From a virus: a stretch of DNA of 64,000 nt. The translations under genes and the position numbers were made by a program. Position 1 is the stretch's first letter; every line of letters begins with the position of its first letter. Positions 1-64,000 of this stretch are shown here, in pieces. The notes under the pieces were generated by a model, which did not search any database, had not been told where the DNA came from, and saw nothing but the letters and a program-made list of their open reading frames with translations. The stretch is from IMG/VR virus record IMGVR_UViG_3300013126_000010, positions 120,708-184,707 of that record; one strand, written 5' to 3'.

Positions 1-60
1 TGCCAATTTCGATACTCTGTCGCCATTTAACATTGCTTGTAAAATTTCTTTACGTGTCAT
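1..60 (-). CDS. Partial CDS of unknown function (N-terminal 20 residues)
   Basis: An ATG at 60 opens a frame that runs off the window edge. The visible start, MTRKEILQAMLNGDRVSKLA, is helical and basic. Nothing identifies a function. It follows the 86-358 gene with only 25 bp between them, so it probably belongs to the same transcript. Confidence 0.6.
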   Translation of the reverse strand, partial: MTRKEILQAMLNGDRVSKLA

Positions 61-85
61 ATTTTTTTCCTAAACAATAATATAT

Positions 86-358
86 TTACTGTTTTTTCTT
101 AATACTAAATTTTAATGTACTAAGGTCGTATCCACGTTCTTCTAATAATTTTACCAATGGTTGTTCTGAAATCATCGACCCTGGTCTGTATCTTTCATTA
201 CAGAAAACTTGAAATAATAATGCACTATCTGCACCATTATGTCCTGCACCATCACCCCAGAATACAATTATATCATCTGGATCTTTACGTTCCAACTTTC
301 CATATTGTAATCTAAGTTCACCATCTTTTGCTTTAGGTGGCCTGAATTGTTTAGCCAT
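86..358 (-). CDS. Conserved-looking phage protein, unknown function
   Basis: 90 residues with a basic N-terminus (MAKQFRPPKAKDGE) and a basic C-terminal tail. No catalytic motif or membrane segment is visible. Its ATG overlaps the stop codon of the small membrane protein upstream (TAATG), so the two are translationally coupled. Function unknown. Confidence 0.7.
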   Translation of the reverse strand: MAKQFRPPKAKDGELRLQYGKLERKDPDDIIVFWGDGAGHNGADSALLFQVFCNERYRPGSMISEQPLVKLLEERGYDLSTLKFSIKKKQ

Positions 359-525
359 TATAGCAATGATCCCACAACAATCCCAATGGCAACACCGACA
401 CTAAGCATGAAAACAAACCATCCATTCAATCCACGTAAAAATCTAGCATGGTCTGTATGATAATCAAATTTTGCATACAAAAATCCACAAACTACAATCA
501 ATATTGCAATTAAAACAGCCATCAT
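358..525 (-). CDS. Small two-helix membrane protein
   Basis: 55 residues starting MMAVLIAILIVV. There are two hydrophobic helices (about residues 2-17 and 35-55) joined by a polar loop with H, D and R residues, so it is probably a hairpin inner-membrane protein. The stop overlaps the start of the 86-358 gene. It is too small to assign; a holin-like or superinfection role is only a guess. Confidence 0.6.
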   Translation of the reverse strand: MMAVLIAILIVVCGFLYAKFDYHTDHARFLRGLNGWFVFMLSVGVAIGIVVGSLL

Positions 526-546
526 GTTTCCTATTTTTCAATTATA

Positions 547-630
547 TGGTAGGTCAGGTGAGAGTCGAACTCACAATCCTTCCGGCAATGCGATCTAAGC
601 GCATCGTGTATGCCATTCCACCACTGACCC
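547..630 (-). tRNA. tRNA-Leu(TAG)
   Basis: Cloverleaf with acceptor GGGTCAG/CTGACCT, anticodon loop CTTAGAT, a long type-II variable arm and T-loop TTCGACT. The 3' ACCA is encoded. It reads CUA. It lies just upstream of the 358-525 gene and downstream of 632-955. Confidence 0.9.
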
Positions 631-631
631 A

Positions 632-955
632 TTATATATTTCGTTCTTTTGAATTATCAAAAATTTGTAAAAACTTATTACCATCAGTATGGGTATCAAC
701 TAATATCATGGTGTATTCTTCTCCACGATATACCCATTTATTTAAAAATCGTTGAGTATATATCTCATTACGATAATAATTTCCATCAGAATCAAGATCT
801 TCTTCAGTTTCAGAAAAAATCACATTATCATTATTTTGTATTCGCCAGAAATAATCCCTGGCATCATCAAATGGATATATACACCAATCTTCTTTATATC
901 CAAAATATTGAAATATTTGATTTCTAAGACTTTGTTCTTGATCTAATAGATTCAT
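632..955 (-). CDS. Phage protein of unknown function
   Basis: 107 residues, acidic and rich in aromatic residues (FGYKEDWCIYPFDDARDYFW). No recognised motif and no signal or membrane segment. Its start overlaps the stop of the lipoprotein gene at 955. It ends 2 bp before tRNA-Leu, so it is read on the tRNA transcript. Confidence 0.65.
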   Translation of the reverse strand: MNLLDQEQSLRNQIFQYFGYKEDWCIYPFDDARDYFWRIQNNDNVIFSETEEDLDSDGNYYRNEIYTQRFLNKWVYRGEEYTMILVDTHTDGNKFLQIFDNSKERNI

Positions 956-1335
956 TATTTAATAGTTATTTCACTAGGTAAAGTCCACATGGCACCAGTG
1001 AATGGATCAATTAATACCATCCCAATTATGCCGCCAACCAACAAATTGCCAAAATACCAATTATTCAAGGAACTATCAATAATTCCTAACCCAACATGCT
1101 CATTATTTTTATCTAAAACATCAACATGATAGGTTGATTTTTGAAAATATCCATTACCAGTTGATAATGAAACTGTTGCTGGAATATTTCCTTTATAAAT
1201 GATGGAATTATCGGAATTGGTGATAACTGCTTTCGCATCACCGGTATGTTTAATTGATACTTCTTGTACAGAACCACTAATTATTGTAGCACATCCTGAT
1301 AAAAATAACAAACTTAATGCAAATATCTTTTTCAT
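955..1335 (-). CDS. Putative outer-membrane lipoprotein
   Basis: 126 residues. It begins MKKIFALSLLFLSGCATII: a short signal peptide ending in a lipobox (LSGC), so Cys15 should be lipidated. A beta-rich middle is followed by a hydrophobic Gly-rich segment (GNLLVGGIIGMVLIDPFTGAMW) seen in many small bacterial lipoproteins. It may act at the envelope, for example in superinfection exclusion or lysis, but nothing here decides this. Confidence 0.7.
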   Translation of the reverse strand: MKKIFALSLLFLSGCATIISGSVQEVSIKHTGDAKAVITNSDNSIIYKGNIPATVSLSTGNGYFQKSTYHVDVLDKNNEHVGLGIIDSSLNNWYFGNLLVGGIIGMVLIDPFTGAMWTLPSEITIK

Positions 1336-1372
1336 AAAAATCTCCTAAAATAATATTTATGAAGATTTCAGG

Positions 1373-1579
1373 TTATTTCCATAATATGAGAGTATTAAAA
1401 AACCAAACAATTATTACAACAATTATACTAACAACCCAAATGGTCCATTCTGTTGATGTAGCACCATATTCTTTGAAAATTTTGTATGCTCTACCTAATG
1501 TTGCTAAAAAATATATGGCTGCAACTGTTATAACAATACTACCAAATAATTTTGATTGTAAAAAATCTAATATGTTCAT
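1373..1579 (-). CDS. Small two-helix membrane protein
   Basis: 68 residues with hydrophobic segments at about 11-28 and 46-66 separated by a polar loop (RAYKIFKEYGATSTEW). The arrangement is a membrane hairpin. The gene stands alone behind a short gap. Holin or anti-holin is possible, but no such motif is diagnostic. Confidence 0.55.
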   Translation of the reverse strand: MNILDFLQSKLFGSIVITVAAIYFLATLGRAYKIFKEYGATSTEWTIWVVSIIVVIIVWFFNTLILWK

Positions 1580-1687
1580 AATATTTACTCAGGTTATTAG
1601 TAATTTGGATATATCATTTTTCCCACTCTACCACAGTGTATTACTAGGAGATATAATTATGCTGAAAATAACCTATTATTCATCATA

Positions 1688-1891
1688 TCATGTTTTTGTC
1701 ACATGTAATGACGCTACATTATCATGAATTACAACATTTGATGTTACTTGTTGTAATTCCAAATCAATCCCTCTAATAATTTCATCTTCGATATTAATGT
1801 TGTAATATTCTTTTAAATCTATGCTAGCTTCTTCTGTATAGCGAAAAGTTATACCTTTATAGTTACTTTCATGTACATGGTCGTTGTTCAT
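1688..1891 (-). CDS. Small phage protein, unknown function
   Basis: 67 residues, acidic, starting MNNDHVHESNYKGI. No motif recognised. It is separated by about 18 bp from the following upstream gene and seems to be in one early-type run with 1910-2502. Confidence 0.5.
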   Translation of the reverse strand: MNNDHVHESNYKGITFRYTEEASIDLKEYYNINIEDEIIRGIDLELQQVTSNVVIHDNVASLHVTKT

Positions 1892-1909
1892 ACCTTATCC
1901 TTCAATATG

Positions 1910-2176
1910 TTATCCCCAAACAGTTCCCCATGATTTATCTGAATATAATCTAAACATCATATAATCAGAATGATCACGACTATCCTGTTCTACATACCAA
2001 CATTCATAAGGTTGGTCTTCATCATCAACATCATCCTTATGGTCATATCTTTCAATCAATTTAATAGTGGCACCTAATTTATTGAAAATATAAATTATGG
2101 TGTCTTTTACTGATCCATTGACCAATGATGTTCCAATTTGGTCATAATCATCAATCATTTCTGCCATCGTATTCAT
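1910..2176 (-). CDS. Small acidic phage protein, unknown function
   Basis: 88 residues with many Asp and Trp. An alternative start is Met4 (MAEMIDDYDQ). It overlaps the stop of 2176-2502 at the shared base and is probably co-translated with it. No function can be read from the sequence. Confidence 0.55.
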   Translation of the reverse strand: MNTMAEMIDDYDQIGTSLVNGSVKDTIIYIFNKLGATIKLIERYDHKDDVDDEDQPYECWYVEQDSRDHSDYMMFRLYSDKSWGTVWG

Positions 2177-2502
2177 TATGAATCCTTAATTAATAATCTA
2201 TCAATGTTTTGTTCCATTAATTGACTAATTCGTTTATGATCGGTATATGGGTTATCTAACCAATGTGAATATTTTAATCTGAAAAATGTTTCTTTTTGTT
2301 GATCATAGATTGTAACGGCCCATATTTGTATACCATCAAACCCACTAGCAGCTAATAATATTCCTTGCCATCCTACCCCTTTTCTGAAATGGTGGGTATG
2401 TTTTACTTCTGGACCAACGTTACTAATCAAATATGAAAAGGTTTCAGTAATTCTATTTTCATAGTCATGATCATATTGCACATTACCGTATATTACTAAC
2501 AT
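2176..2502 (-). CDS. Phage protein of unknown function
   Basis: 108 residues, mixed alpha/beta composition (MLVIYGNVQYDHDYENRI). It lies directly behind an extended -10 promoter at 2532-2537, so it is likely the first gene of a small early operon (2502 down to about 1688). Confidence 0.55.
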   Translation of the reverse strand: MLVIYGNVQYDHDYENRITETFSYLISNVGPEVKHTHHFRKGVGWQGILLAASGFDGIQIWAVTIYDQQKETFFRLKYSHWLDNPYTDHKRISQLMEQNIDRLLIKDS

Positions 2503-2531
2503 TATTTCATATATTGATTCAAGTTAAAATT

Positions 2532-2537
2532 ATTATA
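2532..2537 (-). promoter_or_regulatory. Extended -10 promoter (TGCTATAAT)
   Basis: Minus-strand TATAAT preceded by TGC, the same extended -10 as the stronger promoters in the window. No good -35 at 17 bp. It would start transcription about 25 bases ahead of the 2176-2502 gene. Confidence 0.4.
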
Positions 2538-2626
2538 GCATGGTTTATTTAAATATTATACGTTAATTAATGGTATATTTATCGAAGATACTACATATAG
2601 TATAGTGTGACCAATAATGCCACTAG

Positions 2627-2706
2627 AGCTAGGGGTGAGATTCGAACTCACGATGTGGTATTCCTCGTTACAAGGGAGGTACAATCGGCCACTATGTGAC
2701 CCTAGC
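2627..2706 (-). tRNA. tRNA-Thr(TGT), probable
   Basis: Acceptor GCTAGGG/CCCTAGC, anticodon loop CTTGTAA, and T-arm GTGAG-TTCGAAT-CTCAC. The anticodon stem has one C-C mismatch, and the variable region is about 11 nt, long for a Thr tRNA. CCA is not encoded. It reads ACA. Confidence 0.75.
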
Positions 2707-2739
2707 TCTAGTAGCACTACGGTATGTTAAAGTATTTTG

Positions 2740-2811
2740 CTCCCCCATCTCGATTCGAACGAGACTCACGATGCTTAACAGGCATGCCGCACACCTAGTG
2801 CGTTCAGGGGA
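2740..2811 (-). tRNA. tRNA-Asn(GTT)
   Basis: Acceptor TCCCCTG/TGGGGGA, D-arm CGCAC/GTGCG, anticodon loop CTGTTAA, T-loop TTCGAAT. The flanking bases (TTTTGC...GCAAAA) extend the acceptor helix. A second Asn(GTT) tRNA is encoded in permuted form at 7174-7258. Confidence 0.85.
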
Positions 2812-2830
2812 GCAAAATACTCTATTCTTT

Positions 2831-2859
2831 ATTATAGCATTTATTTATCAAAAATGCAA
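2831..2859 (-). promoter_or_regulatory. Sigma70-type promoter for tRNA-Asn/Thr
   Basis: -35 TTGCAT (2854-2859), 17-bp spacer, -10 TATAAT (2831-2836) with TGC just before it. It begins right after RNA element A and reads into tRNA-Asn and tRNA-Thr. Confidence 0.75.
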
Positions 2860-2860
2860 C

Positions 2861-2948
2861 AGGATGATATCATTTTGCGGGAACTATGGATTCAAACCAT
2901 ACAAACGCTTCCACTAGCGGTTCTCGATTAGATTGCAGTAATCATCCT
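2861..2948 (-). ncRNA. RNA element A: stem element enclosing a tRNA-Leu-like 3' half
   Basis: Outer stem AGGATGAT/ATCATCCT with the motif TTACTGCAA after the 5' strand, as in eight other elements here. Inside is a 3' half-tRNA: variable-arm-like hairpin CGCT-AGTGGA-AGCG, T-arm TATGG-TTTGAAT-CCATA and 3' acceptor strand GTTCCCG-CA. No matching 5' half (CGGGAAC plus D-arm) is seen nearby. The promoter at 2957-2985 would start transcription at the first stem base. Confidence 0.55.
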
Positions 2949-2956
2949 ACAATTTC

Positions 2957-2985
2957 ATTATAGCATATAAAATGATTATATGCAA
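2957..2985 (-). promoter_or_regulatory. Sigma70-type promoter for RNA element A
   Basis: -35 TTGCAT (2980-2985), 17-bp spacer, -10 TATAAT (2957-2962), extended by TGC. The expected start (about 2950) coincides with the first base of element A, so the element seems to be a gene of its own. Confidence 0.75.
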
Positions 2986-2992
2986 GTCTTAT

Positions 2993-3553
2993 TTAATCGA
3001 AAAAATTATACCAGACAGTTGGGCCTGATTCATCCAAAAATTTAGTGGAATATCCACTTCCAAATCTTTCAAATAGATAGCATTTATCGATATCCATTAA
3101 TGTTCCTGAATATGGTTCAATCTCTCCAGAAGATTTATTTAAAATAGAAACTTTCATTATATGATGATTAACGATTGATTTAATCAAACTCTCACCTTTA
3201 TTAAAAATTGCACCATCTGCGATAATAGGATAATCAGATTCTTCTTTTACTGAAAATATCAGCCATTTTATAGCAGATGTGTTTCTATATTCTGGAAATA
3301 CATAAATCATGTCAACATTATTATACATAATATGATTTATAGAAACGGATGATAATTTTATTAATCCTAATATAGTATTAGATTCTTTAACTAACAGATA
3401 GGTATTATTATTTTTATATAATGCAATATTATCATTTACTTCTACAATTTTAGATGATCCGACAAAATAATTATCATACACCCATTTATATGATATTTTA
3501 GAATCATCAAATGATCCAGCTGAAAATGATTCTATTATTTCGTTAAATCTCAT
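2993..3553 (-). CDS. Possible GNAT-like protein with capsid-targeting-like N-terminus
   Basis: 186 residues. It starts MRFNEIIESF, the short N-terminal motif shared by about a dozen proteins here that resembles the T4 capsid-targeting peptide. The middle (about 80-120) has VFPEYRNTSAIKWLIFSVKE, like the acetyl-CoA-binding strand and helix of GNAT acetyltransferases; this fold guess is weak. A GATAAATA late-type box lies upstream (3578-3585). It may be a head-packaged protein. Confidence 0.6.
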   Translation of the reverse strand: MRFNEIIESFSAGSFDDSKISYKWVYDNYFVGSSKIVEVNDNIALYKNNNTYLLVKESNTILGLIKLSSVSINHIMYNNVDMIYVFPEYRNTSAIKWLIFSVKEESDYPIIADGAIFNKGESLIKSIVNHHIMKVSILNKSSGEIEPYSGTLMDIDKCYLFERFGSGYSTKFLDESGPTVWYNFFD

Positions 3554-3599
3554 TAAATTATACCATAAATTGTATCATATTTATCACTAAAACTATTAT

Positions 3600-3745
3600 C
3601 AAGGATACACTGGGTTTTTACCAATAACACTTGGTCAGTATGTGCATAACATCCCGAATAATCTAGTTTAGGGAACCACCCCGTCACGTTGATTACCGAT
3701 AAGCAGGAATCGTTCACCTGCATCGTATCCCGATAATAGTTCTAT
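3600..3745 (-). other. Non-coding stretch with paired segments, unassigned
   Basis: No gene fits. On the minus strand there is a hairpin of GCAGG/CCTGC extended by CGAT/ATCG, then TAATC/GATTA enclosing GGG/CCC. It follows the tmRNA coding piece and may be its downstream pseudoknot region or a separate RNA. I cannot assign it. Confidence 0.3.
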
Positions 3746-4050
3746 ATAATTTGGTGGATTGTTTTTTCGTTACTGTATAAGTACAATCCACCTAAAACTT
3801 ATTTGCTATTACTTATGCAGTAATAGCAAATCCAGCATAAACGTCATCGTTTGCGTTTAATTTTTTGATTTTTACATCTTTCTCGATGATTCTAAATTAT
3901 TCTTTCTCAACCACGTCGAAAACCTTTCATCCCCATAATAAGAGCATTGTTGCTATAATTAGGATTGGGTTCAGGTGTTATCGCTAACAAGGGAGTTCAA
4001 TGCCCTTATTGTGGAGATGGGCGTATCGAAACGCCGTCCGCAATTTTTAC
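3745..4050 (-). ncRNA. ssrA: Circularly permuted (two-piece) tmRNA, tag ANDDVYAGFAITA
   Basis: tmRNA rescues stalled ribosomes: it is charged with Ala, then templates a degradation tag. On the minus strand the acceptor half comes first, with T-arm GGCGT-TTCGAT-ACGCC and 3' acceptor CATCTCC-A. A ~78-nt intervening sequence follows, closed by pairing of AATAAGGGCATTG with CAATGCTCTTATT. The coding half then starts GGGGATG and has the conserved GGTTTTCGACG. Acceptor strands GGGGATG/CATCTCC pair (one G-U). The tag frame (3813-3854) reads ANDDVYAGFAITA-stop; its stop sits in the loop of an 11-bp stem. This is the known two-piece arrangement of alphaproteobacteria, some betaproteobacteria and cyanobacteria. 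Outer ends are approximate. Confidence 0.85.
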
Positions 4051-4088
4051 TTAAATAATCTTTCAGCCATTTCTAGCAACGAATTCTT

Positions 4089-4289
4089 TTAATCATCATC
4101 TATTTCATCATCTGTGCTTGCACGAATAATCATAGTATCACATGAACATAATAATTCATATGCTTTCTCAAATGTCCCTTCCAGCCAAAATATTTTTTTG
4201 GAGCAAGTATGACATTCAAATACAACACATCCTGTAGTAATATCACATATATTTTTAAACTGTATTTTAAATGTTTCAAAATCAATCAT
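4089..4289 (-). CDS. Small Cys-containing phage protein
   Basis: 66 residues with a CHTC pair and two further Cys (LLCSC) and an acidic tail. A small zinc-binding fold is possible. It lies immediately upstream of the tmRNA on the same strand. Confidence 0.5.
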   Translation of the reverse strand: MIDFETFKIQFKNICDITTGCVVFECHTCSKKIFWLEGTFEKAYELLCSCDTMIIRASTDDEIDDD

Positions 4290-4425
4290 ATCGTTATGTT
4301 TTTAATAATATTCTATTGTTGCATGATCGAGTCAGATCATCAACGAATTTATATAAGAATACTGTTACATCTGTGAACCAGATAATGACCATCATTTTTA
4401 TAATGATGACCACCAGTATTCTATA
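4290..4425 (-). other. Intergenic stretch with short hairpins
   Basis: About 140 bp between two genes. The minus strand has ATGATC/GATCAT and a TGGTCATCAT/ATGATGGTCA-type inverted pair near 4385-4415. The latter could end transcription of the BI-1-like gene. No gene seen. Confidence 0.3.
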
Positions 4426-4428
4426 ATT

Positions 4429-5082
4429 TTAATCTTTACCACTTAATGACAACAGTATTTGAAGAATGTTCAAGAACATATTCAAAATATCCAAATATAG
4501 TTGGACAGTTGCTCTAATGTAATTAGTTTCACCACCATTAATAATTTCACTGGTGTCATACAATATAAATCCAGAGAATATTACAACGGCGGCAAATGAT
4601 ACCATCAATTGTAATCCAGGAATATGAAATATAATCCCTGCAATACTGACCACGATTAGACCGATCAATGCTACGAATAATGTTCCACCTAAAAATCCAA
4701 AATCTTTCTTAGTGATGGTCACATAAGACGATAATGCGATGAATACAAGAGCAGTAAGACCGAATGCATATGCGATTAGTTCTGGACCATTAACAAACTG
4801 TTCAGTAACTTGATGCAGTACTGGTCCAAGTGTTAATCCTTCAAATCCAGTGAACAACAGTACACAAACCAACCCAAGTGATGATTCTGCAGTTGCCATT
4901 GTAAGAAATAACAATCCAATTGCTACTATCAATTGCACCCATATATTAATGGGTTCGATATTCATCAGTACTGCCACCCAAGCTGAAATGGCTGTGTTGA
5001 GTAATGTACCGGATAATAACCAGTATGTATTACGTAGTACTTTGTTCGTTTCGAAAGTTGAATCTATTGTTGTAGCTGCCAT
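4429..5082 (-). CDS. Bax inhibitor-1/YccA-like membrane protein
   Basis: 217 residues with about seven hydrophobic helices. Family signs are TGFEGLTLGPVL in the middle and the C-terminal block YDTSEIINGGETNYIRATVQ followed by LYLDILNMFLNIL, typical of the BI-1/YccA/YbhL family. Bacterial YccA binds the FtsH protease and modulates it; some family members leak Ca2+. In a phage it may shield phage membrane proteins from FtsH or alter membrane stress; that role is inference. The start MAATTIDST is 15 bp behind an AGGAA-type site. Confidence 0.85.
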   Translation of the reverse strand: MAATTIDSTFETNKVLRNTYWLLSGTLLNTAISAWVAVLMNIEPINIWVQLIVAIGLLFLTMATAESSLGLVCVLLFTGFEGLTLGPVLHQVTEQFVNGPELIAYAFGLTALVFIALSSYVTITKKDFGFLGGTLFVALIGLIVVSIAGIIFHIPGLQLMVSFAAVVIFSGFILYDTSEIINGGETNYIRATVQLYLDILNMFLNILQILLSLSGKD

Positions 5083-5220
5083 TTAAAATTCCTATATTGT
5101 TAAGATTTATTTATTATAACATGATGTAAAAATATCAGCAGATGATGACTAGTCATCTGTACCCATTGTACTGCACTCCTGGGTGGAAGTCATTTAGTCA
5201 CTGACATTAAATTTAGTATA

Positions 5221-5496
5221 TCATACTCCAAAGTATGTTGTCAACTCGTTTATCATTATAACTGGCTGTTCATTTTCAGTAAATATTTTAGGAATTACGT
5301 GCTGATACATATATACATCTTCTTGAATATTTGATAATTCGGTTGGATTATATATCCTATAAAGATCATCAGTAAAATTATTGGTGTGTTCATGATGATA
5401 CTCATAGAATTCATAAAAACTATTAATTATAGAATCCCCTTTCAAAATATCCATTAGTTTTTTACGAGAATTTACTGTTATTTCAGCAAGTCTCAT
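5221..5496 (-). CDS. Phage protein with possible capsid-targeting-like N-terminus
   Basis: I chose Met at 5496 (MRLAEITVNSRKKL) because it overlaps the upstream stop (ATGA). 91 residues, charged and helical. The first residues resemble the M-R-x-x-E-I motif shared by several proteins here, though less clearly. Function unknown. Confidence 0.55.
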   Translation of the reverse strand: MRLAEITVNSRKKLMDILKGDSIINSFYEFYEYHHEHTNNFTDDLYRIYNPTELSNIQEDVYMYQHVIPKIFTENEQPVIMINELTTYFGV

Positions 5497-5678
5497 ATAC
5501 CCCATCCCCATTTTTCTGAATGTTCTTTGACTTTTTTATTTGCCAGCATCATTTGATCAATCAATGATTGTAATTCTTCATCTGACATTTTTTTTAAGTT
5601 TGGATTTAATTTATTTCCATATACATCGAACATATCTTCAGTATTAACACTGTCATCATCATTTAATTCATTTATCAT
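5493..5678 (-). CDS. Small acidic phage protein
   Basis: 61 residues, acidic N-terminal half, helical middle (LQSLIDQMMLANKKVKEH). Stop codon overlaps the next start (ATGA). Function unknown. Confidence 0.55.
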   Translation of the reverse strand: MINELNDDDSVNTEDMFDVYGNKLNPNLKKMSDEELQSLIDQMMLANKKVKEHSEKWGWGI

Positions 5679-5690
5679 GACAAATTTTCC

Positions 5691-5888
5691 TTATTTTCTA
5701 AATCGTGGCATGTTACCAATATAACCATCAGGAATAAAGCATTCAAGCATTGGGATAAGAGTACTTAGTTCAATTACTGGTGTTTTTTCTACTAATTTAT
5801 ATTCACCATCTATTAAAAGATAATATACATCATCAACATGATGATCCAATTGTGGTTGGAATATTGTTTTTAGGTCTGTTAACGTCAT
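5691..5888 (-). CDS. Small phage protein, unknown function
   Basis: 65 residues starting MTLTDLKTIF, mixed composition. It sits between coupled small genes on the same strand. No motif recognised. Confidence 0.5.
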   Translation of the reverse strand: MTLTDLKTIFQPQLDHHVDDVYYLLIDGEYKLVEKTPVIELSTLIPMLECFIPDGYIGNMPRFRK

Positions 5889-5937
5889 TTTTATATAAAC
5901 CTGTTGTTCATATGTTATTTTCTAAATAGTGGCACGA

Positions 5938-6330
5938 TCAATAGATTTTATTCATTATTTCATTAAAGACATCATTGTCTGTATAAGTTTGATAATCTAC
6001 TGTAAAATCAAAAACATCGCTTATGTCGTTACCGAATACATTAATTAATGCAGTTCTCCACTCATTCATACAGGAATCATACTCAGATGGATCGATTTCA
6101 TATGAAGTATAACCAATACTATTAATCCCGTCAGCTGGTCTACATGAAAAATCATGAACTCCATATTTAGACTCTAGTTCATCAATAATTTCTTCACATT
6201 CTTCTGATGGTTCAAAGAAGAAATCTTCAAAAAACTCAGATTCGGCATTAAATAAAAAACCTTTCCAGGTGTGTTGTTTGGTTTTTTGATTGTAAAAGTT
6301 AAAATAGAATACTGAATTATGTGTTGGCAT
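5938..6330 (-). CDS. Acidic, aromatic-rich phage protein
   Basis: 130 residues, very acidic (FFEDFFFEPSEECEEIIDE), with many Phe and Tyr. Acidity and size fit a DNA-mimic or a host-protein binder, but nothing proves this. Function unknown. Confidence 0.6.
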   Translation of the reverse strand: MPTHNSVFYFNFYNQKTKQHTWKGFLFNAESEFFEDFFFEPSEECEEIIDELESKYGVHDFSCRPADGINSIGYTSYEIDPSEYDSCMNEWRTALINVFGNDISDVFDFTVDYQTYTDNDVFNEIMNKIY

Positions 6331-6355
6331 GATATTTACCTAATTGATGTAAGTG

Positions 6356-6496
6356 TTATTTTATTTTACCATGGTTATCATCGTTTGGCAAGTCTTTTTT
6401 ATCTTTTTTACCCCAAATTCTATCCCAGTTGTCGTCGAATTTTTTCTTATCTACTGGTCTAGGCTTTGAACCTTTACCACCTTCCCATTGTGACAT
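6356..6496 (-). CDS. Small basic phage protein
   Basis: 46 residues, starting MSQWEGGKGSKPRPVDKKKF and rich in Lys, Trp and Asp. Continuous frame with ATG at 6496 and stop at 6356, fitting exactly between neighbours. Possibly a nucleic-acid- or polymerase-binding peptide; unassigned. Confidence 0.55.
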   Translation of the reverse strand: MSQWEGGKGSKPRPVDKKKFDDNWDRIWGKKDKKDLPNDDNHGKIK

Positions 6497-6497
6497 A

Positions 6498-6707
6498 TTA
6501 TCCCCATTTTAATAAAAATAATGTTTCATGATTTGGATTTTCAAAAGAGAATGTCCTATATGGTGGATTTCGAATGGCAACGGGAGAGATCCATTCTGTA
6601 TAATAACCAATCCCTATATTTTCGTTTAACCATTGGTCCAAATCTTCACCATTTTGGGTTATTTCCCAAATTTTATCATTATTGATGCGTATTTTATTTA
6701 TCGACAT
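6498..6707 (-). CDS. Small phage protein, unknown function
   Basis: 69 residues starting MSINKIRINNDKIWEI. Overlaps the end of 6698-6904. No recognised motif. Confidence 0.5.
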   Translation of the reverse strand: MSINKIRINNDKIWEITQNGEDLDQWLNENIGIGYYTEWISPVAIRNPPYRTFSFENPNHETLFLLKWG

Positions 6708-6904
6708 ACTTCTGCATCATATTCTTTTTCAGTCATGCAAATGATTTTAACAGTATGAAAATGATTTGCCAATACATCATCTTTCAGTCTATCTTTTTCG
6801 GCATCTTCAAAATTGAAGTAGAACTTTTCAGTGGTTTTGTGCATATCAGAATAAATGATACCATCTTTTCGTTTTTGCATTATTACATAAACTTCATATG
6901 CCAT
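6698..6904 (-). CDS. Small phage protein, unknown function
   Basis: 68 residues (MAYEVYVIMQKRKDGIIY), alpha/beta-looking. Its start shares the base of the upstream stop at 6904, so the genes are coupled. Confidence 0.55.
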   Translation of the reverse strand: MAYEVYVIMQKRKDGIIYSDMHKTTEKFYFNFEDAEKDRLKDDVLANHFHTVKIICMTEKEYDAEVCR

Positions 6905-7086
6905 TATACTAACTCACTTAATTTGTCAACAGCTGATTCAATATTGTCAATGGCTTCATCACAATTATTTAAATGATCTTTAACTTCATATAACAATTCA
7001 CGCAATTTATCACGTTCTTTTGACAATGATTCTTTGTGTTTTGTCAATTCTTTGATAGCTTTATCGATATTGTTTGTTTTTTTCAT
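6904..7086 (-). CDS. Small coiled-coil protein
   Basis: I chose Met at 7086 (MKKTNNIDKAIKEL) because an earlier Met would overlap RNA element I. 60 residues, almost wholly helical with heptad-like Leu/Ile spacing (KERDKLRELLYEVKDHLNN). Probably a small coiled-coil. Element I ends 11 bp upstream. Confidence 0.55.
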   Translation of the reverse strand: MKKTNNIDKAIKELTKHKESLSKERDKLRELLYEVKDHLNNCDEAIDNIESAVDKLSELV

Positions 7087-7096
7087 AATTATATAC

Positions 7097-7150
7097 AGGT
7101 TGATGTTTTTCACATTTCAGGTATGATTGTTTATTTGCGGTAATCAACCT
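7097..7150 (-). ncRNA. RNA element I: mini tRNA-like hairpin RNA (loop CCTGAAA)
   Basis: 54 nt. Outer stem AGGTTGA/TCAACCT, motif TTACCGCAA, then a 5-bp/7-nt arm TCATA-CCTGAAA-TGTGA, like an anticodon arm with TGA at positions 34-36 but C at 33. No D- or T-arm. It directly follows element B in the same transcript. Confidence 0.5.
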
Positions 7151-7158
7151 AAATTAGC

Positions 7159-7281
7159 AGGATAGTTTTTATACGTTGCTCTACCAGTCTGAGCTAACTT
7201 CTCCATAGTATTTGGGAGAAGTATGGGATTTGAACCCATGACCAACGGCTTAACAGGCTATTTAATTGCTGTAACTATCCT
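7159..7281 (-). ncRNA. RNA element B: circularly permuted tRNA-Asn(GTT)
   Basis: Outer stem AGGATAG/CTATCCT with motif TTACAGCAA. Inside, the tRNA 3' half comes first (7258 down to 7214): anticodon loop CTGTTAA, T-arm ATGGG-TTCAAAT-CCCAT, acceptor strand CTTCTCC. A ~10-nt linker follows, then the 5' half (7204 down to 7174): GGAGAAG, D-arm AGCTCAGACTGGTAGAGC, ending AACG. Joining AACG to GCCTGTTAAGCCGTTG gives a perfect stem ACGGC/GCCGT and acceptor GGAGAAG/CTTCTCC. The order is that of permuted tRNA genes of red algae and prasinophytes. How the halves are joined is unknown. Confidence 0.75.
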
Positions 7282-7293
7282 AATTCATAATTT

Positions 7294-7476
7294 TTATTCT
7301 ACAATTTTACCACTTTTTACAAATCTAGCAGTATTTGCTTGATCTTGAATAGCTTTGATCATCAATTTACGCCAAACTTTATCAGGTGATGATGATACTT
7401 GTTTAGGAATTTTAACCTTAGCCTGTGGTTTTGATTTTTTAACTACTTCTTTTACTGGTTGTTTTTTTGCTGCCAT
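7294..7476 (-). CDS. Small highly basic protein
   Basis: 60 residues, Lys-rich N-terminal half (MAAKKQPVKEVVKKSKPQAK), Ser-rich middle and helical end. Probably nucleic-acid binding. A strong promoter (7507-7535) reads into it and on into element B and element I. Confidence 0.6.
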   Translation of the reverse strand: MAAKKQPVKEVVKKSKPQAKVKIPKQVSSSPDKVWRKLMIKAIQDQANTARFVKSGKIVE

Positions 7477-7506
7477 TTACTTTTTCCTTTTATGTTTACT
7501 ATTAAA

Positions 7507-7535
7507 ATTATAGCACTCAAATATCATGAATGCAA
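7507..7535 (-). promoter_or_regulatory. Sigma70-type promoter
   Basis: -35 TTGCAT (7530-7535), 17 bp, -10 TATAAT (7507-7512), extended -10 TGC. It drives the 60-residue basic protein and then elements B and I. Confidence 0.75.
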
Positions 7536-7538
7536 GTA

Positions 7539-8999
7539 TTATTTACTGATTTCAATATGATTACCAGCTGTTAGTTTAACAATCTGTGGTTTTGATGCAA
7601 TAAATCTAGTCTTAGTTGAGAATGAGATGTGTTCATACGGACTATCATCAGTTACATTCATTTCACCACCAATCATTATAGTTCCAATCACATCAATAAC
7701 ATGATTTGAAGTAAAATCCCCTCTAAATCTCGTAAACATGTCCCCTAGAAGATGTTTTATTGTATTTGCCTTGTATGTTACTCGTTGATCTGCGGTAATC
7801 CCATACATTGTTGCACCAAATCTTGGTAATCGGAATTTGAATTGGGTATCATCGGGTTGTGGAATCCAGTATGGGTAAACTATTTGCAAGTTTTTCTTTT
7901 CCTGATCATCAAATTCATGAATACCATCACCAAGTAGAGTCGCAGAAACCACAACTATCTTATTTGCCCGTAACAATGCCTTAATGGTGTTTACATTCGC
8001 CGTAGTGGGAATAATAACCTCACTAACTGGGTTATTTGCAGCATATTTAAGAACTGTTTTAGCACCAACGGCATAATCATTGTCTTGATCACCAATTATA
8101 CTAACTGATTTGGTTGGATATTGGTGTGTAACATAATCACCAGCTATCATTCCTTCACCATATAACCCTTCATTCCAATAAAAAGTATAAGTTGATGGTG
8201 TTTTACCCGGTACATTAGTAATCGGCAGTAATGTTGGTACTTTATGTGACTCTGAAAAGTCTTGAATTGGTTGCCAGTTATCAGCAAATCCCCCAACAAT
8301 CATAAATGGTGGATTATTTTTGTAATATTCTTCTAATTGCGATGACCATGTATCAGTTGGACCAGTCAATTTCCATGTATTATATGATATTTTTCTAAAA
8401 TCTGATATAACTTTGTTACCTTGTGAATTATGAATGGTAAAAAATTCTTTTAATTTATCATCAAATGCTGTTTTATCATAATCATTGGTAGAATCTGTGA
8501 TAATGGATACTATATTAACAGAATCTGATGTCACACCTACCAATGGTTGTGCATCCATAGATTTTAAATATTCAATTAGACTAGCAATTTCATTATCATT
8601 ATATGAAAATGTTGGCATAATAGGATTTAATTTTCTACTTGCTGGATCTATTCCCGTTTTTATAACCTTTTTAATGGTTGATTCAGTATATCCTGGTCGT
8701 GATGGTATTTTATGAAACGTATTTTGTAAATATGTTTGAATAGCTTTATCCATGGAATTTCGGTCAATGATGGTTTCTCTACCAACTACGGGGATACCAT
8801 TATATTGTTCTGATAAACTTTTATAATTGATTGGCAATACGATCACATTACCTTCTGGCATACCTTTACCAGATTTTAAATGGCATTCAACACATGCTCG
8901 TTGACCATGTAATCCATTATTATAGATTTGTGACCCAACATTGTCATTAGCCATGACAACACCACTCATTACACTTAATAACATTACGATCTTTTTCAT
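7539..8999 (-). CDS. Secreted cytochrome c-periplasmic binding protein fusion
   Basis: 486 residues. Signal peptide 1-17 (cleavage near VMA-ND). Residues 18-155 form a class I cytochrome c: heme-binding CVECH at 36-40 and an axial Met at about 128 (NPIMPTF). Residues ~158-486 form a type I periplasmic-binding fold like branched-chain amino-acid receptors (GDQDNDYAVGAKTVLKYA). It should sit in the host periplasm and need the host Ccm system for heme attachment. It is the last gene of a three-gene secreted cassette with the multicopper oxidase, so it may pass electrons to or from it or sense a small molecule. Such a fusion is very unusual for a phage. Confidence 0.85.
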   Translation of the reverse strand: MKKIVMLLSVMSGVVMANDNVGSQIYNNGLHGQRACVECHLKSGKGMPEGNVIVLPINYKSLSEQYNGIPVVGRETIIDRNSMDKAIQTYLQNTFHKIPSRPGYTESTIKKVIKTGIDPASRKLNPIMPTFSYNDNEIASLIEYLKSMDAQPLVGVTSDSVNIVSIITDSTNDYDKTAFDDKLKEFFTIHNSQGNKVISDFRKISYNTWKLTGPTDTWSSQLEEYYKNNPPFMIVGGFADNWQPIQDFSESHKVPTLLPITNVPGKTPSTYTFYWNEGLYGEGMIAGDYVTHQYPTKSVSIIGDQDNDYAVGAKTVLKYAANNPVSEVIIPTTANVNTIKALLRANKIVVVSATLLGDGIHEFDDQEKKNLQIVYPYWIPQPDDTQFKFRLPRFGATMYGITADQRVTYKANTIKHLLGDMFTRFRGDFTSNHVIDVIGTIMIGGEMNVTDDSPYEHISFSTKTRFIASKPQIVKLTAGNHIEISK

Positions 9000-9094
9000 A
9001 TTTTTTCGTCTGTAGTTAATAAAATTACTTCTTAAATACCCTGCATAAGATATTTAAGAAGTGACCCTCAAGAGAAGGTCACTAATATTACCGA

Positions 9095-12000
9095 TTATTT
9101 CGCAACAGTCGGTGAGGTTGGGCTAGAAGGAACACTCGCACCAACTGCGTTTTTAGATTGAACTCTAAACATGTATGTTACATTGTTAGACAATCCTTTA
9201 ACAGTACCAGTTGACACGTTTGGTCCCAACGCAACAATAGTTGATGCATTGGTCCATCCTTTTCCAGCTGTACAGCTTGCGATCTTTGTTGGAGTGCTTG
9301 CAGTACATTTTTGTATTACAAATGTGGTATTGTTGTTTGATGTATCAGTCCATGTTACATCTACTGTATATGGACTACCAACAGTACCTGATACAGCACC
9401 ATTAATTATAGGAGTTGATGGTTTTGCCTTCATATTAACTACTGCAATATTACTAGCTGGACCAGCAGTATTACTTATCAATGGTGTTACTCTGAATGAA
9501 TATGTCACATTTTTAGCTAATGCCATCGTAGACACAAAATTCATGTTATTACCACTACCACTAAAAGTACCAGCTAATGTTGTCCAGTTATTAGTAGTCG
9601 ATGGTGAATATTCAACGGTATAACCAGTTTGCCCTGTTGACGTGTTAGTCCACGTTAAGGTAGTACCATTAACAGTCGTTCCAGATGCTGATGTAATAAC
9701 ACCTGACAAATCGGTTACTGCATTAAGAGTTGACCCAACAATATTTACTGAGTATGATACCGGTGCAGAACTTACACCTTTGCTATCGGTAACGGTTACA
9801 GTAAAGTTAAATGTCATCCCGTATACTGGAGTTCCACTTAAAACACCATTTGCAAATGTCACACCATATGGAACGGTACCTGTCAGATTCCATGTGTATG
9901 GACCTGTTCCACCAACAACACCAATGGTTTGGCTATATGCTGTACCAATTGCACCAGCTGGTAATGTAGCTGTAGTAATTGATGGAGTCAAGTTTTGACC
10001 AATTACTACGGTGTACGATTGTGATGCCACAGATGGCGTTGGATTTGCACTATCTGTTGCAACAATACTAAATGTATACGTTCCTGCAGTAGTAGGTGTG
10101 CCACTAATTACTCCATTGGCAACAGATAACCCTGGTGGAACTGTACCAGTAGTTGACCATGTATATGGTGTAATACCACCGCTTACACTAATTGGTTGAC
10201 TGTACGCTACATTAATATTACCGTTTGGTAACACTGTTGTCGCAATTACTGATTTAGTAATTACAATGGTAAACGCTCTTGCAGATGATTTAACATTTTT
10301 ACTATCAGTAGCAGTGACTGAGAAGTTAAATGTACCTGCTGCAGTAGGTGTTCCGCTAATAATACCATTAGTCAATGTCAACCCATTTGGCAATCCACCA
10401 GTCAATGTGAATGTATATGGACCAGTACCACCACCAGCTGTTACCGTTTGGTTGTAAGCATTACCCATATTACCATTTGGTAACGATGATGTCAATACAC
10501 TCGGAATCACACTTGATGTTCCAACAGTTAAGGTAGACTGAACTGTTGTTCTTTTCACTGGATTCGAATAATCAGAAACAGTTACACTAAATGAATATAT
10601 ACCAACAGCAGTAGGTGTACCACTTAACTTACCCGATGCATTCAATGTCATTCCTGGTGGCAATGCCCCTGCAGATACTGTGAATTTATAAGGAGCAGTA
10701 GGTGTTACAGTGTTAGTCAAACCACCATCAGCAGTGTAAGTTACTGGATTATATGCTACACCCAAAACACCATCAGCTAATGCTGGTGCAGTGATGTTTA
10801 ATGGCATAACCATTACCAATGGACGCATCATATCGTGCTCTTCATGTCCCAACAAGTGACAATGCCAGATATATTCCATACCATAATCAGTTAATGTATT
10901 CAACAATGTCATACCAGCACTATCAGTCATTGTAACCCCCAATGGTGATGCAGGATCTAATGGTCTAATAGAGTTTGGTAATTTCCATGGCAAATATGGT
11001 TGCACTGGTCTTACAGCAATGAATGTATCCAATGCTGGTGACAATCTAATTGTTTCTTTCATACCTTGTTCTTCTGGGTCAATCGGAAAAACAGTGCCAT
11101 CGATTGCAATACGACCAATTAATTGAACATTTACCAAATGGAAGTGCATATAATGTTGGTCAATACCTTGGTGATCAAGTCTCCAAATTTGGGTACCATC
11201 ACCCAATGTACCAACAATCGGATAATTACCAGTACCATCAACAAATGTTGGATCAACAATTTCTGTTGGTGGGTTGAAGAAGCTGTATGGATTAGCTACA
11301 CCAGCTTGTGGCCCAAGATTTGGCAAAGCACCACCCAACAAAGCGTTCATTCTACCATATTCCATGTCCCAGTTCTCGATAATAGCTTTATCTTGAATTG
11401 GTAATACTACATTAGTTGCACTCAACGTATTTGTATTTGGGTCCCATGGTTTAAATGAAAATGATGGGTCTGCCAAATTTGGTTGTTGTTCTGGAATTGT
11501 TTTACCATAAGCAGCACTATATGATGATGTTGGTACCAATGGTGCTTCTTGTGCCGTTTTGTATATTGATGGCCATGATGTTAACAATTTACCCATATTA
11601 AATGGAGCATCAGGTGTTCCATTAGTCATGCCAACCGTTTTAACAGCATCACAGTAATACAAACTCATCGTGTCAGTAATATTTGGATCGCATACATTGA
11701 CTTGCATAATAGTTCTAGTGTTAGGACCATATCCTGCCAACGTAGATGGTGCGCCACCTTGGAATGTATTATCTGGGTTACCTGCATAATAATCATATCG
11801 TTCATCAAAGAATGGGTATGGTGCAGGAGCATCATTATACAATATAACAGTTTTTCCTTTATATTTTGTAAAATCTACCAATGTGTCATGACGTTCCGCA
11901 GGTCCAACAACCAAACCATGTTCTTTTACACTTAGAGTAAAAATAACTCGACGTGATTGTTCATATGTTACTGGTTGAGTTGGTAATGTTTGTGGTAATG

Positions 12001-14374
12001 GTAACCATCCACCTTCATTTGCCAATATAGTAAATTGTGGACCAACACTTGCAGGATCAGGAGCACCACCATTGCGACCATCAGCAGGCCATGTTGCTGG
12101 ATATGCTGGATTCAACATTGCTGGTACCATTTTTACTTCTGCATTTGGTGCTGCCAGTGCAATGGCACCAGAACCAATACCACCATTAGAATCAGTAATA
12201 GTAACAGTAGGAATATCATCATACGCGGGTGATGCAGGTTGAGTAACAACCAAATCAACAATAGTCTGATCTAAAACTGCAGTTGCTACTGGAGTTACTG
12301 CACCAACCCCGTCAATAGATACTGTCGGTGCTGATGTATATCCGCGACCACCATTACTAACAGTGATTCCAGCGATATTTCCATTTGCATCCAATGTTAC
12401 AAACGCAGTTGCACCTGAACCACCACCACCTGTTATCGTAACAGTAGGTGTTGCCAAGTATGCAGGTGTATTAGTTAATGGATCTACTGTTATTGATGAT
12501 ACTATTCCTGAAACCACTGCAGATACTTGAGCAGGAGTACCAATAACGCCATTTTTCCAACCACCATTAAGGGTAACAATAGGATTTGTATATCCTGTTC
12601 CACCTTGAATCAATGATAATCCAATAGGGTCTGCAACATACCAGTTTAATGATAATGTGCGATCATCTGCACCATTCAATACTTTAAGTCTATGTGTATT
12701 AGGAGTTACAGATAGTTTTGGCCATGCTGTTCCATTAACAGTCGCACTATCCATAAATGATTCTGGAGTGCTAGTTGGATTAGTTGTACCCGGAACTTGT
12801 GGTGGCTCATTTGGTGTAGAACCATCTGGATTATACAACAAGTTTGCAATTGGACCAACAATCTGGGTTGTAATTGGAGGATAAATCCATGTATTGTAAT
12901 CCCAGCGACCAACATCATTAACACCACCTATTGACGTTGGGTGTTGGTTAGGCATATAAACATGTGGTAACCACAAATCACCATCCGTTGGGACTGCCGG
13001 TGTAGTTGCTGTAGCAGGATGTGAACCCCATGCCCATGTTGGATCTTGTTGAGCAATTCTAGTAGGATCTACCCATGTTTTATCTTGAATGATCAACGGG
13101 ATACCAATACCATCAGGCATTTTTGCTAATCCTGGGTTACCACCAGAATTGTTGGTACCATTAATCAAGTCATCTTCAACAGGATCTTTTAAAATATAAC
13201 CAGCTGCCATACCATCATACACATTCAATCTGGTAATACCATATGCATGGTCATGATACCACATGAATTTTGCAGACTGTTGGTTAGTGTAGTACATTGT
13301 GGTAGAACCTTGACCTGGATCATTGGTTGCACCAGGAACCGAACATACTAATTGTGCAGCACATACATCAATTGATTGACCTTGAGCATCGAACCACATA
13401 TCTGGAACAAATTTCAGACCAGTAGCACGTTTGTTAGGGTTAGTTTCACCAACTGCTGCGGTCCATTGATGCGGAGTACCATCAGAAATATAAGGTGTTG
13501 CACCACCATGTAAATGCACGGTAATTCTATTTTGAGAATACTGTGGACCAGCTCCCATAACAGTGTCATCAACCGGTAATGGTAAATTACCTGCCACACC
13601 AGTAGGCAAATAGTTGGTAAATTTCACCCTAACTGGTTTATTTTTATCAGCAATGATGTTTGGTCCCAAATAGTTTGGAGCATGTACAGCAAATACCTGA
13701 TTACCCGCTAAATCTTTAATTGGGGTGCTATCTGGATATGTTAATGCAACATGATCAGACACTTTACCTTGTGCTGTTAGCGTTGACATTACTGCAGGAG
13801 TTTCAATTTGAACATATCCACGCAACGTTGTTGGTGATAATGCGCTGTGCATTTTTTCAGTATATTGAACTACTGCAATCTCATAATAATCAGATGCATA
13901 TTCAACACCATCTTGTGGAACAGCTGGGGTTGCAGCACCACCATATGTTGTAGTGTCAGGCACAGCTACAACCAATTCCATGCCATTGGCATTAGCATAT
14001 CCTACTCGTGGCAAATCATCAATGAATTTTTTCAATCCACCAGAAACAATGGGTGCTCCTGTAAGAGGATCTAGTATATATGCTTTCGTTATAGGATCGG
14101 TTGCCAGTGTTGGTTGTGGTGAGTTTGCATAGTTCGGGGTGGTACTGAATTAATCAGGTTGTACTCCAAAAGTAAACTGATTCCCTGCACCAATACCAGA
14201 AGAGAATGTAGGAATATAGGCAGTAGGATAACATGGACCAACACCATATGATTTTTGACCCGGACAGGTTTGCCCATAGCCATTACCACTCCCCGGATTT
14301 TGAAGGACTGCAAATGATGATTGCGACATTGCGACCATCATTGCAGTAGTTAATAATTTATATTTTCGCATCAT
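9095..14374 (-). CDS. Giant secreted multicopper oxidase with Ig-like and FN3 domains, interrupted by one in-frame TAA
   Basis: The frame runs from 14374 (MMRKYKLLTTAMMVAMSQSS, a signal peptide) to 9095, about 1,759 codons, broken only by TAA at 14150-14152 (codon 75). If that stop is real, the rest would need a late start such as TTG at 14035, without a signal peptide. All four copper motifs are present: HLHG (~287), WYHDH (~373), HYMHFH, and HCHLLGHEEHDM, giving type 1, 2 and 3 sites. A Gly-rich repeated insert lies between the cupredoxin domains. The C-terminal third holds four putative Ig domains (SGTPTAAGTFNFSVTATDS type) and two fibronectin III domains. Multicopper oxidases couple oxidation of phenols or metal ions to O2 reduction. 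The substrate cannot be read from sequence. Likely host-derived. Confidence 0.85.
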
Positions 14375-14679
14375 TTTTTACCTCTAATTTTTTTAGCGGT
14401 TTTGTGATTATGTCCAAGACCAGTAAGTCTATCCATACTGGTTGGAACGTTGCACCCAGTTGTAGTTTGGCAACTAGCTACTTGTTTAGCAATAAATGCT
14501 TTTTGTCTATCAGCAGATGTGATCCAATTTCGTTGAAGATTTGGATTTTGATCTAAAAACTGATAGATGTTTTGCCCTCGGCTAAATGTTGGGGTAGTAG
14601 TACCTTTTCCATTTTGCCCTGCATGTGCACTAAATGATGACACAAGCATAACCATTATACATAAATGTATATATTTCAT
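14371..14679 (-). CDS. Small secreted protein of the multicopper-oxidase cassette
   Basis: 102 residues: signal peptide (MKYIHLCIMVMLVSSFSAHA), then a soluble polar region with two Cys (SCQTTTGC) that could form a disulfide, and a basic tail ending KKIRGKK. Its stop overlaps the start of the multicopper oxidase (ATGA), so the two are coupled and probably work together. No family recognised. Confidence 0.65.
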   Translation of the reverse strand: MKYIHLCIMVMLVSSFSAHAGQNGKGTTTPTFSRGQNIYQFLDQNPNLQRNWITSADRQKAFIAKQVASCQTTTGCNVPTSMDRLTGLGHNHKTAKKIRGKK

Positions 14680-14767
14680 TGTATTTTACCTCACTTCATT
14701 AAAAAGATGTTAAATTTAGATTAAATTTATTGATATTGCTATCCTCTGTATGTTATTGATAAAAGAA

Positions 14768-14795
14768 AATGTAAGATACATGCATATCTTATAAC
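14768..14795 (-). terminator. Possible hairpin terminator
   Basis: Minus strand: palindrome AAGATATGCATGTATCTT followed by ACATTTTCTTTT. It follows element F and precedes the 14371-14679 gene, so it could end the RNA transcript started at about 15004. Confidence 0.4.
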
Positions 14796-14815
14796 CGATG
14801 ATTCCATTCTATATC

Positions 14816-14959
14816 AGGATGTATTAATTTTTTGACAGTCGCGTATACCACTTTCGCCACTTACCAGCCACCCGGAGGCTTATGGTCATTAGATGGGACT
14901 TGAACCCACACGTCTTTCGACAACTGTTTTTGATAAATTAAATTTGCTGAAAACATCCT
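14816..14959 (-). ncRNA. RNA element F: circularly permuted tRNA-Leu(CAA)-like
   Basis: 144 nt. Outer stem AGGATGT/ACATCCT, motif TTTCAGCAA. The 3' half comes first: TCAAAAACAGTT (anticodon CAA), variable arm GTC-GAAA-GAC, T-arm GTGGG-TTCAAGT-CCCAT and CTAATGACCA. A linker with an AGCC/GGCT hairpin follows, then the 5' half, with a Leu-type D-arm GCG...CGC and GACTGTC. Joining gives stem ACTGT/ACAGT around loop CTCAAAA, classical for Leu. The acceptor strands (TGGTAAG against CTAATGA) pair imperfectly, so it may be degenerate or have an unusual acceptor. Confidence 0.6.
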
Positions 14960-15010
14960 AAAAATTATCACATTGGTATGATTATTTTCCTACCAACATC
15001 ATTATAATCT

Positions 15011-15039
15011 ATAATATCATGAAAAATTTGAAGTGTCAA
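15011..15039 (-). promoter_or_regulatory. Sigma70-type promoter for RNA element F
   Basis: -35 TTGACA (15034-15039), 17 bp, -10 TATTAT (15011-15016). Transcription would begin about 45 bases ahead of element F, with a small TTGGTA/TACCAA hairpin between. Confidence 0.7.
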
Positions 15040-15068
15040 TCATTTTTGGAAAATTGTAAATATAAAAC

Positions 15069-15257
15069 CTATTTTTTAAAATAATTAGTACACGCTGGCT
15101 GTATGCAACCAATTATTTTAAACCATCGTCGCTTCATGCTGCTGCCACATATTGGGCAAAAATCAGTGCACCATTCATTTATTAGGCGAGAAGGTGGTGG
15201 AGTTGGTTTTATTGGTGTTTTTATGTAATTTAAAACATTCAGAAGGTGTGAGAATAT
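15069..15257 (-). pseudogene. Zinc-ribbon coding remnant without start codon
   Basis: The open frame ends CPICGSSMKRRWFKIIGC...CTNYFKK, a C-x2-C...C-x4-C zinc ribbon like topoisomerase C-terminal ribbons. Going upstream it runs into a duplicated tRNA-Ser 3' end with no ATG. It looks like a gene whose 5' part was displaced by the tRNA duplication. A non-ATG start is the alternative. Confidence 0.45.
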
Positions 15258-15278
15258 TTCAGAAGGTGTGAGAATCGA
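15239..15278. repeat. Tandem 20-bp duplication of the tRNA-Ser 3' end
   Basis: The block TTCAGAAGGTGTGAGAATAT-type sequence occurs at 15239-15258 and again at 15259-15278 (the second copy is the tRNA-Ser 3' end). Such partial tRNA duplications mark past insertion or recombination. Confidence 0.7.
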
Positions 15279-15343
15279 ACTCACACAACCATTTCTGGTT
15301 GATGCATTAGCAGTGCATTTCCTTACCATTCGGACAACCTTCT
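15260..15343 (-). tRNA. tRNA-Ser(GCT)
   Basis: Acceptor AGAAGGT/ACCTTCT, D-arm TCC/GGA, anticodon loop CTGCTAA, type-II variable arm AACCAGAAATGGTT, T-arm GTGAG-TTCGATT-CTCAC. Reads AGC/AGU. Confidence 0.9.
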
Positions 15344-15354
15344 GAAATATTCTC

Positions 15355-15621
15355 TTATTTTGTTTTATTAATAATATCAGAAATATCTATTCCGTGTTTT
15401 TCTAAATCCCAAATTGCATCGACGGTTTTTTCATTACAGTCTTCACTGAGTAAAGATTTAACACAATCTGATATAATCAGATTTGCAAAATTGTTATATA
15501 ACACTGTTTCATAATCAAACGTTATCCGAGATTTTCCATCCCATGATTTATGATATTCTGCTAATTCACTACTACTTTGTGTAATAGCATCTTTATATAA
15601 CTTAGAAATTAATTTATTCAT
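15355..15621 (-). CDS. Helical phage protein, unknown function
   Basis: 88 residues (MNKLISKLYKDAITQSSSEL), mostly helical, acidic C-terminal half. Lies between tRNA-Trp and tRNA-Ser on the same transcript. Function unknown. Confidence 0.55.
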   Translation of the reverse strand: MNKLISKLYKDAITQSSSELAEYHKSWDGKSRITFDYETVLYNNFANLIISDCVKSLLSEDCNEKTVDAIWDLEKHGIDISDIINKTK

Positions 15622-15639
15622 AATATTAATTTATTTTGT

Positions 15640-15714
15640 TGGCAGACAGGTCCAGCAACGATCTGGAAACTATGGGTTTGGAGTCCATTGTTTTGCCAAT
15701 TAAACTACCTATCT
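15640..15714 (-). tRNA. tRNA-Trp(CCA)
   Basis: Acceptor AGATAGG/CCTGTCT, G73 and encoded CCA, anticodon loop CTCCAAA, T-stem TCCAG/CTGGA. The T-loop is atypical (ATCGTTG). Reads UGG. Confidence 0.85.
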
Positions 15715-15722
15715 ATGTTTTT

Positions 15723-15800
15723 AATATTAAAACACACTCACTTTAACATCACTACACCATTGATGATGTAGTGATGTTAAAGTGAGTGTGTTTTAATATT
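15723..15800. repeat. Perfect 34-bp inverted repeat with 10-nt loop between tRNA-Lys and tRNA-Trp
   Basis: Arms 15723-15756 and 15767-15800 are perfectly complementary; loop CCATTGATGA. The arm begins exactly at the final A of the tRNA-Lys CCA. A stem this long would be an RNase III substrate and could process the tRNA transcript. No coding frame uses it. Confidence 0.9.
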
Positions 15801-15873
15801 GGTAGGGCAGGAGGGTACTTCCCCCTCTTCACCGGTTTAAAGGACCGGTGCATCAATTTAATGCTTCAACCCC
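15800..15873 (-). tRNA. tRNA-Lys(TTT)-like, aberrant loops
   Basis: Cloverleaf with acceptor GGGGTTG/CTGCCCT (one mismatch, G-U pairs), D-arm GCAT/ATGC, anticodon stem CCGGT/ACCGG with loop CCTTTAA, T-stem GAGGG/CCCTC and encoded ACCA. Two departures: C instead of U at position 33, and T-loop GGAAGTA lacking TTC. It may be functional in an unusual way or a decoy. Confidence 0.6.
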
Positions 15874-15925
15874 AATATTATACTGATATTTGATTTACCG
15901 TGCCATCATTATCCTGTATAATATT
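15868..15925. repeat. 13-bp inverted repeat abutting tRNA-Lys
   Basis: Minus strand CCCAATATTATAC...GTATAATATTGGG with a ~32-nt loop that includes GGATAATGATGGCACGGT. The right arm overlaps the 5' GGGG of the Lys-like tRNA, so folding of this stem and of the tRNA compete. Confidence 0.7.
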
Positions 15926-15980
15926 GGGATAACGAGACACTATTGTTTGTGACTCTTCATAATTTTTCCTATTTTATAAT

Positions 15981-16511
15981 TTATTTAAACATAGCTAAAA
16001 TATCTTTCATAGCTTGAGTATTAGTGTTGCTGGATTGTCCAGCAAATACACCATATCTCATACCTTTATCATACAACCATTTATCATAATAGTCAATTAA
16101 TTTTCCATCCAGCCCTAACAGTTCATCACCATATTGAATTATTAAGTTATTGGGATGCATAAAATCCCTAACATTATATACATAATCAAATGATTCTTCA
16201 ATAGTCATTCCATGTTGTATACAAATCAATAATGCAACTGCTGTACTTCTACTAACTCCTGCATGACAATGAATTAATACTTTATCATTATCAGTGAAAT
16301 CTTTACTAAAGTTTAAGATATTTTGAATATGTTGAACTGATGGTGCAATAAACCCAGTAAACTCAATTGGTATATCATGAAAACGTTCTATATGATACGG
16401 GTTATCAGTATCAATATGTTGAGTATTTGGATCTATAACGCCGATTATTTTAGTACATAAATTGGCGCAACAAGATGCCTCATATATTCCAGTTATTTTC
16501 AATTCGAACAT
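15981..16511 (-). CDS. Dual-specificity protein phosphatase-like enzyme
   Basis: 176 residues. The active-site loop HCHAGVSRS (about residues 91-99) fits the HCxxGxxR signature of Cys-based phosphatases, preceded by a beta strand (DKVLIH) and followed by the expected helix (TAVALLICIQ). Length fits small dual-specificity/tyrosine phosphatases. It would remove phosphate from Tyr/Ser/Thr of host or phage proteins, or from RNA 5' ends as some relatives do. It may oppose the kinase-like protein at 39853-40518; that link is inference. Confidence 0.85.
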   Translation of the reverse strand: MFELKITGIYEASCCANLCTKIIGVIDPNTQHIDTDNPYHIERFHDIPIEFTGFIAPSVQHIQNILNFSKDFTDNDKVLIHCHAGVSRSTAVALLICIQHGMTIEESFDYVYNVRDFMHPNNLIIQYGDELLGLDGKLIDYYDKWLYDKGMRYGVFAGQSSNTNTQAMKDILAMFK

Positions 16512-16729
16512 ATATCATCCTAAAATATTAATGCGGTTACTATTCCACCACAAAGTCACCAATGTCTTCGATTCTACCTACTAGTGGAGAAAGGCGTTAA
16601 TTCACGTTCGTCCTCTATCATGTTCATTACCATGATTCACATTGCTGGACAGGATCTATTATTTTACAATTATTCTAGCCAGCCTTAGAATATTGCCCGG
16701 TATGTATCATAGCGATACAGTTTCAATAT
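16512..16729 (-). other. Non-coding stretch with several hairpins, unassigned
   Basis: About 220 bp with no gene. Minus-strand hairpins: GTATCG/CGATAC-like at ~16705, TATTCTA/TAGAATA around GCCAGCC at ~16680, and ATCATG/CATGAT enclosed by GTCC/GGAC near 16610-16650. A segment near 16530-16560 resembles a tRNA-Leu D-arm. Possibly more degenerate tRNAs. Confidence 0.3.
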
Positions 16730-16808
16730 TGGTGGACTATAATGGAGTTTAACCATTGCCATTCTAGAGTTTCTAGAACCTGCCTCCCAAATGTGACAGT
16801 TATAGCCC
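16730..16808 (-). tRNA. tRNA-like cloverleaf with aberrant anticodon loop
   Basis: All four stems form: acceptor GGGCTAT/ATAGTCC, D-arm CTGTC/GGCAG, anticodon stem TTCTA/TAGAA, T-arm AATGG-TTAAACT-CCATT, and ACCA is encoded. The anticodon loop is GAAACTC, with A rather than U at 33 and no plausible assignment (nominal AAC). It may not decode. Confidence 0.6.
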
Positions 16809-16826
16809 AATATATTATTTTTGTAG

Positions 16827-17627
16827 TTACCTATTTTTTGAATTATATTTTCCACAACATCCTATACTACAAAATTTTCTATTTTTTCGAATATCGCGTG
16901 GACAAGCCTTGAATACAATTCCACAATTGGCGCACTCTACGTCTTTCCAATTTTTTCTTCTATCTATTATGACTTTTTCTTTAGGTTGTTTATCTTTTTT
17001 CCCAATAAACCACCCATTATCTAAATATGATTTCACCTCTTCGATTGGAATTATTTTAATAATTTCTCCCTGATGAATCCATGCCATTTGCTTACCATAA
17101 TTCCATGGTTTAATACCGTCTTGGTTTCTAATTTTATGACTATTACTAATTTTTAATTTTGATTCATCACTGTGATTCTTTCCAGTAAAAGTATCATATT
17201 TTATTTTACCATCTTCATGCAATTTAACAAATCGCTCTGAATTTCTTTTTTTATGGTTTTCAACACAATAAGGGTCATTCCAAAAAAACTCAGCTACTTT
17301 TTTTCCGTTTTCTTTTCGCTGTTCAACATCATAATTAGAATTTATATAATCAAATCCACCGTACCCGCCTCGTCTAATATTATATGTGTCAGATCGTGAT
17401 AAAAAATCCTCAGTTACTATTTCTTTTTCACGAGAAAACATAGCTGACGCATCATCAAAATACTCCAAAATATCTTTTGTGAAATTTTCAATTCCGTATT
17501 TTTGGATAGCTGCTTTAATTATTTTCCCAGACCCCATATAACCATCATCAAGATGTTTGGTTTTATGAACTCCGATATAAATTTTATTATTAATATTATT
17601 TGTTATTTTATAGATATAGTAATACAT
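16827..17627 (-). CDS. GIY-YIG homing endonuclease (Seg-like)
   Basis: 266 residues. The N-terminal GIY-YIG core is YYYIYKITNNINNKIYIGVHKTK, with the downstream AIQKYGIENFTKDIL block (residues ~40-60). The middle carries NUMOD-type DNA-binding stretches (GKNHSDESKLKISNSHK). The C-terminus has a zinc finger (CANCGIVF...FCSIGCCGKY). These free-standing enzymes cut intron-less target sites and spread by repair. It lies between tRNA-like genes, the usual setting of such mobile genes. Confidence 0.9.
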   Translation of the reverse strand: MYYYIYKITNNINNKIYIGVHKTKHLDDGYMGSGKIIKAAIQKYGIENFTKDILEYFDDASAMFSREKEIVTEDFLSRSDTYNIRRGGYGGFDYINSNYDVEQRKENGKKVAEFFWNDPYCVENHKKRNSERFVKLHEDGKIKYDTFTGKNHSDESKLKISNSHKIRNQDGIKPWNYGKQMAWIHQGEIIKIIPIEEVKSYLDNGWFIGKKDKQPKEKVIIDRRKNWKDVECANCGIVFKACPRDIRKNRKFCSIGCCGKYNSKNR

Positions 17628-17661
17628 ATTATATTCCTCTATATCTATTTATAATAATTTG

Positions 17662-17733
17662 TATTCCCGACGAATCCTGCCATCGTACTGCCGCCTTGAA
17701 AGGGCGATGTTCTAACTTTTAAACTACGGGAAT
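17662..17733 (-). tRNA. tRNA-Glu(TTC)
   Basis: Acceptor ATTCCCG/CGGGAAT, anticodon loop CTTTCAA with stem TCGCC/GGCGG. The T-arm is weak (ACGA/TCGT with a 9-nt loop lacking TTC). Reads GAA. A promoter lies just upstream. Confidence 0.8.
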
Positions 17734-17750
17734 ATTATCTCTATATTTCT

Positions 17751-17778
17751 ATTATATCATATTCAGATATAATGTCAA
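17751..17778 (-). promoter_or_regulatory. Sigma70-type promoter for tRNA-Glu
   Basis: -35 TTGACA (17773-17778), 16 bp, -10 TATAAT (17751-17756). It starts transcription about 10 bases before tRNA-Glu. Confidence 0.75.
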
Positions 17779-17784
17779 GTAATT

Positions 17785-18022
17785 TGGTGCAAGATTGTAA
17801 ACGTTTCAACTCTGCTCCCGGAAGCTTACTGGTGATCAATTCCATTCGCCCCCTCTTTGTTTGCATATTACCTCTATAACGGCCCTCTGGTGTACCAGAT
17901 ATTATATCGGGGCTATCAATTATAGTTTCATATGGTCACTTCGAACAGTCAGTATTTTACTGTTGCATACACGATGTCTTGCGGTCACCGTATTTTAAGT
18001 TAGGATAGCATCAAGCGTCCTA
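17785..18022 (-). other. Non-coding stretch, possibly a structured RNA ending in CCA
   Basis: About 240 bp without a gene. Minus strand: an AAGTAGGA/TCCTAACTT hairpin directly after the 18024 stop (possible terminator), then GCAAGA (about 17976) pairing with TCTTGC-ACCA (about 17790), enclosing TCTGG-TACA-CCAGA and other hairpins. The acceptor-like end with ACCA hints at a large tRNA-like RNA, but no T-arm is clear. Confidence 0.3.
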
Positions 18023-18023
18023 C

Positions 18024-18290
18024 TTAAAATTCTTTAATTTCAATATAATCTTCAATCATACTTTTAGCTTTATCATATGATCTTTCATGCCATAAAATGT
18101 GATCTAAATCAGATACATGAACATCAGATGGAGTACCAAGATTACTAATCGATTTCAGATATTCTTCAGAACCATCAAAATAATTCAAAAATGCTTGTCC
18201 ATATCGATAAGTATCTACTTTAAGTAATGTCCAGTTATAATATGCCTGAAATTTTTCATATTCTTCTTGTGTTATACTAAAATCTATCAT
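18024..18290 (-). CDS. Phage protein of unknown function
   Basis: 88 residues, acidic and aromatic (MIDFSITQEEYEKFQAYYNW). Start lies immediately after the upstream stop at 18291, so the genes form one translation unit. Unassigned. Confidence 0.55.
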   Translation of the reverse strand: MIDFSITQEEYEKFQAYYNWTLLKVDTYRYGQAFLNYFDGSEEYLKSISNLGTPSDVHVSDLDHILWHERSYDKAKSMIEDYIEIKEF

Positions 18291-18497
18291 TTAATGGTTT
18301 TTAATAACTGTTTTACAGATGACATTACCATGTTCATCAACATTATAAGAATTAAATCCAAGACCAGTACAGAAACTTTCAGCATTGGTAATTACCGAAC
18401 TGTTTTTTCTAATTTCTACTGTAGATTCAATCCATGTGATAGTTGTTACACCAACACCAAGCATAAATCCAACTACATAAGGCATATATTTCATCAT
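18291..18497 (-). CDS. Small membrane-anchored protein
   Basis: 68 residues with one N-terminal hydrophobic helix (MPYVVGFMLGVGVTTITWI), then a polar domain with two Cys. Probably anchored in the inner membrane with a periplasmic tail. Start overlaps the previous stop (TAATG). Spanin-like size, but no spanin hallmark. Confidence 0.55.
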   Translation of the reverse strand: MMKYMPYVVGFMLGVGVTTITWIESTVEIRKNSSVITNAESFCTGLGFNSYNVDEHGNVICKTVIKNH

Positions 18498-18700
18498 TAT
18501 TTCCTCGGCAATGATTCAAATTGTACTTTCAATCTTCTATTTTCACGTTCCAATAATGAAACTCTATTTTTTAGCCTATTCAATTCACTAATAATTATCG
18601 AAATATCCCTGGAATAATCTTTTTCAGTAGATTTCTGACCTTCTGAAACTATTATATCACTACTTTTATACTGTGTCAACATGTTTTTAATAATACCCAT
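18497..18700 (-). CDS. Small coiled-coil protein
   Basis: 67 residues; the C-terminal half is a leucine-zipper-like coil (ISELNRLKNRVSLLERENRR). Start and stop are tightly packed with neighbours. A promoter-like sequence lies inside its 5' end (18651-18679). Confidence 0.55.
   Translation of the reverse strand: MGIIKNMLTQYKSSDIIVSEGQKSTEKDYSRDISIIISELNRLKNRVSLLERENRRLKVQFESLPRK
18651..18679 (-). promoter_or_regulatory. Promoter-like sequence inside a small gene
   Basis: -35 TTGACA (18674-18679), 17 bp, -10 TATAAT (18651-18656) within the 18497-18700 gene. Could give a transcript for the two downstream genes or be coincidental. Confidence 0.45.
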
Positions 18701-18717
18701 AAATAAAGTATTTATTA

Positions 18718-18789
18718 TAGGTGGTCCAGGTTGATAGAATCAAACTATATACTGTCCACCTAGTTCTAATATATGGTTTAGAAGACCAT
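18718..18789 (-). ncRNA. tRNA-like RNA with Arg(TCT)-type anticodon arm
   Basis: Minus strand: a perfect anticodon arm ATGGT-CTTCTAA-ACCAT comes first, then TAGGTGG...CCACCTA (7 bp) enclosing a T-arm-like hairpin ATAG-TTTGATT-CTAT. No normal D-arm or acceptor arrangement fits. It resembles the mini elements but lacks the CAGCAA motif. Confidence 0.4.
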
Positions 18790-18805
18790 TACCGGGTAAG
18801 TGTGT

Positions 18806-19315
18806 TTAATTGTTTGTATATCTTGTTCCATTAATAATAGAGAGTATAGTAGTTTTACTAACATTGAATAATTTAGCAAGTTTCCGTGAACTAAATTGAT
18901 GATGATTTTCTCTAATGTATTTCACGTCGTCCTTTGTTAATTTTGATTGAATATGATCATGTCCTTTTTTCGGTTGTCTAAGTCCCAACTCAGCCGCATG
19001 TTTAAGTTGTTCTGACATTGTTGCCCATTCTAAATTACTGACGTTATTATTCAGTTTATTACCATCTATATGATTTACAGTAAGTTTATTTTCTGGATTA
19101 TCAATAAATGCTTTTGCAACTAATATATGGATCTTAAAACACTTCGCTGGACTATTTCTACCATTAAATCTAGTCACAAACACACAATAACCTTTCTGTG
19201 TCACACTATATTTTAATTCTTTATTAGTTCTTTTAGAATATATTTTACCAGTATTAGATACTTGAAAATAATCTTCATAACCAACTACATCTTTCCATAT
19301 TTCAACCATAAACAC
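18806..19315 (-). CDS. HNH homing endonuclease with NUMOD4 domain
   Basis: 169 residues. NUMOD4 at the N-terminus (IWKDVVGYEDYFQVSNTGKI), HNH nuclease in the middle (VNHIDGNKLNNNVSNLEW), and a C-terminal helix-turn-helix (SSRKLAKLFNVSKTTILSII) for target binding. A free-standing mobile gene placed between RNA genes. Start may be Met1 or Met3. Confidence 0.9.
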   Translation of the reverse strand: MFMVEIWKDVVGYEDYFQVSNTGKIYSKRTNKELKYSVTQKGYCVFVTRFNGRNSPAKCFKIHILVAKAFIDNPENKLTVNHIDGNKLNNNVSNLEWATMSEQLKHAAELGLRQPKKGHDHIQSKLTKDDVKYIRENHHQFSSRKLAKLFNVSKTTILSIINGTRYTNN

Positions 19316-19345
19316 CTTTAATATTAATACTGAGCTAAACCTGTA

Positions 19346-19765
19346 TTATTGCGCTAATCGTGTTTTTTCCAATAAATCAATAAATGAATTTTCAATAGTA
19401 CTTCTTTTCATTGAATTCATAAATGAATTAACTATGGTTCTATCATAATACCGTTCAGGAACAATAATACCAACACATGTCAATGCATCATCCAATGATG
19501 GTTCATGAAAATATGCATATGGTAAATCCATTTTACTGCACAGATCTTTGATTTTCAGCATCATATTCGTTTCACCACCATTTTTAATAACAATGGTTTT
19601 ATGATTATCAGCCCAATCATTTAAAATACTTATTTTGTCTTTGAATCCAATAACATTAATGTTTATTTCGGAATATTTCCTAAACATCTCATGTATCACG
19701 TGACTGCTTTGAATACCATGTTGTATGGAACTTAGGTACATATTTGTAAAAAAGTATGCTCTCAT
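19346..19765 (-). CDS. Pth2-like protein (divergent peptidyl-tRNA hydrolase fold)
   Basis: 139 residues. The order of elements matches Pth2: first strand (MRAYFFTNMYLSS), helix with IQSSHVIHEMF in place of the usual AQxxHA, strand TIVIKNGG, a helix, and the DALTCVGIIVPE end strand. Several usual catalytic positions are changed, so activity is doubtful. A canonical Pth2 is at 27211. It may bind tRNA ends or tRNA 3' fragments. Family call is inference from pattern. Confidence 0.5.
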   Translation of the reverse strand: MRAYFFTNMYLSSIQHGIQSSHVIHEMFRKYSEININVIGFKDKISILNDWADNHKTIVIKNGGETNMMLKIKDLCSKMDLPYAYFHEPSLDDALTCVGIIVPERYYDRTIVNSFMNSMKRSTIENSFIDLLEKTRLAQ

Positions 19766-19794
19766 TTTATCCTCTCTTAATTAATCGTTGGAAA

Positions 19795-19871
19795 TGGTCG
19801 GCTAGGAGGGAGTCAAACCCCCACTGTACGGAGTAGAAATCCGAGGCACTATTCTGTTATGCTACTAGCCG
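19795..19871 (-). tRNA. tRNA-Arg(TCT)
   Basis: Acceptor CGGCTAG/CTAGCCG, encoded ACCA, anticodon loop TTTCTAC, T-loop TTTGACT. Reads AGA, a codon heavily used in this AT-rich genome. Confidence 0.9.
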
Positions 19872-19944
19872 GTATGTGTTATACCATGTTATATCGTTTT
19901 CGTAAACTTTGGGGTAACTAATGGGGTATGATCCCATACAAATT

Positions 19945-20019
19945 TGGTGGACAGAGTTGGTATCGATCCAACCTATGCTGTGCTTCAAACAGCTGCTAAT
20001 CCATCTCAGCTACCTGTCC
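19945..20019 (-). tRNA. tRNA-Phe(GAA)
   Basis: Acceptor GGACAGG/TCTGTCC, encoded ACCA, anticodon loop TTGAAGC, T-arm GTTGG/CCAAC with loop ATCGATA. Its 5' end overlaps the 3' end of the 19996-20280 gene. Confidence 0.85.
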
Positions 20020-20280
20020 ATTAATTGTAATCCATGCACTAGAAACATCAAAATGTATCATTGTTGAATATTCTTCTACACATAATCTATTCAATTCTTG
20101 TAGAATTTCAGAATTAGAACACATATATACTGGTAAAAAATCATTCAATGGTATTCTGAATACCCCTAATGGAAAATGTTCATTTTTTACATAATGGATT
20201 TTTGTCCATTTTCTTCTTGATTCTAAATCTGCATTGGTAATGGTGTATTCAATCAATGATTTCAAAAATTCGGTAATCAT
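19996..20280 (-). CDS. Phage protein whose 3' end overlaps tRNA-Phe
   Basis: 94 residues (MITEFLKSLIEYTI). The last eight codons (GQVAEMD-stop) are encoded within tRNA-Phe, so processing the tRNA would destroy the mRNA end. Function unknown; the N-terminus loosely resembles the capsid-targeting-like motif. Confidence 0.55.
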   Translation of the reverse strand: MITEFLKSLIEYTITNADLESRRKWTKIHYVKNEHFPLGVFRIPLNDFLPVYMCSNSEILQELNRLCVEEYSTMIHFDVSSAWITINGQVAEMD

Positions 20281-20330
20281 CGTCTTCTCCTATAAAGTAT
20301 AATATATCATACCATGTTCATATGAGGATG

Positions 20331-20564
20331 TCAACCGAATTTTAATAAAAATGTAGTATAATTATTTTTTGGCATTGAAACATATTTAAATTCGTCCTCG
20401 TTATTACCTGACACTATTGCTTTAAATTCAAGTTCTAATATTGACTTCCAATAAATTGGGTAATTAGCACTATACCCAGTTATATTATGAATATAATCAT
20501 CATAATTTTTCCATACTGATGATGGATAATCATGTCCAAGTGGGATTGTAATAGTGTCATTCAT
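20331..20564 (-). CDS. Small phage protein, unknown function
   Basis: 77 residues from Met at 20564 (MNDTITIPLGHDY); an earlier Met would lie inside tRNA-Arg(ACG). No motif recognised. Confidence 0.5.
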   Translation of the reverse strand: MNDTITIPLGHDYPSSVWKNYDDYIHNITGYSANYPIYWKSILELEFKAIVSGNNEDEFKYVSMPKNNYTTFLLKFG

Positions 20565-20578
20565 GATATTAAGTATGT

Positions 20579-20655
20579 TGGCACCCTTGGAGAGATTCAA
20601 ACTCCCGACTCCCACGTTCGTAGCATGGTACTCTGTTCAGCTGAGTTACAAGGGC
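20579..20655 (-). tRNA. tRNA-Arg(ACG)
   Basis: Acceptor GCCCTTG/CAAGGGT, G73 and encoded CCA, anticodon loop CTACGAA, T-loop TTTGAAT. Reads CGN through inosine. Confidence 0.9.
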
Positions 20656-20693
20656 GTTGCAAAATTCATAAGTTATTGATTTTAATGTATATT

Positions 20694-20768
20694 TTCAGGA
20701 TGGCAGAATTCGAATCTGCGTCTGCGGTACCCAAAACCGCTGCTAAACCAACCTCAGCTACACCCTGA
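20694..20768 (-). tRNA. tRNA-Pro(TGG)
   Basis: Acceptor TCAGGGT/ATCCTGA, anticodon loop TTTGGGT, T-loop TTCGAAT, no encoded CCA. Reads CCA. Confidence 0.9.
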
Positions 20769-20786
20769 AAATATACACTATATTAT

Positions 20787-20862
20787 TGGTAGAGGTAAAT
20801 GGATTCTAACCATTGATCTTCCGGTTATCAGCCGGATGCATTAAACGCTATGCTATACCTCT
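20787..20862 (-). tRNA. tRNA-Ile(GAT)
   Basis: Acceptor AGAGGTA/TACCTCT, encoded ACCA, anticodon loop CTGATAA, T-loop TTAGAAT. Its 5' end overlaps the stop of the 20853-21044 gene. Confidence 0.9.
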
Positions 20863-21044
20863 ATTTTATTTTCTTTTACATAATTTTCAAAATCATTTCT
20901 ACTATACGATGTACAATATAACATTTTTGGTGGAGGATTACTACTATACATCCCTGGATACCAATAATACAATATATCACCATCGGTTGGCCATTTGTAA
21001 TTATAATGTTCAACCATTATTTGTAAATTAGATTTTGACATCAT
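20853..21044 (-). CDS. Small Tyr/Trp-rich phage protein
   Basis: 63 residues from the ATGATG that overlaps the upstream stop (MMSKSNLQIMVEHY). Tyr-rich. Its last ten bases lie in tRNA-Ile. Function unknown. Confidence 0.5.
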   Translation of the reverse strand: MMSKSNLQIMVEHYNYKWPTDGDILYYWYPGMYSSNPPPKMLYCTSYSRNDFENYVKENKIEV

Positions 21045-21234
21045 CAACTTTGTACAATTTGGTAAATGTTCTTTCACCACTTCTACACATAACCGAATTT
21101 GTTAGTGCATTAGCTGCAAATTCTGCTTCATCATATGTATCACATTCCAATACTGTGGTAGTATTACTAACAGCAATAGATTCACAATATTTGTGAATCT
21201 TTGACTCTGAAATTAAAATTTTATAAGTTTTCAT
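21028..21234 (-). CDS. Small phage protein following RNA element E
   Basis: 68 residues from Met at 21234 (MKTYKILISESKIHKYC), preceded by AAGGTAAT. Earlier Met codons would fall within element E. Alpha/beta, unassigned. Confidence 0.5.
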   Translation of the reverse strand: MKTYKILISESKIHKYCESIAVSNTTTVLECDTYDEAEFAANALTNSVMCRSGERTFTKLYKVDDVKI

Positions 21235-21256
21235 GATATTACCTTTATAATTAAAC

Positions 21257-21309
21257 AGGATACTTTTTATTTTCGCCAATGAAATTTTTTAATTTGCTGA
21301 ATGTATCCT
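21257..21309 (-). ncRNA. RNA element E: mini tRNA-like hairpin RNA
   Basis: 53 nt. Outer stem AGGATAC/GTATCCT, motif ATTCAGCAA, then TTTC-ATTGGC-GAAA (6-nt loop). Nearly identical inside to element D but with a different, still perfectly paired outer stem, which is strong evidence for selected RNA structure. It starts 5 nt after the CCA of tRNA-Ser(TGA). Confidence 0.5.
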
Positions 21310-21314
21310 AAAGT

Positions 21315-21407
21315 TGGCGGAAGATGACGGAGTTGAACCCCCAAGGCTGCTCATCACAGCTCGACGCATTTCAAGTGCGCTGCAGTCGCCAATCTGCTTG
21401 ATCTTCC
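21315..21407 (-). tRNA. tRNA-Ser(TGA)
   Basis: Acceptor GGAAGAT/ATCTTCC, G73 with encoded CCA, anticodon loop CTTGAAA, long variable arm, T-loop TTCAACT. Reads UCA. Confidence 0.9.
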
Positions 21408-21453
21408 ATTATTCTATATTAACATTATTTTAATACTATGTCAAGTATAATTT

Positions 21454-21529
21454 TGGCAGGACTGACGGGTTTTGATCCCGCTACCTCTACATTGACAGTG
21501 TAGTGCTCTCCCGATTGAGCTACAGTCCT
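21454..21529 (-). tRNA. tRNA-Asp(GTC)
   Basis: Acceptor AGGACTG/CAGTCCT, G73 and encoded CCA, anticodon loop CTGTCAA, canonical D-arm. Confidence 0.9.
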
Positions 21530-21535
21530 AAAATT

Positions 21536-21620
21536 TGGTGGATTGTCTAAGAATCGAACTTAGCGAGTCAGTGACAGTGGTTCTACAGGCCACTCCGCCT
21601 CCATAACGGTTTACCAATCC
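21536..21620 (-). tRNA. tRNA-Tyr(GTA)
   Basis: Acceptor GGATTGG/ACAATCC (one mismatch), encoded ACCA, anticodon GTA in loop CTGTAGA, long variable arm, T-loop TTCGATT. 5' end overlaps the stop of the 21611-22147 gene by ten bases. Confidence 0.85.
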
Positions 21621-22147
21621 ATAAATATTTCTTTAACTTTTTCATCATCTATCCATTCTCCAACTGATATGTTAATTTGGTATTTTGATAGAATCGATTT
21701 TTCTTCTTCTCTCATATCATTAACTAGTTTATAATGTTCAACTTTAAACCGTCTAAATGGATCATATGTTTGATATGTTGCCAACCGTTTATTTAAATCT
21801 TGAGTTATTCCGATTTTGTACATATCTGGATATACTGGATTTGATATTAAATACAATATACCACATTTTAACTTAGGTTTAGATGATGTTTTTTCTTGCG
21901 TTTCTTGTCCAGTGGTTCGTGATAAACTTAATTTTAGTAACGATAACCCGGCTAATTTTTTATAATATCTAGCTTCTTTCTTTTTCTGTTTTGAAGCTTT
22001 TTCTGGGTATTGTTCACAATACGTGTCATAATATACGTCAAGTAAATCTATAGTCACCTCAAATGGTTCAGATATTGGAATTAGTCCTTTATCTATCATA
22101 CCATATATTATATTTTTTGTAATACTATTTCCGATTATTTCGTTCAT
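21611..22147 (-). CDS. T5orf172/MUG113-type GIY-YIG nuclease
   Basis: 178 residues. The C-terminal half has the GIY-YIG variant LYLISNPVYPDMYKIGITQD then NKRLATYQTYDPFRRFKV, typical of the T5orf172/MUG113 family. The N-terminal half is a helical, basic domain. The promoter at 22154-22182 puts the transcription start at the ATG, so the mRNA is probably leaderless, and an 11-bp inverted repeat covers the -10 and start codon, suggesting autoregulation. Confidence 0.8.
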   Translation of the reverse strand: MNEIIGNSITKNIIYGMIDKGLIPISEPFEVTIDLLDVYYDTYCEQYPEKASKQKKKEARYYKKLAGLSLLKLSLSRTTGQETQEKTSSKPKLKCGILYLISNPVYPDMYKIGITQDLNKRLATYQTYDPFRRFKVEHYKLVNDMREEEKSILSKYQINISVGEWIDDEKVKEIFMDW

Positions 22148-22182
22148 AGTTGAATCATATCATAATAATTCAACTATGTCAA
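22145..22182 (-). promoter_or_regulatory. Promoter with overlapping operator-like inverted repeat
   Basis: -35 TTGACA (22177-22182), 17 bp, -10 TATGAT (22154-22159). Inverted repeat CATAGTTGAAT/ATTCAACTATG (22145-22155 and 22168-22178) spans the -10 and reaches the start codon. Likely a repressor site or start-codon-masking hairpin. Confidence 0.65.
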
Positions 22183-22242
22183 CAATATTTTTTACAATTT
22201 TCCAAATTGTTAAAGAGCGTGGCCAATTTTTCTTTGGTCTTA

Positions 22243-22281
22243 AAACTGAAAAACCCAGTTTGATATTATCTCACTGGGTTC
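22243..22281 (-). terminator. Rho-independent terminator
   Basis: Minus strand AACCCAGT/ACTGGGTT stem followed by TTTC. It follows the 22314-22451 gene. Confidence 0.7.
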
Positions 22282-22313
22282 TCTGTTATTTTTTTTTGAA
22301 TCTTTGAAACTTA

Positions 22314-22451
22314 TTATGTTTCTTTGTGATCCTTAACTGAGAAACCGAATTGTTCTGGGCGATAATCATAAAAACTCGGAACAAACGACACCGAAGATGA
22401 TTTATCATCCCATCTGCTAATCTCGATATGTTTAATGTGTGAAGTTTTCAT
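22314..22451 (-). CDS. Small phage protein, unknown function
   Basis: 45 residues, MKTSHIKHIEISRWDD, with Ser-rich and aromatic parts. Clear ATG and a terminator right behind it support a real gene. Function unknown. Confidence 0.55.
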   Translation of the reverse strand: MKTSHIKHIEISRWDDKSSSVSFVPSFYDYRPEQFGFSVKDHKET

Positions 22452-22506
22452 AATATTTCAGTTATATAGTTTATTTATCTTTTTGTTTAAAAAATTAGTT
22501 TTAACA

Positions 22507-22614
22507 TTTTGTATAGTTGTCAAGATTATCACTAATACATGCTTTGTGTCATTCGCAACACGATATTAGTTAATATTCAAAGTATATTAAGATACTTAAC
22601 AACTATACAAAATA
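22507..22614 (-). ncRNA. Structured RNA closed by a 15-bp stem
   Basis: Arms ATTTTGTATAGTTGT and ACAACTATACAAAAT pair perfectly. Inside are an AAGTAT/ATACTT hairpin and ACTAATA/TATTAGT enclosing GTGT/ACAC. Three-part fold of 108 nt between tRNA-Ala and the 45-residue gene. No coding frame. Unassigned. Confidence 0.5.
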
Positions 22615-22620
22615 TTATTG

Positions 22621-22691
22621 TGGAGAATATCGGTACCGCCCCGATCATAGATGCAGTGCAAGTGCTTCCTGAGTGCCTATGCTCATTCCCC
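22621..22691 (-). tRNA. tRNA-Ala(TGC)
   Basis: Acceptor GGGGAAT/ATTCTCC, anticodon loop CTTGCAC with one mismatch in the stem, T-stem ATCGG/CCGAT but noncanonical T-loop GGCGGTA. Reads GCA. Confidence 0.75.
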
Positions 22692-22705
22692 ATAACAATA
22701 ATTTT

Positions 22706-22734
22706 ATTATAGCACGTTTTTTAAAGATGTGCAA
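22706..22734 (-). promoter_or_regulatory. Sigma70-type promoter for tRNA-Ala
   Basis: -35 TTGCAC (22729-22734), 17 bp, -10 TATAAT (22706-22711) with TGC extension. Confidence 0.8.
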
Positions 22735-22778
22735 CTTTATTTATTATCAAAATCATAGTCTCCATTTCGGAGACTATG

Positions 22779-22943
22779 TTAATCAGTGTTCGTATTTCGT
22801 TTAATAACATTTTTTACTACAATTGCTGAATATGATTCCCAATTAGTTAGAATCTCATTCAATTTTTTTAATTTTTCAAATTTATCATCATCAAACATTT
22901 GTTTAATGTTATTATCTGATTTAAGTTCTGTGATTTTTTCCAT
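22779..22943 (-). CDS. Small acidic helical protein, probably leaderless mRNA
   Basis: 54 residues from Met at 22943 (MEKITELKSDNNIKQM). The promoter at 22950-22978 would start transcription at this ATG. Helical, acidic; function unknown. Confidence 0.55.
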   Translation of the reverse strand: MEKITELKSDNNIKQMFDDDKFEKLKKLNEILTNWESYSAIVVKNVIKRNTNTD

Positions 22944-22949
22944 ATTTGT

Positions 22950-22978
22950 ATAATAGCACATTTTCAAAAGATGTGCAA
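22950..22978 (-). promoter_or_regulatory. Sigma70-type promoter, leaderless start
   Basis: -35 TTGCAC (22973-22978), 17 bp, -10 TATTAT (22950-22955). Six bases separate the -10 from the ATG at 22943. Confidence 0.75.
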
Positions 22979-22996
22979 CTTATTTATCATTTTACC

Positions 22997-23056
22997 AGGA
23001 TAGCTTTTACGGTTTTGATTAGAAGTCAAATGTATTAAGCTTGCTGAAACTATCCT
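22997..23056 (-). ncRNA. RNA element C: mini tRNA-like RNA with Arg(TCT) anticodon arm
   Basis: 60 nt. Outer stem AGGATAG/CTATCCT, motif TTTCAGCAA, then TTTGA-CTTCTAA-TCAAA, a perfect 5-bp/7-nt anticodon arm with TCT and U33. No D- or T-arm: a 10-nt connector (ACCGTAAAAG) leads to the 3' strand. It is as small as armless mitochondrial tRNAs of nematodes. Lies downstream of element D in one transcript. Confidence 0.55.
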
Positions 23057-23064
23057 TATTCTTA

Positions 23065-23082
23065 ACATCAAGGAGGTGATGT
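23065..23082 (-). ncRNA. Hairpin displaying the anti-Shine-Dalgarno core
   Basis: In the minus-strand RNA, stem ACATCA/TGATGT presents loop CCTCCT. The 11 nt ATCACCTCCTT match the 3' end of 16S rRNA. It lies between elements D and C. Confidence 0.45.
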
Positions 23083-23097
23083 AATCTTTTATTTAAC

Positions 23098-23150
23098 AGG
23101 ATGTATTTATTTTCGCCAAATGAAATCTTTTAATTTGCTGTAAACATCCT
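23098..23150 (-). ncRNA. RNA element D: mini tRNA-like RNA (possible Gln TTG loop)
   Basis: 53 nt. Outer stem AGGATGT/ACATCCT, motif TTACAGCAA, then TTTC-ATTTGGC-GAAA. Reading U33 gives anticodon TTG. The promoter at 23158-23186 starts transcription at its first base, so it is the first RNA of the transcript D, hairpin, C. Confidence 0.5.
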
Positions 23151-23157
23151 AAAATTT

Positions 23158-23186
23158 ATTATAGCACGTTTTTATAGATTGTGCAA
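23158..23186 (-). promoter_or_regulatory. Sigma70-type promoter for RNA elements D and C
   Basis: -35 TTGCAC (23181-23186), 17 bp, -10 TATAAT (23158-23163). Expected start is at 23151, next to the first base of element D. Confidence 0.8.
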
Positions 23187-23450
23187 CTATCTTTTCAAAA
23201 TATTGAAATATTCTTTACGTTCCATATCGAAACTGTTATATCTATACATTATATCATCATAAATGAATCCAAAAATGATTATTGTGAACACTACTGCGCT
23301 AATACAAATATAAGTCACTATTACATATAATAACCAAGTTGGATTATACCAATACAATAATCCTAATCCAACAAATATGGCAAATAAACCGAATATCGTA
23401 TGATAGTTATTATGATATAGCCATATGATAAAATTGGTATATTTTTTTAA
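23187..23450 (-). CDS. Membrane protein of a three-paralog set, no ordinary start codon
   Basis: The frame reads LKKYTNFIIWLYHNNYHT, then two long hydrophobic helices and a charged tail (MERKEYFNILKR). The layout and start match the paralogs at 23894 and 24157 (MKYFYFLKWVYNKYSKS). No ATG, GTG or early TTG exists; the expected Met position is TTA next to a run of seven A. Either a noncanonical start (for example ATT with slippage), an error, or a decayed gene. Element H directly precedes it. Confidence 0.5.
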   Translation of the reverse strand, partial: LKKYTNFIIWLYHNNYHTIFGLFAIFVGLGLLYWYNPTWLLYVIVTYICISAVVFTIIIFGFIYDDIMYRYNSFDMERKEYFNILKR

Positions 23451-23451
23451 T

Positions 23452-23508
23452 CTGGATCACGTTTTTCAAATTTACTGTTTGATTGTTTAGATTGCTGAAA
23501 TGATCCAA
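23452..23508 (-). ncRNA. RNA element H: mini tRNA-like hairpin RNA (loop CAGTAAA)
   Basis: 57 nt. Outer stem TGGATCA/TGATCCA, motif TTTCAGCAA, arm TCAAA-CAGTAAA-TTTGA. Positions 34-36 would be GTA but position 33 is A. Six-nt 3' connector, no D- or T-arm. Confidence 0.5.
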
Positions 23509-23525
23509 TATATAACAACAAGAAC

Positions 23526-23601
23526 TGGCAGAGATATTCTGATTTGAACAGAAACTAGATCAGTCAAAGTGACCTGTGCTAACCGGATTACACTATATCT
23601 C
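23526..23601 (-). tRNA. tRNA-Gln(TTG)
   Basis: Acceptor TGAGATA with a weak first pair (common in Gln tRNAs), G73 and encoded CCA, anticodon loop CTTTGAC, T-arm TTCTG-TTCAAAT-CAGAA. Reads CAA. Confidence 0.9.
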
Positions 23602-23613
23602 AATTATTTTTTA

Positions 23614-23892
23614 TTATTTTTTAATAGCATGTTTAAATTTAAACATCCATTCATCATCTATCAATTCTAAGGAGCATTCGGTACATTTTGCAATAAAATC
23701 ATCACCAATGATTAGCGCGTCGAATGTTTCATATTTTTCAAAAAACTGTAAAGTAATTGGCATCACATTCCATTCCATTTTTGAAATGGTGTTGGTACCA
23801 TCATCACCTTGCTTTACTTCAATGTTGATAGAAGGTCTATTGGTTAATGTACCAATTACATATTCTTTTTCTAAGTTATATACTTTATACAT
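23614..23892 (-). CDS. Phage protein with a Cys pair, unknown function
   Basis: 92 residues (MYKVYNLEKEYVIGTLTNRP), beta-rich with CTEC near the C-terminus. Followed 12 bp later by tRNA-Gln. Unassigned. Confidence 0.55.
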   Translation of the reverse strand: MYKVYNLEKEYVIGTLTNRPSINIEVKQGDDGTNTISKMEWNVMPITLQFFEKYETFDALIIGDDFIAKCTECSLELIDDEWMFKFKHAIKK

Positions 23893-23893
23893 T

Positions 23894-24160
23894 CTACTTT
23901 TTTCCTAATGTGGATAATAATTGTGTCTTTTCATTCTGGTATTCTTTATATAATTCTTTTATACATTCTACTAAAAAAATTTTTATCAGTATATACAATA
24001 AGATATAAATCACCAATCCTATTATAAGAGACAAACCGACAACAAGAACATAATTTCCAAAAATAAAAGACATTGATAGCCAAGTAAAGAATACAGTAAT
24101 TATCAATATTGATTTACTATATTTATTATAGACCCATTTTAAAAAATAAAAATATTTCAT
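23894..24160 (-). CDS. Small membrane protein (paralog of 24157-24423)
   Basis: 88 residues: short N-terminal amphipathic part (MKYFYFLKWVYNKYSKS), two long hydrophobic helices, and a charged C-terminal tail (KELYKEYQNEKTQL). Same layout as its neighbours, so the gene has been duplicated in tandem. Start overlaps the upstream stop. Function unknown. Confidence 0.65.
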   Translation of the reverse strand: MKYFYFLKWVYNKYSKSILIITVFFTWLSMSFIFGNYVLVVGLSLIIGLVIYILLYILIKIFLVECIKELYKEYQNEKTQLLSTLGKK

Positions 24161-24423
24161 TTATTTTTTAAATCGTCAAATGTTTGTTGACATTCTTTTT
24201 TATATTCTTTATACATAGCTTGCATTGGTTCAATTATTCCATACTGTATAGCCCTGTATAAAAAGTAACAGACGGCGCAACCAAGCACTAACATTAGTAA
24301 TACAAATAAACCAGAAAATCCATATTTAACAAGAATGTATGTTATTGGGATTCCTGACACCCACATTAATGATTCCCGTTTATTTTTCATTACAGCCCAT
24401 TTAAGAAAATATAACAAATGCAT
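24157..24423 (-). CDS. Small membrane protein (paralog of 23894-24160)
   Basis: 88 residues (MHLLYFLKWAVMKNKRES), two hydrophobic helices and tail MYKEYKKECQQTF like its paralog. Stop overlaps the next start (ATGA). Candidates are holin-like or receptor-altering proteins, without direct support. Confidence 0.65.
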   Translation of the reverse strand: MHLLYFLKWAVMKNKRESLMWVSGIPITYILVKYGFSGLFVLLMLVLGCAVCYFLYRAIQYGIIEPMQAMYKEYKKECQQTFDDLKNK

Positions 24424-24430
24424 AATTACC

Positions 24431-24784
24431 TCAATATTTCAATGTCGACCAGAAAGCCAATTTCTCAAGATCTTTTTCAAATTCTGGGTATACTTCATTT
24501 AAGTGGTCATCACTAACTGACAAATAACCTTTTTTAATTTTTTCATCGATTAGTCTTTGCATATCATAATCATCATGAGATACTTTTGATTGGAATTTTT
24601 TACCACGTTTACCCCAGAATGTTACACATTTTGCACCGGTATATCGAACATATGTTGATAATGTCCACCATGGTTTAGAATTATCAACATTACTTGGATG
24701 TTCAAGAAATATCACACCCCAAACTTTATCAGAACCATCTTTAGTGGACCATCCAATAAATTTATAGTTATATTTTCCGCTCAT
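24431..24784 (-). CDS. Phage protein, probable single-domain RNA/DNA-binding type
   Basis: 117 residues, basic N-terminal half rich in aromatics (MSGKYNYKFIGWSTKDGSDK) with a compact beta-looking core (CVTFWGKRGKKFQSK) resembling small WGR-like domains; that likeness is weak. It follows RNA element G by 20 bp. Confidence 0.5.
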   Translation of the reverse strand: MSGKYNYKFIGWSTKDGSDKVWGVIFLEHPSNVDNSKPWWTLSTYVRYTGAKCVTFWGKRGKKFQSKVSHDDYDMQRLIDEKIKKGYLSVSDDHLNEVYPEFEKDLEKLAFWSTLKY

Positions 24785-24805
24785 TTTCGCATCTCATTAT
24801 TAACA

Positions 24806-24918
24806 GGGTAGCAAATATGTTTTACCGCTAAACTACCATAGTGACCAACTCTATGGCTGGGATTCGAACCCAGGACTTTTCTTTACGATAGAAATTATTA
24901 AAATTGCTGAAACTACCC
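24806..24918 (-). ncRNA. RNA element G: circularly permuted tRNA-Thr(CGT)
   Basis: 113 nt. Outer stem GGGTAG/CTACCC, motif TTTCAGCAA. The 3' half comes first: anticodon arm TTTCT-ATCGTAA-AGAAA, T-arm CTGGG-TTCGAAT-CCCAG, then CCATAGA. An ~8-nt linker follows (GTTGGTCA), then the 5' half CTATGGTA and D-arm GTTT-AGCGGTA-AAAC. Acceptor CTATGG/CCATAG pairs perfectly. The break lies between D-arm and anticodon arm. Confidence 0.7.
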
Positions 24919-24938
24919 AAGGTCATTTCATTAAATTA

Positions 24939-24967
24939 ATTATAGCACATGTTTTATGATGTTGCAA
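24939..24967 (-). promoter_or_regulatory. Sigma70-type promoter for RNA element G
   Basis: -35 TTGCAA (24962-24967), 17 bp, -10 TATAAT (24939-24944), TGC extension. Start expected about 14 bases before element G. Confidence 0.8.
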
Positions 24968-24980
24968 CTACTTTATGATT

Positions 24981-25094
24981 TTAAAACGGTACATTTATAA
25001 TAGGTACATTAGGAATAGTAGCATCCATTTTTTCTCTATCGGTAGTTGAGCACCCATAAAGAAAAAATATACCTATTATGATTAGGAGTTTCAC
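24981..25094 (-). CDS. Very small lipoprotein (o-spanin-like size)
   Basis: 37 residues from GTG at 25094, which overlaps the upstream stop. Signal peptide with lipobox LYGC, then about 20 polar residues (STTDREKMDATIPNVPIINV). Size fits outer-membrane spanin subunits, but no partner i-spanin is seen next to it. Confidence 0.5.
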   Translation of the reverse strand: MKLLIIIGIFFLYGCSTTDREKMDATIPNVPIINVPF

Positions 25095-25267
25095 TGATTT
25101 GAAACTATGTTATTGATGAAGCGTTGGATCTTATCTTTATCACGTGGTCTATTCGATTTTGTGACCAAATCTTGTAAAGAAGCCAATGATAATGATGTTA
25201 ATTTAACTTTACCATTTTTTGTTTTACCTGGGATACCTTTACGGTTCGCTTTTGATACATTTGCCAT
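25091..25267 (-). CDS. Small basic protein
   Basis: 58 residues from Met at 25267 (MANVSKANRKGIPGK), basic N-terminus and a helical C-terminus (DKIQRFINNIVSNQ). Possible nucleic-acid binder. It overlaps the 25239-25433 frame by about 29 bp, so its start is uncertain. Confidence 0.5.
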   Translation of the reverse strand: MANVSKANRKGIPGKTKNGKVKLTSLSLASLQDLVTKSNRPRDKDKIQRFINNIVSNQ

Positions 25268-25433
25268 TATTTTCACCTTGTTTTAAGAATTCATGACGGG
25301 TTAGTGAGCATTTTGCACTACAATAATATTCACTGATTACTGAATTCCAATATTGAGTATACACATACTGTTTATTATTTTCATCCATACCAGTAGGAAT
25401 GATGTTGTTACAATTTGCACAATTTACTGTCAT
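25239..25433 (-). CDS. Small zinc-finger protein, leaderless mRNA
   Basis: 64 residues, starting MTVNCANCNNIIPTG and with a second Cys pair (YYCSAKCSL): a C-x2-C...C-x3-C zinc site. The promoter at 25438-25465 starts transcription at the ATG. Confidence 0.6.
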   Translation of the reverse strand: MTVNCANCNNIIPTGMDENNKQYVYTQYWNSVISEYYCSAKCSLTRHEFLKQGENNGKCIKSEP

Positions 25434-25437
25434 AAAA

Positions 25438-25465
25438 ATTATAGCAATTTATTTTGATGTTGCAA
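25438..25465 (-). promoter_or_regulatory. Sigma70-type promoter, leaderless start
   Basis: -35 TTGCAA (25460-25465), 16 bp, -10 TATAAT (25438-25443). Only 4 bases separate the -10 from the ATG at 25433. Confidence 0.7.
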
Positions 25466-25466
25466 G

Positions 25467-25853
25467 TTAAAATTTTCTACTAGCACGTTGGTATGCACTA
25501 ATATTCATTTGTTGAACTATTTGTATATGTTTACCACGTCGTCGATCATGCTCATGTGGACCAAATAATTTATTTTCACGCATTTTGAACTCTCTCATTA
25601 ACAATCTGCGACCATTAAATAATGTAACTTTTGATCTATTGATTATTTTTCTGGCATGTACAAAAGTTTTCACATAGCACAATGCATGGTATTCATAAGA
25701 ATTATGTTTACTATCATATAACGTGTAAAGTTGAACCCTATCAACTTTATGCGATAGAAATGGGATAAAACTTTTTGTCAGTTTATTAAAGTATTCTGTT
25801 AATTCTTGTGTGGTAGTATCTTTACCAACATTTTTGATAATGAGGATCATCAC
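25467..25853 (-). CDS. RRM-like RNA-binding protein
   Basis: 128 residues. MILIIKNVGKDTTTQELTEYF matches the first strand (RNP2) and helix of an RNA-recognition motif; ALCYVKTFVHARKIINR fits RNP1 and helix 2. The C-terminus is very basic (HEHDRRRGKHIQIV). It likely binds RNA, perhaps the many RNA elements here or host mRNA. RRM folds are uncommon in phages. Family call from pattern only. Confidence 0.6.
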   Translation of the reverse strand: MMILIIKNVGKDTTTQELTEYFNKLTKSFIPFLSHKVDRVQLYTLYDSKHNSYEYHALCYVKTFVHARKIINRSKVTLFNGRRLLMREFKMRENKLFGPHEHDRRRGKHIQIVQQMNISAYQRASRKF

Positions 25854-25884
25854 TCACTTCCTATAAAAAATCTATGATAATTCT

Positions 25885-25913
25885 ATTATACATCATTTTT
25901 TGTATGATGTCAA
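25885..25913 (-). promoter_or_regulatory. Sigma70-type promoter for the RRM-like gene
   Basis: -35 TTGACA (25908-25913), 17 bp, -10 TATAAT (25885-25890). Confidence 0.75.
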
Positions 25914-25914
25914 C

Positions 25915-26802
25915 TTATTTGTAAGTATTTTTTAACCAGTTAAATAGTGCTGGTTTTTGTTTTGGCCAGACATACATATCAAAATATTGATTGAACATTG
26001 ATTGTTTATGTTTATCAGTTTTCACGTGTTGCCACATTCTTCTAAACACATCATCCAAATCCATTCCTTTATTATATTTTGCTAATAATCGTTGTTTGAA
26101 CAATTCTGGATTAAAATTTTCATCTGGTGCAAACATTTTATCTTTATGATTAGTTTTATGTTTTTCATCGAATTGGTTTGCATAGTTACTTAGGAATTCA
26201 TCCCTTGTCATTTTAACCCAATCGCCATTAGCTACAAAGTTTTCATATTCTTTGACATATACGGTGGATATTCTTTTAGGATTTAAATGTCCAATAAATA
26301 ATGCCTGTGTTTCACCTTTATTAAGCATCATGTCTGCTAAATGAGGATTATCACTTAATGTTACCCATTCTGGATTATATTTGTCAGTTTTTGCGGCATT
26401 CTCTGCATCTTTCCGTGCTTTAGATCTACCTCGTCTACCTTCTGGTCCCCATCCGAAATATTGGCTGTATCCGCCGTATCCTGTCCATGATCCTCCTGGC
26501 CATACCGGGGCTTCTAATTCATCGTACTCGGCATTAAATTCTATGATGATAGCATATTTGTATGATCCTGCGAAACTTGCTGCAGTTTTGAATTTACCAG
26601 TAACAAATAACCCTTTTGGATTATTATCAGATTCATAGCTATATACTCTTGGTACTTTTTGTGCACCACTTAAACCATACTGAACTGCTAAAATAGCCTC
26701 ATTGTAGTTATTAAAGCCGTGGAATACCCGTATGGTATCACCTTTTTTTAATGGTTGATTTCCATCAACCTCTATATCATGAAATAATTCTCGTATCAGC
26801 AT
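25915..26802 (-). CDS. ADP-ribosyltransferase-like protein with capsid-targeting-like N-terminus
   Basis: About 295 residues from Met at 26802 (MLIRELFHDI, closely resembling T4 Alt, MELITELFDE); Met at 26814 is possible. A core pattern IRVFHGFNN...GLFVTGKFKTAASFAGSYK suggests an ADP-ribosyltransferase fold (RxFHG strand, GLFVT, then a helix). A possible catalytic Glu lies near KGETQALFIG. It would be packaged and injected to modify host proteins, like Alt. The fold call is moderately secure; activity is not shown. Confidence 0.6.
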   Translation of the reverse strand: MLIRELFHDIEVDGNQPLKKGDTIRVFHGFNNYNEAILAVQYGLSGAQKVPRVYSYESDNNPKGLFVTGKFKTAASFAGSYKYAIIIEFNAEYDELEAPVWPGGSWTGYGGYSQYFGWGPEGRRGRSKARKDAENAAKTDKYNPEWVTLSDNPHLADMMLNKGETQALFIGHLNPKRISTVYVKEYENFVANGDWVKMTRDEFLSNYANQFDEKHKTNHKDKMFAPDENFNPELFKQRLLAKYNKGMDLDDVFRRMWQHVKTDKHKQSMFNQYFDMYVWPKQKPALFNWLKNTYK

Positions 26803-27214
26803 TTTCCATTGCATTCCTTAATTGTTCGAATGGTATCAACTCTTGATATCCATCTAATATCAAATTTACATAATCGATTGATGGTTTAGAATTTAACATT
26901 GAATGTCTAGATTCATCTGTCATCGTGTATACATAACAGTCCATCGATGATTCATCGTTTAATTTAATAGATTCAACTACTCTATCATAATAAAATGGAT
27001 AACCTTCTATTCGATCAGTCATTGATAATATATCATCATTAATTTCCCATACTAATCCATATGTAAAAGTATTATTACATTTTATGACATTAGCATGGGT
27101 CAATAATTCAAACTTATAATTGTTCAATACTCCTGGACCAATTAATTTGGCTTGGTATCCAATATGCGATCTATTGGTCAATAATCCATAAGTGAACAAG
27201 AATAAAGTTTTCAT
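26777..27214 (-). CDS. Gamma-glutamylcyclotransferase/AIG2-like protein
   Basis: 145 residues. LFLFTYGLLTNRSHI is the YGxLxxG-type first strand, VWEINDDILSMTDRIEGYPFYYDR contains the catalytic-type Glu and the EGYP-YxR block of the GGCT/AIG2 fold. Such enzymes release 5-oxoproline from gamma-glutamyl compounds. Start overlaps the stop of Pth2 (27211), end overlaps the ART-like gene. Confidence 0.8.
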   Translation of the reverse strand: MKTLFLFTYGLLTNRSHIGYQAKLIGPGVLNNYKFELLTHANVIKCNNTFTYGLVWEINDDILSMTDRIEGYPFYYDRVVESIKLNDESSMDCYVYTMTDESRHSMLNSKPSIDYVNLILDGYQELIPFEQLRNAMENADTRIIS

Positions 27215-27624
27215 AGCAATTTCAAATGTTTAGTAATTGGATCAATATTTTCTGGATAGTCTGGTCCTAATGCGAGACATGTTAACGTTGGAACACCATT
27301 AAATTCAGTCAAACCAGCGTCCTTGATTAATTTTACATTTACACCATTTCTGATGGCTAGATCATATATACCCAATAATTCTTCTTCACTGTCAACACTA
27401 ACGCATATTTTCGTGAATCTTCCCTGTAACCATTCTTTAACTGCTGGTTTTTCAACATTTATTTTAATTTCACCTTCAAACATTGCGCTAGAAAGATTTA
27501 ATATTGCACCTAATGATGCGTGGCATGCTTGTGCTACCAGTTTACCAGTTCTAACTTTCTCACCTTTTGTATTTCTTAAATCTTTTCTAATTACAATTAC
27601 TTGTTTTGGTTCGTTATTAGCCAT
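27211..27624 (-). CDS. pth2: Peptidyl-tRNA hydrolase, Pth2 family
   Basis: 137 residues from Met at 27624 (MANNEPKQVIVIRKDLRN), chosen because it abuts the upstream stop. Family marks: strand QVIVIRKDL, GKLVAQACHASLGA (K and H of the active site), KICVSVDSEEEL, and KDAGLTEFNGVPT with the end strand CLALGP. Pth2 frees tRNA from dropped-off peptides. With the tmRNA and tRNAs it fits a ribosome-rescue set. Confidence 0.9.
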   Translation of the reverse strand: MANNEPKQVIVIRKDLRNTKGEKVRTGKLVAQACHASLGAILNLSSAMFEGEIKINVEKPAVKEWLQGRFTKICVSVDSEEELLGIYDLAIRNGVNVKLIKDAGLTEFNGVPTLTCLALGPDYPENIDPITKHLKLL

Positions 27625-27625
27625 A

Positions 27626-27751
27626 TTAAATAGATTGTTCAAATTTTGGTTGTGGAACAAATAATGGTTTCACAGGTTCTATTATTTTTAGTTCTGGTTC
27701 ATTTTGTTGTTTTTTATACTCATCATCATAATGATTTTTGATTGCTGCCAT
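27626..27751 (-). CDS. Very small phage protein
   Basis: 41 residues (MAAIKNHYDDEYKKQQNEPE) with a Pro-rich C-terminal half. It ends two bases before the Pth2 ATG. Function unknown. Confidence 0.5.
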   Translation of the reverse strand: MAAIKNHYDDEYKKQQNEPELKIIEPVKPLFVPQPKFEQSI

Positions 27752-27782
27752 TATGATTATTAATATTGAGTATAATAATATT

Positions 27783-28286
27783 TTATTTAAAGTCTCTTTC
27801 ATATTTATTAATAGAATTTTCTATTATCTCCGCAAAGAGAGTATTTAGTGTTATATCCCGTTTATGAGCCTCAATCATTAATGGATAGAGGACATCATCT
27901 GGCAAATCTAATGGCACAGTAACTCTCGGATCATATTTTAATCCTTTTGACACCAATGATACTTTTTCCAATATGTCTTCTACCATTTCGATATTAATGA
28001 TTTTAATTTCTTCAGATTCATTACATTTAGTTGCGATAGCTTCATCGGCATATTTAGTACTATATTCTGGATCTGTCCATCTATACATTACCGAGGTGGT
28101 ACCATCATATAATTCAACATTATAAACTTGTAACGTATTTGTATCATAAATTGCTGATGCAGAAATGGTTAAGTCATCTGATGTATAATCAACAAATCTA
28201 GCATTATTACCGAAACATTGCCATAAAAATTTACTACCTTCACAGATCTGATAGTTGATGGCTTTTAAGAATTCATCTAATTTCAT
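27783..28286 (-). CDS. Phage protein with Arc-like C-terminal helices
   Basis: 167 residues, starting MKLDEFLKAI (like the capsid-targeting motif). The C-terminal part (RDITLNTLFAEIIENSI) resembles the helices of ribbon-helix-helix proteins, preceded by a strand (RVTVPLDLP) in the right order for an RHH DNA-binding domain. N-terminal domain unassigned. Confidence 0.55.
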   Translation of the reverse strand: MKLDEFLKAINYQICEGSKFLWQCFGNNARFVDYTSDDLTISASAIYDTNTLQVYNVELYDGTTSVMYRWTDPEYSTKYADEAIATKCNESEEIKIINIEMVEDILEKVSLVSKGLKYDPRVTVPLDLPDDVLYPLMIEAHKRDITLNTLFAEIIENSINKYERDFK

Positions 28287-28474
28287 GCGATACCACCATG
28301 AAGATCATACCAAAATGTTAATTCTGATTGTTCAGAGCATTTCTTCAACTCAGTGAACTTTTCAGGTGATACCGATACATTGACCGAATGTTTAGTTTGA
28401 AATGCTATATCAGTAGTAATGATATAAGTTGAGTCTTCTCGTTTTAGTATTTTACAATTAAGCATATAAACCAC
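28283..28474 (-). CDS. Small phage protein, unknown function
   Basis: 63 residues (MVYMLNCKILKRED); beta-rich. Stop overlaps the start of 27783-28286. Function unknown. Confidence 0.5.
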   Translation of the reverse strand: MVYMLNCKILKREDSTYIITTDIAFQTKHSVNVSVSPEKFTELKKCSEQSELTFWYDLHGGIA

Positions 28475-28486
28475 ACTGGGTTAGAG

Positions 28487-28606
28487 TTAAGATAGCTTAA
28501 TTATATCATGTGTCTTCGAAAGTGTCAAGGAAATCACATTTAATACCAGTCCAATTGATAGGACTAACAATAACCCAGTAAATAATTGTACAACTTTGAT
28601 AATCAT
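28487..28606 (-). CDS. Single-helix membrane peptide
   Basis: 39 residues, MIIKVVQLFTGLLLVLSIGL with one membrane helix and a polar tail. RBS GAGGAAA. The frame contains a strong promoter (28500-28528), and GGAAATCACAT/ATGTGATTTCC arms flank its middle. Confidence 0.55.
   Translation of the reverse strand: MIIKVVQLFTGLLLVLSIGLVLNVISLTLSKTHDIIKLS
28500..28528 (-). promoter_or_regulatory. Sigma70-type promoter
   Basis: -35 TTGACA (28523-28528), 17 bp, -10 TATAAT (28500-28505). Reads into 28474-27211 genes. Confidence 0.75.
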
Positions 28607-28627
28607 GTGATTTCCTCAGATATTATG

Positions 28628-29008
28628 TTAATCTAAAACTCGGTGCTGACGGTTGCGCATACAGTTTCTAAAGATTCTTTTATAGGTTTCATCAGCTTGG
28701 AATCCACCTTTTGCAGCTCCACCAATGCCTCCAATTGCGCCACCAGCCGCCGCACCCACAGCAGGGTTACCAAAGATAGCTCCCATAGCTGCACCGGTTG
28801 CACCACCTATTAATGCGCCTGTACCACCTTGTATTAATGTGTCTTTACCAACACTAGCATTTTGTTTTGCAATTATTTCGCATTCTTGTGCATCTTGTTG
28901 TAAAAATGGTGCGCGATTATCACCATAGGTGTCAATCACTGGACGGTATCCAGATGTTTGAGCACAGCCGGTTAATAGTATAAAAAATAATGTGTATCTG
29001 TATTTCAT
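28628..29008 (-). CDS. Glycine-zipper lipoprotein
   Basis: 126 residues. Signal peptide with lipobox LTGC (Cys15), then a Gly/Ala-rich glycine-zipper stretch (GALIGGATGAAMGAIFGNPA) typical of outer-membrane lipoproteins of the 17-kDa/YMGG kind, and a charged C-terminus. Probably inserts into or spans the outer membrane; may help lysis or exclusion. Confidence 0.75.
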   Translation of the reverse strand: MKYRYTLFFILLTGCAQTSGYRPVIDTYGDNRAPFLQQDAQECEIIAKQNASVGKDTLIQGGTGALIGGATGAAMGAIFGNPAVGAAAGGAIGGIGGAAKGGFQADETYKRIFRNCMRNRQHRVLD

Positions 29009-29011
29009 GTT

Positions 29012-30769
29012 TTAAATTTCCTGTAAAATGTATGTAGATTTATTTACTCCACCATAGGTAATACGACCAGATGAATTTTGGTTAATGTACCATGACCCCG
29101 CTGCACTTATTCCAACTCTCATAGAATAAGTGGTAGATGCAGTAGTAGATGGCGAGTCAACAAATTGCACTGATGTGCTTCTTGGTTGAACTGTTGAACT
29201 AAAATATATGGCATATGCTTGTATGCAAGTAGTTCCTCTGAATAATGCAACTGTTATTGTTCTAGATGATTGTCCAGAATCTAATGTAAACTGGGTTGAT
29301 ATTGATACTTTAGATGACGTAGTGCTAGGTGTTATATTGGCAGACCATATTTGAGACCCTTCTGTACTTAATGGAGTAGTTGTATCTGCTGGTATTATAG
29401 TAGTTCCAGTCGATGATGCAAATGATCCTGTAATAATTTGATTAGAACTATCAGAACCACTTATAACCAATCCTTTATCATTGACAGTAACACTATGATA
29501 TGTCCCAGCAGTCACCCCACTATTTGCCAATGTTAATACAATAGATGTTGATCCTGTACCTGATGCATCACCAGATATAGTGATTGATTGATTATTTAAC
29601 AAATAATTATTAACATCTATTGATGCAACACCATTATTTAATTTGATAAATCCAGATGTGGTTGTTTGTAATGAACTTATGCTATTTAAATTAGAATTTA
29701 TCGGTTGTGCATCTGTGATTCCATATCCACTAATTGTAGTAGGTTTTCCTGATATATTATTCCATGATGGTGATATACTTACTGGATTACCCAACGCTGT
29801 TATTCTTCCTTTACTATCAACTGTAAATGGTGTAATAGTATCATAATTATTATACGTTCCAGCAGTAACACCAGTATTAGATAATGTTAAACTTATATTT
29901 GTAGTACCAGTACCAATAGCATCACCGGATATACTAATAGATTGGTTGGATGTTAAATAAGATGCTTGATCTAATGATGCAACCCCGTTATTTAATTTTA
30001 TAGTTCCAACAGTATTGGTACTTAATCCACTAATTGATGTTAAAATTGAATTTATAGTTTGTGCATCAGTAATGCCATATCCAGATAATGTAGTTGGATT
30101 CGAACCAGAAATAACTCTACCATAAGAATCAACTGTTATTGCTTGGTACGTACCGGCTGTTATACCAGTTGATACTAAATTTATTGTTGGATTACCAGAT
30201 ACACAGTCTCCATTTGTGACAACTATATTACCAGATGTTCCAGTAATAGTCCTTATAACCCAACTACCATTTGATACTCTAGCACTTATACCGGTAGATG
30301 ATAATCCAGCAATGGCTGATAAATCAGAATCCAATGACTGTGCGTCTATTATACCATACCCTAATAATGTATTAGGTTTATTGGAAACATTGCTCCATGG
30401 TGTTGGTATGTTTGGAACTTCTGTATTTTTTACATAGCCTTTTTCAGATACCTTTTGTTCTACGTCATCTTCAGAAATGTATCTCTTAGATGATAATTTA
30501 CTGTCAACATCAGAATCTTTTACATATCCTTTTGTTGTTAATTTGGTATCGATTTCTGATTCTTTTACGTATCCTTTTGTTGTTAATTTAGTTTCAACAT
30601 CAGTATCCGTTATGTATCCTTTTTCTAACAGTTTTTGTTCTAACGAGGTATGGTTTACAACATCTTTTTGGGTTAAAATAGCATCTATGTCATTTTCGTT
30701 AATAACAGCGTGACCATTCTGCAGTAATCCAGGCACGGTAATATTTGAATAAAATTTAATATCTGGCAT
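29012..30769 (-). CDS. Tail fibre protein with repeated fibre modules
   Basis: 585 residues. The N-terminal ~110 residues carry four copies of a ~15-residue unit (TKGYVKESEIDTKL). The middle has repeats around SGYGITDAQ and ATYHSVTVNDKGLVISG typical of trimeric phage tail fibres. The C-terminal ~150 residues form a distinct beta-rich tip, likely receptor binding. A late-type box (30796-30803) and a terminator of the upstream gene precede it. Confidence 0.85.
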   Translation of the reverse strand: MPDIKFYSNITVPGLLQNGHAVINENDIDAILTQKDVVNHTSLEQKLLEKGYITDTDVETKLTTKGYVKESEIDTKLTTKGYVKDSDVDSKLSSKRYISEDDVEQKVSEKGYVKNTEVPNIPTPWSNVSNKPNTLLGYGIIDAQSLDSDLSAIAGLSSTGISARVSNGSWVIRTITGTSGNIVVTNGDCVSGNPTINLVSTGITAGTYQAITVDSYGRVISGSNPTTLSGYGITDAQTINSILTSISGLSTNTVGTIKLNNGVASLDQASYLTSNQSISISGDAIGTGTTNISLTLSNTGVTAGTYNNYDTITPFTVDSKGRITALGNPVSISPSWNNISGKPTTISGYGITDAQPINSNLNSISSLQTTTSGFIKLNNGVASIDVNNYLLNNQSITISGDASGTGSTSIVLTLANSGVTAGTYHSVTVNDKGLVISGSDSSNQIITGSFASSTGTTIIPADTTTPLSTEGSQIWSANITPSTTSSKVSISTQFTLDSGQSSRTITVALFRGTTCIQAYAIYFSSTVQPRSTSVQFVDSPSTTASTTYSMRVGISAAGSWYINQNSSGRITYGGVNKSTYILQEI

Positions 30770-30795
30770 AGTAGTTATAGTTCCATTATAACTAG

Positions 30796-30803
30796 TATTT
30801 ATC
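30796..30803 (-). promoter_or_regulatory. T4-late-type promoter box
   Basis: Minus strand GATAAATA, 27 bp before the tail-fibre ATG. The same box stands before other structural genes. Confidence 0.5.
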
Positions 30804-30817
30804 TATTATTTAAAAAT

Positions 30818-30846
30818 AAAAAAGGGCAGTATTACCTGCCCTTTTA
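30818..30846 (-). terminator. Rho-independent terminator
   Basis: Minus strand AAAAGGGCAG/CTGCCCTTTTTT with a 6-nt loop. It ends the coiled-coil gene at 30869-31690. Confidence 0.85.
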
Positions 30847-30868
30847 AATAACCTATTTAGTTACTTAA

Positions 30869-31690
30869 TTATTTATTTTTCAATCGTGCCATTCTTTCAG
30901 ACAATGACTCAGTTGATGCTGGTGAAGTGTTACTGCTCGTGTATTTACCAATGATAGTATCAGTAGCATCAACCGGTTTTTTCAATGACTCAGCTTTCAC
31001 TTTGTAATTAGCGGCTTCGATACATTGCTCTTCTGCTTTATTTTTCAAGGCATTGATTGCAACGTCAAATTTATTTCCATTTTTACGTAGCCCAGCTACA
31101 ATTTCAGCTTGCTCTGCACGTTTACGGTTTCGTTCAGTTTCCAATTCAGCTTTTTCGATGTCACGTTTTGCGTCATCAACGGTTTTGCGTAGATTCATCA
31201 AATCTGCTGAAATTTCATCAACCGCAATTTTAAGTTCATCCATCCAGGCTTTTGCTTCTTTAGCTTCTTCCTGTTCTTTTTCTAAGATGGGTGCACGTTT
31301 TTCAACTGCATCCAACAATTTACCAAGATCAACTGTTAGTTCTGATTCATTAACTGAAGCGATAATAGCCGCTGCAGCTTGATTGTTTGGATCAGTAGAA
31401 ATATCAGCTTTAGCTTTTTCCAGGTTTTCCAACAATTGCTGGATTGTTTCAGCTTCTGTCATGAAACGATTGTATGTTTCTTGTTCAGCATCTGCTTCTG
31501 CTTGTTCTTTTTCATAATCACGAACTGCATCATTATACATTTTGATTCGTTCATTGTGTTCTGAAATTTTTTGTCGTATTGCTGTTTCTGCAACACCTTC
31601 CTTATCAACTGTTGCGGCCAAGTCAATAAGACTTGATTCAATACTTTCTGATTTAACAATAAGAAAGTGTTTAAAAAAATTTAAAGACAT
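30869..31690 (-). CDS. Long coiled-coil protein
   Basis: 273 residues, nearly all helix with heptad repeats from about 25 to 220 (KRDIEKAELETERNRKRAEQ), high Glu/Ala/Lys. The layout resembles PspA/IM30-like coiled coils but without clear signature. The short N-terminus MSLNFFKHFLIVKSE could be an amphipathic anchor. It has its own promoter and terminator, so it may be strongly expressed. Confidence 0.65.
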   Translation of the reverse strand: MSLNFFKHFLIVKSESIESSLIDLAATVDKEGVAETAIRQKISEHNERIKMYNDAVRDYEKEQAEADAEQETYNRFMTEAETIQQLLENLEKAKADISTDPNNQAAAAIIASVNESELTVDLGKLLDAVEKRAPILEKEQEEAKEAKAWMDELKIAVDEISADLMNLRKTVDDAKRDIEKAELETERNRKRAEQAEIVAGLRKNGNKFDVAINALKNKAEEQCIEAANYKVKAESLKKPVDATDTIIGKYTSSNTSPASTESLSERMARLKNK

Positions 31691-31725
31691 TGTTTTTCCT
31701 CTTATAAAATAATAAATACATTGTA

Positions 31726-31754
31726 ATTATATCATCTAGCACAAGAAATGTCAA
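31726..31754 (-). promoter_or_regulatory. Sigma70-type promoter for the coiled-coil gene
   Basis: -35 TTGACA (31749-31754), 17 bp, -10 TATAAT (31726-31731). The -35 overlaps the start of the plus-strand GIY-YIG gene. Confidence 0.75.
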
Positions 31755-32446
31755 GACAATATTTAATATATAAATTTACCAGCCCATCTAATAAATCATA
31801 TATAGGTAGAACATATGATTTACAGAAGCGAATCAGAGAACACTCTGGTAAATCATCAGGTTGCCCATTATTATGCAATGCTATCCAAAAATACGGGATA
31901 GATAACTTTAAAATTGAAATCATCGAACAAGGCATGTCGTTAGATGAAGCCAATGCAAAAGAGGTTGAAATAATAAATGAGCATAATACATTACACCCAA
32001 ATGGGTATAATATTCAACTTGGTGGTACATTTCATAATCAAACAGAATTCATGAAATCAAAGATTTCACAAACTATGAAATCAAAACCATCTCACCCATC
32101 AGGATATAAATTGAGTGAAGAAACAAAATTAAAAATGTCAGCATCGAAGAAAGGGAAGCCACCAAATAACAAGGGGAAGATATGCAAAAATAAAGGTGTA
32201 CCTCTATCAGATGAACGAAAATTACACCAATCACAGTGTATGCGATCTAAAATGACAACGGAAAAAAGAAAAAATAATTCTTTTGCACAACTTGGTAAAA
32301 CATTATCTAACGACCACAAGCAAAAAATTTCAAATTCAATGACTGGAATTATACGCCCAATAGTAATTTGCCCACATTGCGGTAAGAGTGGTTCGCACAA
32401 TAATATGATAAGATACCATTTTAATAATTGTAAATTAATTCAATGA
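31748..32446 (+). CDS. GIY-YIG homing endonuclease with zinc finger
   Basis: 232 residues. GIY-YIG core QYLIYKFTSPSNKSYIGRTY with conserved Arg/Glu positions downstream, NUMOD3-like repeats (GYKLSEETKLKMSASKKGK), and a C-terminal C-x2-C...H...C finger (CPHCGKSGSHNNMIRYHFNN). Inserted against the prevailing strand, right at a promoter, as expected for a mobile gene. Confidence 0.9.
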   Translation: MSRQYLIYKFTSPSNKSYIGRTYDLQKRIREHSGKSSGCPLLCNAIQKYGIDNFKIEIIEQGMSLDEANAKEVEIINEHNTLHPNGYNIQLGGTFHNQTEFMKSKISQTMKSKPSHPSGYKLSEETKLKMSASKKGKPPNNKGKICKNKGVPLSDERKLHQSQCMRSKMTTEKRKNNSFAQLGKTLSNDHKQKISNSMTGIIRPIVICPHCGKSGSHNNMIRYHFNNCKLIQ

Positions 32447-32455
32447 CATATTTAT

Positions 32456-32689
32456 TTACCTTTGGTTAGTTTTGTGTTTAAAAATTGTGTTTAAGTCGTT
32501 ATATATTTCAATAGAACATTTAGATGTTATCGAAAATGATGTTCCATCTTTAAAGAACCATATTGTTATATTGTTACTGGTATAATCATATCCAATAGAA
32601 TACACTTCATAGTTTTTTATATCAAACCAAAAACCATGCGGTTGTGCTGATTTTTTAGGTTTAGAAAAAGGGAGGTCTATGCCTATCAT
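32456..32689 (-). CDS. Small phage protein, unknown function
   Basis: 77 residues (MIGIDLPFSKPKKSAQ), beta-rich. A promoter inside the upstream gene (32720-32748) can drive it. No function. Confidence 0.5.
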   Translation of the reverse strand: MIGIDLPFSKPKKSAQPHGFWFDIKNYEVYSIGYDYTSNNITIWFFKDGTSFSITSKCSIEIYNDLNTIFKHKTNQR

Positions 32690-32697
32690 ATACTTTA

Positions 32698-33222
32698 TTA
32701 GTTAATTAATGATAATTCTATTATAACACCTGCCCAACATTTTTGCAACATGTTTTTATCAACTTCTACAAAAAGATATTCAGATGTTGTAGTTGATAGT
32801 TCACGCTCATAAATCTTTAGTAGACTGCGTTTTTCATTTATTTCCATCAATTCAGTAACCGCATTATAAGAATTGTTCCCTAACTGGATTGAATCATTTA
32901 TCACATCTTCACGTTTACTAACATCAATCAATGTCATGAAATACAGTATTTTATTGGTATCATCATATAGGAACTTTGATTTATCATCCGTTAAAATGAT
33001 ATCTTCAAATGTGTCAATACCATTAAGTCTCCATTCAACGACATCATTAGTTGTGACCACCATAGAAGTTGGAAATTTTACAACCGATCCTTTAACTAGT
33101 ATGTTCACAGTATCATCGAATGTTACAGGATTACCTACTTTAAATTTTGATGGTAAGAACTTACTAGACTTGGCGATATCTTTATTACCACCAAGTTTGT
33201 TTTTTAGATAACCAAATATCAT
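32698..33222 (-). CDS. Phage protein of unknown function
   Basis: 174 residues (MIFGYLKNKLGGNKDIAKSS), mainly beta with two similar halves around VKFPTSMVVTTNDVVEW. Start overlaps the stop of the secreted SBP-like gene upstream (33219-33222). The 3' end holds a promoter. Confidence 0.55.
   Translation of the reverse strand: MIFGYLKNKLGGNKDIAKSSKFLPSKFKVGNPVTFDDTVNILVKGSVVKFPTSMVVTTNDVVEWRLNGIDTFEDIILTDDKSKFLYDDTNKILYFMTLIDVSKREDVINDSIQLGNNSYNAVTELMEINEKRSLLKIYERELSTTTSEYLFVEVDKNMLQKCWAGVIIELSLIN
32720..32748 (-). promoter_or_regulatory. Intragenic sigma70-type promoter
   Basis: -35 TTGCAA (32743-32748), 17 bp, -10 TATAAT (32720-32725), at the 3' end of the 32698-33222 gene. Confidence 0.65.
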
Positions 33223-34676
33223 TGTAGTTCCTTTTTCAAAAAGTTTTTATTCAGTTCAATAATATCATATAATACTATTGGGTTATTTTGAGACCATGAT
33301 GATGTAGTTACAAGAACTGGTGGCACTGACAATACTGGAGTACCTTTATTCCAAAATGCGGCCCATGATTTATACTTATCTTGAGTAAGATTTTTATACA
33401 CATCATTCAATGCATTATCGTCGATGTATGAACGAACATAACCATTAACAACATCAGTATCAAATGCAACGAAATATGCGGATTTAGTTTCTGCCATTTG
33501 TCTCACGAACGGTGCATCAAATGTATCCACAGTGAACAAGCATGAGTTTTTGTTATCTTTTTCAGACACTATATTTGCAGCGGCAATCACTGGTTTGGTA
33601 TCATCAACTTTAGTTTTACCGAAACCACCTACTTTTTTGATTACCAGTTCATCATATGTATAATGGCTACCTGATTGATCATTACCAATATAAATGGTAT
33701 GTTTATCTGATAGATCAGCAACTGTTTTAACGTCACTACCATCATTACAAATTAACATTGTTTGTTCTGGTTTGTCAAGACTGAATACCTTTACCAGATC
33801 ATTAGAAGCACTCATTGCATCTTCTTGAGTAAATGCCATATCACATTCACCTCTGGCAAGTTTAGTCAGATTATCTAAACTACCATTTGAATACACATTC
33901 TTGATTTTTAGTTTAGTGGCAGTAGCTAATTGGGTAGCAAATCTACTGTAATCAGATGTTACCGTACCTGTACAAATTTTTATTTCACCGATGTCATCAT
34001 ATTTGATATTATCTGATAAGTAAATACCAGGATCAACACCTTCTGTAATATAGGTGCTATCTTGTTTGACACCAGATGCTTTTAATGATGCAACTTCTTT
34101 ATCAAGATCTTTTAACTTATTACAAACTTCTTGATTTCCTTGTGCACACAATTGATTAGCATCAGACCGCCATGATTGAAATGATGGTTCGTTCATGTGA
34201 TGATAATACATATTATGATCACTAATTGACGATAGCATCGACCACATCATAACAGCATCCCATGCCCCATAATTGGAATGTTGTACAATAATCGGTTGCG
34301 CATATGATGGTGTTCTATAATTAGAATAGAATGTATTTCTACGTTCTGTTCGATATGATTTATTGAACATTGAATTGATATCACTTGCAACTACACGTTT
34401 TGATGGTGATGTATTAGCTGCTTTAAATGATTCGAACAATTTGGTTGGTTTTGTCGATGGTGATGAACTTGAGCTACCAAATTTAAATGCTGTTGAAGTT
34501 TTGGCAATGGAGTTAGAAAATGGTTTACTGGTAGAACCTGTACTAAATGATTTAGAACTGGAACTAAAAGATCTAGAACCAAAACTAGAAGCCCTACCAC
34601 CACTACTACCTTTAGCAAAAGAATCCAGTGACATCAGTACCAAAAGTACTGATAGTATTACAATAATTTTTTTCAT
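33219..34676 (-). CDS. Secreted TAXI-like substrate-binding protein with Ser-rich linker
   Basis: 485 residues. Signal peptide 1-21 (LVLMSLDSFA-KG), a long Ser/Gly/Phe-rich low-complexity region (22-90), a predicted helical part, then from about residue 225 a periplasmic-binding domain (IKICTGTVTSDYSRFATQLA... GECDMAFTQEDAM ... HTIYIGNDQSGSH), in the order of TAXI-type TRAP receptors. Should be periplasmic. Its job is unknown; together with the cytochrome c-PBP fusion it makes two secreted binding proteins in one window. Confidence 0.7.
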   Translation of the reverse strand: MKKIIVILSVLLVLMSLDSFAKGSSGGRASSFGSRSFSSSSKSFSTGSTSKPFSNSIAKTSTAFKFGSSSSSPSTKPTKLFESFKAANTSPSKRVVASDINSMFNKSYRTERRNTFYSNYRTPSYAQPIIVQHSNYGAWDAVMMWSMLSSISDHNMYYHHMNEPSFQSWRSDANQLCAQGNQEVCNKLKDLDKEVASLKASGVKQDSTYITEGVDPGIYLSDNIKYDDIGEIKICTGTVTSDYSRFATQLATATKLKIKNVYSNGSLDNLTKLARGECDMAFTQEDAMSASNDLVKVFSLDKPEQTMLICNDGSDVKTVADLSDKHTIYIGNDQSGSHYTYDELVIKKVGGFGKTKVDDTKPVIAAANIVSEKDNKNSCLFTVDTFDAPFVRQMAETKSAYFVAFDTDVVNGYVRSYIDDNALNDVYKNLTQDKYKSWAAFWNKGTPVLSVPPVLVTTSSWSQNNPIVLYDIIELNKNFLKKELQ

Positions 34677-34684
34677 ATTACCTC

Positions 34685-34924
34685 TTATCGAAGTGTATTA
34701 ATGTTGAGATGGTTGGTTTTTTGCGGTATAAGACTAAATTCTACCACTTCTATATCATCTTTACAAGCATCCATTGCATCTTTATTGAAATGCATCACAT
34801 ATTTCATATATCTAGTCACTTGTAATGATGAGCCAAAAATCCTGCCTTCGGCATCAAATTGAAAATCACCATCACCTGAACAAAATAGTCCAGTTTTTGA
34901 ATTCTTAATTTTAATAAACTTCAT
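34685..34924 (-). CDS. Small phage protein, unknown function
   Basis: 79 residues (MKFIKIKNSKTGLFCSGDGD), small beta fold with a repeated DGDF/GRIFGS look. A promoter at 34955-34983 drives it. Confidence 0.5.
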   Translation of the reverse strand: MKFIKIKNSKTGLFCSGDGDFQFDAEGRIFGSSLQVTRYMKYVMHFNKDAMDACKDDIEVVEFSLIPQKTNHLNINTLR

Positions 34925-34954
34925 AAGTTATCCTAAGTTAATAAACATATCACT

Positions 34955-34983
34955 ATTGTAACATGCGTTTAGCTTTTTTGCAA
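34955..34983 (-). promoter_or_regulatory. Sigma70-type promoter
   Basis: -35 TTGCAA (34978-34983), 17 bp, -10 TACAAT (34955-34960). It starts at the end of the amidoligase gene. Confidence 0.65.
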
Positions 34984-34987
34984 CTCT

Positions 34988-36640
34988 TTATTCCATTTTT
35001 ACTACATCGAACCAATTGAATGGGGGATTTGATGGGAAATGCATCAGGTTTTTTAACTTATCAACTGCAGTGACTTCATTGGTTCCTAATACTACTGCTC
35101 CGGTAGGTGTTAATGATAGTTGCTGTTGGTATTCGGGTTTTGCTTTAATTAAGTATCTGTACTCTTTTTTTGATGCCAGTTCTTTTTTCTCGGCACGTCT
35201 TTGTTGATGTGCTCTGACGAATGATGATAACGCTGATCTAGGAAGGTCACCTGCAGAAAATCTAGCAAAATAGTTAATCACATCATCATCGCCATATTTT
35301 GAGGTTGAAATCATTTTATACAACTTTTTAGCATATTCTTCTTTATAAACATTTGGGTCACATGCAATGGCATATGCCGTTACGAATCGATTAATAGTGT
35401 TTACTAATCTGTCAATATCATATGATAACCAATCATTACCTGCATATCGGAATTCAAGATAATTATCATGTAAATTTAATCCATCATATTTCGCGGTGTA
35501 TCCAGAATGAATAATTTTGGAAGCAGCATTTGATAGATGTTTTTTCATCAATGCAAACATGTTTAATGCTTTCTGTGGTTCAAGACGTATAGCTGATTGG
35601 AATTTTTTAACAACCATCTGACAATAATTATTACCGACCCGCCCAAACTGATCTAGAATATAATTCTCTCCAACAAATAATGCCAATTTTACATAATCAA
35701 GATTTGATTGATCGATATCAGCAAGACTGACATTCATATGCAATCCACACGTGTGATTTGTATAACAACCATATTCACCAGCCCATTGTTTTATTTTTTT
35801 CAAATCTTCTATCATTTGTTGAAGTGGCAATGGTGGACTAATGAATTCAATACCGCTGTCATTGGTGTCATCTGCGGAATCTAGTGATGAATCCGGTTCT
35901 ATAATGTAATGAGTATTGTCACGTGATGCACCATGATAATTTTGATTATATTTTACAGGAGAATCAACAATCTGAGAAAAATCATCTGCCAGTGCTTCCA
36001 GATCACCCTCACCGGCATTATCATAATGCGGCCACGTTAAGTCATACCCCCTGGCAACATCTGACATTTCTCTATATCCTTTTTCTCTGAACCATTCTGC
36101 TTGGTCAGTCCAAAAATTGGATTCAAAGTAATCAGTCTCAAAATCATCTCTATTTTCATCTGTATACTGCTCAAATGCATCAACTGTATAGATGTTTGAT
36201 TCGTCTGACTGTGCAGCTTTAATTTCATCTTCCAAATCTTCGTCATCACCAGTGAAGTTATCACGAACATATTGTTCTATATAATCAGATAAATTTGATA
36301 ACGTCAATTCTTCTGATTGGAATTTTTCATTGGCTTGTTCATATAACCATTCACGATAGTCATTTTCCATTTGTTCTTTTACAGAATCTAAATCATCATT
36401 ATAATTTTCACCATCATTATCATAGAATTCAATAACTTCATCGATTGATTCTGGGGTTGGATCATTATCATAATTTTCTGTATTATACTCACCATTGTCC
36501 AATCCAATATTGGGTACATACATTTCAAACTCTATCCCAGTAATAGCATTCACTGATCCTGCCTTTTTTGCCAACGCTGCAGGTGACATTTTTAGTTCTA
36601 ATAACTGGTCTTCTGTTAGTTTAAATTCTTTTAGTCTCAT
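34988..36640 (-). CDS. Putative amidoligase, capsid-targeting-like N-terminus
   Basis: 550 residues. Begins MRLKEFKLTE. ITGIEFEMYVP (~33-43) matches the first strand of the COOH-NH2 ligase (amidoligase) fold; TNHTCGLHMNVSL (~310) and YLEFRYAGNDW (~420) match later conserved blocks. A long acidic insert (~50-240) interrupts the fold. Amidoligases make amide or isopeptide bonds with ATP; the target here is unknown. Probably head-packaged, judging by its N-terminus. Confidence 0.7.
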   Translation of the reverse strand: MRLKEFKLTEDQLLELKMSPAALAKKAGSVNAITGIEFEMYVPNIGLDNGEYNTENYDNDPTPESIDEVIEFYDNDGENYNDDLDSVKEQMENDYREWLYEQANEKFQSEELTLSNLSDYIEQYVRDNFTGDDEDLEDEIKAAQSDESNIYTVDAFEQYTDENRDDFETDYFESNFWTDQAEWFREKGYREMSDVARGYDLTWPHYDNAGEGDLEALADDFSQIVDSPVKYNQNYHGASRDNTHYIIEPDSSLDSADDTNDSGIEFISPPLPLQQMIEDLKKIKQWAGEYGCYTNHTCGLHMNVSLADIDQSNLDYVKLALFVGENYILDQFGRVGNNYCQMVVKKFQSAIRLEPQKALNMFALMKKHLSNAASKIIHSGYTAKYDGLNLHDNYLEFRYAGNDWLSYDIDRLVNTINRFVTAYAIACDPNVYKEEYAKKLYKMISTSKYGDDDVINYFARFSAGDLPRSALSSFVRAHQQRRAEKKELASKKEYRYLIKAKPEYQQQLSLTPTGAVVLGTNEVTAVDKLKNLMHFPSNPPFNWFDVVKME

Positions 36641-37939
36641 TTATAATCCTTTAGTTAGAACTGCAGTCCAACTTCCTTCTTCTGATTTTTTCATACTGAT
36701 ACGCTTTTTAATAAAGTAAACCATATCTTCTTTATAATTATCATAATTTGTAAAATATCCTTTACTATTCATATTTTCATCAACACACCCGGCAATGGCG
36801 TATTCCAAGTTCCCCATCATTAACAATTCATCATTATCATTGCTCCATATTTCAGCGCAATCTAAAACTTCATTCAGTGACGGCGACAATACATCTTCAA
36901 ATTTATTTTTTAATTCCCTGGCATAATCGTTGTATGATAACCAATCATCATGATTTTTTTCAACAGCTTCCCAATCAATTTCACCATCATCATCCTGGTA
37001 TCCCTGGTCACGTAAATATTCATAATAACTATCATCATTCATTTCCATATCATTCAATATATCATACACATTTTTCATGGCTTGTTCTTTGATGGAATTT
37101 ACCGCATCCATAATTATTTTAGGCTCCGCGAATATAACAATACCATTGATCGATGGTTCTATATTTCTGAAAACAGTAACTAAATCACCAAAACGATTTT
37201 TCAGGAAGTTCCTGATATCAGGAATCATTGTATCTTCTTCATCCATGAATTGCCCAGATTGAAAATGTAATTGATATTTTTCACCATCGTATTCGGGGTG
37301 TTTTGGTAATAGTATGTATAAATTACCTTGTCTAGAATACTGATCATATCTATTATAATTCTTTGCAGCAGTGCACCATCTTGTGCCACGACCATAGTAA
37401 CATGCCGCCGTTTTGTCTTCTGGTATTAAAATTTTAACAGCATCATTTTCATATACTATTTTTGCATTACCACGATCTTCTGGTTTTTGTGCTATTTCTA
37501 ACTTGTTAACCAATTCAGGTATATGCACTAAATCACCTAGATCAGAAAATGATAATCTATTGATATCTCTATATTCTAATGGTAATAATTTTCTATTTTT
37601 TAATTGATGGAATATCCCCAACCATTCAGAACCATTACTTTGAATTTCTTCTAACTTCGCTTTACCTGCTGCATATACTTTAGCCAACCATCGTGCGTAT
37701 TCTTTGTGGTTAGTGGGATCAGATTCTTCTAGTGCCATTAAAACATGTTCAATAATTATATTTATTGTTTGTTGAGGAACATTTTGCATTCCATAATAAT
37801 GAATATCATGATATCCCTGTGTCAGATATGAATCACTGTGGTAACTATTGTCTTGTTTAAAAGATTGTACAATTTTTAGACCAAAACTTTGGGCGGTCTT
37901 TTGTCTTTTATATTCAATTAAAAATTCTCGTGCTCTCAT
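36641..37939 (-). CDS. Large WCTA-motif phage protein, capsid-targeting-like N-terminus
   Basis: 432 residues. Begins MRAREFLIEY. The core CYYGRGTRWCTAAKNYNRYD then GNLYILLP and YQLHFQSGQFMDEED is a pattern I have seen in hypothetical proteins of large T4-like phages; no biochemical function is known to me. C-terminal half acidic and helical. Ends one base before the amidoligase start, so the two are coupled. Confidence 0.7.
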   Translation of the reverse strand: MRAREFLIEYKRQKTAQSFGLKIVQSFKQDNSYHSDSYLTQGYHDIHYYGMQNVPQQTINIIIEHVLMALEESDPTNHKEYARWLAKVYAAGKAKLEEIQSNGSEWLGIFHQLKNRKLLPLEYRDINRLSFSDLGDLVHIPELVNKLEIAQKPEDRGNAKIVYENDAVKILIPEDKTAACYYGRGTRWCTAAKNYNRYDQYSRQGNLYILLPKHPEYDGEKYQLHFQSGQFMDEEDTMIPDIRNFLKNRFGDLVTVFRNIEPSINGIVIFAEPKIIMDAVNSIKEQAMKNVYDILNDMEMNDDSYYEYLRDQGYQDDDGEIDWEAVEKNHDDWLSYNDYARELKNKFEDVLSPSLNEVLDCAEIWSNDNDELLMMGNLEYAIAGCVDENMNSKGYFTNYDNYKEDMVYFIKKRISMKKSEEGSWTAVLTKGL

Positions 37940-37949
37940 TTAACAAAAT

Positions 37950-37978
37950 CTCATAAATACATTATATATTTATCACTA
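37950..37978. promoter_or_regulatory. Divergent T4-late-type promoter boxes
   Basis: Plus strand CATAAATAC (about 37951-37959) and minus strand GATAAATA (about 37969-37976) face away from each other between the minus-strand 36641-37939 gene and the plus-strand operon at 37990. Confidence 0.5.
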
Positions 37979-37989
37979 GAGGTATTATT

Positions 37990-38370
37990 ATGAAACGAAT
38001 TATAGCAACATCAGTTATTGTATTTTTAACTGGTTGCAGCAATATTAGATTTGATTCAATGAATTATGATAGAATACTAACATTACATGCAACGGCAAAA
38101 TCAATGTCAGTGCAGTGTGATCATCCTGACTTAATTAGACAGCAGTTACCAGAACTTCAACGAATGTCAAATCACGTGGCATTATACAGTAGATTAAGAT
38201 CTGGTGGACCTGAAGTAGCAAGTTCTACTGCAATAGTAGAGTCTATGGTTAACGAACTTGTTTCGAAATATGTAAATTCTGCGCCTAGTACTGGTTACTG
38301 TTCAGAAAAATTGAAATCAATTTCAGATGCTACCTATACAGTGGCAAGTGCATTAGGAGCGCAACAATGA
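37990..38370 (+). CDS. Lipoprotein heading the plus-strand operon
   Basis: 126 residues: signal peptide and lipobox LTGC (Cys16), then a helical domain with two more Cys. RBS AGAGG before the ATG. Stop overlaps the next start (ATGA). Function unknown. Confidence 0.7.
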   Translation: MKRIIATSVIVFLTGCSNIRFDSMNYDRILTLHATAKSMSVQCDHPDLIRQQLPELQRMSNHVALYSRLRSGGPEVASSTAIVESMVNELVSKYVNSAPSTGYCSEKLKSISDATYTVASALGAQQ

Positions 38371-38609
38371 GTATAAATGACTTTTTAATTTCCCCAGTAT
38401 CAGAAATCAAAGATTTAGCTGAACGTGCGGTTAAAATAGAAACAATGTTTAATAACAATGAAATTTCTCAAGAAGAATATAAAGAATTAGCTGATGATTT
38501 ACTGGAATTAAAACATATCAATTCAGAAATGGTTGATTTGGAAGTAATGAGAGAATTATGGTTATTGGTTGATACATTAAAAAATATCAAGTTTTTTGCA
38601 TCATTATAA
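38367..38609 (+). CDS. Small acidic helical protein
   Basis: 80 residues (MSINDFLISPVSEIKDL), helical; coupled to the lipoprotein by ATGA overlap and followed 3 bp later by the ART-like gene. Possibly a chaperone or partner of it. Unassigned. Confidence 0.6.
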   Translation: MSINDFLISPVSEIKDLAERAVKIETMFNNNEISQEEYKELADDLLELKHINSEMVDLEVMRELWLLVDTLKNIKFFASL

Positions 38610-38612
38610 CAT

Positions 38613-39200
38613 ATGATATTACGAGAGTTACTAGAAGATACAATATCACCATCCCCTGAACAAAATGTGATGTCATTCTGGCATGGTGGTGATTTATCTG
38701 ACACATCAATGCGTCCACAAAAAAATGGTAGATTTGAATACGGTGCTGGTTTATATTTAATAACAAAATTTGAAGTTGCACAACGATATGCTAAAGGGTC
38801 TAGAAAGTTATACATGGTGAATGTTCACCAAGGAACTGAAATTCATTCCGTTCAATTAACCCCAAGTGATGCAATAAATTTTGTTAAATTATATCTATCA
38901 CGTAGTGCACAAAAAGAAGTATTAGAATACATTGACAAAAACATTGAAAGGACTGGCCACTTGAGTGCTAGTTCTTTTAATAATATGGTTCTTAATAGTG
39001 GTGGGTTATCATCAAAAAATACAGTAGCATTATCTCAATTTTTGGTACAGCATGGTGCAGATTATGAAATTATAAAACATCCTTTTGGCTGGGGTGGAGC
39101 AGTAATGATGGTATTATACAATATCAATAAGGTTGCTAGTATCCATCGAGTAATGCCAAAAGATACTATAACAGATTTTGATTTACCTGGGAAATTTTAA
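38613..39200 (+). CDS. ADP-ribosyltransferase-like protein, capsid-targeting-like N-terminus
   Basis: 195 residues, starting MILRELLEDT. FWHGGDLSD (~22-30) and YGAGLYLITKFEVAQRYAKG (~44-63) give the HG...GxGLYLT...AxxYA pattern of ADP-ribosyltransferase folds, with the following strand LYMVNVH. Likely modifies host protein or nucleic acid if active. Its T4 counterpart would be Alt/Mod. Part of a six-gene plus-strand operon. Confidence 0.65.
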   Translation: MILRELLEDTISPSPEQNVMSFWHGGDLSDTSMRPQKNGRFEYGAGLYLITKFEVAQRYAKGSRKLYMVNVHQGTEIHSVQLTPSDAINFVKLYLSRSAQKEVLEYIDKNIERTGHLSASSFNNMVLNSGGLSSKNTVALSQFLVQHGADYEIIKHPFGWGGAVMMVLYNINKVASIHRVMPKDTITDFDLPGKF

Positions 39201-39467
39201 ATGAGAGCAGCTGATGTTATATCATATTATCGCGGGACTAACAATATACATGAGCCAGAATTAATAAAAAATAAACAACTTCGTGCATCAAAAAATCATA
39301 TATCAGGAAAACATGAAAGTGGTTTATCAGTCAGTGATACATTACACATATCAAATTTTTTTAAATATGTTTATAAAGTATCAGGAAGAGAAATTGGTAT
39401 AGGGTCAGATGGTGAGCCTATACTAGATATAGAAAGTATTAAATTTATAAAATGGGTTAAGAAATGA
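39201..39467 (+). CDS. Small ART-like or truncated effector
   Basis: 88 residues, MRAADVISYYRGTNNIHEPE. The YRGTNN...GLSVSDT order recalls the first part of an ADP-ribosyltransferase fold, without the rest. Begins immediately after the preceding stop; ends in an ATGA overlap. Function unknown. Confidence 0.6.
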   Translation: MRAADVISYYRGTNNIHEPELIKNKQLRASKNHISGKHESGLSVSDTLHISNFFKYVYKVSGREIGIGSDGEPILDIESIKFIKWVKK

Positions 39468-39856
39468 GAGCAAACGAATTTATAACAGAGTTAAGTTTTC
39501 AAATAGATCCGAATTTTGAAAGATTTTATACAGATGATGACTCAGTAGAGTATTCATCATTAGTTAATATCAATGTAAAAAAATTAGATCATCTTTGGAA
39601 AAAAGATCCAGCATTTTATATTGGGAAAGGCGGTGAAGGGCAGATAAAAAGTCGTTATGAAAATTTTGGTGATTTTTTAGCTAGACACCCATCTCATATA
39701 AATGCACCACATGTATCGATATCACCAAGAGGTGTAACATTTACTAATGGTAGACATCGTTTTGCATGGTTTAGAGACCACGGTTATACTGTATTACCAG
39801 TTAGTATGGATAATGATTCCATTCGATATGCAAAGAAGATAGGGTTGATTGCATGA
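39464..39856 (+). CDS. ParB-like/sulfiredoxin-fold protein, capsid-targeting-like N-terminus
   Basis: 130 residues, beginning MRANEFITEL. GVTFTNGRHRFAWFRDHGYTVLPV is the GxHRxxAxxxxG-type motif of ParB/Srx-like domains, which can bind nucleotides or cleave nucleic acid. Overlaps neighbours by ATGA on both sides. Confidence 0.65.
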   Translation: MRANEFITELSFQIDPNFERFYTDDDSVEYSSLVNINVKKLDHLWKKDPAFYIGKGGEGQIKSRYENFGDFLARHPSHINAPHVSISPRGVTFTNGRHRFAWFRDHGYTVLPVSMDNDSIRYAKKIGLIA

Positions 39857-40518
39857 AAGTATACGAAATAATAAATGAAAATGAAACAATAATGGAAGTA
39901 CCACTACCAAGTGAATGGGATAAATCGGTATATACTCCGAAAACATCATATAAAAAACGTATTGATTATGCTGTTGCAAGAGCACAAAAAATTGGCAGAG
40001 GATCATCAAGATCTGCTTTTATCATCCCATATGAAGGTAGGCAAACAATTTTAAAAGTAGCTCATAACAAAAAGGGTATGGCTCAAAATGAAGCAGAAGC
40101 ATCGATTCTTGACGATGGATATGCAAAGAATATGGGTATTTTAATTCCATTAATTGATTATGATGAAGAACATACCCAACCAGTGTGGATTCATACCGAA
40201 CTAGCACAGAAAGCTACTGAAGAACAATTATGTTCTATTTTAAAATGTCCTAGATTGGTAGACTTAGTTAGACATGCTAACATGATAGGATCTGGTAAGA
40301 ATGCATCACAATTTCAAGCAGCATTAAAATCTACATTATCAGATGATGATTTTGAAACATTCCTAGAATATTCAGATAAGTTAACCGATTTATCTAATTC
40401 ATTTGATATTAAATTAGTTGATTTTTCAAGAGCAGCAAATTGGGGTTTATTTAATAATGAACCAGTACTAATAGATTTAGGATTTACATCCAACGTTCAA
40501 CAGTTATATTACAAATAA
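39853..40518 (+). CDS. Protein-kinase-like protein, capsid-targeting-like N-terminus
   Basis: 221 residues, beginning MKVYEIINEN. Kinase-fold landmarks in order: glycine-rich turn IGRGSSRSAF (~49-58), invariant-type Lys in TILKVAHN (~70), Glu in ENEAEASIL, hinge WIHTEL, catalytic-like DFSRAANWG (~190), and metal-binding LIDLGFT (~205). Small for a kinase. May phosphorylate host proteins early in infection like T7 gp0.7, but activity is not shown. The 3' end overlaps the convergent Ntn hydrolase gene by 15 bp. Confidence 0.65.
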   Translation: MKVYEIINENETIMEVPLPSEWDKSVYTPKTSYKKRIDYAVARAQKIGRGSSRSAFIIPYEGRQTILKVAHNKKGMAQNEAEASILDDGYAKNMGILIPLIDYDEEHTQPVWIHTELAQKATEEQLCSILKCPRLVDLVRHANMIGSGKNASQFQAALKSTLSDDDFETFLEYSDKLTDLSNSFDIKLVDFSRAANWGLFNNEPVLIDLGFTSNVQQLYYK

Positions 40519-41313
40519 TTTAATTGTCTTACCTACGTTATCTTCTATACTTGATATAGTACCATTGATATTTCTAAAATAAACATGAAATTCTGATGGT
40601 ACTAACATCATTTGAGATGTAGTCATCATTTTATAATCACCAGTCTGTATTCTTCTTGGATTCATTTGCGGGTCATCATTATGATCCAATGTCATTGAAT
40701 TCATTATTTCATATGGGGTGGTAGAATCATTTACTATATATTCTGTTATGTTTTTACGGAATTCAGAACTAACTCTACTATGGGTTTGAGAATCTGACAC
40801 ATTATATTGATATCCAGCCCATGGTAATAAAACACCATGATTGGTCCTTACTATATTCTCATTTTTAGATACTTCTCTAATATTATACTTAAAGATTCGA
40901 TCTTTATAACCACCTTTAACCCATGCCCCTTCTAATAGGAAACATTGGTTTTTATCAAAAACAATAGTATGTCCAGTTAATTTTGATTCAATCAGATTAT
41001 CAACCGCATCCTTTAAACAATTACATGTCAATGCCTGTTTTATTCTAATACCATCTGGACTTGGTTGATTTGTTCTATCTTTTAATTCGAATTCTTTTTC
41101 GTCATCTCTAACCATTAAACTGGCACTTAATATAGATATTCCATTTGAATTCATCCCTTCACTATACTGAGTAATATCATCAATAAAGTACAATATATCC
41201 ATATCATTTTCTTTAACATGTTTAAATGATACTATAGGAGAATAATTTCTATCTCTATTTTTAATCCCAATCCATCCTTTAGTTGGATAATATTTTGCTA
41301 TTAATACACACAT
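40504..41313 (-). CDS. Ntn hydrolase, C45/acyltransferase-like
   Basis: 269 residues. Starts MCVLIAKYY, so Cys2 becomes the N-terminal nucleophile after Met removal. NRDRNY (~19-24), GMNSNGISILSA, and RTNHGVLLP (~155) are positioned as in the C45/NRDE-like Ntn hydrolases that cleave or transfer acyl amides. Substrate unknown; quorum-signal or peptidoglycan-fragment amidase activity is possible. Confidence 0.7.
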   Translation of the reverse strand: MCVLIAKYYPTKGWIGIKNRDRNYSPIVSFKHVKENDMDILYFIDDITQYSEGMNSNGISILSASLMVRDDEKEFELKDRTNQPSPDGIRIKQALTCNCLKDAVDNLIESKLTGHTIVFDKNQCFLLEGAWVKGGYKDRIFKYNIREVSKNENIVRTNHGVLLPWAGYQYNVSDSQTHSRVSSEFRKNITEYIVNDSTTPYEIMNSMTLDHNDDPQMNPRRIQTGDYKMMTTSQMMLVPSEFHVYFRNINGTISSIEDNVGKTIKLFVI

Positions 41314-41319
41314 TCTTTA

Positions 41320-42156
41320 TTTAGGTATTTTTGACGGACCTATCCTTAAATATTTGGGGGATAATTTAATAATAATTATGTTTATACCTGGAGGTCAATA
41401 AATTGACCTAATCTTCAATATTTCTCACCATTCGTTCGTTCCTCACTCATGTGAGAAATATTTTGATTGTAGGGTTTTTTTCTTTTTTATTTATTTACAT
41501 GTATTAGAGAACAATTTAATAATTTGATTTTATAATTTCAATTATTAATAATAATACTCTTTATATACACATTACTAGATTGAGGAGATGGATTGACGCT
41601 TGGGTGAACAAGCATCAAAAAAACTTTACTGAGTTGTATCGAAGTCTTTAGACGGTAGGTGTTTGATGAGATTCAACTGATTCGGCTCTGTGCTTACCGT
41701 TACCTACCACGATTTTTAAGACCCTGCGCGTCATTGGGTCATATCAGTTATTGAACTCTATTGCGGAAAAAATGGTTGACAAATTTTGGACGCAATAAGG
41801 GATACATGTTATGGAACTTAAAAAAACAGACTCAAGGAAACCCAGGTACATTTACAGTTTTTTTAATTTGCACTGCGACAATTGTCACATTTACATGCTC
41901 CCAAACCGGTCCGAATATCATGAACGTTTGTGCCGAAGACACACGTTTTAAGGCATCCAACGCGAAGCGAAGGGTAGATGATATAAGCCTACTTTCAGTG
42001 AGTAGGATTGAGTACCACGAACAAGGAATGCGTGGGTTACCCAGTGGAATTATAATTGGCCCACCAACCTTAAACTGAATATTTGTACTGCGATGAGATA
42101 ATTGATGATAATCCCGGATCTTAAATGTTAGCTAATATTGCCTAGCTAAGTGGCAT
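41320..42156 (-). ncRNA. Candidate large structured RNA (~0.84 kb)
   Basis: No credible gene; base composition is more GC-rich than neighbours. A strong promoter (42162-42189) starts a minus-strand transcript here. Structure signs on the minus strand: TTAGCTA/TAGCTAA hairpin near its 5' end, a cUUCGg tetraloop hairpin (TGTGTC-TTCG-GCACA), GGTAGGT/ACCTACC spanning ~55 nt, an AATATTTCTCAC/GTGAGAAATATT stem near 41430-41475, and AGGTCAA/TTGACCT. Size, promoter and setting recall the giant phage RNAs GOLLD and ROOL. Identity is unproved. Confidence 0.55.
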
Positions 42157-42161
42157 GTATC

Positions 42162-42189
42162 ATTATAGCAGTATTTATCAAAAGTGCAA
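42162..42189 (-). promoter_or_regulatory. Sigma70-type promoter for the large RNA
   Basis: -35 TTGCAC (42184-42189), 16 bp, -10 TATAAT (42162-42167) with TGC extension. Confidence 0.75.
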
Positions 42190-42190
42190 C

Positions 42191-42222
42191 AAAAAAGCCC
42201 CAGAATTTCTTCTGAGGCTTTA
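42191..42222 (-). terminator. Rho-independent terminator after clpS
   Basis: Minus strand AAAGCCTCAGAA/TTCTGGGGCTTTTTT. Ends the ClpS transcript just before the next promoter. Confidence 0.85.
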
Positions 42223-42226
42223 TGAG

Positions 42227-42529
42227 TTATACCTGAGAAACTTTTATCTGCAATGGAAAACCTTCACTCCTAGCCATTGTGGTAGCTTCTACACACTTTG
42301 CTTCCGCAATTTCAAATGTGTACGTCCCAACTATTGCACTACCTTCAACATGAACTTGGAGCATTAATTCATTGGCTTTTTCAACACTATGTTTGAAAAT
42401 AGTAGTCAACGCATGCAACACAAATTGCATAGTGGTATGATCATCATTCAGCATAATAACATTCCATTGTTTAGGTTCTGTTAATTTCTGCTTTTGTTTT
42501 TTACGTTCAATTACATCAGTGTCTGCCAT
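42227..42529 (-). CDS. clpS: ClpS, N-end-rule adaptor for ClpAP
   Basis: 100 residues. PKQWNVIMLNDDHTTMQFVLHAL contains the ClpS signature (NDD...T..FV), and the C-terminal half has VGTYTFEIAEAKC as expected. ClpS binds N-terminal Leu/Phe/Trp/Tyr of substrates and hands them to ClpA. A phage copy may redirect host proteolysis or spare phage proteins. Followed by a terminator. Confidence 0.95.
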   Translation of the reverse strand: MADTDVIERKKQKQKLTEPKQWNVIMLNDDHTTMQFVLHALTTIFKHSVEKANELMLQVHVEGSAIVGTYTFEIAEAKCVEATTMARSEGFPLQIKVSQV

Positions 42530-42562
42530 AAGATTACCATTTGTTAAAGTTGCTATAATTAT

Positions 42563-42591
42563 ATTATAGTATACAATTATTTATCTGTCAA
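42563..42591 (-). promoter_or_regulatory. Sigma70-type promoter before clpS
   Basis: -35 TTGACA (42586-42591), 17 bp, -10 TATAAT (42563-42568). A GATAAATA late-type box lies inside the spacer, so the site may serve early and late. Confidence 0.7.
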
Positions 42592-43026
42592 TAGGTATGG
42601 CTCATTAATTTCAATAGTACGTGGCTTCATTGTTTCAGGAATGACTAGTTCTAGTAAAATAGTCAAGATACCATTATCAATGATAGCAGAACGAACCTCT
42701 AAATGCTCTGCAAGTTTGAAATTTCTAATGAAATCACGAGATGATAGTCCACGATAAATGAATTCACCTTTGTCAGATGGTGTTTGTTTTACACCTTTAA
42801 CAGTTAGCTGATCTTGTTGAACTTCAATTGAGATTTCAGATTTTGCAAACCCAGCCACTGCTATTTCAATAGAATAGTTATAATCATCATGTTTGATGAT
42901 ATTATGTGGTGGGTAATTTGTTTGGATTTGGTTAGCGAATCGATGTTCGAATGTATCTAACATTCTATCAACACCAATAAAGGCTTTATGTAAAGTAGCT
43001 GTATCGAATTTTGGTAATGTATTCAT
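42577..43026 (-). CDS. Small heat-shock protein Hsp20/IbpA family
   Basis: 149 residues. Alpha-crystallin domain about 38-130, with the family stretch YSIEIAVAGFAKSEISIEV and LTVKG, then the YRGLSSRDFIRNFKL strand. sHsps hold unfolding proteins; T4-like marine phages often carry one. Preceded by a GATAAATA box (43104-43111). Confidence 0.95.
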   Translation of the reverse strand: MNTLPKFDTATLHKAFIGVDRMLDTFEHRFANQIQTNYPPHNIIKHDDYNYSIEIAVAGFAKSEISIEVQQDQLTVKGVKQTPSDKGEFIYRGLSSRDFIRNFKLAEHLEVRSAIIDNGILTILLELVIPETMKPRTIEINEPYLLTDK

Positions 43027-43103
43027 TGCATTTCTCCTATAAATTTAGCAAGATTGTTTGGGTACCATACCCAGTTTCGTGACCCAAGTGGCATCACTAA
43101 TAC

Positions 43104-43133
43104 TATTTATCATTGATGGGCTAAAAACCCATC
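43104..43133 (-). promoter_or_regulatory. Late-type box and hairpin before hsp20
   Basis: GATAAATA (minus, 43104-43111) next to a TGATGGG/CCCATCA hairpin (about 43113-43133) that follows the S21 gene and may end its transcript. Confidence 0.5.
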
Positions 43134-43165
43134 AATATTATATCAAAAATACAAAAATCTACAAA

Positions 43166-43390
43166 TTACCTTTTTATCTGCGGTAATTTTTGTTTTTGCA
43201 AACGTTTCAAATGTCTTGCACGAGCAATAGCTTTTTCACGTTTACGAGACAAAGATGGTTTTTCATAAAATTCTTTTTCTTGTAAGATTTTTAGATTACC
43301 ATTGTCTTTTACTTTATTCTTCAGTCTGCGTAATGCTCTCGAAACGTCCTCGTGTTCTTTCAATCGAACACTTAATGTAGCTTTTATCAT
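43166..43390 (-). CDS. rpsU: Ribosomal protein bS21
   Basis: 74 residues. MIKATLSVRLKEHEDVSRALRRLKNKV and the basic tail KPSLSRKREKAIARAR are bS21 features. S21 sits by the 16S rRNA 3' end (anti-Shine-Dalgarno) and helps initiation. Phage S21 can replace host S21 and bias translation to phage mRNAs; that role is inference. Confidence 0.95.
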   Translation of the reverse strand: MIKATLSVRLKEHEDVSRALRRLKNKVKDNGNLKILQEKEFYEKPSLSRKREKAIARARHLKRLQKQKLPQIKR

Positions 43391-43458
43391 CTATAAGTTA
43401 TCCTGTATTATTTGGTATGGCAATGCCATATGAGTTATGTTAGTTAAAGAATTATTTA

Positions 43459-43872
43459 TCAAAAGTTGTCATCATCTCGATCATTATTATCCATTTCTTC
43501 AAGATAATCAATAATATCATCCATTTCATATATTCTACGCTTACTAATTAGTTTCCATGGAGAATCCTCATCATTAGTTATATAAAATGATCGTGGATGT
43601 ATTAGCATAAAACTCACAAAGTTTTTAGTAATCTCATCACAGTGATCGATATCAATAACGATTATATCACTCATTCTACTGCATGACAATAACCATTGTA
43701 GGTCTGTGTCATTCTCATCGAATATATAAACGTTGATATCATCTCCTGCTGCATTAAAAAATTGTTTTACTTGTAATTTTAAAGCTGGTGATGGTTTTAC
43801 AATTAGATAACCTGGATTAAAATTAAAAAGGTTATCAGGTGGTGTTATAAGATTTAGTCTACTTTGTGTCAT
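43459..43872 (-). CDS. Phage protein of unknown function
   Basis: 137 residues from Met at 43872 (MTQSRLNLITPPDN), which overlaps the upstream stop by 14 bp. Alpha/beta with DIIVIDIDHCDEI and an acidic tail. Possibly a small Rossmann-like domain. Unassigned. Confidence 0.6.
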   Translation of the reverse strand: MTQSRLNLITPPDNLFNFNPGYLIVKPSPALKLQVKQFFNAAGDDINVYIFDENDTDLQWLLSCSRMSDIIVIDIDHCDEITKNFVSFMLIHPRSFYITNDEDSPWKLISKRRIYEMDDIIDYLEEMDNNDRDDDNF

Positions 43873-44914
43873 TGTTATTATTCCATGGTAGTTCATCAAT
43901 CAAACCTAAGTTGTAAAGTTTTTCTTGATGTTTTAATGTATCATGTTGATTCTTTTCTTTCCATTTTGATTTAGCTTGTTTTTCTGACATAACTTGTTCA
44001 GACTCATCATTCTGATTCACATCCAATGATATATCTTGAACATCATTTTCTGGAATATAAAAATCAACTGGTCCATCATTGTCGTCTAAAGTTGATGTTT
44101 CTATTGCTTCCTCCTTATTAGTAATAATTTTTTTATTAATGATTATATATGAAAAACTATATTGACTGCATAATAGTAATACAACAGCTAATGGGTCAAA
44201 TACTAGTACAATAAAAATCATTACATATCGTACTGCTGATTCTAAATTTTTATCAGTGTCATCAAAAATCAAACCAGCAATTGACTTGATAGGTCCAAAT
44301 TCTACTGATTTCTTTCTAGCCATTATAGTAAATGGTGCCTTCTCATCTCGTAATAATGAAATTTCTTTTCTGGCAGTATTGATTGAATCTAATAAAAATG
44401 TACGTTCATCTTTTTGTGATTTTCTGATATTTACTGAACGTTGAACACCACGTTCAGTATCAGATCTTGATATTGATTGATCAACTGCTGTATTTAATTG
44501 TGATAATGATTTTTCAGACGATGATATAATATCATTTTGAATTTTTATTTTTTCATCAATGATTTCTATTTTATCTTGGATATCACCGATATTAACGGTC
44601 TGTTCCATATTCGCTTTGGCGAGGAATCCATATACGCCTAAACTGGTAATTGTCATTAGTATTATGATAGCAGAAATTACATATAGTTTTATTATTATTG
44701 GGGCAATATTCCAGAATCGTTTTAACCAAATTGTTGCAACTAATTTACTAAGTTCAAGAACAGTTCCCATAATTATTATAGGAATCATTGCACCTGGAAA
44801 TATACTTACTAATCCGCAGATTGAATAATATATTGCGACTGCTGAGATTGACAGTCCACTGAATAATGTTAGGTATGATATTAAAGAATTTGTACGCATG
44901 TAGTATTTATGCAT
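43859..44914 (-). CDS. Four-helix membrane protein with coiled coil
   Basis: 351 residues from Met at 44914 (MHKYYMRTN); an earlier Met lies in the terminator of rlpA. Three hydrophobic helices in 15-110, a coiled coil (~115-200: DKIEIIDEKIKIQNDIISS), one more helix (~225-250) and a long acidic cytoplasmic tail. Similar four-helix proteins occur in T4-like marine phages, function unknown to me. Confidence 0.65.
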   Translation of the reverse strand: MHKYYMRTNSLISYLTLFSGLSISAVAIYYSICGLVSIFPGAMIPIIIMGTVLELSKLVATIWLKRFWNIAPIIIKLYVISAIIILMTITSLGVYGFLAKANMEQTVNIGDIQDKIEIIDEKIKIQNDIISSSEKSLSQLNTAVDQSISRSDTERGVQRSVNIRKSQKDERTFLLDSINTARKEISLLRDEKAPFTIMARKKSVEFGPIKSIAGLIFDDTDKNLESAVRYVMIFIVLVFDPLAVVLLLCSQYSFSYIIINKKIITNKEEAIETSTLDDNDGPVDFYIPENDVQDISLDVNQNDESEQVMSEKQAKSKWKEKNQHDTLKHQEKLYNLGLIDELPWNNNNDTK

Positions 44915-44916
44915 AA

Positions 44917-44936
44917 AAAAGCCCCAATAAAGGGGC
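44917..44936 (-). terminator. Rho-independent terminator after rlpA
   Basis: Minus strand GCCCC-TTTATT-GGGGC followed by TTTTTT. Confidence 0.9.
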
Positions 44937-44965
44937 AATGATTAAACCAGGATAGAGTTGTACTA

Positions 44966-45409
44966 TCAAACTATAGTAATGGAAACTTTTCCAACACCTT
45001 TTAACCCAATAGCTTTTGCTGCATACTTTGATAAGTCGATTACTCTGGAGCGAACAAATGGTCCTCGATCATTGATTCTAACAACTACCGATTGATGATT
45101 AGATAAGTTTGTAACTTTAACCATTGTTCCAAAAGGTAATCGTTTATGAGCAGCAGTCATTGCTCTAGGATTAAATGGTTCACCAGAAGCGGTTTTTGGA
45201 CCAGATTCATAACCATAGAATGATGCTAATCCAATCATATCATTCTGATTTGAATTTGCGATCATTTTTTTAGTCTTTGGTGACTTTACTTTTTTAACTA
45301 CTTTATATACATGATGTGCTTTATTTTTCGCATCAACCATAGTAGATGTAGTTAACCCTATTGTTAAAATTAAAAAAAGAGTTAATACTCTCGTATGTGA
45401 ATGTTTCAT
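44966..45409 (-). CDS. rlpA: RlpA-like secreted double-psi beta-barrel protein
   Basis: 147 residues. Signal peptide to about 27, basic linker, then the DPBB domain: [20 protein letters not shown] with the catalytic-type Asp/His region ([34 protein letters not shown]). RlpA cleaves glycan strands lacking stem peptides. Probably involved in lysis or cell-wall entry. A ~240-nt structured leader precedes it. Confidence 0.9.
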
Positions 45410-45419
45410 AATATCTCCT

Positions 45420-45652
45420 TCACTTGGTGTGTATCAAATAATACACATTACATTCAGGAAGATGACAAATAATAATATTGGCTTGTCAGGCCCAAAGTTG
45501 TATCATCATCTTCAATTGTTGGGGGGATTAAACAACAATCCCCTTGCCTTTTGTTGAGTTTGGCACCCATTACTTTGGGTTGTGATTTGCCAAGACTCGG
45601 TGACCATTAAACTGCAATGGTCATCTATCCTAGTTTTTAAAAACTTAATTTA
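45420..45652 (-). ncRNA. Structured leader RNA upstream of rlpA
   Basis: From the promoter at 45655-45683 a transcript would carry hairpins GACCATT-GCAGTTT-AATGGTC, ACCC/GGGT within GGCA/TGCC, GGGGATT-GTTGTTT-AATCCCC, and GTGTAT/ATACAC near the rlpA RBS. Two hairpins share 7-bp stems with 7-nt loops. No gene. A regulatory leader or a separate small RNA. Confidence 0.5.
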
Positions 45653-45654
45653 TT

Positions 45655-45683
45655 ATTATACCAATACTTTTTAAGTATTGCAA
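45655..45683 (-). promoter_or_regulatory. Sigma70-type promoter for the rlpA leader
   Basis: -35 TTGCAA (45678-45683), 17 bp, -10 TATAAT (45655-45660). A late-type GATAAATA box (45688-45695) adjoins it. Confidence 0.75.
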
Positions 45684-45705
45684 GTAGTATTTATCTTTGT
45701 ACTTA

Positions 45706-45873
45706 CTATTCAGAAGTAAATTCTACGATAATACTTGGATCAATTGACGATTGAATTGATTCAACCAACGATTCGATTATTTCAGGAGTGAGGACATAAA
45801 CATTATCATCTTCACTATCTTTTACTAATTTTGAAAATTGTATCACTAATTTTTCTGTTACTATTCTAGCCAT
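45706..45873 (-). CDS. Small acidic helical protein
   Basis: 55 residues, MARIVTEKLVIQFSKLVKDS then an acidic C-terminal half. Ends just before the leader promoter. The next gene upstream stops at 45876. Function unknown. Confidence 0.55.
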   Translation of the reverse strand: MARIVTEKLVIQFSKLVKDSEDDNVYVLTPEIIESLVESIQSSIDPSIIVEFTSE

Positions 45874-45875
45874 AA

Positions 45876-46025
45876 TTAAAGGGTTATGTTATATTTAAGT
45901 TGACGAATCATTCTGTTCACCATTATTTTCGCTAATTTCCATTGTGCTAATGAAATAGGATCATCATGTGGTGTAGATGATTCAAGTACTGTTAATATCA
46001 GTTGTAATTCTTCTAGCTGATGCAT
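45876..46025 (-). CDS. Small helical protein
   Basis: 49 residues, MHQLEELQLILTVLES, helical. Starts close behind the glutaredoxin stop. Function unknown. Confidence 0.55.
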   Translation of the reverse strand: MHQLEELQLILTVLESSTPHDDPISLAQWKLAKIMVNRMIRQLKYNITL

Positions 46026-46028
46026 TGT

Positions 46029-46253
46029 TCAAGATAGAACTTTTTGTAGATCAGTAAATCCACCAACATATTCACCATCAATAAATATTTGTGGAACTGT
46101 TCTTGCTGTTGGTGCAGCCTCTAACAACTGCTCCTTGGTCCAACCATCACCAATTTTTCTTTCTTCATAAAGAATACCTTTTGCAGAAAGTAATTGTTTT
46201 GCACTTGTACAAAAATGACAGTTATCTTTACTCCATACTATTGCTTGTTTCAT
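46029..46253 (-). CDS. grx: Glutaredoxin
   Basis: 74 residues, thioredoxin fold: active site CHFC (13-16), cis-Pro in TVPQIFI, GG in YVGGFTDL. It reduces ribonucleotide reductase, encoded upstream in the same run (47414-50124). Confidence 0.95.
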   Translation of the reverse strand: MKQAIVWSKDNCHFCTSAKQLLSAKGILYEERKIGDGWTKEQLLEAAPTARTVPQIFIDGEYVGGFTDLQKVLS

Positions 46254-46261
46254 TTTTTCTC

Positions 46262-46729
46262 CTATATAATAATTACATCATCAAAACCTTCATCTTTAGT
46301 AGGAATTTCTAGATTATTTAACATATCTTGATAGATATGTGGACTGATAGTTTTTCCAGGTCTTGATGCCAATCTTCTTGCCAATTCTTTTTCATCTGGT
46401 GCAGGAAAATATACCGCAATCTTCTTATAAGAATCTGGAATCTTCCTCAATTTTTTTATTCTAGCACCTTTCATTACATTGGTTTGATCCCAAATGATAT
46501 TATAGCCATTCTTAACAGCATCCGCTATGGTTTTAGATAAATGATTGGATGCATCTTTGTAAGCAACTTTAAATGCATCATCATATGATATACCAGAATC
46601 ATTAGCAAACCTATCCAAAAAACCATCGGTACTGGCTATAACAGTATTGTTCCAATCAAACATTTGATTAGCAGTCCATGTTGATTTACCTGATCCTGGT
46701 AATCCTATTAACATATATAAAGTTGGCAT
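46262..46729 (-). CDS. P-loop kinase like the T4 polynucleotide kinase N-domain
   Basis: 155 residues. Walker A GLPGSGKST (8-16), DG and R residues further on (ASTDGFLDRF, WDQTNVMKGARIKKLR, RRLASRPGK) as in the AAA_33/PNK kinase group. Lacks the T4 phosphatase domain. It may phosphorylate 5'-OH ends of RNA or DNA; such an end-repair activity could serve processed tRNA halves. Confidence 0.8.
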   Translation of the reverse strand: MPTLYMLIGLPGSGKSTWTANQMFDWNNTVIASTDGFLDRFANDSGISYDDAFKVAYKDASNHLSKTIADAVKNGYNIIWDQTNVMKGARIKKLRKIPDSYKKIAVYFPAPDEKELARRLASRPGKTISPHIYQDMLNNLEIPTKDEGFDDVIII

Positions 46730-47382
46730 TATAATTTCCTTTCATTTACTGGGACATAATCATTAACACTATCAGGTCCACATAGTTCTCTATATCTCCT
46801 AATATGAAAAAAACCTCTAGTTTCTCCTATTGTTTTTTTATTAGAAAGAACATATTGATAACGTCTAAATGATGGATCATGTTTTTTGAAATATTGATTA
46901 AATTCTTCAATGTTGTGTAAAGTGTTAAAAGTTCCACCAGGAAGTTCTTTATCATATATTGAAATATAATAACCATTTTTTAACATGTTTTTCCACAATT
47001 CATATCCTTCGTCTGACAGATCTTGATCACTCATTAATCGCAATGACAATGGATTATCATCCAAAATTCTACTATATAACTCTGATGCAAATGGTTGTTT
47101 TCCTTTGTAGGTAGGATTCTTTCCTGTTATTGAAACAGTCATACCTTGTGGGTGATGATGAACTTCAGTACCAAGAATGATATTATCATTATCACCGAAC
47201 CAGTAATATTTTACTTCTCCATCAATTTTATTTAAATTATTTGGTAATGGTATTACGTTAACCCCATATTTAATGAGATCTTTTATATTATATACTAATT
47301 GTTGATAGGTATCAATAGTGCCAATTCCCATAGGAGTTTCAAATAACCACGTATTATTAAAATCCGTTCTACTTGTTGTCAT
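46729..47382 (-). CDS. Phage protein of unknown function
   Basis: 217 residues (MTTSRTDFNNTWLFETPMGI), alpha/beta. The stop overlaps the kinase start. Between RNR and kinase genes; possibly linked with nucleotide metabolism, but nothing in the sequence shows it. Confidence 0.6.
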   Translation of the reverse strand: MTTSRTDFNNTWLFETPMGIGTIDTYQQLVYNIKDLIKYGVNVIPLPNNLNKIDGEVKYYWFGDNDNIILGTEVHHHPQGMTVSITGKNPTYKGKQPFASELYSRILDDNPLSLRLMSDQDLSDEGYELWKNMLKNGYYISIYDKELPGGTFNTLHNIEEFNQYFKKHDPSFRRYQYVLSNKKTIGETRGFFHIRRYRELCGPDSVNDYVPVNERKL

Positions 47383-47413
47383 TATAAGTTCCTTGTTATC
47401 AAATCATTGAGTA

Positions 47414-49117
47414 TTACCCATGACATGTTGTACATTCACCTTTGCTAACATTGACACCATTAGAGCTTCTTATATAATATAATGATTTTATATAATCATC
47501 TTTAAATGCTTCTTTATGCACTGCTGAAATATATTCTTCGTCTTCACTCGCTGAGAAAAATAGATTAATACTCTGCGACTGATCTATGTATCGCTGTCTT
47601 GAAGATGCTAATCTAATAATTTGATGTTGGTTTAATTCAAAAGCAGTTTTAAATACTTCCTTTTCTAAATCAGTTAACCAATCAACATGTTGCACGGACC
47701 CTTCATGCGATATAATATCTTTAATTATATCATCATTGAATAAGTTTTTCTCTTTCAATAATTTTAACAAAGATGGATTAACTCTATTCATCTTACCAGC
47801 GGCTGTATTTTGAATGTATGCATTTTTATATATTGGTTCTATTCCCTGTGATACCGAACCACAAATTAATGCCGATGTTAATGTTGGTGGACATGTCATA
47901 CGATGAGTATTACGAACACCATATCCTTTACACCATTCTGGTTCTCCCCAGTTAGTTGCCATCCATTGAGATGCTCTTAATGATTCTTGATCTAGATGTT
48001 TAAAAATTTCAATATTTTTAAGATACGCATCCATTGATTCGAATGGTATCATATTATCTTGTAAGTAAGTATGAAAACCCAAAACTCCTAAACCTAATGC
48101 ACGGGTATCTTCAGCGAAACGAACTATTTTCTCCATTCCTTTTGTTTTTTTACCAATTTCAATCATATCTTGATTGACACAATCTAGGAACACGGTGGCG
48201 TTAAACACTGCATCCGTGTCTTTCCATTCATCATATTTTGCTAGATTCATAGATGATAGTACACATGAAAATGTATATTCTTCATCAGAGAATAACTCAA
48301 TTTCGCTGCAGAGATTACTAGCTTTTACGGTGGCACCACGATCCTTATACATCTGAGGGTTCTGACGATTGACCTTATCAATGAAGTGAAAATAACCCTT
48401 ACCAGTTATCATCTTTAGTTTAAGCGCCTTCTGATAGCGCTCTATGGCGTCAGAATCGCCATTATCAAGTTTACTTATAAATTCATCTGTTATATTCCAC
48501 CCAATATTGGCATCATCAGGGAATTTATAAATATAATTTACTAGTTCAAAAAAATCAGGATGATCTATTTCTATATAACCTGCCCATGCTCCACGTCTTC
48601 CTGTTTGTGATACATCTCTTGATAGTTGAACAAAATCCTTGAACACTGGTAATACCCCAGATGCCTTTCCTTTTATTCCTTGGATCGATGAACCACGAGG
48701 TCTTATACCACCGAGATATCCAGAAGTACCAAACCCATTTTTTGTTAAAACAGCTGCTTCAACTTGTGAAGAATAAAAATCATAAATTGAGTCGGAAATT
48801 ACTCCACCTGAACAGCTCACTGGACAACCGACACCTTTTCCCATATTATCTAACACAGGGGTAGAACCAGCCAACCAACCCTTCCAAAATAATTCAAAGA
48901 ACTTTTGTTCCCATTCTGGCGGGTTTGAAGTAAATGATGCAGCATGTTTAGTTATTCTAGTAAAAAGACTTTTTAAATCTGGAACATCGTCTGAAATCAT
49001 TTTTTCTTTTAGCATTTGCCATGATTGAGTAGTAACCCATTCTGGTAATAACCATTGTTCCTGCAAATCTTTTCGTTCTTCGCTTAATTCATCAAAAATT
49101 GTTTTTTCTCTTACCAT
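47414..49117 (-). CDS. nrdA: Ribonucleotide reductase class Ia large subunit
   Basis: 567 residues from Met at 49117 (MVREKTIFDELSEERKD). CPVSCSGG holds the first redox Cys, NLCSEI carries the N-x-C-x-E active site (thiyl radical Cys), SCVLSSMNL the second redox Cys. The C-terminal CTTC tail transfers electrons from glutaredoxin. It lacks the N-terminal ATP cone and is shorter than T4 NrdA (about 750). Converts NDPs to dNDPs with NrdB. Confidence 0.95.
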   Translation of the reverse strand: MVREKTIFDELSEERKDLQEQWLLPEWVTTQSWQMLKEKMISDDVPDLKSLFTRITKHAASFTSNPPEWEQKFFELFWKGWLAGSTPVLDNMGKGVGCPVSCSGGVISDSIYDFYSSQVEAAVLTKNGFGTSGYLGGIRPRGSSIQGIKGKASGVLPVFKDFVQLSRDVSQTGRRGAWAGYIEIDHPDFFELVNYIYKFPDDANIGWNITDEFISKLDNGDSDAIERYQKALKLKMITGKGYFHFIDKVNRQNPQMYKDRGATVKASNLCSEIELFSDEEYTFSCVLSSMNLAKYDEWKDTDAVFNATVFLDCVNQDMIEIGKKTKGMEKIVRFAEDTRALGLGVLGFHTYLQDNMIPFESMDAYLKNIEIFKHLDQESLRASQWMATNWGEPEWCKGYGVRNTHRMTCPPTLTSALICGSVSQGIEPIYKNAYIQNTAAGKMNRVNPSLLKLLKEKNLFNDDIIKDIISHEGSVQHVDWLTDLEKEVFKTAFELNQHQIIRLASSRQRYIDQSQSINLFFSASEDEEYISAVHKEAFKDDYIKSLYYIRSSNGVNVSKGECTTCHG

Positions 49118-49131
49118 AAGTCCTCTGTATT

Positions 49132-50124
49132 TTACCAAGTAAATCTTTTTTCTTTCCAATCACGGGAGTAGTCATTTCCCATTGACGAAAAGAAATCATG
49201 TAGTGTAGTTGATTCTAAATCTTTATAAAACCAATCATGAATTGGATTATAGGTTGGTTTAAATATTGATTTATAACCTAATTGTTTTAAACATATATCT
49301 AATCGTGATTCAACAAACCTAATCAATTGGTTATCAGTTATACCCTTGATAGTACCTTTTTCAAATATTTTTTCAATAATATTTGATTCATGATCAAGTA
49401 TTATTTTTGCAGTATCTTTTAGTTCAGTTTCTAAATAATTTAATTCACTTTCTGATATTTGATTATCTTGAACGGCTTCATTCAATAGAGTTCTGTATAA
49501 CCATGCACCAGCTTGAGAATGTAAAGATTCGTCATTTACTGAAAAATTTATACCGGCATTAACATTTACCAGTTTGTTTTTTCCAACATTATTAAAATGT
49601 TTTAAAAACGCAAATGAACTATAGAGAATAGCTCCTTCTATCATGGAAAAAATTCCAACAGATTTTAGTTTATCTAATAGAGTATCTTTTTTAGATACAC
49701 GTTTTTCTATCCATTCCATTCTATTTTTAAGAATTGGGTCTTTTAAATATTCAAGATAAAATTCGTCAGTATCTAATCCTAATACTTCATTTATTTTATT
49801 ATAAAATGGAGCATGAACATTAAGTTCAAAATATGAAAAACAATTTGCCATACGTTGAATATCTGGTCTAGGAAATATCTTTCCTATGTAGTCTCGCCAA
49901 TATTCATTTCCAACAGATAGTTCATATATGGTAAACAATTTTAATGTTGATACAACTCCGTGATATTCAGCTTCTGAAAAATTGGTCTTCATATCATGTA
50001 GGTCTTTTTCAACTTCAATCTCTGATGGTAACCAGAAGATTGATGCCTGCTGTTCTGCAAATTCAATTGCTTGTTTGTAATCAATTGTGTACGTTGATTT
50101 TGGTTCTAATAATCTAATAGCCAT
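49132..50124 (-). CDS. nrdB: Ribonucleotide reductase class Ia small subunit
   Basis: 330 residues from Met at 50124 (MAIRLLEPKSTYTIDY), overlapping the end of the GIY-YIG gene. Diiron ligands lie in SYFELNVHAPFY (~97-108), MIEGAIL and DESLHSQAG. The C-terminus (RDWKEKRFTW) would dock on NrdA. It makes the tyrosyl-type radical used by NrdA. Confidence 0.95.
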   Translation of the reverse strand: MAIRLLEPKSTYTIDYKQAIEFAEQQASIFWLPSEIEVEKDLHDMKTNFSEAEYHGVVSTLKLFTIYELSVGNEYWRDYIGKIFPRPDIQRMANCFSYFELNVHAPFYNKINEVLGLDTDEFYLEYLKDPILKNRMEWIEKRVSKKDTLLDKLKSVGIFSMIEGAILYSSFAFLKHFNNVGKNKLVNVNAGINFSVNDESLHSQAGAWLYRTLLNEAVQDNQISESELNYLETELKDTAKIILDHESNIIEKIFEKGTIKGITDNQLIRFVESRLDICLKQLGYKSIFKPTYNPIHDWFYKDLESTTLHDFFSSMGNDYSRDWKEKRFTW

Positions 50125-50986
50125 TTTTATCCTTTTTTTGTTTACAATTATCACCATGCCATTTTTTATAATTCATTTTATCTAAAAATTTACCACAGTG
50201 GTCACACGTTATATAGTTATCCTTTTTCCATTCATCTGATAAGATTGTTTCGGTTCGTTTTCTAATAAGTTCTTTTCCTGTTGTTTCTTTCCATTCTGGT
50301 GATAACATAGTATCACTCAATTTTTTAGCGGCAGCTGCTCCAATAGTTTCCTTCCATAATTTATCATTTCTCGTTTTAGATATACCAACGGCTACAGCAT
50401 TCCAGTCGGTTGATTCTACTCTTTTCCTAATAGACTCTTTGCCTATTGTTTCTTTCCATTCTGTTGATTGTTTTGTTTGTGATACTTTTATTCCGGCAGC
50501 TTTGTGGTCTCTTACCTCATTGCATTTTTTTACTTTTTCTAACCCTTTTGTATTTTTCCATTCATCACTATTAACCGTTTCTTTAAATTTTTGCTCACGT
50601 ATCAAATCAGTTCCTCTGATCTTCGCAGTTATTCTCGATTTCCTACCACGCTCTATGAATTTTTCTTTGTTGTCTGGATTATTATAATATTTTTTATAAT
50701 TTTCAGATTGAGAGGTATCACCTCCGTCACCGACTTCTTCGATTAAGTTTGCAAATTCAGATGAATTAACAACATCGTATAATTTTGAATAATATATCGA
50801 AATACTGATAAATTCTTCAATAGTACTGCATTCAGCCAGCACGGTGGTTGATACGTCATTCCCGTGTTGTTGTAGATGTCTAGTCCAATATTTTCCAGAT
50901 CCTCGATATGTGTAAGGGTCTTGTACGGTTTTTCCCAAGTAATTTAGACCAGTTATGTTATGTGTTTTTAAATATAAATAATACAT
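50114..50986 (-). CDS. GIY-YIG homing endonuclease upstream of nrdB
   Basis: 290 residues. Core MYYLYLKTHNITGLNYLGKT with RGSGKYW downstream. The middle has several NUMOD-like repeats built on TEWKETIGKE (four to five copies, ~35 residues apart). The C-terminus has a C-x2-C...H...C zinc finger. Its last codons overlap the nrdB start, so it is translated with it. Confidence 0.9.
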   Translation of the reverse strand: MYYLYLKTHNITGLNYLGKTVQDPYTYRGSGKYWTRHLQQHGNDVSTTVLAECSTIEEFISISIYYSKLYDVVNSSEFANLIEEVGDGGDTSQSENYKKYYNNPDNKEKFIERGRKSRITAKIRGTDLIREQKFKETVNSDEWKNTKGLEKVKKCNEVRDHKAAGIKVSQTKQSTEWKETIGKESIRKRVESTDWNAVAVGISKTRNDKLWKETIGAAAAKKLSDTMLSPEWKETTGKELIRKRTETILSDEWKKDNYITCDHCGKFLDKMNYKKWHGDNCKQKKDKNGY

Positions 50987-51003
50987 TAATTTTCCTAAAA
51001 ATG

Positions 51004-51011
51004 TATTTATC
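51004..51011 (-). promoter_or_regulatory. T4-late-type promoter box
   Basis: Minus strand GATAAATA, about 18 bp ahead of the GIY-YIG/nrdB unit. Confidence 0.45.
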
Positions 51012-51012
51012 T

Positions 51013-51110
51013 TTTGATATATCTATTTCATTCGGTAAATGGAATTCATGATAAGTGATGTATTTACCATTTGAAATTTAGTGATTGTTTAGATTGTAGC
51101 GAAATTTTTT
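51013..51110 (-). other. Short intergenic stretch
   Basis: Between a terminator and the GIY-YIG gene. Contains GGTAAAT/ATTTACC inverted pair around a possible 15-codon frame (MVNTSLIMNSIYRMK). No firm feature. Confidence 0.25.
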
Positions 51111-51116
51111 TATAAA

Positions 51117-51147
51117 CGCAAAAAGAGGGCTACAAACGTAGCCCATA
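51117..51147 (-). terminator. Rho-independent terminator after the spike gene
   Basis: Minus strand GGGCTAC/GTAGCCC followed by TCTTTTT. Confidence 0.85.
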
Positions 51148-51152
51148 TAATA

Positions 51153-52868
51153 TTAAAGTGTTTTATATGTGTATGAAAATGTGCATGATTCTGGAACATT
51201 TGTTGCAGACAGCATAACACATCTACCGATAACAGTTCCGTTATATACAACATAAGTAGTTCCATCCCATACATATGCAGTATTTGTGGATAAATCATAA
51301 TAATAGACTGTTGCGTCTTGACTACTTGATGGAAAATCAGCGAAACTATTATAATTAAGAACACGAATGATGTATGTTTTAGCAGTAAATATAACGTCAT
51401 CGAGTGCGCTACCATTTGATGAAAAATCATCAGTTAATGTAACTTGTCTATCACTATTCACATCATAGTAAATCGATAATGATAATTGTCCATTTCTAAC
51501 TTTTTGATATTTAGCTAATGTATAATCTATTGTTATTGTAGAATATCCAAAAGATGGAAATCTCACTATATCAGTATCAGCTGGTATATCAATGCTATGA
51601 AAGGCATTGTCAGTATATGATGCATTCAATAAATTAGGAGTTATATAATCGTATGTTGATGTCACACTGTTTAAAATGTCATCACCATCTCTCATATAAT
51701 CATCCACTAAGTTATCACGCGATATGAACATCAAATAAGGATCGGACACGCTTGGTTTATTGGTTGATCTAAAGTGTCGAACAGTATTCTTAGTACCATA
51801 TAATATAATTTCAAAACTTGATACATTATTGAGTTTAAAATTCTCAAATAAATTATTATGTGAACCAGTTGTGTCACTGTAAATGCCTATACTTAACGGA
51901 TATGACCCACTAACTTCAGTATAACTTAGGGTATTGACCCCAAGTGTGCATGATCTAATATCAAAATTAGTGAATATATTATCAGTAAACTTAGTAGTTG
52001 AGCTAATAGATAGTTCAAAATTTTCTATAGTAATATTATTAAATATGTTGGAGTTAAATGACGCTGTAGCAGGTAATGAAGGTAGGTCAATGGGACTGTA
52101 GAAAAACATGCCTAAACCAAATGGGACTGATAATGCAGTATAGTTGGTATTTTTTATTTTAATATTATTAAATGCACTATTTCTAACAGTATCAACGATC
52201 ATTGGTGTATAATAATATGGTAAACTAATATTATTTACTTCAGAATATATAGAGAAATCAGATAGAACGCAATATTTTGGTTGATTTATTTCATCAACTG
52301 GTACATTTATATTATCACGAACAAAAATAAATTGACCATTTCCGGTAAATTTAAAAATAGTTTTATCAATACCAGCACCAACCAATGTAGTATAACTTGG
52401 TATATAAACTGGTGTGCTTATTGTATACTCACCTGGAAGTACATTTAAGGTGACTCTTGATGTAGGATCACCTATTGTATTAGTATTGGCAAATAACGTA
52501 TATAATGCATTTTGTAATGCTGGACCCTGATCGGTTGGATCATTAGGAATAATTGAAAATTCCAGATTAGAAACCCAATCATCCAATCTATCCTGTAATG
52601 AACGTTTGGTTGATCCACCATTTGGTCTTGTCCATATATACGGGAAGTTTAATTTATATTGATATTGCGCTATTAATTGTAATAGATCATCATGTTCAGT
52701 TAATACCTTTGTATTACCGATTGCAGGTGCACCTTCCGAAACTGAACCATTACCAATAAATAATTCTTGTGAATCAACTGCCCAACCTAATTCTGCTGCA
52801 GATAGTTGTGGTAATTCAGTTCTATTTCCTCTTCTATGTTGTATTTTTGAGATTTGATAAATGCTCAC
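51153..52868 (-). CDS. Tail spike/fibre with beta-helix
   Basis: 571 residues. The N-terminal ~60 residues (HRRGNRTELPQLSAAELGW) form a virion-attachment module common in phage fibres. From ~125 on, VLPGEYTISTPVYIPSYTTL and repeating N/I-rich turns mark a right-handed beta-helix of the pectate-lyase type. C-terminal ~170 residues are a beta-rich tip. Likely binds or cuts surface polysaccharide. Late-type box at 52894-52901. Confidence 0.85.
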   Translation of the reverse strand: MSIYQISKIQHRRGNRTELPQLSAAELGWAVDSQELFIGNGSVSEGAPAIGNTKVLTEHDDLLQLIAQYQYKLNFPYIWTRPNGGSTKRSLQDRLDDWVSNLEFSIIPNDPTDQGPALQNALYTLFANTNTIGDPTSRVTLNVLPGEYTISTPVYIPSYTTLVGAGIDKTIFKFTGNGQFIFVRDNINVPVDEINQPKYCVLSDFSIYSEVNNISLPYYYTPMIVDTVRNSAFNNIKIKNTNYTALSVPFGLGMFFYSPIDLPSLPATASFNSNIFNNITIENFELSISSTTKFTDNIFTNFDIRSCTLGVNTLSYTEVSGSYPLSIGIYSDTTGSHNNLFENFKLNNVSSFEIILYGTKNTVRHFRSTNKPSVSDPYLMFISRDNLVDDYMRDGDDILNSVTSTYDYITPNLLNASYTDNAFHSIDIPADTDIVRFPSFGYSTITIDYTLAKYQKVRNGQLSLSIYYDVNSDRQVTLTDDFSSNGSALDDVIFTAKTYIIRVLNYNSFADFPSSSQDATVYYYDLSTNTAYVWDGTTYVVYNGTVIGRCVMLSATNVPESCTFSYTYKTL

Positions 52869-52893
52869 GATGTGTTCCTAATACTTATAGTAT

Positions 52894-52901
52894 TATTTAT
52901 C
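52894..52901 (-). promoter_or_regulatory. T4-late-type promoter box before the spike gene
   Basis: Minus strand GATAAATA, 26 bp before the spike ATG. Confidence 0.5.
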
Positions 52902-52916
52902 AAATATATAACATAA

Positions 52917-52941
52917 AAATGCCCACATTAAGTGGGCATTG
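52917..52941 (-). terminator. Rho-independent terminator
   Basis: Minus strand ATGCCCAC/GTGGGCAT followed by TTTT. After the HD gene. Confidence 0.85.
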
Positions 52942-52944
52942 TGA

Positions 52945-53523
52945 TTAAACAGTTAATAGTTTTAATTCTTTTTCAAGATTCCTTTTAGCTTTGAGTTCAT
53001 AAAAATCTCTGGCCCAATGAGTATGATAAATGAATGGTCTGTCTAACATTGTTTTTAAAAACCATATTCTATTATATACCCATACAGAATCCGATAAATG
53101 ACTGTACTCTGCTCTTACTTGTTCCGAAGCATAGAGATAAGAGTTGAACTCAAAGCCGAGTCCTGCCAGATCCAAGTCCAGTACATCATATGATTCATGA
53201 CTAGAAGCATTATGTGTCTTTGTATCCATAATGATACGTGATACACGTTCAACATACTGTGGCAATAAAGTTTCAGCATGGTGTCGTAAAAATAAATTAT
53301 TACTTTGTTCTTCATTGTCTTTCCTAGTTGGATCATAAACAGCATCATGATAGAATATTGCCAATTGTTGTGGGACAGATAATTTTATACCATGTCCTGC
53401 TGCTAAACTAAACAGAATGGCAATATGCTCCATTGTATGATAATGTCGGTGCGGTTCACTATATAACGTATTTAATTCTTTTCTATGTTCAGGTTTTATC
53501 GGTAGTCTCATATTTCTCCACAT
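52945..53523 (-). CDS. HD-domain metal-dependent phosphohydrolase
   Basis: 192 residues (Met5 also possible). H...HD signature: RHYHTMEHI (His at ~29-34) and FYHDAVYDP (HD at ~69), plus later D/N residues. Small bacterial relatives are predicted nucleotide phosphohydrolases. May adjust nucleotide pools or alarmones. Confidence 0.85.
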   Translation of the reverse strand: MWRNMRLPIKPEHRKELNTLYSEPHRHYHTMEHIAILFSLAAGHGIKLSVPQQLAIFYHDAVYDPTRKDNEEQSNNLFLRHHAETLLPQYVERVSRIIMDTKTHNASSHESYDVLDLDLAGLGFEFNSYLYASEQVRAEYSHLSDSVWVYNRIWFLKTMLDRPFIYHTHWARDFYELKAKRNLEKELKLLTV

Positions 53524-54001
53524 TGATAATAGAAGGTAATTGATACATTCTAAATTTTAATTTAACTTCATCACCATCTTCTTTGGTTGGAGATAACCCC
53601 GGTAGAAATGGTTCAAATTCTGATTTTTCAATTTCAACATATTCTCCATTAGTATCATTCCTAACATACGATGCTTCACCTACTTTATGATGCTCGATGA
53701 CTTTCAAATATCGAGTTCCTTTATGTTCCACCCAGTGTTCATCTATGTTAGTACCCCACGGTAAGCCAGAAGATTTGAACGATGGCTCTTTACCACTCTC
53801 CAATAATAATTGATTCATTCTATCTTCATAATTTACATTTACTTCCACTATAGTAGTTTGTAATTTATAAACTGTTCCGAGAGTATTTGTCAATTCTTTT
53901 GATTTGTCTTTTTTGGTTAATTTAACCTCCGTCATGGTTGATAATACCAGTTTTGTTGGTTCGGTGATTGAATCTATTATTTCAACTATTTTGTTTGTCA
54001 T
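53489..54001 (-). CDS. Phage protein of unknown function
   Basis: 170 residues (MTNKIVEIIDSITEP). Overlaps both neighbours. Beta-rich middle with Trp/His (LPWGTNIDEHWVEHKGTRYL). Unassigned. Confidence 0.6.
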   Translation of the reverse strand: MTNKIVEIIDSITEPTKLVLSTMTEVKLTKKDKSKELTNTLGTVYKLQTTIVEVNVNYEDRMNQLLLESGKEPSFKSSGLPWGTNIDEHWVEHKGTRYLKVIEHHKVGEASYVRNDTNGEYVEIEKSEFEPFLPGLSPTKEDGDEVKLKFRMYQLPSIINVEKYETTDKT

Positions 54002-54488
54002 TGGTCATTTCGGTTATATGTTCTAAAACCCAATGAGGCATATCACGATTCTTATAATTTAGTAAATGAGTTTTTTCATTTAGATAATACTGACGATATG
54101 CAACCACTGCATCAGCATGCTTATAATTATCTGGCATTGCCAGTGCAAATGGAGTCATTGGTCCTTTCATAAGCATAAAAGGACGTTGTTTTAGTGATTC
54201 TAATACCCCAGTTCTTTCATACGCATGATGTTTATTATAGCGATAAGTATACTCAATGCATAATTCAGTTGCCAGGGAATGTAACCAATCATAATTATCA
54301 CTGGATTCTCTAACCCATTTTGCGCATTTATGGTTTTCATGCGTTTTCCTTAATGGTCCACCACTTCCTAAAATATGATGTGCAGTTGATAAAAGTTGGC
54401 ACGATTCTAGGATCATTTTGATATTGTGTCGATTTCCGTGATATTGTGCTGCTAATTTTGGGTCAGTGTCTAAAACAAAAATATTCAT
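53982..54488 (-). CDS. Conserved phage protein (MNIFVLD...HxxKMxLE family)
   Basis: 168 residues. MNIFVLDTDPKLAAQYHGNRH then KMILESCQLLSTAHH, CAKWVRES, YDWLHSL is a pattern common to hypothetical proteins in many large phages; function unknown to me. Its start codon lies in the arm of a 24-bp perfect hairpin, so translation is probably regulated. Confidence 0.75.
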   Translation of the reverse strand: MNIFVLDTDPKLAAQYHGNRHNIKMILESCQLLSTAHHILGSGGPLRKTHENHKCAKWVRESSDNYDWLHSLATELCIEYTYRYNKHHAYERTGVLESLKQRPFMLMKGPMTPFALAMPDNYKHADAVVAYRQYYLNEKTHLLNYKNRDMPHWVLEHITEMTNDKQNS

Positions 54489-54545
54489 AATATGGTATCA
54501 TAGTAAAATAATGTTTAATCATCTTACTATGATACCATATTATGA
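54482..54545. repeat. Perfect ~24-bp inverted repeat covering a start codon
   Basis: Arms read ATTCATAATATGGTATCATA and continue to AGTAA, with a ~16-nt loop. The distal arm includes the ATG of the 53982-54488 gene. In mRNA the start would be buried in the stem unless cleaved or opened. Confidence 0.9.
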
Positions 54546-54557
54546 ATAGAATGTCAA

Positions 54558-54980
54558 TCACAGTAAATCTACTATCTGTATGATTGTATTGATTTTTTCT
54601 TGGATAACTTTGTTTTTGAGGCTTAGGTGGAATCCTTGATGAAGTGGTTTAGGAAGATGATCCATTAAAAACCATCCCCATGCCAGATGCTCTAAACTTA
54701 AAGTAGGAATGAATTCATTGTCAACAATACAGAAATAAGTGTGGAAGTTAAATTGGCTATCTGAGCTAACGAACCTATCCAATGGAATAGTTTTCACTAT
54801 TTCAGTATTACCGATCTCTTCATCCAATTCTCTGGTTAAACATGAATAGGTTGATTCATTGCCAAGATTGGTACCACCTGGGATTACAAATTTACCAGCA
54901 TGCTTACCATCACGTTTTTGTAATAATAGAATTCTATGTGTTGAACGTGCAAATATAATAGCACCTGAGCAGTCTATCAT
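54558..54980 (-). CDS. Nudix hydrolase
   Basis: 140 residues. Nudix box GGTNLGNESTYSCLTRELDE-EIG (~35-57) fits GX5EX7REUXEEXGU apart from minor changes. Cleaves nucleoside diphosphates linked to another group (oxidised nucleotides, NAD, RNA caps). Overlaps the start of the nuclease region upstream by ATGA. Confidence 0.9.
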   Translation of the reverse strand: MIDCSGAIIFARSTHRILLLQKRDGKHAGKFVIPGGTNLGNESTYSCLTRELDEEIGNTEIVKTIPLDRFVSSDSQFNFHTYFCIVDNEFIPTLSLEHLAWGWFLMDHLPKPLHQGFHLSLKNKVIQEKINTIIQIVDLL

Positions 54981-55651
54981 TTATAAAATTTTTCAACTCT
55001 ATTCCACCATTCATTTGCCCAATGATGAAATTCATCTCCTTCTATAACAAACTCTTGATATTCTAAATTCTGAGTACATAATAAAACAACTCCTGTCTCG
55101 ATTTTAGTTTTAAATAATTCATTATGTGAAAGTGCGTATGCAGAAAGTTGACAGAAATAATCCGAAATCCAATCTTTCTGTTTTAATTTGTTTGATTGTT
55201 TGAAATCCATTATAGCTGGTTTCCCATTCCATATACCAACCATGTCAGTAGTACCAGCATAAAGAGAAGGATAATATAAACTAACTTCTGATCCCCATAT
55301 TTCATTTACATTATGGAATGCATTGTCGATTATAACTTTAGCCATCTTATTAGAATGAATTTTATTAAGATCGTCACCTGGATCTAATAATCTATCTGCT
55401 AATATATAATGTTCTAAAAATGAATGCATTTTAGTTCCGCGACTAGCAGCTTCATTAGTTATTTGTTGAGCTGCTTCTGCTCCTACTCGTTGCTTCCATT
55501 CGAATAATGCTTTTTTTGATTCTTCTGATTTTGTTTTATCTAGTATGGTAGTAACTGATGAAACCCTACTACCATCTGGAGTACAATAATGTCGTGAACC
55601 ATTAACTGTTTTTCGTGTTAATTCTTTATAGTCGTGTCGTCTTGTAATCAT
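54977..55651 (-). CDS. PD-(D/E)XK exonuclease, Cas4/RecB-like
   Basis: 224 residues. The GTDMVG... PAIMDFKQ pattern at ~130-150 gives the D and D-x-K active-site residues; YFCQLSAYA is motif IV (QxxxY). The N-terminal half has SVTTILDKTKSEESKKAL typical of phage members. Likely a 5'-3' exonuclease in recombination or replication. Confidence 0.85.
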   Translation of the reverse strand: MITRRHDYKELTRKTVNGSRHYCTPDGSRVSSVTTILDKTKSEESKKALFEWKQRVGAEAAQQITNEAASRGTKMHSFLEHYILADRLLDPGDDLNKIHSNKMAKVIIDNAFHNVNEIWGSEVSLYYPSLYAGTTDMVGIWNGKPAIMDFKQSNKLKQKDWISDYFCQLSAYALSHNELFKTKIETGVVLLCTQNLEYQEFVIEGDEFHHWANEWWNRVEKFYK

Positions 55652-55659
55652 GTAATTTA

Positions 55660-55690
55660 ATAAAAAAGGCTGAATATCTCATCAGCCTTT
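55660..55690 (-). terminator. Rho-independent terminator
   Basis: Minus strand AAAGGCTGA/TCAGCCTTTTTT. Follows the 55696-56001 gene. Confidence 0.85.
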
Positions 55691-55695
55691 ATTTA

Positions 55696-56001
55696 TTAAC
55701 CTCGGTTGCGTTTAAGTGTTTTGTTGGCAGCTTGTATTGCAGAACTGTCAATCCCTTTGTCGGTAGATGGTTGCATTCCTACATCACTATTTTCTTTGTT
55801 TTTAACATTTAACGTTAACCCATGCTCATTAAAATCTGCAACTATATGCTGTAATTTTTGAGTAGGGTCATTGTCATATTGATTTTGGAATGATTCATAA
55901 TCGAAAGATTGTCCAGTTAATCGTCCGATTATGTTAGAAATTGCATTCCAGGAAAATTTACCTGATGTATTTTTATTATTTGATTGTGCTTGCAAATTCA
56001 T
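55696..56001 (-). CDS. Small basic/structural phage protein
   Basis: 101 residues (MNLQAQSNNKNTSGKF), polar, ending KTLKRNRG. It follows the 56040-56963 structural gene. Perhaps a virion protein; unassigned. Confidence 0.6.
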   Translation of the reverse strand: MNLQAQSNNKNTSGKFSWNAISNIIGRLTGQSFDYESFQNQYDNDPTQKLQHIVADFNEHGLTLNVKNKENSDVGMQPSTDKGIDSSAIQAANKTLKRNRG

Positions 56002-56039
56002 AAGGACTGATATCAGTGCATTATGATCGACTGTTTCAG

Positions 56040-56963
56040 TTAAACTTTTTTTTTATTTCTCTGAACAGATTCACGTTTAACACGACCAGCTGCTTCTGTA
56101 CCACCAGCTGCTGGAGCTGAAGCACCGAAGGTATCAGATTCTTCACCTTCTAGCCCACTGCTACCAGTCAAATCGGTAGGAGCCGCACCTACATCACCAA
56201 TTGAGTCTTCGCCAGGAGCAGGTTCTGGAGCACCTTCTGCACCCATTGTTGGAGCAGCTTCGCCAGTTAATAATGATACCGCTTGTGCCAATAATTGACG
56301 ATTTTTTTCTAATACTGTGTAGATTTCTTCTAATGCTGGTTTAACTTTGTCGGCAAATTGACCACTGATTTCAGAACCAAGTTCATCACGAATACTATCA
56401 CATAATTCTAATAAACGTTCTGCTTTTAACATTGCAGTATCATCTAACCAACCGGTAACGTCATCAACCATATCACGAGCTGACATAATCAATGCAGCTT
56501 TTTCTTCTTCACCTTCAGTCAAAACTTGTTCAGTTAATGCATAACGTAATACTTCCATGGCTTCTGAAACTGATTCAGTTTTAGCCATTTTAGAAGCAGT
56601 GGCATACATAACTTCTTCACCACGTTTTCCATAACGTTTATTAAAGTCACCTTTAACTTTTTTCATACCTTTAACGTATTTTTCTTTTTTCTTATTTTCT
56701 TTATCAGACATTTTACGTTCAATGAGTGCTTGATCGATAACATCCAATAATGCTCTACCTTTTTGATAGTCATTATTTTCAGTTAATTGATTGAATGGTG
56801 TAGAGGTTTGTAAATGATTTAATTTTGCTACCAATGTTGAACGAGCGGCAGTCAGTTGTTCGGTAGTGAATGAATCAATATTCAATTTTGTGCCAAATTT
56901 ACGAGCAATGTTTTCATTTAATACACGGCTAGATGTTGGTCTATTTAAGTCAGTAATCTTCAT
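56040..56963 (-). CDS. Likely head/core structural protein
   Basis: 307 residues. Begins MKITDLNRPTSSRVLNE (capsid-targeting-like with an early -LNE site). Helical middle, acidic Ala/Gly/Pro-rich linker (~235-290) and basic tail ending KKKV. GC and codon use differ from neighbours in the way of highly expressed genes. Resembles prohead-core or internal proteins of T4-like phages. Late-type box at 56990-56997. Confidence 0.65.
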   Translation of the reverse strand: MKITDLNRPTSSRVLNENIARKFGTKLNIDSFTTEQLTAARSTLVAKLNHLQTSTPFNQLTENNDYQKGRALLDVIDQALIERKMSDKENKKKEKYVKGMKKVKGDFNKRYGKRGEEVMYATASKMAKTESVSEAMEVLRYALTEQVLTEGEEEKAALIMSARDMVDDVTGWLDDTAMLKAERLLELCDSIRDELGSEISGQFADKVKPALEEIYTVLEKNRQLLAQAVSLLTGEAAPTMGAEGAPEPAPGEDSIGDVGAAPTDLTGSSGLEGEESDTFGASAPAAGGTEAAGRVKRESVQRNKKKV

Positions 56964-56989
56964 GGTTATATTCCTAGAAATGTTTTATA

Positions 56990-56997
56990 TATTTATC
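56990..56997 (-). promoter_or_regulatory. T4-late-type promoter box
   Basis: Minus strand GATAAATA, 27 bp before the 56040-56963 gene. Confidence 0.5.
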
Positions 56998-57394
56998 AAA
57001 AATCAACATTAAGCCGTTTTATAATTTCACGCTTTAATTGTTTTTTCTTATCAGATGCGTTGCTTAGTCTTGAAATAAGTACATCTTTCATAAAGTTATC
57101 AGTAATTTCATTAATTTGATGTTTATAATAACTAACATCAACAGAGCTGCACCAATATTCAAAATCTAATATTTTCATCTCTTCTATTTGTTTAAATCTC
57201 ATTGATGTGTAATATTTAGCAGCCATTATTGCAATAGATTTTAATTTGAAAGTATGGATTATATCTCCATTTAATCTAGATAAATCCCAATGACCAACAT
57301 CATTGATATTGATTTTGAAATTCTTATACAATATCATGTCATCATTTACGACTGTTAATGGGAACACATCTTTAAATTTTGTTTCAGTACTCAT
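56996..57394 (-). CDS. Phage protein of unknown function
   Basis: 132 residues from Met at 57394 (MSTETKFKDVFPLTVVND), overlapping the upstream stop. Charged, helical C-terminal half. Unassigned. Confidence 0.6.
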   Translation of the reverse strand: MSTETKFKDVFPLTVVNDDMILYKNFKININDVGHWDLSRLNGDIIHTFKLKSIAIMAAKYYTSMRFKQIEEMKILDFEYWCSSVDVSYYKHQINEITDNFMKDVLISRLSNASDKKKQLKREIIKRLNVDF

Positions 57395-57587
57395 TTGCCA
57401 CCACGATAGGATTATGATTATGACCAATTTTTACAACTAAACCTTTACGAATCATATTTTCAATCACCACCCGGTCATGATCAGAATATGATTTTAAATG
57501 TCTTGGTTCAGTCATATTAGTTAAAAGTTTACCTTCCTCATTGGTAGTATAAATTCCAAAACCTTCTATCAAATCACTCACACGCAT
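57384..57587 (-). CDS. Small protein with capsid-targeting-like N-terminus
   Basis: 67 residues, beginning MRVSDLIEGFGIYTT. A compact fold with DHDRVVIENMIRKGLV. Starts one base after the upstream stop. May be a packaged internal protein. Confidence 0.6.
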   Translation of the reverse strand: MRVSDLIEGFGIYTTNEEGKLLTNMTEPRHLKSYSDHDRVVIENMIRKGLVVKIGHNHNPIVVANEY

Positions 57588-57588
57588 G

Positions 57589-58176
57589 TTATAATCCTGC
57601 GATTTGTTTAATGATATTTAATTCATTGTCAGTGGATGCCAATTGAATTTTTTCACCAGCTTTAGGTGATTGTTGCTGTTGACTTCCTTGACTTTGTGAA
57701 CCAGTACCTGGAATAGACCCTGGTAGATTCAATAATGCTTGTTTGTTGACTTCCAATTTCCCGTTATTTCTAGAGAATGCCGCTAATGGCAATTCTTTAG
57801 TTGATTTCATACCATTTGAATCAACTGATGAGACCGTTGCTTTATCTTGATCAACTTGTGACACAGTGTTACTTGTTGGGGTATCTTCTTTAATCTTTTT
57901 CATATTTGGCTCCCACCATTTACCTTTTCCAAAAGCTTCATCAGCTTTTTGTTTTCGAAAATATGTACTATTGCCACTTTTATCATATATTGGTAATGCC
58001 CATTTTCCTGATTTTAATTTTTTAACACCATATGCTGCAGCAGTGTCAGTATCATTTGACGGAACATTATAAAAATAATACCCTTTTAATATTGGCTTAT
58101 TTGATTCTTTTCTATTCCAGTCATCCTCATGTTTCAATTCATGACCAATTTCGTTACGTTTAAAACTTGACACCAT
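57589..58176 (-). CDS. Possible virion protein with Gln-rich linker
   Basis: 195 residues. N-terminal globular part (to ~90) with basic and aromatic residues, then a low-complexity Ser/Gln-rich linker (GSQSQGSQQQQSPKAG) and a short helical tail. Overlaps the nucleotidyltransferase. Function unknown. Confidence 0.6.
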   Translation of the reverse strand: MVSSFKRNEIGHELKHEDDWNRKESNKPILKGYYFYNVPSNDTDTAAAYGVKKLKSGKWALPIYDKSGNSTYFRKQKADEAFGKGKWWEPNMKKIKEDTPTSNTVSQVDQDKATVSSVDSNGMKSTKELPLAAFSRNNGKLEVNKQALLNLPGSIPGTGSQSQGSQQQQSPKAGEKIQLASTDNELNIIKQIAGL

Positions 58177-58891
58177 AAAAAGTCTCCAAACTTAGCTGCC
58201 TATCTTCTAAATGATAGATATGGTCTTGTAATTTTTTAATATAGCCTTTATTTCTCAGTATCTTATAAGAAATATTTTCTGCTGAAAATTCGCCTTCACG
58301 TTCCAATCCAGTTTTTCGTAGACTATGTAGACGTTTTTTAACTTGAGAAACAACATCAAGATCATTTGATTTTAGCGCAAATTCTATTTTTGACAAATAG
58401 TTGTCAACCTTATCCAAAACATCTTTATCATTTATATTAACTTTGACTGCTTTTGGAGTAGATATCCATCGATTATCTAAAATACTATAGATACCGGATG
58501 AATGATGTGCTTCTTTGGCATCTTGTACATATACTTCAACATCAATATTTCTTATAGTAATATTATGATCGAAATTATATTGATTCTTTTTAGCTTTGAA
58601 TAATTCTTTATAATATTGTTCACCGTCACCAGGAACATCAACTACTAAATGTAAATCTATATCAGAATTTTCAGTATAGGTATATGCAGCATTTGAACCA
58701 GATATCGTAATATCTTTTAAATATATATGTGGAACTTCAATAAAATCTACTAAATGTTTTGCTATTTCTAATAACTTAAATCTAACCTGACGTTGCATTA
58801 GATGACCAGGACCCCATATTTTTGGGTTTAAATTGTTATGAAAAATTACAGCAGTATCAATTAAACTGTTATGTAATTCTCTTAAATACAT
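58160..58891 (-). CDS. Nucleotidyltransferase-fold protein, capsid-targeting-like N-terminus
   Basis: 243 residues from ATG at 58891 (MYLRELHNSL), RBS GGAG. ITISGSNAAYTYTENSDIDLHLVV (~60-85) is the GS...DxD motif of pol-beta-type nucleotidyltransferases, with the third Asp in IDVEVYVQD. Transfers a nucleotide to RNA, protein or small molecule; could add bases to tRNA ends or AMPylate host targets. Likely packaged. Confidence 0.75.
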   Translation of the reverse strand: MYLRELHNSLIDTAVIFHNNLNPKIWGPGHLMQRQVRFKLLEIAKHLVDFIEVPHIYLKDITISGSNAAYTYTENSDIDLHLVVDVPGDGEQYYKELFKAKKNQYNFDHNITIRNIDVEVYVQDAKEAHHSSGIYSILDNRWISTPKAVKVNINDKDVLDKVDNYLSKIEFALKSNDLDVVSQVKKRLHSLRKTGLEREGEFSAENISYKILRNKGYIKKLQDHIYHLEDRQLSLETFYGVKF

Positions 58892-58913
58892 TCTTTTCTC
58901 CAAATAGATAGAG

Positions 58914-58921
58914 TATTTATC
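58914..58921 (-). promoter_or_regulatory. T4-late-type promoter box
   Basis: Minus strand GATAAATA, 22 bp before the nucleotidyltransferase ATG. Confidence 0.5.
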
Positions 58922-59309
58922 ATAAACTCTTGATGCCGTAAGGTTTTTGATAATCGAATATAATATTCACCGATGGTATGAAAATTGGAACGTCATATGA
59001 ACATTCTTCTGTTAAATTTTTTATATAGGGCACAAATTGAAATATATCATCTAAAATAGCAGTATGATTGTCAGCACGTTTGAATAGGTCAGGTATTTCC
59101 ATTCTCCACTCAAACATCCAATGTTTTAACCCATAAAATTTATCAGAATATAATACTATTGGAGAGTGGTCATAATATATATTACCACATAAACCGATAG
59201 TTTGTATTATAGTGTTGAAGTTTTGTTGTTGATATATTAAGAGGTTATCATTACCATGATAAACCTTGGTTTCAGTGATATCAATAGTGGTATATAATTG
59301 ATAGATCAT
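58920..59309 (-). CDS. Phage protein of unknown function
   Basis: 129 residues (MIYQLYTTIDITETKVYHGN), beta-rich with aromatic residues. Begins after a terminator. Unassigned. Confidence 0.55.
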   Translation of the reverse strand: MIYQLYTTIDITETKVYHGNDNLLIYQQQNFNTIIQTIGLCGNIYYDHSPIVLYSDKFYGLKHWMFEWRMEIPDLFKRADNHTAILDDIFQFVPYIKNLTEECSYDVPIFIPSVNIIFDYQKPYGIKSL

Positions 59310-59327
59310 GAATTATTTAGCAGACAA

Positions 59328-59356
59328 AAAAATCCCCGGATAAACCGGGGATTTTA
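59328..59356 (-). terminator. Rho-independent terminator
   Basis: Minus strand AATCCCCGG/CCGGGGATTTTTTT. Ends the 59385-59747 transcript. Confidence 0.9.
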
Positions 59357-59384
59357 AATTCTCGTCCGTGAGAAACTGTAGATA

Positions 59385-59747
59385 TTAAACAGTAGCTACA
59401 GTAATTGTGTTTCCAACTACAACAGTTGAAGCGGAAACGTCTACGCCATTGATACCAGCTGGGCTTAAATGACGGATACGAGCTTGCAATGTATCTACGT
59501 CGATAGCATGACCATCAATGATTGCGTGAATTTCATTACCATTTTTGAAAGTATACATCAATGGTTGAATTTCTTTAACGATAATTGCAACAGCTTGATC
59601 AACTTCGCCTTGGTTATCAGTGTCTTCAGCTGACAATGATGCTACTGGAGCAACAGTGATAACGATAGCTTTTTGTTGATAAACGCTAAACAATTGACCT
59701 TCGGTGAATGAACCATAATCACCATTTACACGAGTTGTTACTGACAT
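59385..59747 (-). CDS. Probable virion structural protein
   Basis: 120 residues (MSVTTRVNGDYGSFTEGQLF), beta-rich, Ala/Val-rich and with more GC than its neighbours, suggesting high expression. Flanked by a late-type box and a strong terminator. Similar small proteins in T4-like marine phages are virion components; the match is by pattern only. Confidence 0.65.
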   Translation of the reverse strand: MSVTTRVNGDYGSFTEGQLFSVYQQKAIVITVAPVASLSAEDTDNQGEVDQAVAIIVKEIQPLMYTFKNGNEIHAIIDGHAIDVDTLQARIRHLSPAGINGVDVSASTVVVGNTITVATV

Positions 59748-59807
59748 AATATTTCTCCTAATCTGTCTTAATTGTATTTATATATAAAAATACATTTGCT
59801 TACAATG

Positions 59808-59815
59808 TATTTATC
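59808..59815 (-). promoter_or_regulatory. T4-late-type promoter box
   Basis: Minus strand GATAAATA at the end of the RNase H gene, before 59385-59747. Confidence 0.5.
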
Positions 59816-60248
59816 ATTTCTCAAATTTTTTAACCATTTTTACACCATCATTTGCTAGTTTATCTGCTAGTTCATTGTAAAAATCACCATTATGACCTTT
59901 AACCCAGATCCATTCTATTGAATGTTGTGCGCTAATGCCATCTAATTCTTGCCATAAATCTGTATTCTTTATATCTTTCCAGTTTTTATTCTTCCAATTG
60001 GTTATCCATTCTGACATGCCTTTTATCACGTATTGTGAATCAGAATATAATTTTACATTACATGGTCTTTTTAATGACTGTAGCGCTCTGATAGCCGCTA
60101 TTAATTCCATTCTATTATTGGTAGTATCGATATCACCACCATATAGTTGTTTTTCAATGTCATTATATTTTAAGACCACACCCCAACCACCTGGGCCTGG
60201 ATTTTTATGACAGGCACCATCGGTATATATAGTTACGATGTCGTTCAT
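59814..60248 (-). CDS. rnhA: Ribonuclease HI
   Basis: 144 residues. Active-site carboxylates: IYTDGACHKNPGPGGWG (Asp9), TTNNRMELIAA (Glu47), LYSDSQYVI (Asp69), KGHNGDFYNELAD (His and Asp). Bacterial type rather than the T4 5'-nuclease type. Removes RNA primers and R-loops. Overlaps the upstream stop. Confidence 0.95.
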   Translation of the reverse strand: MNDIVTIYTDGACHKNPGPGGWGVVLKYNDIEKQLYGGDIDTTNNRMELIAAIRALQSLKRPCNVKLYSDSQYVIKGMSEWITNWKNKNWKDIKNTDLWQELDGISAQHSIEWIWVKGHNGDFYNELADKLANDGVKMVKKFEK

Positions 60249-60622
60249 ACAGAGAATTTTGGGTCTTTAGTGCTATAGTTAGGTTTTCGCATTATAGTTT
60301 TTGCTAATACGGTTTTTTGTCTGTTCATGCTATTAACTGGTTTAATGACAATCGGTAAATTAATCTGTGTAAGAATATCAACCAATACTGCTTCCGTTTC
60401 TGGGTTCATATCAGCTATAGTTTTACCATATTTTTGATATTCTTTGACAAATAATTCAACTAATTCTTTTGCAGTTATTTCTTTTTTATTACGTGGATCA
60501 TTCATTCGTTCAATAAAATGTGTTCCAAACTTGATATCTATACCAAGTTTGTTCCATAGTTGATCGACTATATGTTCTACTTTGTGTAATTGATCATGTG
60601 ATATTACTTCCCATATTTTCAT
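60245..60622 (-). CDS. Conserved phage protein, capsid-targeting-like N-terminus
   Basis: 125 residues, beginning MKIWEVISHD. FIERMNDPRNKKEITAKELVELF resembles the RelE/DUF4258-like small nuclease pattern seen in many T4-like phages; weak. Overlaps the 60619 stop by ATGA. Confidence 0.6.
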   Translation of the reverse strand: MKIWEVISHDQLHKVEHIVDQLWNKLGIDIKFGTHFIERMNDPRNKKEITAKELVELFVKEYQKYGKTIADMNPETEAVLVDILTQINLPIVIKPVNSMNRQKTVLAKTIMRKPNYSTKDPKFSV

Positions 60623-60870
60623 AATTTAGATTCCATTACTTTTTTAATACCTCTTTTGAACTTTTTAGCATCACCAGTTCTAATGGCGTTTATGAATCTC
60701 TTCTCCAAATCGGTTGAAGTTTCATAATCGTAATTGTCGTGAATTAATGATAATAAATTAATCGCGGATTCTATTAGATTAGTTCCTCTACTTTCAATTA
60801 CATAATCCTTGTTTCTACTGATACTAATATCGCTCAGTTCTTGTAAAATACTACGAGTAGTTTTTTTCAT
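60619..60870 (-). CDS. Small basic helical protein
   Basis: 83 residues (MKKTTRSILQELSD), basic ends. N-terminus loosely like the capsid-targeting motif (SILQEL). Function unknown. Confidence 0.55.
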   Translation of the reverse strand: MKKTTRSILQELSDISISRNKDYVIESRGTNLIESAINLLSLIHDNYDYETSTDLEKRFINAIRTGDAKKFKRGIKKVMESKL

Positions 60871-60901
60871 ATATCAAATCACCAATAAAAATTTCTTATT
60901 G

Positions 60902-60940
60902 TATTTATCCTATTATAGCAGATTGTTATTTTTGATACAA
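60902..60940 (-). promoter_or_regulatory. Combined late-type box and sigma70-type promoter
   Basis: -35 TTGTAT (60935-60940), 17 bp, -10 TATAAT (60912-60917) followed by GATAAATA (60902-60909). Confidence 0.6.
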
Positions 60941-60949
60941 ACGATCACA

Positions 60950-60979
60950 ATAGAGAATTTTACATCTCTATTGTGATAT
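60950..60979 (-). terminator. Hairpin after the RCC1-like fibre gene
   Basis: CACAATAGAGA/TCTCTATTGTG stem without a clear U-run. Confidence 0.45.
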
Positions 60980-60987
60980 TCATATTT

Positions 60988-62706
60988 TTAAGTTCCTAAA
61001 ATATTGCCTAATGGAAGTGAGCAAAATGCATACTTCGATGTAGTCAACGTAGTATTACTTTCATAATCATTGCTATCTCCTGCAAATAGCAATCTACTTG
61101 AATTTTTGAAACTGACTAATACTGTAGCAGTACTATTAGTTGATGGTGGTGAAGTCATTATCATATTGTCAATTTCTAACCCAGTAGTGTTTATCATTGG
61201 TTGTTGCCATGTAGTCATTGCTGCGCCAATAAATACATTACCTGCACCAGCCGTTCCCGCTCGATTAAACCCTCTCATTGATAATACATTGGTTGCAGTT
61301 TTAGTATAAACAGCAATCATTGGATTTTCAGGAAAATAGAGGGGAGTTAAATTAAAAATATTAGTAACACTTCCTGTAGTACGAACTGGAGTTGTTACAT
61401 CAGTAGTATTTGCAGCGTTTAATTGTCTGTGAGAATTATCACCCCAAGCGACTATTGAACCGTCAGATAATAACACTACTGCATTAGCAAACATTCTTAA
61501 TGTTTTCACAGGAGACGCTCCATTTGGACCAGTATATACCAATTTAAAAAATCCTCGGTTTGTAGTTGTACCATCACCACATTGTCCAGATGCATTATAA
61601 CCACAAGTATATATTTTGGTATTAGTTCCATCCCAAGTTGTCATAATAGACCAATTTCGATAAGCAGTTGTAGTCCCATTATATTCATATCCACCAGATT
61701 GAATACTAACAATACTTTGTATTACTGATGTTGGAATTGATGTTGTTGTTCCACTAACATCATATGTTGTTACTTGATTCCAAGTTGTTTTATCTGCTGT
61801 GCTGGTAGTTCCAAGTCCTAACCCATAAGATCCATTGTGACCACATGAAAATAATTTATAGGTGGTACCAGCCGCATTTCTCCAAATTGCGAAAGTAGTA
61901 TTACCAGTAAATTCTCCAACAAATATATTAACAAGAACATCAGTGGCAGATAATGTTGGAAATGCTGAATAACTAAGTGTTAATGGGAATAATTGATTGG
62001 TAGTCAAACCGATTCCGATATTACCAAAACCATTTTCTCCACATACATAAATTATATTTGGAGTTGCAGTTTTCTTGTAAAATAACGTTGCATTCCCAAA
62101 TGTTGTTATGCTTTGACGTACTATATCTTCACCTTGTGGAGGATGATAAAAAGTACTAACACCAGTATCAATTAAAACAGGCTGCCAACCTTCTGTAGTA
62201 TTATTTTGTCCTAATTGCCCTGAATAGTTTGAACCCCATCCATACATATAGCCATTTGAAAACAATACAACTAGCGTTGAACCTAATGATTCAAATTTCG
62301 CAATTGATACACCTTGGACAATAGGCGGGAACATAATTTCTGATGCCAAGTCCTTTGTATTTGGAGAACCTTGTCCTAATTGACCCCAATCATTATTCCC
62401 CCAGCTGATAATCCTATGATCAGCTGTTTGGACGAAAAAACTACCTTTAGATCTAACAGTGTGCACAATAGAGGAGTTAAAAGTCAACCCGTCTGTTTTA
62501 GTAACAATATCTACTGTTTGCCAAGCAGTTCCCGTGCCAGTGCTAACTAATAATGTATTAGTTGCACCTAAAGTGCCGCCCGTTAAATTATCTACATATG
62601 CCTTATTAACGCCATCAGTACTTGAAGAAGGTGTTGCCACATTTGTGATCGTGTTATTATTATTATCTAAACCGTTTTTAGCGGTAAATCGTGAATTTGC
62701 CGTAAT
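60988..62706 (-). CDS. Tail fibre with RCC1-like beta-propeller; probable AUU start
   Basis: About 572 residues. Upstream of the first GTG the frame encodes TANSRFTAKNGLDNNNNTIT, the usual start of such fibres, and is opened by ATT at 62706 behind AAGGATAGGGA; no ATG exists. N-terminal fibre module (ends VNKAYVDNLTGG), then about seven RCC1-type repeats (ISWGNNDWGQLGQG; YGWGSNYSGQLGQN; YTCGYNASGQCGDG; VAWGDNSHRQLN), which fold as a propeller. Likely a receptor-binding fibre. Confidence 0.8.
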   Translation of the reverse strand: MTANSRFTAKNGLDNNNNTITNVATPSSSTDGVNKAYVDNLTGGTLGATNTLLVSTGTGTAWQTVDIVTKTDGLTFNSSIVHTVRSKGSFFVQTADHRIISWGNNDWGQLGQGSPNTKDLASEIMFPPIVQGVSIAKFESLGSTLVVLFSNGYMYGWGSNYSGQLGQNNTTEGWQPVLIDTGVSTFYHPPQGEDIVRQSITTFGNATLFYKKTATPNIIYVCGENGFGNIGIGLTTNQLFPLTLSYSAFPTLSATDVLVNIFVGEFTGNTTFAIWRNAAGTTYKLFSCGHNGSYGLGLGTTSTADKTTWNQVTTYDVSGTTTSIPTSVIQSIVSIQSGGYEYNGTTTAYRNWSIMTTWDGTNTKIYTCGYNASGQCGDGTTTNRGFFKLVYTGPNGASPVKTLRMFANAVVLLSDGSIVAWGDNSHRQLNAANTTDVTTPVRTTGSVTNIFNLTPLYFPENPMIAVYTKTATNVLSMRGFNRAGTAGAGNVFIGAAMTTWQQPMINTTGLEIDNMIMTSPPSTNSTATVLVSFKNSSRLLFAGDSNDYESNTTLTTSKYAFCSLPLGNILGT

Positions 62707-62728
62707 TCCCTATCCTTATGTTTTAAAT

Positions 62729-63253
62729 TTATTCCCAAGATAAACTTGGGAATATTGAATCAACTTCTGATAATGAAGTTGGTAATGGAATATTGTTGGA
62801 TTGAATATCTTTGCAATACCTATCTACTATTTTCCATATCATATCTCTAACTTCTATTGCTTTTTTTCCTTGTTGTTTAAAATCTTCATCATTTGAATTT
62901 ATATAACTACAGGCAGAATTAATATCATCATAATATTTTTGCTGTGCGAAGTTATTTAATAATTGAGTGGCTTTATAGCCTACGTTGGTTTTAAACGTAT
63001 TCATTTCATTGTCTAGATCAGAACCTTCAATATCTTCAATGGTATATTCTAATATCCATGAACCATCAACGAATGATGGTTCTGTATTTTGAATAATTCT
63101 TTTGAATAATTGTTCTTCTGGCCTAGTTTGTTCTATTACTTCAACTACTCCTGGTGGTAAATCAGTAATAGTTGAAGGGAAAGATGTATTATAAAATTCT
63201 TGGTATAAATCAATAAATTTTATAAATTTGTTATTTTCTATTATTGCATACAT
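62729..63253 (-). CDS. Probable tail-fibre assembly protein
   Basis: 174 residues (MYAIIENNKFIKFIDLYQEF), acidic, helical C-terminal half (KATQLLNNFAQQKYYDDINSAC) and PPGVVEVIEQTRPEE early on, in the manner of fibre chaperones and DUF4376-type proteins. It sits between two fibre genes, as such chaperones do. Confidence 0.65.
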   Translation of the reverse strand: MYAIIENNKFIKFIDLYQEFYNTSFPSTITDLPPGVVEVIEQTRPEEQLFKRIIQNTEPSFVDGSWILEYTIEDIEGSDLDNEMNTFKTNVGYKATQLLNNFAQQKYYDDINSACSYINSNDEDFKQQGKKAIEVRDMIWKIVDRYCKDIQSNNIPLPTSLSEVDSIFPSLSWE

Positions 63254-63273
63254 ATTATAAATTCCGTTAATTA

Positions 63274-64000
63274 TTAATTACTCACCATTATACCTGAAAC
63301 AAGTGAAGAACCAATTACAATAACTACAGAATTATGTGAATCAAAATACATATAACCCATCGAAGTTAGGCATCCAGATGATGTTGATGATCTAGTTGAC
63401 CAATTGACAAAATCCGTACTGGAATGTATACCAGATGAAGAAGCGGCAACATACAAAGATCCTGTGTATATCACAGTGGAAATGGAGGATGATGGTATGG
63501 TGGATTGATAAGTACAGCTCCAATCAATACCATTTACACTGGATGATATAAATTTAGAGGCAGAATTTGATACACTTCTTACGGTAGATCCATCACTAAA
63601 TAAAGTGTTTAACGTATTTGATGTTGGTACCCCGCTATCTTGCGCAATTGATGAGGTTGGAGTCGTCCCTGTCCTAATAGCCCCATATTGTCCTACAACT
63701 ACAAATGAACTACCATTCCATATTACTGAATATGGTTGAAAATCTCCGGTAATAAGACCACTATTTGTTATTGGAGTCCACGTTACCCCATCCGAACTAT
63801 ATATAGTCCGTGAAATTGATAATGAAACAAAGGTCGAACCATTCCATGTTATAGTATTTAACGCCGTTGTAGTGTTACTGGTTCTAGTTGTCCATGTAAC
63901 GCCATCTGGACTTGTTATTACCGTTCCGGTAGCACCCACTGCCACAAATAGGTTAGACCCATTCCATGTTACTCCATTCAATGCGTTGGTAGTACCGCTG
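63274..64000 (-). CDS. Tail fibre with BNR-like propeller repeats (partial, 5' end outside)
   Basis: The frame is open to the window edge. Repeats of WNGSxFVxVG and SSDGVTWT (four or more, ~45 residues apart) match BNR/sialidase-like propeller blades used in phage fibres. C-terminal end at 63274. Confidence 0.75.
   Translation of the reverse strand, partial: SGTTNALNGVTWNGSNLFVAVGATGTVITSPDGVTWTTRTSNTTTALNTITWNGSTFVSLSISRTIYSSDGVTWTPITNSGLITGDFQPYSVIWNGSSFVVVGQYGAIRTGTTPTSSIAQDSGVPTSNTLNTLFSDGSTVRSVSNSASKFISSSVNGIDWSCTYQSTIPSSSISTVIYTGSLYVAASSSGIHSSTDFVNWSTRSSTSSGCLTSMGYMYFDSHNSVVIVIGSSLVSGIMVSN

What the first reader, a model, noticed from the sequence alone, without database searches (positions are those of the whole stretch)
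7159..7281. Circularly permuted tRNA-Asn(GTT) gene
The 3' half (anticodon loop, T-arm, acceptor strand) is encoded before the 5' half (acceptor strand, D-arm). Joining the outer ends yields a perfect Asn tRNA: acceptor GGAGAAG/CTTCTCC, stem ACGGC/GCCGT. The break lies in the 5' strand of the anticodon stem. Permuted tRNAs are known from red algae and prasinophytes; a phage case with this framing seems new. A normal Asn(GTT) gene also exists at 2740.
Basis: seen in the sequence. Interest (0 to 1): 0.9.

Follow-up and report, generated by a model that had tools for sequence, protein, structure and literature searches.

The report
Phage RNA mimicking a permuted tRNA
What looks like a tRNA gene with its two halves swapped is most likely one of a large, unannotated family of small phage and bacterial RNAs that imitate tRNAs and sit beside a Ro60-like RNA-binding protein; it matters because it points to a widespread tRNA-mimicking RNA-protein machine that tRNA finders miss.

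Summary
On the minus strand (7158-7282) a 3' tRNA half precedes a 5' half, both fit one Asn(GUU) cloverleaf, and the outer ends pair (10 bp).

It is not best read as a tRNA gene. IMG/VR phages hold about 90 distinct permuted genes with the same plan: end stem (P1), ACAGCAA, tRNA halves, A-rich strand, P1' and G. P1 pairs in 76/90, against 6% with swapped partners. The discriminator base does not follow the anticodon (26/56; 22.8 expected by chance; ordinary tRNAs 95%). The window gene has C73 where Asn needs G.

The same end module frames hundreds of shorter units that carry only an anticodon arm, only a T-arm, or no recognisable tRNA part, and inside-out tRNAs with P1-ACAGCAA as an insert. 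These RNAs sit a median 120 nt from one gene, same strand 213:3: DUF2828/DUF7788, predicted to fold like Ro60. It is in 41/48 unit-bearing records and 1.3% of phages overall. In Clostridia it also neighbours RtcB.

Best explanation: a Y-RNA-like tRNA mimic of a Ro60-like RNP. Closest known: YrlA and, in its ends, Dictyostelium Class I RNA. No splicing evidence was found; binding is untested.

The parts
7158..7282 (-). Whole RNA unit: Y-RNA-like tRNA mimic, P1 - ACAGCAA - 3' tRNA half - acceptor loop - 5' tRNA half - A-rich strand - P1'
   Evidence: Sequence and fold; homologous architecture in about 90 permuted phage units
7273..7282 (-). P1 5' arm UAGGAUAGUU of the end stem
   Evidence: 10 bp with 7158-7167; P1 of 7 bp or more in 76/90 relatives against 6% with swapped partners
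7266..7272 (-). Conserved unpaired motif ACAGCAA
   Evidence: CAGCAA core framed by a stem in 371 places against 27-132 for control cores; same-strand units beside DUF2828 genes picked by protein only, 14 against a mean of 0.8 for 30 rearranged cores
7245..7258 (-). Anticodon arm, 3' part: GC-CUGUUAA-GC-CGU (GUU anticodon)
7223..7239 (-). T-arm AUGGG UUCAAAU CCCAU
7197..7222 (-). Acceptor stem of 8 bp (ACUUCUCC/GGAGAAGU) closed by a 10-nt loop; C73 lies in the stem
   Evidence: N73 test
7178..7195 (-). D-arm
7174..7176 (-). ACG, 5' strand of the lower anticodon stem (pairs with CGU 7245-7247)
7158..7167 (-). P1 3' arm AACUAUCCUG
7096..7151 (-). Neighbouring short unit (variant core ACCGCAA, P1 9 bp) without tRNA parts
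   Evidence: Rfam Class I RNA 20.4 bits, E 0.35; fold z -2.6
21256..21310 (-). Short unit, P1 8 bp, UUCAGCAA
   Evidence: Rfam Dicty_Class_I_RNA 32.1 bits, E 2.8e-5
22997..23056 (-). Short unit with intact anticodon stem-loop UUUGA-CUUCUAA-UCAAA
23097..23151 (-). Short unit, P1 8 bp, UACAGCAA, paralogue of 21256-21310
   Evidence: Class I model 24.9 bits
23452..23508 (-). Short unit with stem UCAAA/UUUGA and 7-nt loop CAGUAAA
24805..24920 (-). Second permuted tRNA-like unit (UUCAGCAA), P1 of about 6 bp, acceptor 6/7; preceded by TTGCAA...TATAAT
   Evidence: fold itself not better than shuffles

Best explanation
The locus encodes a stable 125-nt noncoding RNA whose 5' and 3' ends pair (P1). P1 with the adjacent ACAGCAA and the A-rich opposite strand is the binding module for a Ro60-like protein (DUF2828/DUF7788), encoded about 4 to 6.5 kb beyond the window start in the same phage. 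The inner part is a tRNA mimic with closed acceptor stem, T-arm, D-arm and anticodon arm, which never becomes a charged tRNA. By analogy with bacterial Y RNAs, the RNA tethers or gates the Ro60-like protein and presents a tRNA look-alike to tRNA enzymes. I think it most likely acts in tRNA repair or quality control, or as a decoy for tRNA-cleaving enzymes during infection. Shown by computation: architecture, P1 covariation, the family with partial tRNA payloads, loss of tRNA identity, genetic linkage, Ro60 fold. Inferred: protein binding, absence of splicing, decoy or repair role.
For: About 90 permuted units; P1 of 7 bp or more in 76/90 against 6% with swapped partners, 67 distinct P1 sequences. 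N73 independent of anticodon, 26/56 with 22.8 expected; ordinary tRNAs 1018/1066. Short units: anticodon stem-loop in 74/224 (9.4 expected), T-arm in 21 (0.0 expected). One protein family in 101/219 loci, DUF2828+DUF7788; 41/48 unit-bearing records against 681/50,697 phage records. Nearest unit median 120 nt, same strand 213:3. Reverse test: units in 8/10 loci chosen by the protein alone. The predicted fold's best 11 PDB matches are all Ro60/TROVE; MIDAS residues invariant. Bacterial insert-tRNA loci: 58/86 carry the gene, 12 carry an RtcB-family ORF. [quoted passage not shown]
Against: No binding, expression or structure data. The DUF2828 gene of this phage is interrupted by about 1.1 kb with an opposite-strand ORF, so its product may be split or lost. 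TROVE proper is absent. The split anticodon stem (2-3 bp on either side of the junction) keeps perfect pairing and U33 in most members, which a spliced tRNA would also explain. The unconstrained MFE (-34.2) is lower than the cloverleaf-like fold (-29.2 kcal/mol). Non-permuted insert tRNAs keep part of the N73 signal (44/67 against 33.7 expected).
Confidence: 0.78

Rival explanations
1. A true permuted tRNA gene: P1 and its flanks are a permuted intron that is cut out (by RNA catalysis or by a nuclease plus an RtcB or phage ligase), and RNase P opens the acceptor loop to give a working Asn tRNA.
For: Anticodon stem is completed exactly by joining at 28/29 or 29/30 in most permuted and non-permuted members, with canonical loops. 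Non-permuted tRNAs carry the same element as an insert at the same place. RtcB neighbours the system in some Clostridia. Lak phage tRNAs were reported with unexplained introns (PMC6784885), and Lak-B1 carries DUF2828.
Against: N73 independent of anticodon in permuted members; C73 here. Acceptor often closed by a tetraloop. Units with only an anticodon arm or T-arm have nothing to splice into a tRNA. RtcB in only 8/54 phage records, not in this phage or KP13-16. No bulge-helix-bulge.
Confidence: 0.12
2. A decayed remnant: two half tRNAs left by recombination in a tRNA array, without function.
For: The neighbourhood is a tRNA-rich region with degenerate units; some acceptors in relatives are mismatched.
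Against: P1, ACAGCAA, acceptor and T/D-arms stay intact across very different sequences; P1 covariation; conserved position beside one gene on one strand.
Confidence: 0.04
3. A classical YrlA Y RNA that works with a TROVE-type Ro60.
For: Same order T-arm, acceptor, D-arm; sub-threshold YrlA hit. Vibrio phages Va1 and phiTY18 have a permuted Asn gene together with a TROVE gene.
Against: No TROVE gene in this 184.7-kb record; score below Rfam's cut-off; different end module (ACAGCAA) and an anticodon arm, which YrlA's model lacks.
Confidence: 0.06

Closest known systems
YrlA, bacterial Y RNA of Ro60/Rsr (Rfam RF02553)
   Same: Paired 5'/3' ends and a tRNA-like module in permuted order (T-arm, closed acceptor stem, D-arm), with a Ro60-type gene in the same genome.
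   Different: End module has ACAGCAA and no YrlA-type internal loop; full anticodon arm present; 39 bits against a cut-off of 69; partner is DUF2828, not TROVE.
Dictyostelium Class I RNA (Rfam RF01414; PMC7919456)
   Same: Short stem joining the ends, start AAG and end CUGU, motif with UUACAGCAA next to the 5' strand, A-rich 3' strand, variable middle; phage short units match the model up to 32.1 bits, E 2.8e-5.
   Different: Reported as unique to dictyostelids, 42-65 nt, no tRNA parts; best phage score is below the cut-off of 41.5; the window gene is 125 nt; common descent not shown.
Circularly permuted tRNA genes of algae and archaea (PMC3978253)
   Same: 3' half encoded before 5' half.
   Different: Those use a bulge-helix-bulge junction, splicing endonuclease and ligase and give real tRNAs; none of this is seen here, and tRNA identity is lost.
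'Enigmatic introns' in Lak megaphage tRNAs (PMC6784885)
   Same: Short inserts in phage tRNA genes; Lak-B1 carries a DUF2828 gene.
   Different: Their sequences were not compared here; no unit with exact CAGCAA lies within 8 kb of the Lak-B1 gene.
'Ro-like RNA binding protein' of mycobacteriophages and phage TROVE proteins (e.g. Thermus phage phiLo, 9l5y)
   Same: Ro60 fold; Aegeus has a P1-ACAGCAA unit with an anticodon arm directly downstream.
   Different: No RNA is annotated at that place in the records read here.

Membership tests
Circularly permuted tRNA gene | 3' half precedes 5' half and both fit one cloverleaf | tested here: met
Circularly permuted tRNA gene | Joined product has tRNA identity (N73 fits the anticodon) | tested here: not met
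   C73 here; 26/56 in the class, no better than chance; 95.5% in ordinary tRNAs
Circularly permuted tRNA gene | Bulge-helix-bulge at the junction | tested here: not met
   Junction flanks form a continuous 10-bp P1 with unpaired strands of 14 and 6 nt
Circularly permuted tRNA gene | Circular intermediate and mature charged tRNA | not testable with these tools
   needs RNA from infected cells
YrlA / Y RNA (RF02553) | Paired 5' and 3' ends and permuted tRNA-like module | tested here: met
YrlA / Y RNA (RF02553) | Rfam gathering score | tested here: not met
   39 against 69 bits
YrlA / Y RNA (RF02553) | Ro60 (TROVE) gene in the genome | tested here: not met
   PF05731 absent; a DUF2828 gene of Ro60 fold present but interrupted
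YrlA / Y RNA (RF02553) | Physically bound by a Ro60 protein | not testable with these tools
   needs pull-down or binding assay
Dictyostelium Class I RNA (RF01414) | End stem with adjacent UUACAGCAA motif | tested here: met
Dictyostelium Class I RNA (RF01414) | Rfam gathering score | tested here: not met
   best 32.1 against 41.5 bits, in a short unit of this genome
Ro60-like protein (partner) | Ro60 fold: helical-repeat ring plus vWA with MIDAS | tested here: met
   AlphaFold2 model pLDDT 89; top 11 PDB matches Ro60/TROVE, TM about 0.6 for the best; DxSxS..T..D invariant

The most novel reading that the evidence does not exclude
The ACAGCAA end module defines one RNA class shared by phages, Firmicutes and social amoebae. 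Phage tRNA mimics, the 'introns' in phage tRNAs and Dictyostelium Class I RNAs would all be Y RNAs of DUF2828-type Ro60 proteins, with interchangeable payloads that include whole permuted tRNAs.
Probability: 0.3. Interest if true: 0.9.

Novelty: new variant of a known kind. Interest (0 to 1): 0.72.

Why it matters
It would give the uncharacterised DUF2828/DUF7788 protein family an RNA partner, explain why phage tRNA clusters contain 'permuted' and 'intron-containing' tRNAs, and correct tRNA annotation and codon-usage arguments that count them as tRNAs. It offers a genetically simple, cultured system (E. coli phage phiSUSP1, Bacillus phage FADO, mycobacteriophage Aegeus) for asking what Ro60-Y RNA particles do, and whether tRNA mimicry protects phage translation against tRNA-cleaving defences. 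The resemblance to Class I RNAs makes a testable link to amoeba RNAs described as unique to that group.

Tried and rejected
1) Self-splicing or ligase-spliced mini-intron: my working idea up. Rejected as the lead because of the N73 test, the partial-payload units and the Ro60 linkage; kept as a rival. 2) RtcB as a phage-encoded ligase: only 8/54 records. 3) TROVE as the partner: 4/54 records. 4) YrlA as such: sub-threshold. 5) Vibrio phage permuted Asn genes as the same class: they lack ACAGCAA, and the two searched (Va1, phiTY18) come with TROVE, so treated as a sister kind. 6) Klebsiella phage KP13-16 unit as tRNA-Pro: U33 is missing, so the anticodon is uncertain. 7) Promoter and terminator scans around 7159-7282 gave nothing on the minus strand next to the unit.

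Full report
Observation. The finding is correct and lies on the minus strand. Read 5' to 3' from 7282 to 7158 it is UAGGAUAGUU-ACAGCAA-UUAAAUA-GC-CUGUUAA-GCCGU-UGGUC-[T-arm]-ACUUCUCC-CAAAUACUAU-GGAGAAGU-[D-arm]-ACG-UAUAAA-AACUAUCCUG. The outer 10-bp inverted repeat and the ACAGCAA next to it were not noticed and turned out to be the key. ARAGORN misses the locus. Rfam sees only weak tRNA and YrlA similarity.

Relatives. The window comes from a 184.7-kb virus record. A blastn search found permuted Asn genes in Vibrio phages and a permuted gene in Klebsiella phage KP13-16. IMG/VR pattern scans with ACAGCAA, a T-arm and TAGCTCAG gave about 90 distinct permuted genes and more than 100 tRNAs in normal order that carry a hairpin plus ACAGCAA as an insert in the anticodon stem. 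In the permuted ones the arm upstream of ACAGCAA pairs over 7 bp or more with the strand after the D-arm in 76/90, against 6% when partners are swapped between loci, with 67 different arms. This is strong covariation.

Not a tRNA precursor. In 1066 ordinary tRNAs of the same loci the discriminator base fits the anticodon in 95.5%. In permuted genes it fits in 26/56, where 22.8 are expected if the two are independent; in insert tRNAs 44/67 against 33.7. The window gene has C73, paired with an extra G. Ordinary phage Asn tRNAs here have G or T, with one A and no C. Many permuted relatives close the acceptor stem with a tetraloop, UUCG, GNRA or CUUG among them.

Partial payloads. The same P1-NCAGCAA-X-P1' frame occurs in short units: 371 against 27-132 for control hexamers. 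In 224 short units with the 3' G, X contains a perfect anticodon stem-loop in 74 (9.4 expected from shuffles) and a T-arm in 21 (0.0 expected). The window holds at least five such short units and a second permuted unit, all on the minus strand. The Rfam model of Dictyostelium Class I RNA matches these units, best in this genome (32.1 bits, E 2.8e-5), below its cut-off of 41.5. The Class I paper describes an end stem, start AAG, end CUGU and an 11-nt motif, and calls the class unique to dictyostelids (PMC7919456). I report the resemblance, not homology.

Partner protein. Clustering all ORFs in 219 loci gave one family present in 101, DUF2828 plus DUF7788 vWA. DUF7788 is in 41/48 unit-bearing records, including this phage and KP13-16, and in none of 14 control genomes. 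A tblastn search finds the family in 681 of 50,697 phage records. The nearest unit is a median 120 nt away and 213 of 216 units share the gene's strand. Starting from the protein alone, 8 of 10 isolate loci have same-strand units within 2.5 kb, 14 in all against a mean of 0.8 for rearranged cores. AlphaFold2 (pLDDT 89) and Foldseek place the protein with Ro60: the best 11 PDB matches are Ro60 or TROVE structures, and the vWA MIDAS is invariant. True TROVE genes are rare here (4/54) and include two Vibrio phages, whose permuted genes have a different end module.

Bacteria. Scanning GTDB genomes gave 86 stretches, most of them tRNAs with the insert, mainly in Clostridia. A DUF2828 gene lies in the same stretch of up to 8 kb in 58 of them. 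WYL/WCX-type regulators (26 and 23 loci; weak Pfam matches) and an RtcB-family ORF (12 loci) recur beside it. This resembles the Salmonella rsr-yrlBA-rtcBA RNA-repair operon; [quoted passage not shown]

Explanation and limits. I conclude that the locus makes a Y-RNA-like tRNA mimic of a Ro60-like RNP. Architecture, covariation, loss of tRNA identity, linkage and fold are shown by computation. Binding, lack of splicing and a role in tRNA repair or as a decoy are inferred. Two points need care. In this phage the DUF2828 gene is split by about 1.1 kb carrying an opposite-strand ORF. And the exact completion of the anticodon stem across the junction is also what a spliced tRNA would show. I found no paper reporting permuted tRNA genes in phages or these RNAs, but key Y RNA papers were not held, so part of this may be known: phage Y RNAs near Ro60 were reported in 2014 according to my memory.

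Noticed in passing
window 3813-4070 (-): Permuted (two-piece) tmRNA gene by Rfam RF04321, 104.7 bits: this phage carries its own tmRNA.
   Followed up: no
G000:C1 114266-116808 (-), outside the window (locus L310): The phage's DUF2828 gene is interrupted by about 1.1 kb that holds a 310-aa ORF on the opposite strand (weak DUF7487); no group I intron reported by Rfam.
   Followed up: partly
loci L220-L305 (Clostridia genomes): Recurring neighbourhood of insert tRNA, DUF2828 gene, WYL/WCX regulators and RtcB: looks like an RNA-repair operon.
   Followed up: partly
L002, L003-L005, L008 (Vibrio phages Va1, phiTY18, pv27, TDDLMA, phiKT1024): Unannotated permuted Asn tRNA-like gene with a different, longer end module; Va1 and phiTY18 carry a TROVE Ro60 gene: likely Y RNAs of the classical kind.
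   Followed up: partly
L324:7700-8560 (phiSUSP1), L325:5670-5930 (Listeria P100), L318, L319, L320, L322, L323: Unannotated P1-ACAGCAA units beside DUF2828 in cultured phages; the P100 stretch is conserved in 54 Listeria phage records.
   Followed up: partly
window 17662-17733 (-): tRNA found by Rfam (43.3 bits) but not by ARAGORN.
   Followed up: no
window 4429-5082 (-): Bax1-I family (PF01027) membrane protein, unusual cargo in a phage.
   Followed up: no
L326 (Prevotella phage Lak-B1): Lak megaphage, whose tRNA 'introns' were called enigmatic, carries a divergent DUF2828 gene; no exact CAGCAA unit within 8 kb.
   Followed up: no

What the first reader, a model, noticed from the sequence alone, without database searches (positions are those of the whole stretch)
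24806..24918. Permuted tRNA-Thr(CGT), broken between D-arm and anticodon arm
Same outer frame as element B but the break is at a different tRNA position: the whole anticodon arm is in the leading half and the trailing half ends after the D-arm. Acceptor and T-arm are canonical. It has its own strong promoter. Different break sites argue for repeated independent permutation.
Basis: partly seen in the sequence, partly recalled or inferred. Interest (0 to 1): 0.85.

Follow-up and report, generated by a model that had tools for sequence, protein, structure and literature searches.

The report
Phage RNA mimicking a closed tRNA
The "permuted tRNA gene" is really there, but it is better read as a small phage RNA that copies the shape of a tRNA with its amino-acid end sealed, one of an undescribed family of phage RNAs that display anticodon loops on a common stem, perhaps as decoys against host enzymes that cut tRNAs.

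Summary
Minus strand 24918-24806 carries, in order, an outer-stem strand, an anticodon arm (loop AUCGUAA, anticodon CGU), a T-arm, an acceptor hairpin, a D-arm and the outer-stem partner. Rotated, it is called tRNA-Thr(CGT). A strong predicted promoter precedes it.

The interpretation changes. The outer frame (6-8 bp stem, then UUWCAGCAA) recurs 7-9 times in the window (0.145 expected) and in over 100 viral contigs, in phages of Synechococcus, Vibrio and Enterococcus. It carries either a full permuted tRNA fold or just one anticodon-like hairpin. In 38 relatives all five helices covary and the break stays at 26/27. The acceptor loop is not a linker: its complementarity to the 5' leader is kept by compensatory changes. 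The anticodon differs freely (12 types in 38), while U33 and A37 are near-invariant. The variable region is 4 nt even with Tyr, Ser or Leu anticodons, which does not fit decoding tRNAs.

Best reading: a closed, non-charging tRNA mimic displaying an anticodon loop, most likely a decoy for host anticodon nucleases. The anatomy is strongly supported; the function is inferred. It resembles YrlA Y RNAs but fails that family's score and lacks a phage Ro60 gene. Nothing was shown at the bench.

The parts
24806..24918 (-). the finding: framed permuted tRNA-like RNA, anticodon CGU at 24887-24885
   Evidence: R2 match 116.6 bits E 1.8e-25 (this sequence is in the model)
24913..24918 (-). outer stem, 5' strand GGGTAG
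   Evidence: pairs with 24806-24811; helix 1
24806..24811 (-). outer stem, 3' strand CTACCC, followed by TG
24904..24912 (-). conserved frame motif TTTCAGCAA
   Evidence: with a closing stem in 32 of 78 places for this motif, 1 of about 245 for ten changed motifs; related variants TT[AT]CCGCAA 3 of 12, TT[CG]CAGCAA 4 of 18
24878..24894 (-). anticodon stem-loop mimic TTTCT-ATCGTAA-AGAAA
   Evidence: all five stem pairs have double changes; U33 37/38, A37 37/38
24857..24873 (-). T-arm CTGGG-TTCGAAT-CCCAG
24836..24856 (-). closed acceptor hairpin CCATAG-AGTTGGTCA-CTATGG (no CCA)
   Evidence: helix 4: six of six pairs with double changes
24842..24846 (-). loop segment GGTCA, complementary to the leader
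24921..24925 (-). leader segment TGACC, partner of the acceptor loop
24819..24833 (-). D-arm GTTT-AGCGGTA-AAAC
   Evidence: helix 5
24939..24967 (-). promoter-like site TTGCAA-17-TATAAT with TG
   Evidence: 10 of 12; prediction only
7160..7280 (-). element B: same frame, Asn-like loop CTGTTAA, break inside the anticodon stem
   Evidence: YrlA model 39.0 bits, E 4.8e-5
14817..14958 (-). frame with a degenerate permuted tRNA-like payload (Leu-like D-arm)
   Evidence: R2 E 4.8e-6
22998..23055 (-). short frame with anticodon arm TTTGA-CTTCTAA-TCAAA (UCU)
   Evidence: R1 E 4.8e-9 (in the model)
23099..23149 (-). short frame, predicted promoter directly upstream (23185-23158)
23454..23506 (-). short frame, hairpin TCAAA-CAGTAAA-TTTGA
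7098..7149 (-). short frame directly after element B (motif TTACCGCAA)
21256..21310 (-). short frame (motif ATTCAGCAA); match to Dictyostelium Class I RNA model, 32.1 bits E 0.041
   Evidence: R1 E 2.9e-7
2860..2949 (-). frame with motif TTACTGCAA and a T-arm-like hairpin
   Evidence: R1 E 0.013 (weak)

Best explanation
The element is a small phage RNA of a family not in Rfam 15. A constant frame (6-8 bp terminal stem plus UUWCAGCAA) holds an interchangeable, tRNA-derived payload. In this class the payload is a complete tRNA fold in permuted order whose acceptor end is sealed by a short loop, and that loop probably pairs with the RNA's own 5' leader. Without an open CCA end it should not be charged. 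What it displays is an anticodon loop with conserved U33 and A37 and an exchangeable triplet. Most likely it acts as a decoy or competitive inhibitor for enzymes that grip the tRNA body and anticodon loop, above all host anticodon nucleases used in anti-phage defence; the exchangeable triplet would match different nucleases. Shown computationally: anatomy, conservation, covariation, breadth of the family, anticodon exchange. Inferred: expression as a stable RNA, lack of charging, the decoy role.
For: Frame: 7 in the window against 0.145 in shuffles; motif with closing stem 32/78 against 1 of about 245 for ten changed motifs. Class: 97.5% of cells paired, 133 double-change cells, 0/500 shuffles; the outer stem and acceptor hairpin were selection criteria, the anticodon stem was not. 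Leader-loop complement: variants TGACC/GGTCA, TACCTA/TAGGTA (BUCT-ZZ01), ATACCA/TGGTAT (L063, L211), ATACTAA/TTGGTAT (Vibrio D482), TGACTA/TAGTCA (L221), ATCCCA/TGGGAT (L217); true pairing unequalled by the 719 re-pairings. Anticodon exchange: 12 types in 38; U33 and A37 37/38; variable region always 4 nt although 22 of 38 have Tyr, Ser or Leu anticodons; L038 and L023 differ only in the triplet (GGA, ACG) over the compared core. Short members: 63 of 132 best hairpins have 7-nt loops (11 expected), 41 with U33 and purine 37 (1.5 expected). Precedents: YrlA proposed as competitive inhibitor of an anticodon nuclease (PMC7790460); phage tRNA-Tyr proposed as decoy or supplement against Septu (PMC13096335).
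Against: No expression, binding or protection data. The minimum-free-energy fold of this sequence is not the cloverleaf (-26.4 against -22.4 kcal/mol), and only 15 of 38 class members show 80% or more of its pairs in theirs. With disjoint pairs the triplet changes no faster than the unpaired linker (4/39 against 10/117), so relaxed constraint, not proven diversifying selection, is what the data establish. No anticodon nuclease was matched to any triplet. The leader-loop helix is only 5-8 pairs, supported by about six variant types, and I found none in Enterococcus phage EF1 (L208).
Confidence: 0.5

Rival explanations
1. It is a functional permuted tRNA gene: RNase P and 3' processing open the acceptor loop, CCA is added, and the two pieces stay paired (as in two-piece tmRNA) or the frame ends are ligated, giving a decoding tRNA.
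For: Rotated sequences are called tRNA in 37 of 38; D- and T-arms keep the tRNA pattern; a permuted tmRNA lies in the same window (RF04321, 104.7 bits) and others in relatives; some phages with frames carry T4-type RNA ligase (4 of 11).
Against: No CCA in the loop; loops as short as 4 nt in other classes and a UUCG-capped one (L165); loop kept complementary to the leader; anticodon exchange with a fixed 4-nt variable region; frames carrying only an anticodon hairpin; no T4-type RNA ligase or RtcB match in this record.
Confidence: 0.17
2. It is a Y RNA (YrlA type): the frame binds Ro60 supplied by the host, and the tRNA-like domain tethers or gates an effector such as PNPase.
For: Same layout as YrlA (terminal stem, T-arm, closed acceptor hairpin, D-arm); YrlA model matches at element B (39.0 bits, E 4.8e-5) and weakly at the finding (25.9 bits).
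Against: Below the gathering score of 69; no TROVE (Ro60) gene in any of the 16 phage records searched; the YrlA consensus has no UUWCAGCAA; short members have no tRNA-like domain.
Confidence: 0.15
3. It binds the translation machinery or tRNA-modifying enzymes: the anticodon loop occupies a ribosomal site or is a substrate for enzymes such as MiaA (A36-A37-A38 in most members), shifting host translation.
For: U33, A37 and mostly A38 conserved; G34 30/38 and A36 31/38.
Against: Free exchange of the triplet, including the T36 of the finding; no evidence for ribosome binding.
Confidence: 0.12

Closest known systems
YrlA, tRNA-mimicking bacterial Y RNA (RF02553)
   Same: terminal stem, T-arm, acceptor hairpin closed by a loop, D-arm, in the same permuted order
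   Different: different frame sequence, an added anticodon stem-loop with exchangeable triplet, leader-loop helix, no Ro60 gene found in the phages, ASL-only relatives
Circularly permuted tRNA genes (red algae, archaea; from established knowledge)
   Same: order of tRNA parts
   Different: no second helix as in a bulge-helix-bulge, bacterial virus, acceptor loop without CCA and conserved for pairing, no ligase matched in this record
Permuted (two-piece) tmRNA (RF04321)
   Same: permuted order; found in the same tRNA arrays
   Different: tmRNA has a long intervening segment and a tag reading frame; here a loop of about 9 nt and no tag frame
Dictyostelium Class I RNAs (RF01414; PMC7919456)
   Same: terminal stem of about 6 bp, adjacent conserved motif ending in CAGCAA-like sequence, variable interior, about 60 nt, UG after the 3' strand, many copies per genome
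   Different: eukaryotic, reported only in dictyostelids, matches below the gathering score (31.6-33.8 bits against 41.5), no tRNA-like payload known to me
Phage tRNAs that counter tRNA-cleaving defences (Septu, PARIS)
   Same: phage tRNA-like RNA in a tRNA array; decoy role proposed for phage tRNA-Tyr (PMC13096335)
   Different: those are ordinary decoding tRNAs

Membership tests
YrlA / bacterial Y RNA | reaches the YrlA gathering score (69 bits) | tested here: not met
   25.9 bits at the finding, 39.0 at element B
YrlA / bacterial Y RNA | encoded with a Ro60 (TROVE) gene | tested here: not met
   no PF05731 match in 16 records, including complete BUCT-ZZ01 and G000, itself possibly a fragment
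YrlA / bacterial Y RNA | tRNA-like domain with closed acceptor between the halves of a terminal stem | tested here: met
YrlA / bacterial Y RNA | binds Ro60 | not testable with these tools
   needs biochemistry
functional (permuted) tRNA | cloverleaf after rotation | tested here: met
   37 of 38 called by ARAGORN
functional (permuted) tRNA | body matches anticodon identity (long variable arm with Tyr, Ser, Leu anticodons) | tested here: not met
   4-nt variable region in all 38, 22 of them with such anticodons
functional (permuted) tRNA | 3' CCA encoded or addable at an open acceptor end | tested here: inconclusive
   no CCA in the loop; opening by RNase P not testable here
functional (permuted) tRNA | bulge-helix-bulge splice site at the outer termini | tested here: not met
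   no second helix follows the outer stem in the consensus fold
functional (permuted) tRNA | charged with an amino acid | not testable with these tools
   needs acid-gel Northern blot
Dictyostelium Class I RNA | reaches the RF01414 gathering score (41.5 bits) | tested here: not met
   14.9 bits at the finding; 32.1, 33.8, 31.6 at other frames
Dictyostelium Class I RNA | terminal stem with adjacent 11-nt motif, end CUGU | tested here: met
   frame layout against the published description (PMC7919456); compared by eye
permuted tmRNA | matches RF04321 | tested here: not met
   only 3813-4070 matches

The most novel reading that the evidence does not exclude
The frame defines a phage-wide RNA display scaffold, not in Rfam, that presents exchangeable anticodon loops (alone, with a T-arm, or within a sealed tRNA fold) as a library of decoys against anticodon nucleases; and the same scaffold design, by descent or convergence, is that of the Class I RNAs of social amoebas.
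Probability: 0.3. Interest if true: 0.95.

Novelty: new variant of a known kind. Interest (0 to 1): 0.82.

Why it matters
Large phages carry dozens of tRNA genes for debated reasons. A family of sealed tRNA mimics and bare anticodon hairpins among them, with exchangeable triplets, would be direct evidence that part of the array serves conflict with tRNA-cutting defences rather than decoding. It makes a testable prediction for each triplet and explains genes that annotation now leaves blank or calls pseudo-tRNA.

Tried and rejected
Y RNA membership: score and Ro60 tests failed. T4 stable RNAs rnaC and rnaD: no frame on inspection and no model match in T4. Splicing of a permuted tRNA: no bulge-helix-bulge layout, no RtcB or T4-type ligase match in this record. 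Plain thermodynamics: MFE does not give the cloverleaf for this sequence. Diversifying selection on the triplet: strong in all-pairs counts (13 of 38 differences in 3 columns among pairs at most 3% apart), but with disjoint pairs 4 of 45 (p 0.04) and no faster than the linker, so not claimed. Bacterial chromosomes: a short-frame pattern matched 2 stretches in GTDB genomes, not followed up, against at least 119 in viral contigs with a slightly looser pattern. Literature searches found no description of the family, but subscription journals are mostly missing.

Full report
What is there. The finding lies exactly at 24806-24918 on the minus strand. Reading 5' to 3': outer stem GGGTAG, motif TTTCAGCAA, an A/T-rich linker, anticodon arm TTTCT-ATCGTAA-AGAAA, four bases, T-arm CTGGG-TTCGAAT-CCCAG, acceptor hairpin CCATAG-AGTTGGTCA-CTATGG, TA, D-arm, CTACCC. 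Joining the D-arm end to the anticodon arm gives a molecule that ARAGORN calls tRNA-Thr(cgt). A structural scan found this order at two T-arms only, the finding and element B. A sigma-70-like site with TATAAT and an extended -10 ends 21 bases upstream of the frame.

The frame is a family. The outer stem plus TTWCAGCAA recurs on the same strand: seven strict copies in the window against 0.145 in dinucleotide shuffles, and two looser ones. Scans of viral contigs with two patterns gave 77 and at least 119 stretches. In loci that were not fetched by the stem pattern, TTWCAGCAA outside T-arm elements is closed by a matching stem in 32 of 78 places, against 1 of about 245 for ten changed motifs; the variants TT[AT]CCGCAA (3 of 12) and TT[CG]CAGCAA (4 of 18) also show it. 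A covariance model of the short frames matches 15 of 18 phage records tried and one of the finding's class matches 16; T4 and Vibrio phage Va1 have none. Many of these records supplied training sequences or were chosen because they hold the motif, so this is not a survey. Among isolates the class is in Synechococcus phage BUCT-ZZ01 (77% identity, unannotated), Vibrio phage D482 and Enterococcus phage EF1. A short-frame pattern in GTDB genomes found only two stretches.

The class of the finding. Thirty-eight elements, the finding included, were aligned. Five helices are 97.5% paired with 133 double-change cells, against 34 in shuffles. The outer stem and acceptor hairpin were used to pick elements, so their pairing is partly built in; the anticodon stem was not, and all five of its pairs show double changes. 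RNAalifold gives the cloverleaf-like fold from the alignment, with the anticodon arm in a shifted register. The break is between positions 26 and 27 throughout. Element B belongs to another class, with the break inside the anticodon stem. So break sites are fixed per class; nothing shows them moving.

Why not a tRNA for translation. First, the acceptor end is sealed: loops of about 6-9 nt without CCA in this class, 4 nt in others, and one UUCG-capped hairpin. Second, the loop is complementary to the leader just upstream of the frame, and the complement is kept through changes: TGACC/GGTCA here, TACCTA/TAGGTA in BUCT-ZZ01, ATACCA/TGGTAT in L063 and L211, ATACTAA/TTGGTAT in Vibrio D482, TGACTA/TAGTCA in L221, ATCCCA/TGGGAT in L217. 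Among all 720 assignments of six leaders to six loops, no other reaches the true one. Third, the anticodon is exchangeable: 12 triplets in 38, while U33 and A37 are each 37/38; all have a 4-nt variable region, although 22 carry Tyr, Ser or Leu anticodons, whose bacterial tRNAs have long variable arms (established knowledge). L038 and L023 differ over the compared core only in the triplet. Fourth, the same frame often carries just a hairpin: of 132 unique short elements, 63 have a 7-nt loop (11 expected) and 41 of these have U33 and a purine 37 (1.5 expected). These loops include CUUUUAA, the loop of tRNA-Lys, cut by PrrC (established knowledge).

How it most likely works. The conserved part is a frame plus an anticodon loop; in this class the whole L-shape is rebuilt with the charging end closed. 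That suits a molecule that binds what tRNA-recognising enzymes bind, without entering translation. A decoy against anticodon nucleases is the most economical role in a phage, and the free triplet fits an arms race. This is inference. I could not prove diversifying selection: with independent pairs the triplet changes about as fast as the linker. What is solid is that it is unconstrained beside frozen neighbours.

Known relatives. YrlA Y RNAs share the layout, and the YrlA model touches both elements, but scores are far below its threshold and no TROVE gene was found in 16 phage records. A role of YrlA as competitive inhibitor of an anticodon nuclease has been suggested (PMC7790460). The Class I RNAs of Dictyostelium share the frame design (PMC7919456), and their model's best phage matches fall on frames, below its threshold; chance or convergence cannot be excluded.

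Limits. All evidence is comparative. The contigs are mostly metagenomic and many are fragments. The single-sequence fold prefers another structure by 4 kcal/mol, so the tertiary contacts and leader pairing would have to hold the tRNA-like form.

Noticed in passing
window 3813-4070 (-): Permuted tmRNA (RF04321, 104.7 bits) in the same region; ARAGORN also reports tmRNA* in BUCT-ZZ01 (L009 19962-20380) and L090.
   Followed up: partly
window 21256-21310 (-); L067 3620-3671 (-); L105 7348-7400 (+): The Rfam model of Dictyostelium Class I RNA matches phage frames (31.6-33.8 bits, E 0.016-0.057), below its gathering score; published Class I features (terminal stem, adjacent motif, end CUGU) fit the phage frame.
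   Followed up: partly
L187 11501 (-), L190 5787 (-), L026 7699 (+) and similar: A third payload of about 97-100 nt: anticodon arm plus T-arm without acceptor or D-arm, in the same frame.
   Followed up: no
L028 297, L022 4045, L037 4614, L048 1660, L210: A subclass whose acceptor loop holds ACAGAGG or TAGAGG, resembling a strand of a hairpin in its own leader; may be another leader-loop interaction.
   Followed up: no
window 9095-14035 (-) and 7539-8999 (-): A 1646-aa ORF that looks like a multicopper oxidase and a 486-aa ORF with a cytochrome c-like CxxCH motif; unusual cargo for a phage. Judged by eye only.
   Followed up: no
MK387337.2 (L209 about 390-500): Vibrio phage Va1 has an element-B-like permuted tRNA-like sequence with an outer stem but without the TTWCAGCAA motif, unannotated.
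   Followed up: no
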